Positions 1 through 13,467 of a DNA stretch of 13,467 bases are shown here, in pieces. The translations under genes and the position numbers were made by a program. This DNA comes from Streptomyces sp. NRRL S-31 (GTDB taxonomy: Bacteria > Actinomycetota > Actinomycetes > Streptomycetales > Streptomycetaceae), in the NCBI RefSeq assembly GCF_000718775.1, contig NZ_JOCB01000148.1, positions 1-13,467 of the forward strand, in the 5' to 3' direction. The notes below the pieces were generated by a model that worked only from the letters and a program-made list of their open reading frames with translations, was not told the origin of the DNA and did not search any database. Position 1 is the stretch's first letter. Each line of letters opens with the position of its first letter.

Positions 1-99
1 GGGCCACTGCGCTCACGCGAGGGGGTAAGCGGCGCAACCGTGGCGGCACGCGGAAGCGGCGGGGGTGTTGCAGACGCCGAAGCGTCCCGTACGCTGGAC
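1..99. repeat. Terminal direct repeat, copy 1 (circle closure)
   Basis: This 99-bp segment is identical, base for base, to the last 99 bases of the window. A single exact overlap of 99 bases at contig ends is the usual signature of a circular replicon assembled from a de Bruijn graph, so one copy should be removed and the molecule read as a 13,368-bp circle. The segment lies directly upstream of rep. It contains a small hairpin at 73-86 (GACGC, loop CGAA, GCGTC) that could belong to the rep promoter or the origin. Confidence 0.95.
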
Positions 100-135
100 A
101 CAGACGAGTCCCTTGGTGTGAAGGCCGGGCGGACG

Positions 136-498
136 TCAGAAACGGCTCGGGATTAGGCCCCCGGGCCGTTTCGCTTTTCTCGGGCTGATCCTGCCACTCC
201 GCGCAACCGCTGTTCCCCCCGGCACGCCTGACGGTGTCTCGCCCCTTGCGCAACGGTCGGCGTGGTCCTGGTGGCGGGTGACGAGCTGGTGGACGTCGGC
301 GCGGCCGGCGGCGTGCTCGGCGTGGCCGCAGGCGCAGGCGTAGGCGGCGCGCGGCATCGGCGCCGCGGCGATCCAAAGGCCAGGGCAGTCAGGAGTCGGC
401 TGGAGGGTGCTCACGTCCTGATAGACGGGGTGAGCCGCTGATCCATTACGCGCGGCCCCCGCGCACGCGTACGCGTAGGACGGTCTCACGAGTTCCAC
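136..498 (-). CDS. Small Cys/His putative zinc-binding protein, hypothetical
   Basis: A 120-residue ORF starting at GTG 498. The start is supported by an AAAGGA Shine-Dalgarno about 6-7 bases upstream. The recognisable core is residues 39-83: PGLWIAAAPMPRAAYACACGH, followed by a spaced histidine (about H76) and cysteine (C83). This gives a C-x-C...H...C arrangement that could bind zinc. Short proteins with this 'APMPxAAYACxCG' pattern are, to my memory, common on Streptomyces plasmids but have no assigned role. It is the last minus-strand gene before rep across the circle junction and could affect replication or copy control, but that is only position. The C-terminal 30 residues are Arg/Pro-rich and overlap a terminator-like hairpin. 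Confidence 0.6.
   Translation of the reverse strand: MELVRPSYAYACAGAARNGSAAHPVYQDVSTLQPTPDCPGLWIAAAPMPRAAYACACGHAEHAAGRADVHQLVTRHQDHADRCARGETPSGVPGGTAVARSGRISPRKAKRPGGLIPSRF
140..171. terminator. Hairpin, possible bidirectional terminator
   Basis: The arms AAACGGCTCGGG (140-151) and CCCGGGCCGTTT (160-171) pair with one G.U-type mismatch. T-rich sequence follows on both sides: CGCTTTT on the plus strand and TTTCTG on the minus strand. It lies inside the last codons of the small minus-strand gene ending at 136. It could terminate that gene before rep, or stop transcription entering from the plus side. Confidence 0.5.
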
Positions 499-777
499 GA
501 GCGTTCCTTTCTGCTGGTCAGGGGCGCGACGGTAGGTCTCACAACGGACAGCCCCCGCTATCGGTACGTCTGCGGCGAAGATCTGTTACACCCTCCCCCG
601 GTAAATCGGTACGAACTGGGGTGATACGCCGGGTTGTTGCGCAGGTTGCGCAGGTCCATGCACGCGCGCCCGCGCGATGGGTGGGTCCCAAAAGTCCCAA
701 AACCCTGGTGGGGCTGGTGTGACTTGGAGGGCCGGAAGAAGCCCCGCCGGGTATCCGGCGGGGCTCCGGGGGGGGTG
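499..777. other. Gene-free region with tandem 9-mers; candidate origin or control region
   Basis: No ORF here looks coding. The segment holds two back-to-back GTTGCGCAG units (636-644, 645-653), two back-to-back GTCCCAAAA units (685-693, 694-702), and a palindrome CGCGCG-CC-CGCGCG (663-676) between them. It also carries CGAACTGGGGT near 612-622, matching the third copy of the repeat family found at 11385-11413. It is one of the few AT-containing patches of the plasmid. It lies between the end of the transfer operon and the gene upstream of rep. The iteron-like repeats make it a candidate Rep-binding or single-strand origin site, but no experimentally known nick sequence is recognisable to me. 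Confidence 0.35.
740..765 (-). terminator. Terminator of the transfer/spread operon
   Basis: A perfect hairpin with 11-bp arms, AGCCCCGCCGG (740-750) and CCGGCGGGGCT (755-765), and loop GTAT. On the minus strand it is followed by TTCTTCC. It sits 12 bases after the stop codon of the RapZ-like gene, the last gene of the long minus-strand operon. Confidence 0.85.
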
Positions 778-1179
778 CTACGGCTTGCTGGGCTCGCGGT
801 TGTGGACCCCGGCGGGCAACAGCGCCAGGTCGACGTCGCGGTGCTCGACAGTGGCCTCGTCACCGGCTTCGCACAGCAGCTCGTACGAGAGACGGGCCAG
901 GCCGACGCTGCGGTGCCGGCCGCCGGTGCAGCCCCACCCGATCGTGACGTCGGCGCCGGTCTCCTCGGCGAGAACGCGGGCGGTAGTGACCACGTTGGCC
1001 GCCAGCCGCTCGGCGCCCGGCGTGTTCCTGACGTGGTCGTAGACCTCCTGGTCCAGCCCGGTGCGGTGCTTCAGCTCCGGGTCATGGAACGGGTTGCGGA
1101 GCAAGGCCCGCAAGTCGAAGGTCAGGTCGGCGGTGGGGGCGGGGCCGTGGCCGTAGCCGAAGGAGATGATCCGGATCAT
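778..1179 (-). CDS. Stand-alone RapZ C-terminal-domain protein
   Basis: A 133-residue protein starting at ATG 1179, which overlaps the upstream stop by four bases (ATGA). The whole length matches the C-terminal domain of RapZ/YvcJ. It has SFGYGHG at residues 6-12, FDLR...RNPFHDPEL at 21-36, GLDQEV at 41-46, the signature GCTGGRHRSV at 83-92 and an HRDV segment at 113-116. The N-terminal P-loop kinase-like domain of RapZ (full length about 285 residues) is absent. In Enterobacteria the C-terminal domain of RapZ binds small RNA and senses metabolites. What the isolated domain does on actinomycete plasmids is not known to me. It is the last gene of the transfer operon, followed at once by a terminator. 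Family assignment is confident; function is open. Confidence 0.85.
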   Translation of the reverse strand: MIRIISFGYGHGPAPTADLTFDLRALLRNPFHDPELKHRTGLDQEVYDHVRNTPGAERLAANVVTTARVLAEETGADVTIGWGCTGGRHRSVGLARLSYELLCEAGDEATVEHRDVDLALLPAGVHNREPSKP

Positions 1180-1547
1180 CGGGCGGCCTCCGTGGAGTAG
1201 TTCGTGAGCAGATGGAACGGGAACGGAGCGGTCTCCATGTGCACGCCGAAGTCCCGGATCCAGTACCAGTGGAACGGGAAGGTGGGGACGCCCGACCCCA
1301 TGAGGGCGACGGCCCGGTGATGGCCGTCGGCCACGTACACGTCGGGGTGGCGGTCGCTGACTCCGAGGGTGATCGGCTCGCGCAGGCCCTCGCGGGGGAT
1401 GGACCGGCGGAGTTCCTCGACCAGGGCGCGGTCCTTGGGCCGGGTCTCGAAGCGCCGGCGGGCGTCGGCCCACCGGACGTACTCCGTCGGCCTGATGTGC
1501 TGGTCGCTGAGCAGCCGGGTGGGCATCTGGCCCCGGTACAGCCTCAT
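1176..1547 (-). CDS. ParB/sulfiredoxin-fold small protein
   Basis: A 123-residue protein. ATG 1547 overlaps the upstream stop as ATGA. Residues 14-85 fit the ParB N-terminal (ParB/Srx) fold: a conserved 'ALVEELRRSIPREGLREPITLGV' stretch, then VYVADGHHRAVAL at 70-82, where D74-G-H-H-R78 is the nucleotide-binding signature. There is no helix-turn-helix or dimerisation domain, so it is not a complete partition ParB. The C-terminus (residues 88-113) is rich in Phe, His and Trp. ParB-fold proteins bind CTP or ATP, and some act as nucleases or kinases. It is translationally coupled to the RapZ-domain gene, which suggests a shared job. Confidence 0.75.
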   Translation of the reverse strand: MRLYRGQMPTRLLSDQHIRPTEYVRWADARRRFETRPKDRALVEELRRSIPREGLREPITLGVSDRHPDVYVADGHHRAVALMGSGVPTFPFHWYWIRDFGVHMETAPFPFHLLTNYSTEAAR

Positions 1548-1903
1548 CGGGTCGCCTCCACGGTCCAGGTCCAGCCTTCACCGGCGGCGGCGGCACGGGC
1601 GGCAGCGTCGGCCAGGGCGCGGGCAACGGCGGCGGCGGAACCGCGGACGAACCGGTGCCGGGCGAGCTGGAGCAGGAGGCCGGCGACCTGGTCGAGCTTG
1701 GCGGCCGGGATGGTGCCGCCGGTGCCGGGGTCCCTGAGCAGGTCCACGAGGGGGCCGCGCTCGGCGGACGGCAGGCAGCCCTCGGCGTACCCGGCCAGGG
1801 CGGTCAGGACCTTGACGGGGTGGCGGTCCTCGCCGAAGAAGTCGCTGCCGTGGCTGACGACGACGTGGGACTGGGGGTCGATGATCTGCGGTCGACGGGT
1901 CAC
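1544..1903 (-). CDS. Hypothetical protein of the transfer operon
   Basis: A 119-residue protein read from GTG 1903, which overlaps the upstream stop as GTGA. Longer in-frame starts would run into the neighbouring membrane-protein gene in another frame. I recognise no domain. The N-terminal half contains the distinctive segment SHVVVSHGSDFFGEDRHP (residues 13-30), followed by a helical region and a strongly alanine-rich stretch at about residues 88-110. There is no signal peptide or membrane segment, so it is probably cytoplasmic. Its evidence is the unbroken chain of 4-bp overlaps on both sides and the high G/C at third codon positions. Confidence 0.7.
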   Translation of the reverse strand: MTRRPQIIDPQSHVVVSHGSDFFGEDRHPVKVLTALAGYAEGCLPSAERGPLVDLLRDPGTGGTIPAAKLDQVAGLLLQLARHRFVRGSAAAVARALADAAARAAAAGEGWTWTVEATR

Positions 1904-2349
1904 AGCGAGCCTCCCACGGCGATCAGGGCGGACAGGACGAGCAGTGCGGCACCCGCGTACATCAGGTCGATGGCCTGGCGCACGGCGGTGAACTTGGTGA
2001 CCGCGAGCCGGGACAGGCCGACGATGTCGGCGGCCAGGTCCCGGGTCTCGGCGGTGGCGGTGATCTGCTGGGGGGTGAGGGTGGCCCACAGCGGGAAGCC
2101 CTGGCGGCCGTTGAGGTTCGGGCGGACGGAGTGGAGCAGGAGTCCGGCCGTGACGGCCAGGACCGCGAGCCCGATCTCTCCGACGACGTACGCGGCCGGG
2201 GTCATCGGCAGGGCGCGGGCGAGGGTCCAGGCGCCGGCCAGGACCGCGCCGACGAACGCCAGCAGTAGTCCCGCCTTGACGTCGGTGCGGGCGATCTCCG
2301 CCCGGACCTCGGCGTGCTGAGCAGCTAAGACCTCATCGGTGATGCTCAT
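1900..2349 (-). CDS. PycTM / Pycsar-effector-like membrane protein
   Basis: A 149-residue protein starting at ATG 2349 (ATGA overlap with the spdB stop). An upstream in-frame start inside spdB is less likely. The order of elements matches the Pycsar effector TM family: an N-terminal amphipathic helix ending in EIARTDVKAGLLLAF (residues 18-32), TM1 about 26-45, TM2 about 53-74, the short motif RPNLNGRQGFP at 76-86, then a cytosolic helix with LSRLAVTKFTAVRQAIDLM (112-130) running into TM3 at about 128-146. In Pycsar defence such proteins damage the membrane when a cyclase makes cCMP or cUMP. No nucleotidyl cyclase gene is visible on this plasmid. The gene lies in the spread operon, where similar proteins have been called integral membrane plasmid transfer proteins. 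Fold assignment is likely; a defence role is only inference. Confidence 0.7.
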   Translation of the reverse strand: MSITDEVLAAQHAEVRAEIARTDVKAGLLLAFVGAVLAGAWTLARALPMTPAAYVVGEIGLAVLAVTAGLLLHSVRPNLNGRQGFPLWATLTPQQITATAETRDLAADIVGLSRLAVTKFTAVRQAIDLMYAGAALLVLSALIAVGGSL

Positions 2350-3440
2350 GCCGACACCCCTTCCAGCTCCTTGAAGCGGTTGGCGACCCACCCGGTAGAC
2401 CAGCCGGTGAGCGCGGCGACCTGACGCTGTGAGCGGCCCTCACGGACCGCCTTGGCGACCTCGGCGCGGGCGTCCTCCTCGCTCATCTTCTGGCCGGGCT
2501 TGGCGTCGTGAGCGGTCTCGTGAGCGGGGGTGCTCACAGTGGCGCTCACGGTCTGGCGGGGGGTGCTCACGGCGGCGCTCACGGACGCCAGGGCGGGCTT
2601 GCGAGTCTCGGTCGCCTTCCGGTCCCGTTCGGCCTGCTGTGCCCGCTCCTTGGCCTTGCGGACGGCCTCCTGCTGCTGCCGCTCACGCTCCTGCCGCTCC
2701 CGCTCTTCGTGGCGCTCGCGGTCGATGCGCTCCTGTTCCTCGCGGCGGAGGGCGGCGGCCCGCTCCTCTCGCTGCCGCTCCAACTCGGCTTCGTGCTCAC
2801 GCTCCTCGCGGGCGACGCGGGCGGCGTGCTCACGCTCGCGCTCACGTTCGGCCGCCTCCTGCTCACGGCGCTCACGGGCGGCGGCCTCCTGGCGCTCACG
2901 CTCCTGCCGGGCGGCTTCCTGCTCGCGCTCACGGTCGGCCCGCCGCTCTTCACGGAGCTGGCGCTCACGCTCGCGCTCACGGTCGGCCTCGGCCTGGTGC
3001 TCACGCTCGATCCGCTCGATCGCCGTGGTGATCGCGCGGCGCCACTTCAAGCCCGCCTCGGCCGTGACGATGAGCAGGATCGGCGCGACCGCGTGGACGC
3101 CGACGCCCACCAGGTCGCCCTTGAGCGCGGAGTCTCCGACGTTGAGCGCAAGCGTCATCAGTCCGGTGAGCCACCGCAGCAGCGCCGGCCAGAACCCAGC
3201 GTCGCCGTCGAGGCGGGCGACGATCGCGTCGACCCGCACCACGATGACCACGGCTGCGTCCACGACGATCGGCAGGATCGGCGCGGTCAGCCCCCAGCCC
3301 TCCGGCGTCACCCGCTGCACGAGCGGGGTGACGGTGAGGACCGAGAACAGGACCGCCCCGGCGACGATGACCCACGACAGGCGCAGGATGCGTTCCGCAG
3401 CGTCGACTTGGGCTTGGGTGTCGAGCTTCACGCCGATCAC
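2346..3440 (-). CDS. spdB: SpdB-type plasmid spread protein
   Basis: A 364-residue membrane protein. GTG 3440 overlaps the preceding stop as GTGA. GTG 3431, 8 bases after GGGGAG, is an alternative start. Four hydrophobic segments lie at about residues 21-40, 52-70, 84-101 and 112-128 (DUF2637-like membrane domain). A very long Glu/Arg-rich coiled coil follows (about 131-278), then a Ser/Thr/Pro linker (279-318), and a helix-turn-helix-like tail with SQRQVAALTGWSTGWVANRF (337-356). Known SpdB proteins of pSVH1, pSN22 and pIJ101-type plasmids are membrane-associated, bind DNA and promote intramycelial spreading, where TraB-delivered DNA crosses septa. The DNA of the coiled-coil and linker part is packed with a GTGAGC motif; see the separate repeat entry. 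Confidence 0.85.
   Translation of the reverse strand: MIGVKLDTQAQVDAAERILRLSWVIVAGAVLFSVLTVTPLVQRVTPEGWGLTAPILPIVVDAAVVIVVRVDAIVARLDGDAGFWPALLRWLTGLMTLALNVGDSALKGDLVGVGVHAVAPILLIVTAEAGLKWRRAITTAIERIEREHQAEADRERERERQLREERRADREREQEAARQERERQEAAARERREQEAAEREREREHAARVAREEREHEAELERQREERAAALRREEQERIDRERHEERERQERERQQQEAVRKAKERAQQAERDRKATETRKPALASVSAAVSTPRQTVSATVSTPAHETAHDAKPGQKMSEEDARAEVAKAVREGRSQRQVAALTGWSTGWVANRFKELEGVSA
2407..3004. repeat. GTGAGC/GCTCAC motif cluster inside spdB
   Basis: The hexamer GCTCAC occurs 15 times on the plus strand (starting at 2532, 2544, 2565, 2577, 2681, 2795, 2828, 2840, 2861, 2870, 2894, 2927, 2963, 2975, 2999). Its complement GTGAGC occurs four times (2407, 2429, 2508, 2520). 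That is 19 hits in about 600 bp, against roughly 14 that I counted in the other 12.8 kb. Many are exactly 12 bp apart. In spdB they are read as Arg-Glu, Val-Ser, Ala-His, Leu-Thr and, with a rare TCA codon, Ser, so the motif is kept in several frames and both orientations. Confidence 0.7.
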
Positions 3441-3916
3441 TCCCCGACCCTGGAGCGGGCGCCGATGCCGCGCGCGGTCGACGTGATCTCGGTCCGCTTG
3501 ATCACGGTGCCCTGGTAGACGTTCGTGGTCGACGCCTTGCGGGCCTTGGAGATGGCGCCGCCGAGGGCCGTGGCCAGGGCGGCGGCCCCGGCGAACGGGG
3601 CGGTGACGGCGAGGACCCCGGTCAGGGTCACGGAGGAAAGGGCCTGAAGGAAAAGCCAGGCCGCGCAGCCGAGTCCCACCGCGCCGGCGCCGACGCCGAT
3701 GGAGGCGACCGCGACTCCGGCGGCCCACTGAGGGACGATCCGGGTCTCGGGCTGGAGGACGGGCGGGGCGGAGCCGATGGCGGGGACCGGGGTGGTGTCG
3801 CGGAAGGTGGTCGCCGCGGGCGCCGGCGTCTCGGGCCGGTACGCCTCGCGGATCAGCCGCTTCGCTTCGGCGGACGCCTCGGTGTCGGTCAGGGGATACT
3901 GCGGGTCGGTGGTCAC
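3437..3916 (-). CDS. Small membrane protein of the spread operon (Spd-like)
   Basis: A 159-residue protein. GTG 3916 is preceded by GGAGG six bases upstream. Residues 1-60 are soluble and proline-rich. Two hydrophobic segments follow (about 66-92 and 96-120, Gly/Ala-rich), then a basic tail TTNVYQGTVIKRTEITSTARGIGARSR. Two-TM proteins at this position, between tra and spdB, are typical of Streptomyces plasmids and are usually called SpdA, SpdC or SpdD. They help spreading and probably form a septal complex with SpdB. Sequence similarity to a particular Spd is not something I can prove. It is the first gene after the clt-like repeat array and is coupled to spdB by a GTGA overlap. Confidence 0.7.
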   Translation of the reverse strand: MTTDPQYPLTDTEASAEAKRLIREAYRPETPAPAATTFRDTTPVPAIGSAPPVLQPETRIVPQWAAGVAVASIGVGAGAVGLGCAAWLFLQALSSVTLTGVLAVTAPFAGAAALATALGGAISKARKASTTNVYQGTVIKRTEITSTARGIGARSRVGE

Positions 3917-3977
3917 GGGATGCCTCCGTGGCTGTCGTCAGGCGGGCCGCCCCGATTCGAGCGGGGCGGTCCGTCGC

Positions 3978-4099
3978 TGTGCGGGGGGTGTGCGGTCGTG
4001 CTGTGCGGGGGTGTGCGAGCCGCTGTGCGGCCCCTTTCACACGCCGTGTGACATGGGAATTCGCGCTGTGCGGCTGTGCGGGGTGTGCGGGGTGTGCGG
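3978..4099. repeat. Candidate clt: nine TGTGCGG repeats after traB
   Basis: TGTGCGG starts at 3978, 3989, 4002, 4024, 4067, 4075, 4084 and 4093, with the variant TGTGCGA at 4012. With the preceding base each is an 8-mer, C or G followed by TGTGCGG. Successive starts are 8-13 bp apart except for a 43-bp gap, which contains an inverted repeat CACAC-GCC-GTGTG (4038-4050). The array fills the non-coding gap between the traB stop codon and the next gene. In pSVH1 and related plasmids the clt locus, bound by the winged helix of TraB, consists of short 8-bp TRS repeats near the 3' end of traB. The position, unit length and clustering fit; binding has not been shown here. Confidence 0.75.
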
Positions 4100-6130
4100 T
4101 CAGCCGCCGACACCGGCCAGGACCGGCAGGAGCCGGTACACGCCCGCCTCCCCGGTCGGGGCCAGGCGCCCTTCCTCCGCGAGCCGCTTCATCTCCCGGG
4201 AGACCCACGAGCGGTCGCGGCCGATCTGCTCCAGGTACGGCCCGAGATCCTTGACCGCGACCGTGCCGGGGCCGACGGAGGCGAGCATCTCCACCAGCTC
4301 AGCGAGCAGCTCCCGCGCCTCCTCCGTCGACGGCTTGCCCTCCGGGAGCGCGGCGTCGACGCCGGCGGCGGGCAGTTCGGCCGTGGCGTCCAGGTCAGCG
4401 TCCTCGGCGTCGACGAGCGCGGCGACCGCCTGGGCGGACTCCTGGGCGTCGGTCGGAGCCTGAGCCTGGGCGGGAACCGTGGCGGCGGCCGGGGCCGGGG
4501 CGCCTGCCCGGGCATGGCGCTCGGTGAAGAGCTGGCCCGCGACCTTGGCCGCGATGTCCTCGGTGACCGTGCCAGTGCTCTGGGGCCGGACGCCGGCGAA
4601 CTGGGCCACGATCCAGGCGGCGGCCTTCTCGTACTCGCCGGACGGGCCGGTCCAGAACGTCCTGGCCGGGTTCGCGTACAGGTCCTCGTCCACCCCGGCG
4701 GACACCATGTAGACGTAGCCCTTGCGCTTGTTGCCCCACGCGGCCGGGTTGGCGCCCGCCTCCAGGACCTCCTCCGGGAGCGCGAACGAAGCGTCGTCGC
4801 CCCGGACTCCGAAGCACATCGCGGCCGGGAGGGACGCGCGGGTGTCGGTGGAGAGCTGGTAGCCGGACGCCCGCTGCATGGAGATAACGAGGGAGACACC
4901 GGCGGACCGGGCCTCCTGCGCGATGCCGGTGAACACGTCGTCACCCAGCTCGCGCAGCAGCTTGGCGGCCTCCTCGAACCACGCGACCAGGTACGGCATC
5001 CCATCGCAGCCGCAGGCGCCGGCCGCGCGGCACGAGTGAGCCGGATCGGTCTGCTTCTCGGCGGCCGCGGGCTCCCACGCACGGTAGCTGTGATCCCGCA
5101 GCCAGGCCGCACGGGCGGGGATGACGGCCTGGACGGTGGCGACCATCGCGGAGGCCGACACGGTGTCCAGGGCAGCCCAGTCGAGCGCCGGGACGAGCGG
5201 GAGGAAGTCCTGTCCGCCCTTCGCCGCGTCGGACAACCACACCGAGACGTCCCGGCGGGTCAGCAACTCGAAGAACAGGTCGAGGGCGCCCTCCGTCTTG
5301 CCGCTGCCGGTCATCCCCATGACGAGCATGTGGATCGCGTCCAGGAGCGGCAGCACCAGGTCGCTGCCGTCGTCGTACACGCCGATCCGCAGCGGCACGG
5401 CGATGGACTGACCGGGGGCAAACGGCCCCGGGTACAGCGTCGGGGTCTTGAGCATGTCCTCGGGCACGATCACGAACTGGCCCTTCCTGGCGGAGTCGGG
5501 GTCGTGCTGGACGCGGATGGCCGTGGTCGGCACGTCGAGGGCGGAGGCGATCCGGGGGAGCGCCTTGGCAACGTCGTCGTTGGTCAGCTCCCCGGCGGGC
5601 AGCTCGTACGGCACGGTGACGCGGTTCGGCTCGACCTTGATCTGGCGGAGCTTGGTGCGGGCGAGCCCGACCTTCTCCAGCAGTCCCTTGTCCGAGTCGG
5701 ACCCGGACGTCTCCCCGCCGGCCGCACGCATGACGTGCCGGATGTTCCAGGACAGGGCGAGGGTTGCCCCGCCCATCAGGTACAGGTCAGGGAGCGGGCC
5801 GGTGAGCGGGCCGGACAGGGCGGCGGAGGTGAGCCAGGCCGACCCCGCCGCCACGGTGATGGCGGAGTGCAGACGGCGCTGGGGGCCGGTGGACTTGCCC
5901 GCCCACCAGGTCGCGGCCGTCAGGGCGGTGGAGGCGAGGGTGAGGCCGACGCCCGCCCACGGGGACCCGCCCCACTGCCAGTTCGCGCCGGCACCGGCCA
6001 GGCCGACCCCGCCCACGACGATCCACGGCGGCGTGTACGGCTTGGCCCGGTGCCACAGCCAGGCACCCATGCCGGTCGACCCGCCAGAGTTCAGGCGGTC
6101 CTCGTTCTGCTGCTGAAGATCCTTGCCCAT
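4100..6130 (-). CDS. traB: TraB conjugative DNA translocase (FtsK/SpoIIIE-like)
   Basis: A 676-residue ATPase. ATG 6130 follows a GGGGGAG Shine-Dalgarno seven bases upstream. The N-terminus carries about four weak membrane segments (residues 36-50, 58-75, 88-105, 113-130). The motor domain has Walker A GMTGSGKT at 272-279, a Walker B-like strand YLVAWFEEAAKLL at 380-392 with E386/E387, and the 'SLVISMQRAS' strand at 413-422 (FtsK: LILATQRPS). Three cysteines (367, 373, 375) sit in an insertion just before Walker B. An Ala/Pro/Glu-rich linker leads to a winged-helix domain at about 590-676 (WVSREMKRLAEEGRL), the part that reads clt in homologues. TraB of Streptomyces plasmids moves unprocessed double-stranded DNA at hyphal tips and is sufficient for transfer. 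The gene is probably repressed by the divergent GntR regulator. Confidence 0.95.
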   Translation of the reverse strand: MGKDLQQQNEDRLNSGGSTGMGAWLWHRAKPYTPPWIVVGGVGLAGAGANWQWGGSPWAGVGLTLASTALTAATWWAGKSTGPQRRLHSAITVAAGSAWLTSAALSGPLTGPLPDLYLMGGATLALSWNIRHVMRAAGGETSGSDSDKGLLEKVGLARTKLRQIKVEPNRVTVPYELPAGELTNDDVAKALPRIASALDVPTTAIRVQHDPDSARKGQFVIVPEDMLKTPTLYPGPFAPGQSIAVPLRIGVYDDGSDLVLPLLDAIHMLVMGMTGSGKTEGALDLFFELLTRRDVSVWLSDAAKGGQDFLPLVPALDWAALDTVSASAMVATVQAVIPARAAWLRDHSYRAWEPAAAEKQTDPAHSCRAAGACGCDGMPYLVAWFEEAAKLLRELGDDVFTGIAQEARSAGVSLVISMQRASGYQLSTDTRASLPAAMCFGVRGDDASFALPEEVLEAGANPAAWGNKRKGYVYMVSAGVDEDLYANPARTFWTGPSGEYEKAAAWIVAQFAGVRPQSTGTVTEDIAAKVAGQLFTERHARAGAPAPAAATVPAQAQAPTDAQESAQAVAALVDAEDADLDATAELPAAGVDAALPEGKPSTEEARELLAELVEMLASVGPGTVAVKDLGPYLEQIGRDRSWVSREMKRLAEEGRLAPTGEAGVYRLLPVLAGVGG

Positions 6131-6146
6131 CGTGGGTCTCCCCCTC

Positions 6147-6695
6147 TCAGAACCGGAACGGGTTGGTGGTGGGGGCCTGCTGGGGGCGCGGACGCATCAG
6201 GTCGGCGTACTCGCGCTGGAAGGCCGCGTAGGTGGCCACCGCGTTCTTCGCCGCAGCCGTGGCGCCGTCGGCGGACCGCTTGAGCTTCCAGGCCACCTTC
6301 TTGGCCCGCATGCGGGTCTGGATCGCGTTCTCGCCCGGCAGCGGCAGGGACTGCCCCAGACGGGCCTCCAGGATCTTCGCGGCCATAGCCAGCTCGATGG
6401 CCGCCTGGATCATCACGGCCCGCAGACCGTTGCAGTAGTTCCGGACGTCGTCCGTCGTGTTGAAGCTCGGCTCACCGAGGATGAAGTGCGAGGACCGCCC
6501 ACCCTGCGGCGCCGAGCCACCACCACCCACGTTCTGCGTCCTGTTGCTGTTGAACGTGATGTTCACCGGCGGGACAAACGACTGGCCCATCGCACCGACG
6601 AACCCGCCGGCCGCCGCACCAGCCGCACCAGCCGCGGACTTGAACTTCTCGCCCTTGCTCGCCCCTTCCGGGGACGGAGTGTTCCTCGTGGCCAC
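6147..6695 (-). CDS. Transfer-operon protein in the TraA position
   Basis: A 182-residue protein. GTG 6695 has AGAGAGG seven bases upstream. It starts the transfer operon, and its stop lies 16 bases before the traB start, so the two are co-transcribed. The N-terminus is Gly/Ala-rich (AAGAAGAAAGGFVGAMG, about 21-37), followed by an Asn/Gly-rich stretch (48-66). The C-terminal two-thirds is helical with TTDDVRNYCNGLRAVMIQAAIELAMAAKILEARL and a basic segment MRAKKVAWKLKRSADGA. No known catalytic motif is visible. In pSN22 a small traA lies directly before traB and is needed for efficient transfer. Placement suggests the same role here; I cannot confirm homology from memory. Confidence 0.7.
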   Translation of the reverse strand: MATRNTPSPEGASKGEKFKSAAGAAGAAAGGFVGAMGQSFVPPVNITFNSNRTQNVGGGGSAPQGGRSSHFILGEPSFNTTDDVRNYCNGLRAVMIQAAIELAMAAKILEARLGQSLPLPGENAIQTRMRAKKVAWKLKRSADGATAAAKNAVATYAAFQREYADLMRPRPQQAPTTNPFRF

Positions 6696-6714
6696 GACAG
6701 CACCTCTCTCGCTG

Positions 6715-6828
6715 AAGGTATGACTCTGCCTTCCGGCTGGTACTTAACGTACCTTGCCGATGCCATGAAGGTACATGAAGCACGGATTCAGGGCAAGCAT
6801 GTACCTTGGGCGAACATTGATGTACCTT
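6715..6828. promoter_or_regulatory. Divergent tra/regulator operator region (GTACCTT boxes)
   Basis: Five boxes of one motif lie between the two divergent starts: AAGGTA at 6715, CGTACCTT at 6748-6755 (with GGTAC at 6739 forming GGTAC-TTAAC-GTACC), AAGGTACAT at 6768-6776, ATGTACCTT at 6799-6807 and ATGTACCTT at 6820-6828. The last two are 21 bp apart, two helical turns. The region is AT-richer than its surroundings. GntR-type Kor/TraR proteins repress tra and themselves from such repeats, so this is the probable operator of the adjacent regulator. Confidence 0.75.
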
Positions 6829-6865
6829 CGGAAGTGAATCGCGCCCCGACAAACGTGGAGGAGCT

Positions 6866-7606
6866 ATGCCATACAAGGCACAGGAAGGGAAGGGGTACGC
6901 CGACGTGGCAGCCCACTTCCGCACACTGATCAAGAGCGGAGAACTCTCCCCGGGCGACTCGCTGCCGTCGGTCCCCGAGATCCGCCAGCAGTTCGGCGTG
7001 GCAGCGAAGACCGTGAGCCGAGCCCTCGGCGTGCTGAAGAGCGAGGGGTTGGTCACCTCCCGCGGCGCCCTGGGCACGACCGTGGCAAGCTCCCCGATCG
7101 TCATCACGGGCGCGGACCGGCTGAAGCGGATGGAGACCAACGGACTCCGCTACGCCCCTGGTGAGACCTCGTCTGGTCACCGCGTGATGCGCCGCTCGGT
7201 CTACGACTCTGAGGTGTGCACTGCACTCGACCTTGAGCCCGGCGACGAAGCTGTCATCCGTATCCGCGTCTTTCGACAGGACGACAAGCCGACGTCGGTC
7301 GGCATCTCGGTGTATCCGCCTCACACCGTCTCGGCCGTCCCGGAGCTGGCGGAGGACATCCGCATGGTGGCCCAGTTCGACAAGCTCTACACCGAGCGCA
7401 CCGGCCACGAAGTGGTAAAGGGGCAGCGCACTGCCCAGTCACGGCAGGCGACCCCCGACGAGCTGGCTGCTCTCGAAATCGACGCCCCGTCGCACTCCGC
7501 CGTGGCTGTCCTCGTCACCTCCGTGACCTTCCACGACGAAGACCAAGCCCTGGGCTACTGGGAAGACATCTACGCCCCCGGAGCGCGGGTTCCCATTGGT
7601 GAATAG
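6866..7606 (+). CDS. GntR-family regulator (KorA/TraR/KorSA-like)
   Basis: A 246-residue protein. ATG 6866 is preceded by GGAGGAGCT, an excellent ribosome-binding site. Residues 9-70 form the GntR winged helix: YADVAAHFRTLIKSGELSPGDSLPSVPEIRQQFGVAAKTVSRALGVLKSEGLV. The remainder (about 90-240) is a UTRA-type ligand-binding domain of the HutC subfamily, with RYAPGETSSGH...YDSEVCTALDLEPGDEAVIRIRVF. Streptomyces conjugative plasmids encode such a protein divergent from tra; it represses tra and its own promoter, since unregulated tra is lethal (kil/kor). The repeated GTACCTT boxes in the shared promoter region are the likely targets. Any ligand is unknown. Confidence 0.92.
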   Translation: MPYKAQEGKGYADVAAHFRTLIKSGELSPGDSLPSVPEIRQQFGVAAKTVSRALGVLKSEGLVTSRGALGTTVASSPIVITGADRLKRMETNGLRYAPGETSSGHRVMRRSVYDSEVCTALDLEPGDEAVIRIRVFRQDDKPTSVGISVYPPHTVSAVPELAEDIRMVAQFDKLYTERTGHEVVKGQRTAQSRQATPDELAALEIDAPSHSAVAVLVTSVTFHDEDQALGYWEDIYAPGARVPIGE

Positions 7607-7631
7607 CTCCACCGCCCCCACCAACTGCCCC

Positions 7632-7665
7632 GCCGGGGCGCCGACCGAAGCGCCGGCGCCCCGGC
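7632..7665 (+). terminator. Strong hairpin between the regulator and the 35-residue ORF
   Basis: Perfect 12-bp arms GCCGGGGCGCCG (7632-7643) and CGGCGCCCCGGC (7654-7665) with a 10-base loop. There is no T-run, and an AAGGAG ribosome-binding site follows within ten bases. It may attenuate transcription or protect the regulator mRNA rather than terminate fully. Confidence 0.5.
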
Positions 7666-7682
7666 CTCACCCAAGGAGCACG

Positions 7683-7790
7683 ATGTTCTACGACGACAAG
7701 GTCACGGTGCCGAAGCTGGTCATCCGGTACGCCGTCGGCAGCCAGGAGCGCGAAGTGGTCGTGGCTGCCAACGGAGAGCGGGTCGTCTGA
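7683..7790 (+). CDS. 35-residue hypothetical protein
   Basis: ATG 7683 follows AAGGAG at four to five bases, and the stop TGA overlaps the next ATG as ATGA. The product, MFYDDKVTVPKLVIRYAVGS followed by QEREVVVAANGERVV, looks like a small beta-strand protein. A longer in-frame GTG start at 7596 exists, but it would read a Pro/Ala-rich stretch through the strong hairpin and lacks a good ribosome-binding site. No family is known to me. Coupling to the 110-residue gene suggests the two act together. Confidence 0.6.
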   Translation: MFYDDKVTVPKLVIRYAVGSQEREVVVAANGERVV

Positions 7791-8122
7791 TGACCGAGAT
7801 CACCACCACCGACCTGCGCCGCTGGCAGTACGCCGCGATCAACGTCCTCACCCAGATCACCGGCGACGCCCCCCCGGACCTCTCCCCGATCACCTGGCGG
7901 GTCGCCACCACCGCCCAGCTCCAGGGCGAGCCCGGCAGCGGCACCCGTACCGAGCGGCTGGCCAGCCTCCGGGCGTGGGCCGACCACCTGGGGATCACCC
8001 TCAAGGACCGGCCCGGCACCGACGGCCTGGTGAGCTACCACGGCACCACCGAGCGGACCGCCAAGAACGGCAAGAGCGTCACGATCTCGCTCCACCTGCG
8101 GGACTGGCCCGACAACGCCTAA
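7790..8122 (+). CDS. Hypothetical 110-residue protein
   Basis: It starts at ATG 7790, overlapping the previous stop as ATGA, and ends at TAA 8120-8122, just before a strong terminator. It has strong G/C at third codon positions. The sequence is soluble, with an alpha-helical N-terminus (TTTDLRRWQYAAINVLTQITGD) and a C-terminal part reading WADHLGITLKDRPGTDGLVSYHG...GKSVTISLHLRDW that looks like alternating strands. I recognise no domain. It shares a transcript with the GntR regulator, so it may belong to transfer control. Confidence 0.7.
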   Translation: MTEITTTDLRRWQYAAINVLTQITGDAPPDLSPITWRVATTAQLQGEPGSGTRTERLASLRAWADHLGITLKDRPGTDGLVSYHGTTERTAKNGKSVTISLHLRDWPDNA

Positions 8123-8131
8123 CCACACGTC

Positions 8132-8161
8132 AAAGCCCCGCTGGCACCCCGGCGGGGCTTT
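8132..8161 (+). terminator. Rho-independent-like terminator of the regulator operon
   Basis: The arms AAAGCCCCGCTGG (8132-8144) and CCGGCGGGGCTTT (8149-8161) pair with one G.T mismatch, with a four-base loop CACC, then TCT. It lies ten bases after the TAA of the 110-residue gene. Confidence 0.9.
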
Positions 8162-8467
8162 CTGCTGCCCGAGGAGCCTCTGGGTGCGGCATCCCTGAGC
8201 GGTTTACATGGCGGGTGCTCTGCCGACTGCCCCTCTCGCCGTTGTGCGCGTTGAACAGGCTGGCGGGGAGAGGGAGGGGGCTCGTGGCGCTGTACGGCCG
8301 TCTGCCGGACCGGAGTCGGGGCCCGGCGCCGTACCGCCGCCGTCGCAGAGCTGAGCCGCGTGAGCGGACCACACGGCCCGTCTGGGGCTGATGGGGAGCT
8401 GGCTGCTGCCGCGATGTGGCCGGCCGCCGTGGTGCAGTCGCGAGGACGCGACTGCGGTGACCGCCCG
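8162..8467. other. Gene-free stretch with a perfect hairpin at its end
   Basis: About 300 bases with no convincing ORF: third-position bias is absent in all frames I looked at. The only clear structure is the perfect inverted repeat GCAGTCGCG (8434-8442), AGGA, CGCGACTGC (8447-8455), 12 bases downstream of the stop of the minus-strand zinc-ribbon gene. It has no T-run. It may end that gene or be part of a single-strand origin. Confidence 0.5.
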
Positions 8468-8809
8468 TCAGGGCTGAGCGTCCGGCTCCCCCTGGTCGTC
8501 CAGCGTCGCCCACAGCGCTACCGGCGACCCCACCACCCGACGGCTCTGACCAGCCGGTTTCGTTTCGACAACTGACGAAATGGGGCCGCTCGGGGTTACG
8601 TCAGTTGACGAAAGTCGACGCTCATCTGCCCTGCCAGCCGAATAGGCGCGGAGCCTCATCTCCTGGTCTCGCCGGGCGCGGTACGCGTACTCCCGGTGGG
8701 TCCGCGAGCAGTACGCGCGGCGCCGGCCGACGCCGGACTGCTGGACCGGGCCGCCGCACCAGGCGCACAGCGGGTCTCCGGAGTCGTCTCGGGGTGTCTC
8801 GGTGGTCAT
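8468..8809 (-). CDS. Small zinc-ribbon protein (CxxC...YCSxxH)
   Basis: A 113-residue protein starting at ATG 8809. Residues 15-46 read CAWCGGPVQQSGVGRRRAYC, then SRTHREYAYRAR. This is the actinobacterial CxxC-x15-C-x3-C/H module followed by an AYRAR helix; the last ligand is His38 rather than Cys. The C-terminal 60 residues are of low complexity and Ser/Pro-rich, and the DNA there holds an inverted repeat (8569-8607), so the coding end is less certain than the start. There is no ribosome-binding site. A TACGGT -10-like hexamer ends eight bases before ATG, suggesting a leaderless mRNA. It is divergent from the ORF at 8908 and may be a DNA-binding regulator, which is inference. Confidence 0.6.
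   Translation of the reverse strand: MTTETPRDDSGDPLCAWCGGPVQQSGVGRRRAYCSRTHREYAYRARRDQEMRLRAYSAGRADERRLSSTDVTPSGPISSVVETKPAGQSRRVVGSPVALWATLDDQGEPDAQP
8569..8607. repeat. Inverted repeat CAACTGACG / CGTCAGTTG
   Basis: Perfect 9-bp arms at 8569-8577 and 8599-8607, 21 bases apart, each next to a GAAA or TTTCG box. The half-site AACTGA/TCAGTT is also the half-site of the palindromic repeats at 10.2, 10.7 and 11.4 kb. It lies inside the 3' part of the small zinc-ribbon ORF. Confidence 0.5.
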
Positions 8810-8875
8810 GACGCCCGACCGTAGCGGGCCAGGTCATGACGGCCGGCGAGGCGGGTCCTCTGGCGAGGCGGGTCC
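8805..8875. promoter_or_regulatory. Divergent control region: two GTCATGAC palindromes and a 14-bp direct repeat
   Basis: The 8-bp palindrome GTCATGAC occurs at 8805-8812 (covering the minus-strand ATG) and 8833-8840, 28 bp apart. It is followed by two copies of GGCGAGGCGGGTCC at 8845-8858 and 8862-8875 (period 17). A -10-like TACGGT (minus, 8823-8818) and TACGAT (plus, 8895-8900) face outward. All are between the divergent ORFs 8809 and 8908, so this is probably a shared operator. Confidence 0.5.
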
Positions 8876-8907
8876 GGCGCTGTCGGCCCGCTCGTACGAT
8901 GCCCCTC

Positions 8908-9111
8908 GTGACATCTCGCCGCGCTCTCGGCACCGGCCCTGACGACCGCATCCGTGCCGTCGAGGCCGATCTCCTCACGACCCTGCCGGGTATCCGGCTG
9001 CCCGACCTGGCCGACCTCCGGGCCCGCGGAGTCCTCGATGCGCACCCGCACGCGGTCGAGGACGACGACCAGGCCGGGGGGTCCCGGCGGCACCTGGCAC
9101 CGCCCGCCTGA
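8908..9111 (+). CDS. 67-residue RRxLGTGP protein, probably leaderless
   Basis: Read from GTG 8908. A TACGAT -10 box ends seven bases before it, the usual geometry of a leaderless Streptomyces transcript. An in-frame ATG at 8836 would lack a promoter, have no ribosome-binding site and include the direct repeats. The product starts with TSRRALGTGPDD, has a helical, Leu/Asp-rich middle (RIRAVEADLLTTLPGIRLPDLADLRARG) and an acidic stretch VEDDD. The RRxLGTGP start recurs in the ORF at 10021. No family function is known to me. Third-position G/C is high. Confidence 0.5.
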   Translation: MTSRRALGTGPDDRIRAVEADLLTTLPGIRLPDLADLRARGVLDAHPHAVEDDDQAGGSRRHLAPPA

Positions 9112-9296
9112 GCTGTTACAAGTTTCTCTACTGGTTCAAGACCCGGACCGGCTCCGCCGGTCGGCGCGGCCCGGACCGGCGTCCGGGCCGCTCCTGTCTC
9201 CGCCGCGCTGCCCGGCCGCCGTCCTCGGCCCGCGCCGAGCAGCTGCACGACGACGAGCACCAGGAGCACGCCGGCGCGGCGAGCGATCCTGAAGGC
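9112..9296 (+). other. Intergenic stretch with a rep-like fragment
   Basis: 185 bases without a start codon for a credible ORF. At 9248-9275 the DNA reads in frame as DDEHQEHAG and shares the 15-mer ACCAGGAGCACGCCG (9259-9273) with 10133-10147. It resembles the DIEDQEH segment of rep. It joins in frame to the next ORF but has no start codon, so it looks like a degraded fragment. Confidence 0.3.
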
Positions 9297-9623
9297 GTGG
9301 CCCGTATCCGGTTCTGCGCCTCCTGCGGCGCCCGGTTGCCGAGAAGCGCGTCGACCAAGCGCCTGTACTGCGACGACGTGTGCCGGGCGCAGGCGTACCG
9401 AGCCCGGCAGGCATCCGAGCGGATCATGACGCTCGCGATGATGCTGGCCGACGCCGAGTGGACCGGCGACACCGGCATGATCAGGCTGCTGACCTGCCCG
9501 GAGTGCGGCCAGATCACGTTCGCCGGCGGCGACCGCCGCCAGGACGCGGTGTACTGCTCCGGACGCTGCCGGTCCAGAGCGTGGCGCCGACGCGCGGCCC
9601 GGCGGGCGAAGCGAGAAGCGTGA
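9297..9623 (+). CDS. Double zinc-ribbon protein
   Basis: A 108-residue protein with two copies of one module. The first is CASCGARLPRSASTKRLYC, then DDVCRAQAYRAR (Cys 7, 10, 25, 29). The second is CPECGQITFAGGDRRQDAVYC, then SGRC followed by RSRAWRRR (Cys 67, 70, 87, 91). Each CxxC...YCxxxC pair is followed by a basic helix. The helix between the modules (MTLAMMLADAEWTGDTGMIRLL) may dimerise. The start GTG 9297 has GAAGG only one base away, so initiation is uncertain; ATG 9427 would cut the first module. The Rep N-terminus carries the same module. A role in DNA or RNA binding is likely but unproven. Confidence 0.65.
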   Translation: MARIRFCASCGARLPRSASTKRLYCDDVCRAQAYRARQASERIMTLAMMLADAEWTGDTGMIRLLTCPECGQITFAGGDRRQDAVYCSGRCRSRAWRRRAARRAKREA

Positions 9624-9638
9624 CGTACAGCCGTCACG
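9619..9638 (+). terminator. Hairpin at the stop of the double zinc-ribbon gene
   Basis: Perfect 7-bp arms CGTGACG and CGTCACG with a six-base loop, including the TGA stop codon. There is no T-run, so it is a weak terminator or an operator. Confidence 0.35.
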
Positions 9639-10020
9639 AAACGGCGTTCTACTGGCTGGTATGACGGCTCGACGTCACGCTCCCGGCCACCGTCCCCCCT
9701 CGAGCGGCTGCTCGAGCCCTCCCCCTGTCTCCGCCGGGAAGTTCTGGCCCCACCCCCCGGGGGTCCGAGTCGCTGTGTCGGGTGTGTCAGCCCACGTCGG
9801 TCCACCGACACAGTCGTGTCCGGCCGGACGCGATGCCACATCACCACGGCGACCGCCAGACACGTCGACCACCACCAGGACCACGACGCCGACACGCCCC
9901 GACACAGCAGCGACACGACCGCGACCGCTGATCCCCCACACCTATGCATCACGGCCCGACGGCCCCCCAACGCGTGCACGCGTGCTCGTGCACACGCGTG
10001 CACGCGGGAGACTCCCGGGC
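9624..10020. other. 397-bp gene-free, palindrome-rich region
   Basis: An ORF opened by ATG 9661 runs in frame into the ORF at 10021, but its codons have weak third-position bias and give a Pro/Thr/Arg-rich product, so I treat it as non-coding. Structures seen: CTCGAGC-GGCT-GCTCGAG (9699-9716); a cluster of CGACAC/GTGTCG units at 9770-9920, including GACAC-AGTC-GTGTC around 9810; and two CGCGTGCACGCG palindromes at its end. Such inverted-repeat-rich non-coding DNA is what a single-strand origin or centromere-like site looks like, but no known motif is recognisable. Confidence 0.4.
9971..10006. promoter_or_regulatory. Twin CGCGTGCACGCG palindromes
   Basis: Two identical 12-bp perfect palindromes at 9971-9982 and 9995-10006, 24 bp centre to centre, with TGCTCGTGCACA between them. 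They lie 14 bases upstream of the ATG at 10021, with GGGAG between. A dimeric regulator binding site controlling the following ORF is the simplest reading. Confidence 0.5.
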
Positions 10021-10230
10021 ATGACCACGCGACGCACGCTCGGCACCGGTCCGAGCATCACGACCAGGACCACGGCCACGGACTCGGCCCCGCGGCTGCT
10101 GCCCGTCGAGCGGGCCGCCGCCGACATCGAGGACCAGGAGCACGCCGACCCCCGCGCGCGAAGCGCCGGCGGACCGGTCCCCGGCCGCCGGAAGCTGGGC
10201 GACCGGGGGCAGCGAGTTGTGGGCGACTGA
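10021..10230 (+). CDS. 69-residue RRxLGTGP protein with a rep-derived tail
   Basis: ATG 10021 has GGGAG ten bases upstream. Third codon positions are almost all G/C from here on, unlike the same frame before 10021. The protein begins MTTRRTLGTGPS, closely matching the start of the ORF at 8908. It is then Thr-rich, and residues 34-41 read ADIEDQEH, encoded by a 23-bp stretch (10122-10144) identical to the rep sequence for DIEDQEH. The tail GRRKLGDRG also resembles rep's RRRKLVAV. Its TGA lies in the palindrome that also holds the stop of the convergent gene. Function unknown; it may be a recombination product. Confidence 0.4.
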   Translation: MTTRRTLGTGPSITTRTTATDSAPRLLPVERAAADIEDQEHADPRARSAGGPVPGRRKLGDRGQRVVGD

Positions 10231-10240
10231 TATCAGTTCG
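10212..10240. repeat. Palindromic boundary repeat, copy 1
   Basis: Begins GCGAGTTGTGGGCG and ends ACTGATATCAGTTCG. The plus-strand stop TGA (10228-10230) and the minus-strand stop TCA (10233-10235) are both inside the palindrome, so two convergent genes end in one element. Confidence 0.7.
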
Positions 10241-10619
10241 GCGCCTGGGTGGTGCATCCGGCGGCGGTCAGCGCCTCGGTGATGGTGGCCCGCTCAGTGT
10301 CGGTCAGGGGGCGGGTGTTGTCCCATTCGTTGTGGGGGTCGTAGCCGTACAGCACGATGGGGCCGCGGGTCGGGGGTGCGTCCTCGGGGGTCATGCGGGC
10401 GACCAGGGCGAGCACGGTGGTGGCGTAGGGGTTGGGCGGGTACTCCTCGGGGAGGATCAGCGCGCAGTCGGACATCGCGACCCGCAGGCGTGAGCCGGGG
10501 GTGAGGGAGGTCCGGCCGACGCCGTGGGGCCCCAGTGCGTGCTCTGCGGCCATCAGCCGGTCGCCCCACTCGGCGCGGCCGTCGGGGTGGATCAGGACGT
10601 AGACGGGTGCGGTGGTCAT
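10233..10619 (-). CDS. Hypothetical protein, possibly DUF3846-like
   Basis: A 128-residue soluble protein starting at ATG 10619. A GAGAGG ribosome-binding site is somewhat distant, about 12-15 bases upstream. The order YVLIHPDGRAEWGD (7-20), ALILPEEYPPNPYATTVLA (53-71), RGPIVLYGYD (84-93) and PLTDTERATITEAL (103-116) recalls the DUF3846 pattern of a short N-terminal strand, an 'N.xAT' segment, a 'xGPxxlxG' strand and a C-terminal helix. The match is from memory and weak. Clear third-position G/C supports coding. A copy of the boundary repeat lies 58 bases upstream of the start and another contains its stop codon. It may be co-regulated with the 170-residue gene. Confidence 0.6.
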   Translation of the reverse strand: MTTAPVYVLIHPDGRAEWGDRLMAAEHALGPHGVGRTSLTPGSRLRVAMSDCALILPEEYPPNPYATTVLALVARMTPEDAPPTRGPIVLYGYDPHNEWDNTRPLTDTERATITEALTAAGCTTQAPN

Positions 10620-10676
10620 GTGCGGATGCCGCCTCTCGGGCTGGGGTTCTGGGGTGAGTAACGACCGACAGCGACA

Positions 10677-10705
10677 GCGAGTTAGTGCGAACTGATATCA
10701 GTTCG
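10677..10705. repeat. Palindromic boundary repeat, copy 2
   Basis: Reads GCGAGTTAGTGCG followed by the perfect 14-bp palindrome AACTGATATCAGTT (10690-10703) and CG. Its near edge is 58 bases from the ATG of the 128-residue gene, the same distance as copy 3 from its gene. It probably holds an operator or promoter element read on the minus strand. Confidence 0.7.
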
Positions 10706-10750
10706 CCCCCGGCCGTCGGTCTCGCGCGCCGATCCGGGCCGGCGGCCGGA

Positions 10751-10781
10751 CACCGCCACCCTTGACGCTGGGGTGGCGGTG
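10751..10781 (-). terminator. Terminator-like hairpin after the 170-residue gene
   Basis: Perfect 11-bp arms CACCGCCACCC (10751-10761) and GGGTGGCGGTG (10771-10781) with a nine-base loop, 34 bases downstream of the minus-strand stop at 10815. There is no T-run, as is common in Streptomyces. Confidence 0.6.
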
Positions 10782-10814
10782 CCGTGGCGGTGATCGGGCG
10801 GTGCCGGGTGGCGG

Positions 10815-11327
10815 TCAGTCGCCCAGTCCCCGGGCCCACCAGGACTCGCCGGCACCGTGGACCGCGATGTCCTCAAGGGTGGTGACGCGGCGGGCGATGG
10901 CCTCCTCGTCGCCGGTCGCGATGGCGGTCCAGAGCAGCCCCACGGCCGTGCCGCCGCCGCCGTAGACGACGATGTCGGCGCTGTCGTCGTCGGGCACCAG
11001 CGACCAGTCCGGGAGCGTGGCCAGCCGCAGGCTCCGCAGGCGCAGGTGTGGGGCCATCCCCGGCCGGTCGGCGAGCGCGGCCCGAACCTCGCCCACCGTG
11101 CACGCGCGGGCCGAGTTGCCCACGGCGCGCATCAGGTCGATGGCGGCCGAGCCGCTGTTCGGTCGGCCGTCCTGGCGGACTCGGTAGGTCTCGCTGCTCT
11201 GTCGGGCAAGGGCCTGCCCCAGCTCGACCAGGCGCTGGGCGTGGCCGCGCTCGCCGGCGACGACAGCTCGGGTTACGCGGACGGTCTCTCGTACGAGGTC
11301 AACTCCGGTCGGGAACGGGTTCGTCAT
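10815..11327 (-). CDS. Hypothetical 170-residue protein
   Basis: ATG 11327 follows a strong GGAGGAACTG ribosome-binding site. It is soluble, with a helical N-terminus (VDLVRETVRVTRAVVAGERGHAQRLVELGQALARQ), a middle with SAAIDLMRAVGNSARACTVGEVRAALADRP, and a Gly-rich turn VVYGGGGTAVGLLWTAI at about 123-140. I recognise no family. It lies directly downstream of rep on the same strand, 79 bases beyond the rep stop, with its own repeat-marked promoter region between them. It could share in replication or maintenance. Coding is supported by length, the ribosome-binding site and third-position G/C. Confidence 0.65.
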   Translation of the reverse strand: MTNPFPTGVDLVRETVRVTRAVVAGERGHAQRLVELGQALARQSSETYRVRQDGRPNSGSAAIDLMRAVGNSARACTVGEVRAALADRPGMAPHLRLRSLRLATLPDWSLVPDDDSADIVVYGGGGTAVGLLWTAIATGDEEAIARRVTTLEDIAVHGAGESWWARGLGD

Positions 11328-11384
11328 CAGTTCCTCCGTCTCATGGCGCTTCGTCTGGTAGTACCGGGCGCGGTCAAAACTGGA

Positions 11385-11413
11385 GCGAGTTAGTGCGAAC
11401 TGGGGTCAGTTAC
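11385..11413. repeat. Palindromic boundary repeat, copy 3
   Basis: Reads GCGAGTTAGTGCG, AACTGGGGTCAGTT (11398-11411), AC. The first 18 bases are identical to copy 2, and the palindrome centre is changed from ATA to GGG. The rep stop codon TCA (11406-11408) lies in its right arm. Its near edge is 58 bases from the ATG of the 170-residue gene. Confidence 0.7.
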
Positions 11414-13367
11414 GGGTGCAGTCGCCAACGTGCTGGCCGTAGGGCTGGAGCGCGGGGGCGAGGGCTCGGCCGCACCGACGACAGGTCTCGGAGGCGGCAT
11501 CGGCCGGAGGCGTGAGGCGTGGCGCGGGAACGGCCGTGGGCTTGCGCCGCTTGCGCAGGCTGACCTTCGGGGTGACGGGCCGGTCGGGATTGCGGAGCCG
11601 GTCGAACGCCGCGGTGGTCTCGTCGGCGTGCGCGACCGCGACGAGCTTCCGCCGGCGGACGAACTCGGCACGCGCGGCGGCCAGCTCGTCGTGCTCCTGG
11701 TCCTCGATGTCGAGCTGTGCGTCACGGTCAACGGCGGCCTGCTTCATCGCGTCGGCGCGAGCCGTGTACTCGGGCGCGTCCGGGTGGGCGGCGAAGTGCT
11801 CGGCGCGGGCCTTGATGACGGCTCCCTCAGCGAGGGCGAAGCCGCGGCGCCAGACCTCGGCCCGGGCCGCCAGGTCCATCCGCGCGGCCCGTCGCAGGAC
11901 TTCGGCGGCGGTGGGCAGCGTGCCGTCGGCGGGCAGCTTCTCGGGCTCGGTGACGTCGGCGCCCCAGATCAGCCCCCAGGACTCGATCAGGGCGCGGACA
12001 GCACGGGTACCGCCCTTCTCGGCGGCCTTGAGCAGGGCGAGGGCGCGGCCCTTCTGCCGGGCGATGTGCCGGTACCAGGTCGCGGCAGGGATGCACGCGA
12101 TCGGCTTGCCGTCGGCGGCTTCGTCGGCGGCCACCTCGTTGTCGTTGCGCTCGTCCAGCTCAAAGCCCATCTCCCGCAGGAGCTTGCGCAGGCCGTTGGA
12201 CCAGTACAGCGAGCGGACGCCGGTCGCGGTGACCACGAACTCCCTCCACAGCTCCACCGAGCGCGCGTCACCAGCGATGGCGTCGCGGGCGATCTGGAAC
12301 GGGGTCCGATGCCCGCCCTGGCCCTGCTTCACATCCTGCCGGGTCAGCTCTGCGGCGACTCCCCAGCGGGTCTTCCCGTCCTGGTTCTTCATCAGGTAGC
12401 GGGCCATCTGGCCGGACTCTCCCCGGTCCGGAGCGTCGATCTTCACGCCGACGGGCTTGCCGTCCTTCTCGGAGACCTCCACCGGCATCCGGGCGCCGAC
12501 CTTGACCAGGGCCTCCGACCACACCTCGAACACGAGGTGCTGGAGTTCCTCAACGCGGCCGGCCGCGAGGGGCCGGGCCAGGAACAGCAGGACGTGGTAG
12601 TGGCAGTGCCAGCCGTTCTCGCCGTGCGTGACCTCCCAGGCCCGGACGAAGCCGCGGATGCCGAAGTCCTTCTTCGCCTGCCGCCACTGACGGCCCGCGT
12701 TCATGCCGAACCCGGCCTTCCATGCCGCCCGCTGCTTCTCCTCCAGGTCGGCCAGGAGGTCGCGGTCGTAGTGGCGCATGGTGAGCGTCATCATCACCAG
12801 GCCGCAACTCTGGCACTCCCAGAACTGGCCGACCTGGTCCAGCTCGTCCTGCCGGACGCGGCGGATCGACGTCGCGCAGCACGGGCAGACGTGCACCGAG
12901 CCGCAGGTGACGACCCCGGCGTACCCGGCGCGTCCGTTGCGCAGGGTCGGGGTCACGCCGCCCGCGAGGACGGAGATCCCGCAGCGCTCCAGGCGCTCCA
13001 GGCCGGAGATGGCCCGGAGGGCCTCGCGCATCTCGAACCGGATGTCGCGGGCCGTCGTGTCGGCGTCGGACTCCATGACGGTGCCGCGCGTCGAACCGCT
13101 GAACGTGGCCGGGTTGTCAGTGGACACGTCAAGATGCGGGCCGCTGACCTGCATGTCCGTAGTTTTCGCGGTAGTACCAAGGCCGCGTCCCTTTTTGGTG
13201 CCGGAGGTGCCGCCCGACCGGTCGGGGGTGGGCAGAGCCTCACCGCGCGCAATAGCACGCTTTGCCCGCTTTTTGCATGCTTCAGAGCAGTAGACGCGCG
13301 GGCGCTTGCCGGGCGTGTGGGTGATCGGGGTGCCGCAGAAGCAGCGGGGGCCACGGGTGGTTGTCAT
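11406..13367 (-). CDS. rep: Rolling-circle replication initiator (RepSA/pIJ101-type, HUH)
   Basis: A 653-residue replication initiator. ATG 13367 lacks a clear Shine-Dalgarno but keeps an N-terminal zinc module CFCGTPITHTPGKRPRVYC, then SEAC (Cys 9, 11, 27, 31). A second cysteine cluster, CPCC...CQSC, spans 161-188. HUH endonuclease motifs follow: MMTLTMRH at 192-199 (motif 1), HCHYHVLLF at 254-262 (motif 2, metal-binding His) and ARYLMK at 322-327 with Y324 as candidate nicking tyrosine and K327 (motif 3). The C-terminal region (about 430-653) is Ala/Arg-rich and ends with CRRCGRAL...C. Such proteins nick the double-strand origin and start rolling-circle replication with host enzymes. The single catalytic tyrosine agrees with plasmid, not phage, initiators. 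Confidence 0.92.
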   Translation of the reverse strand: MTTTRGPRCFCGTPITHTPGKRPRVYCSEACKKRAKRAIARGEALPTPDRSGGTSGTKKGRGLGTTAKTTDMQVSGPHLDVSTDNPATFSGSTRGTVMESDADTTARDIRFEMREALRAISGLERLERCGISVLAGGVTPTLRNGRAGYAGVVTCGSVHVCPCCATSIRRVRQDELDQVGQFWECQSCGLVMMTLTMRHYDRDLLADLEEKQRAAWKAGFGMNAGRQWRQAKKDFGIRGFVRAWEVTHGENGWHCHYHVLLFLARPLAAGRVEELQHLVFEVWSEALVKVGARMPVEVSEKDGKPVGVKIDAPDRGESGQMARYLMKNQDGKTRWGVAAELTRQDVKQGQGGHRTPFQIARDAIAGDARSVELWREFVVTATGVRSLYWSNGLRKLLREMGFELDERNDNEVAADEAADGKPIACIPAATWYRHIARQKGRALALLKAAEKGGTRAVRALIESWGLIWGADVTEPEKLPADGTLPTAAEVLRRAARMDLAARAEVWRRGFALAEGAVIKARAEHFAAHPDAPEYTARADAMKQAAVDRDAQLDIEDQEHDELAAARAEFVRRRKLVAVAHADETTAAFDRLRNPDRPVTPKVSLRKRRKPTAVPAPRLTPPADAASETCRRCGRALAPALQPYGQHVGDCTRN

Positions 13368-13368
13368 G

Positions 13369-13467
13369 GGGCCACTGCGCTCACGCGAGGGGGTAAGCGG
13401 CGCAACCGTGGCGGCACGCGGAAGCGGCGGGGGTGTTGCAGACGCCGAAGCGTCCCGTACGCTGGAC
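13369..13467. repeat. Terminal direct repeat, copy 2 (circle closure)
   Basis: Second copy of the 99-bp end overlap, identical to bases 1-99. It begins two bases after the rep start codon, so in the closed circle the rep upstream region continues into base 100 and beyond. Confidence 0.95.

Follow-up and report, generated by a model that had tools for sequence, protein, structure and literature searches.

The nine short direct repeats that follow traB at positions 3978 to 4099 of the window are most probably (probability roughly 0.93, from sequence and by analogy with known systems) a docking and transfer site (clt), at which the winged helix of TraB would load and pump the plasmid DNA. This reading is preferred because the plasmids pJV1 and pSN22 share the repeat unit and its place, the layout of the array is kept, and the class of the unit follows residue 645 of TraB. 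The window is the whole stretch of 13,467 nucleotides that was analysed. Since 99 bases are identical at its two ends, it was treated as a closed circle of 13,368 bp, a plasmid taken to be of the pJV1/pSN22 type. For window positions 1500-7500 the best plasmid match was pSN22 (NC_001425.2), with 99% covered at 79.2%, and pJV1 (NC_001759.1) covered 57% at 75.3% in one piece that ends at the end of the record.

3437..3916, minus strand: first gene downstream of the putative clt, at the position of the spd genes, without family match
3943..3973, minus strand: G+C-rich hairpin between the putative clt and the first spd-type gene (fold and alignment)
3978..4099, minus strand: putative clt, nine direct repeats, in traB sense CCGCACA (eight exact, one TCGCACA); array also in pJV1 (L007) and pSN22 (L008)
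3978..4030, minus strand: distal block, five units with steps of 12, 10, 13 and 11 bp, with TCGCACA at 4012-4018 (alignment)
4031..4066, minus strand: conserved core between the blocks, with the palindrome TCACACGGCGTGTGA at 4037-4051 (alignment and palindrome scan)
4067..4099, minus strand: traB-proximal block, four units with steps of 9, 9 and 8 bp (alignment)
4100..6130, minus strand: traB, FtsK-like DNA translocase of 676 aa (NCBIfam NF041214 plasmid_TraB, equivalog match, 834.6 bits against a cut-off of 800)
4103..4366, minus strand: C-terminal part of TraB (residues 589-676), predicted winged helix (model, mean pLDDT 81.7)
6147..6695, minus strand: traA (NCBIfam NF041213)
6866..7606, plus strand: traR-like GntR/UTRA regulator, divergent from traA (profile match)
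11406..13367, minus strand: Rep protein of the rolling-circle type (Pfam Rep_1, 33.5 bits; cut-off 33.2)

Layout of the array and its likeness to pJV1

The sequence-only reading had counted nine TGTGCGG repeats. Nine units could indeed be identified on one strand within 122 bp, but only eight of them are exact (at 3978, 3989, 4002, 4024, 4067, 4075, 4084 and 4093) and the ninth, at 4012-4018, is the one-base variant TGTGCGA. All nine units share one orientation, and every unit (9/9) is followed by CC or GC and matches CCGCACA[C/G][C/G]. As had also been stated, the array stands directly after the traB stop: the last unit ends at 4099 and adjoins the stop codon at 4100-4102, traB being encoded on the minus strand. 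The proposed central inverted repeat was recovered as the palindrome TCACACG-C-CGTGTGA (forward strand, 4037-4051). Read along the traB strand, the stop is followed by four CCGCACA units, a 43-bp step over the core and five more units, and the genes in the spd-gene place follow the array.

The features of a pJV1-type clt could be found in this locus, namely short direct repeats in or beside traB, a CCGCACA[C/G][C/G] unit in about nine copies, inverted repeats (the palindrome at 4037-4051 and the hairpin at 3943-3973 just outside the array, which may correspond to the pairs of pJV1), and a cognate TraB that belongs to the plasmid_TraB family and has a predicted C-terminal winged helix. Judged by its sequence, the array itself is a further pJV1-type clt, and its assignment as a clt-type array bound by TraB is well supported. 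Work on the pJV1 clt is attributed to Franco et al. 2003, as cited in PMC3583192. In the account given in PMC3583192, the pJV1 clt consists of nine direct repeats CCGCACA[C/G][C/G], and the title of a paper cited there calls the direct repeats essential. The unit had been proposed as a possibly new recognition sequence, which was ruled out: TGTGCGG is the reverse complement of this published repeat (PMC3583192) and is also present in the records of pJV1 and pSN22, therefore it is not new.

After traB, CCGCACA occurs nine times in pJV1, which shares with the window the unit CCGCACA[C/G][C/G], its copy number, its position and the block-core-block layout. The two differ in the spacing of the first block (8-10-8 in pJV1, 9-9-8 in the window), in the one TCGCACA unit of the window, and in the palindrome, which is perfect in the window but has a broken left arm in pJV1. 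The spacer behind traB in pSN22 resembles the window in place, core and unit, but contains fewer full units (eight CGCACA, six of them full CCGCACA).

The hairpin at 3943-3973 was predicted to fold as RNA at -30 kcal/mol (z -2.0; 10/200 shuffles fold as well), and paired changes were seen by eye in the relatives L007 and L010; it is perhaps a terminator or a processing site. In the spd region, a gene at 1900-2391 gave a match to Pfam PycTM, the membrane domain of Pycsar effectors (E 1.9e-12), and a PycTM-type annotation is also found on genes of pJV1, L016 and L017. Another 7-mer, GCTCACG, reaches up to six copies within 122 bp inside a spd-type gene (window 2755-3015).

Chance, slippage and conservation in relatives

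In the whole window 10 exact copies of TGTGCGG were counted on both strands, compared with a mean of 3.7 (sd 1.9) in shuffled sequences, of which 1/200 reached this number. At least eight copies of some 7-mer within 122 bp were obtained in 2/100 dinucleotide shuffles of the plasmid, low-complexity cases possibly included. These shuffles speak only moderately against chance alone, and the array is regarded as real because its conservation in relatives settles what the shuffles leave moderate.

Within the host genome, three units spaced 1-6 bp apart occur only in the window array (3/3 matches), and pairs of units 2 bp apart occur also elsewhere (4/6 matches outside the window). The CCGCACA triple with 1-6 bp spacing was found in 49/199 Streptomyces genomes, host included, and many of the listed matches look like simple tandem repeats, as would be expected if the array were a neutral tandem repeat that arose by slippage; read backwards, the triple pattern was found in 22/199 genomes (hand count from the table). 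However, the units in the window are unevenly spaced, their spacing and the core are conserved across plasmids, and when 30 triple loci were fetched (about 3 kb each), TraB was encoded by the window locus only. Slippage is hardly credible and the least probable of the explanations considered.

The putative clt was followed through 84 TraB loci. The window belongs to the first set of 57; a second set added 27, without L119, which is the TraB of L058. Genome searches with TraB gave matches in 31/199 genomes of the genus and 26/200 of the family, and a TraB match was present in 55 plasmid records, of which 16 were fetched. Units were counted as NNACA[C/G] on both strands in about 300 bp at the traB stop, a count that presupposes ACA. 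A unit with at least four copies was identified in 74/84 loci; with L023, whose displaced array was assigned to TG by hand, 75/84 could be classified (TG 52, GC 12, TA/TC 8, AG 2, GA 1). The unit varies mainly at two positions, giving CC[GC]ACACC, CC[TG]ACACC and T[A/C]ACACC. The nine unclassified loci are L049, L050, L108, L110, L121 (CTGACGC-type), L057 (CCGGACGC), L056 (mixed), L118 (no clear array) and L053 (masked bases). A free 8-mer search ranked a different G+C-rich word first in some rows (e.g. L034, L035, L038, L044, L101). The record of L023 is an exact dimer and carries seven TGACA-type units about 385-490 bp past the traB stop, displaced units by which L023 was ruled out as a TraB without array. 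In L094 (NZ_CP109563.1, 29,492 bp) a sequence of 14,746 bp is repeated exactly, head to tail; its array lies about 385-490 bp from traB, and a ParB-like gene is annotated between the two, partly over the array.

The CCGCACA class comprises 12 sequences, of which nine were aligned (all but L011, L012 and L115). The 43-bp step across the core is kept in 7/9 of the aligned sequences; L010 and L014, the exceptions, show in the alignment a one-base change in a unit next to the core. The palindrome keeps its right arm, GCGTGTGAA, in 8/9, and the left arm varies: the palindrome is perfect in 4/9 (window, L008, L015, L016), and the left arm is broken in L017 as in pJV1 (L007). Arrays of the TGACA class contain exactly one inverted unit in 38/51 cases (a hand count in which single chance matches are possible), and it is suspected that the right palindrome arm of the CCGCACA class stands in place of this inverted unit.

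Relatives with the same TraB C-terminus but without the repeat were sought and none was found among the TraBs with a [D/E]RSW helix: 11/11, window included, have a CCGCACA array near traB. In L017 the array starts 168 nt past the traB stop. The units of L011 and L012 are mostly inverted with respect to traB (2 forward; 6 and 7 reverse), therefore the orientation relative to traB is not fixed. The elements L011 and L012 lie on 5.2-Mb and 173-kb contigs and have a pJV1-like TraB.

The predicted winged helix of TraB and the proposed loading

A winged helix had been expected at the C-terminus of TraB, and structure prediction places one at residues about 602-667 (mean pLDDT 81.7). Residues 640-652 form its predicted recognition helix, which contains S641 and R645 and is immediately preceded by D639. 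When this model was searched with Foldseek, winged-helix folds were among the matches listed; no PDB chain matched at E <= 0.001, and FtsK gamma was not among the matches listed in this structure search. The winged-helix sequence gave weak matches in the PDB, mostly to calmodulin and centrin, which were judged as chance.

Like the window, pSVH1 has 8-bp repeats tied to the winged helix of TraB, with a different unit, given as GACCCGGA in the sequence-only reading. According to Vogelmann et al. 2011, as cited in PMC3583192, TraB of pSVH1 reads these repeats through helix alpha 3 of the winged helix. The clt of pWTY27 is described in PMC3583192 as TGACACC repeats that are protected against DNase I by its Tra protein. 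pWTY27 (L026) resembles the window in having repeats beside a TraB-type gene, but two unit positions differ (CC[TG]ACACC versus CC[GC]ACACC), as does the recognition helix (SRPW versus DRSW). FtsK gamma, the winged helix of a hexameric DNA pump, reads the 8-bp KOPS, and R1300 and E1303 of its recognition helix matter in the account of PMC2680272. The pair of TraB and clt would be similar in combining the winged helix of a hexameric pump with 8-bp motifs, but KOPS are spread over the chromosome, whereas the window clt is one clustered site on a plasmid.

By analogy with pSVH1, pJV1 and FtsK, the window TraB most likely loads on the array through its winged helix and pumps double-stranded plasmid DNA. 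The C-terminal winged helix would insert its recognition helix into the nine CCGCACA units, and the units would gather TraB subunits into a hexameric pump on the array. This pump would move double-stranded plasmid DNA into the recipient hypha, and the common orientation of the units could set the loading direction, as KOPS do for FtsK.

With its palindrome and its position between traB and the spd-type genes, the array could also be imagined as the operator of a transcription regulator (TraR or an spd regulator) that controls the downstream spd genes. This is very improbable, since the region between traR and traA has GTACCT boxes instead, a search of the window that allowed up to 3 mismatches gave no further copy of the palindrome, and changes of the unit track the TraB recognition helix; moreover, nine direct repeats over 122 bp would be unusual for a GntR operator. 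Four GTACCT/AGGTAC boxes were found between traR and traA (window 6749-6827) and are probably the TraR operators; with these different boxes, a TraR operator in the array was judged unlikely, and the missing second copy led to rejection of the palindrome as a repeated operator. Replication iterons, or a part of a single-strand origin, are still less probable. Short direct repeats of this kind look similar and the plasmid is small, but its Rep is of the rolling-circle Rep_1 type (just above cut-off), the rep gene lies about 4 kb from the array on the shorter way round the circle, and both plasmids and long contigs carry arrays next to traB.

Recognition-helix residues and the class of the unit

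The reading of the array as a clt draws on residue 645 in the predicted recognition helix, which was the best predictor of the unit class among 628 TraB columns (72 rows: GC, TG, TA/TC); residues 641 and 639 ranked 27th and 36th in the same comparison. In a 44-row clade of the first set, Ser641 and a non-TG unit coincide in 44/44 rows (both absent in 29, both present in 15; L023 assigned by hand), with five changes each for Ser641 and for the unit on a quick tree from which the winged helix was left out. Among the 52 first-set rows that have a class, two (L051, L060) break the coincidence.

A first rule was framed on the 44-row clade before the second set was analysed, the clade membership of second-set rows not being fixed beforehand. 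It states that Ser641 gives a unit other than TG and P or G641 gives TG, and that D or E639 gives GC and S639 gives TC/TA. The rule held in 12/12 second-set rows with xSRPW, KRPW or LSRSW-VSL helices (L095-L103, L105, L106 and L122, without L104). Eight second-set rows with Q or A641 lie outside it; L104, L109, L111, L113, L114, L116 and L117 have TG units and L118 has no clear array. The rule failed in six second-set Ser641 rows with VSG[QE]V or STQV helices: three of these (L107, L112, L120) were counted as TG, and the other three (L108, L110, L121) carry CTGACGC-type arrays. It is also broken by the first-set rows L051 and L060, which share this helix type. For L115, TC/TA was predicted and GC was observed (8, with 5 GA).

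Ser641 combined with K, R or L645 separates TG from the rest in 72/72 rows, a combination that was fitted after seeing the rows and with the three AG/GA rows left out. Independent pairs on well-supported branches changed in the same direction in 5/5 cases; the sign test gives p 0.0625, therefore significance at 0.05 is not reached. The correspondence between helix and unit is a correlation that spans about six evolutionary changes, and one helix type holds exceptions. L013, whose TraB is 71% identical to that of the window and sister to the 11 [D/E]RSW rows, has an SRPW helix and a TGACACC array. L115, at 40% identity, has SASW with R645 and the unit CCGCACAG; here the window's unit has apparently originated a second time. 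The host genome contains another TraB element (L058, G000:C74:40000-47500; 53% identity, SRSW helix), which carries an array with the unit CGTCACA directly after its traB.

The balance tips slightly towards a code in which two to three residues of the recognition helix (639, 641, 645) would choose the two variable bases of CC-NN-ACACC. Elements within one host would then each have a transfer site of their own, and the TraB C-terminus would reveal the clt of most plasmids and integrated elements that are still uncharacterised. The variable bases may correspond to positions 3-4 of the unit (CCGCACACC), with 641 and 645 as candidate contacts. No helix-to-repeat code appeared in titles and abstracts of the open PMC literature among the matches listed, and such a code may already be in print. 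If it is true, it would permit prediction of the clt in many TraB elements, also in integrated ones like pSAM2, for which PMC9513070 states that no clt motif was described. The code would also allow testing whether elements that share a cell transfer each other, and the window and L058, with different units in one genome, form a ready test pair.
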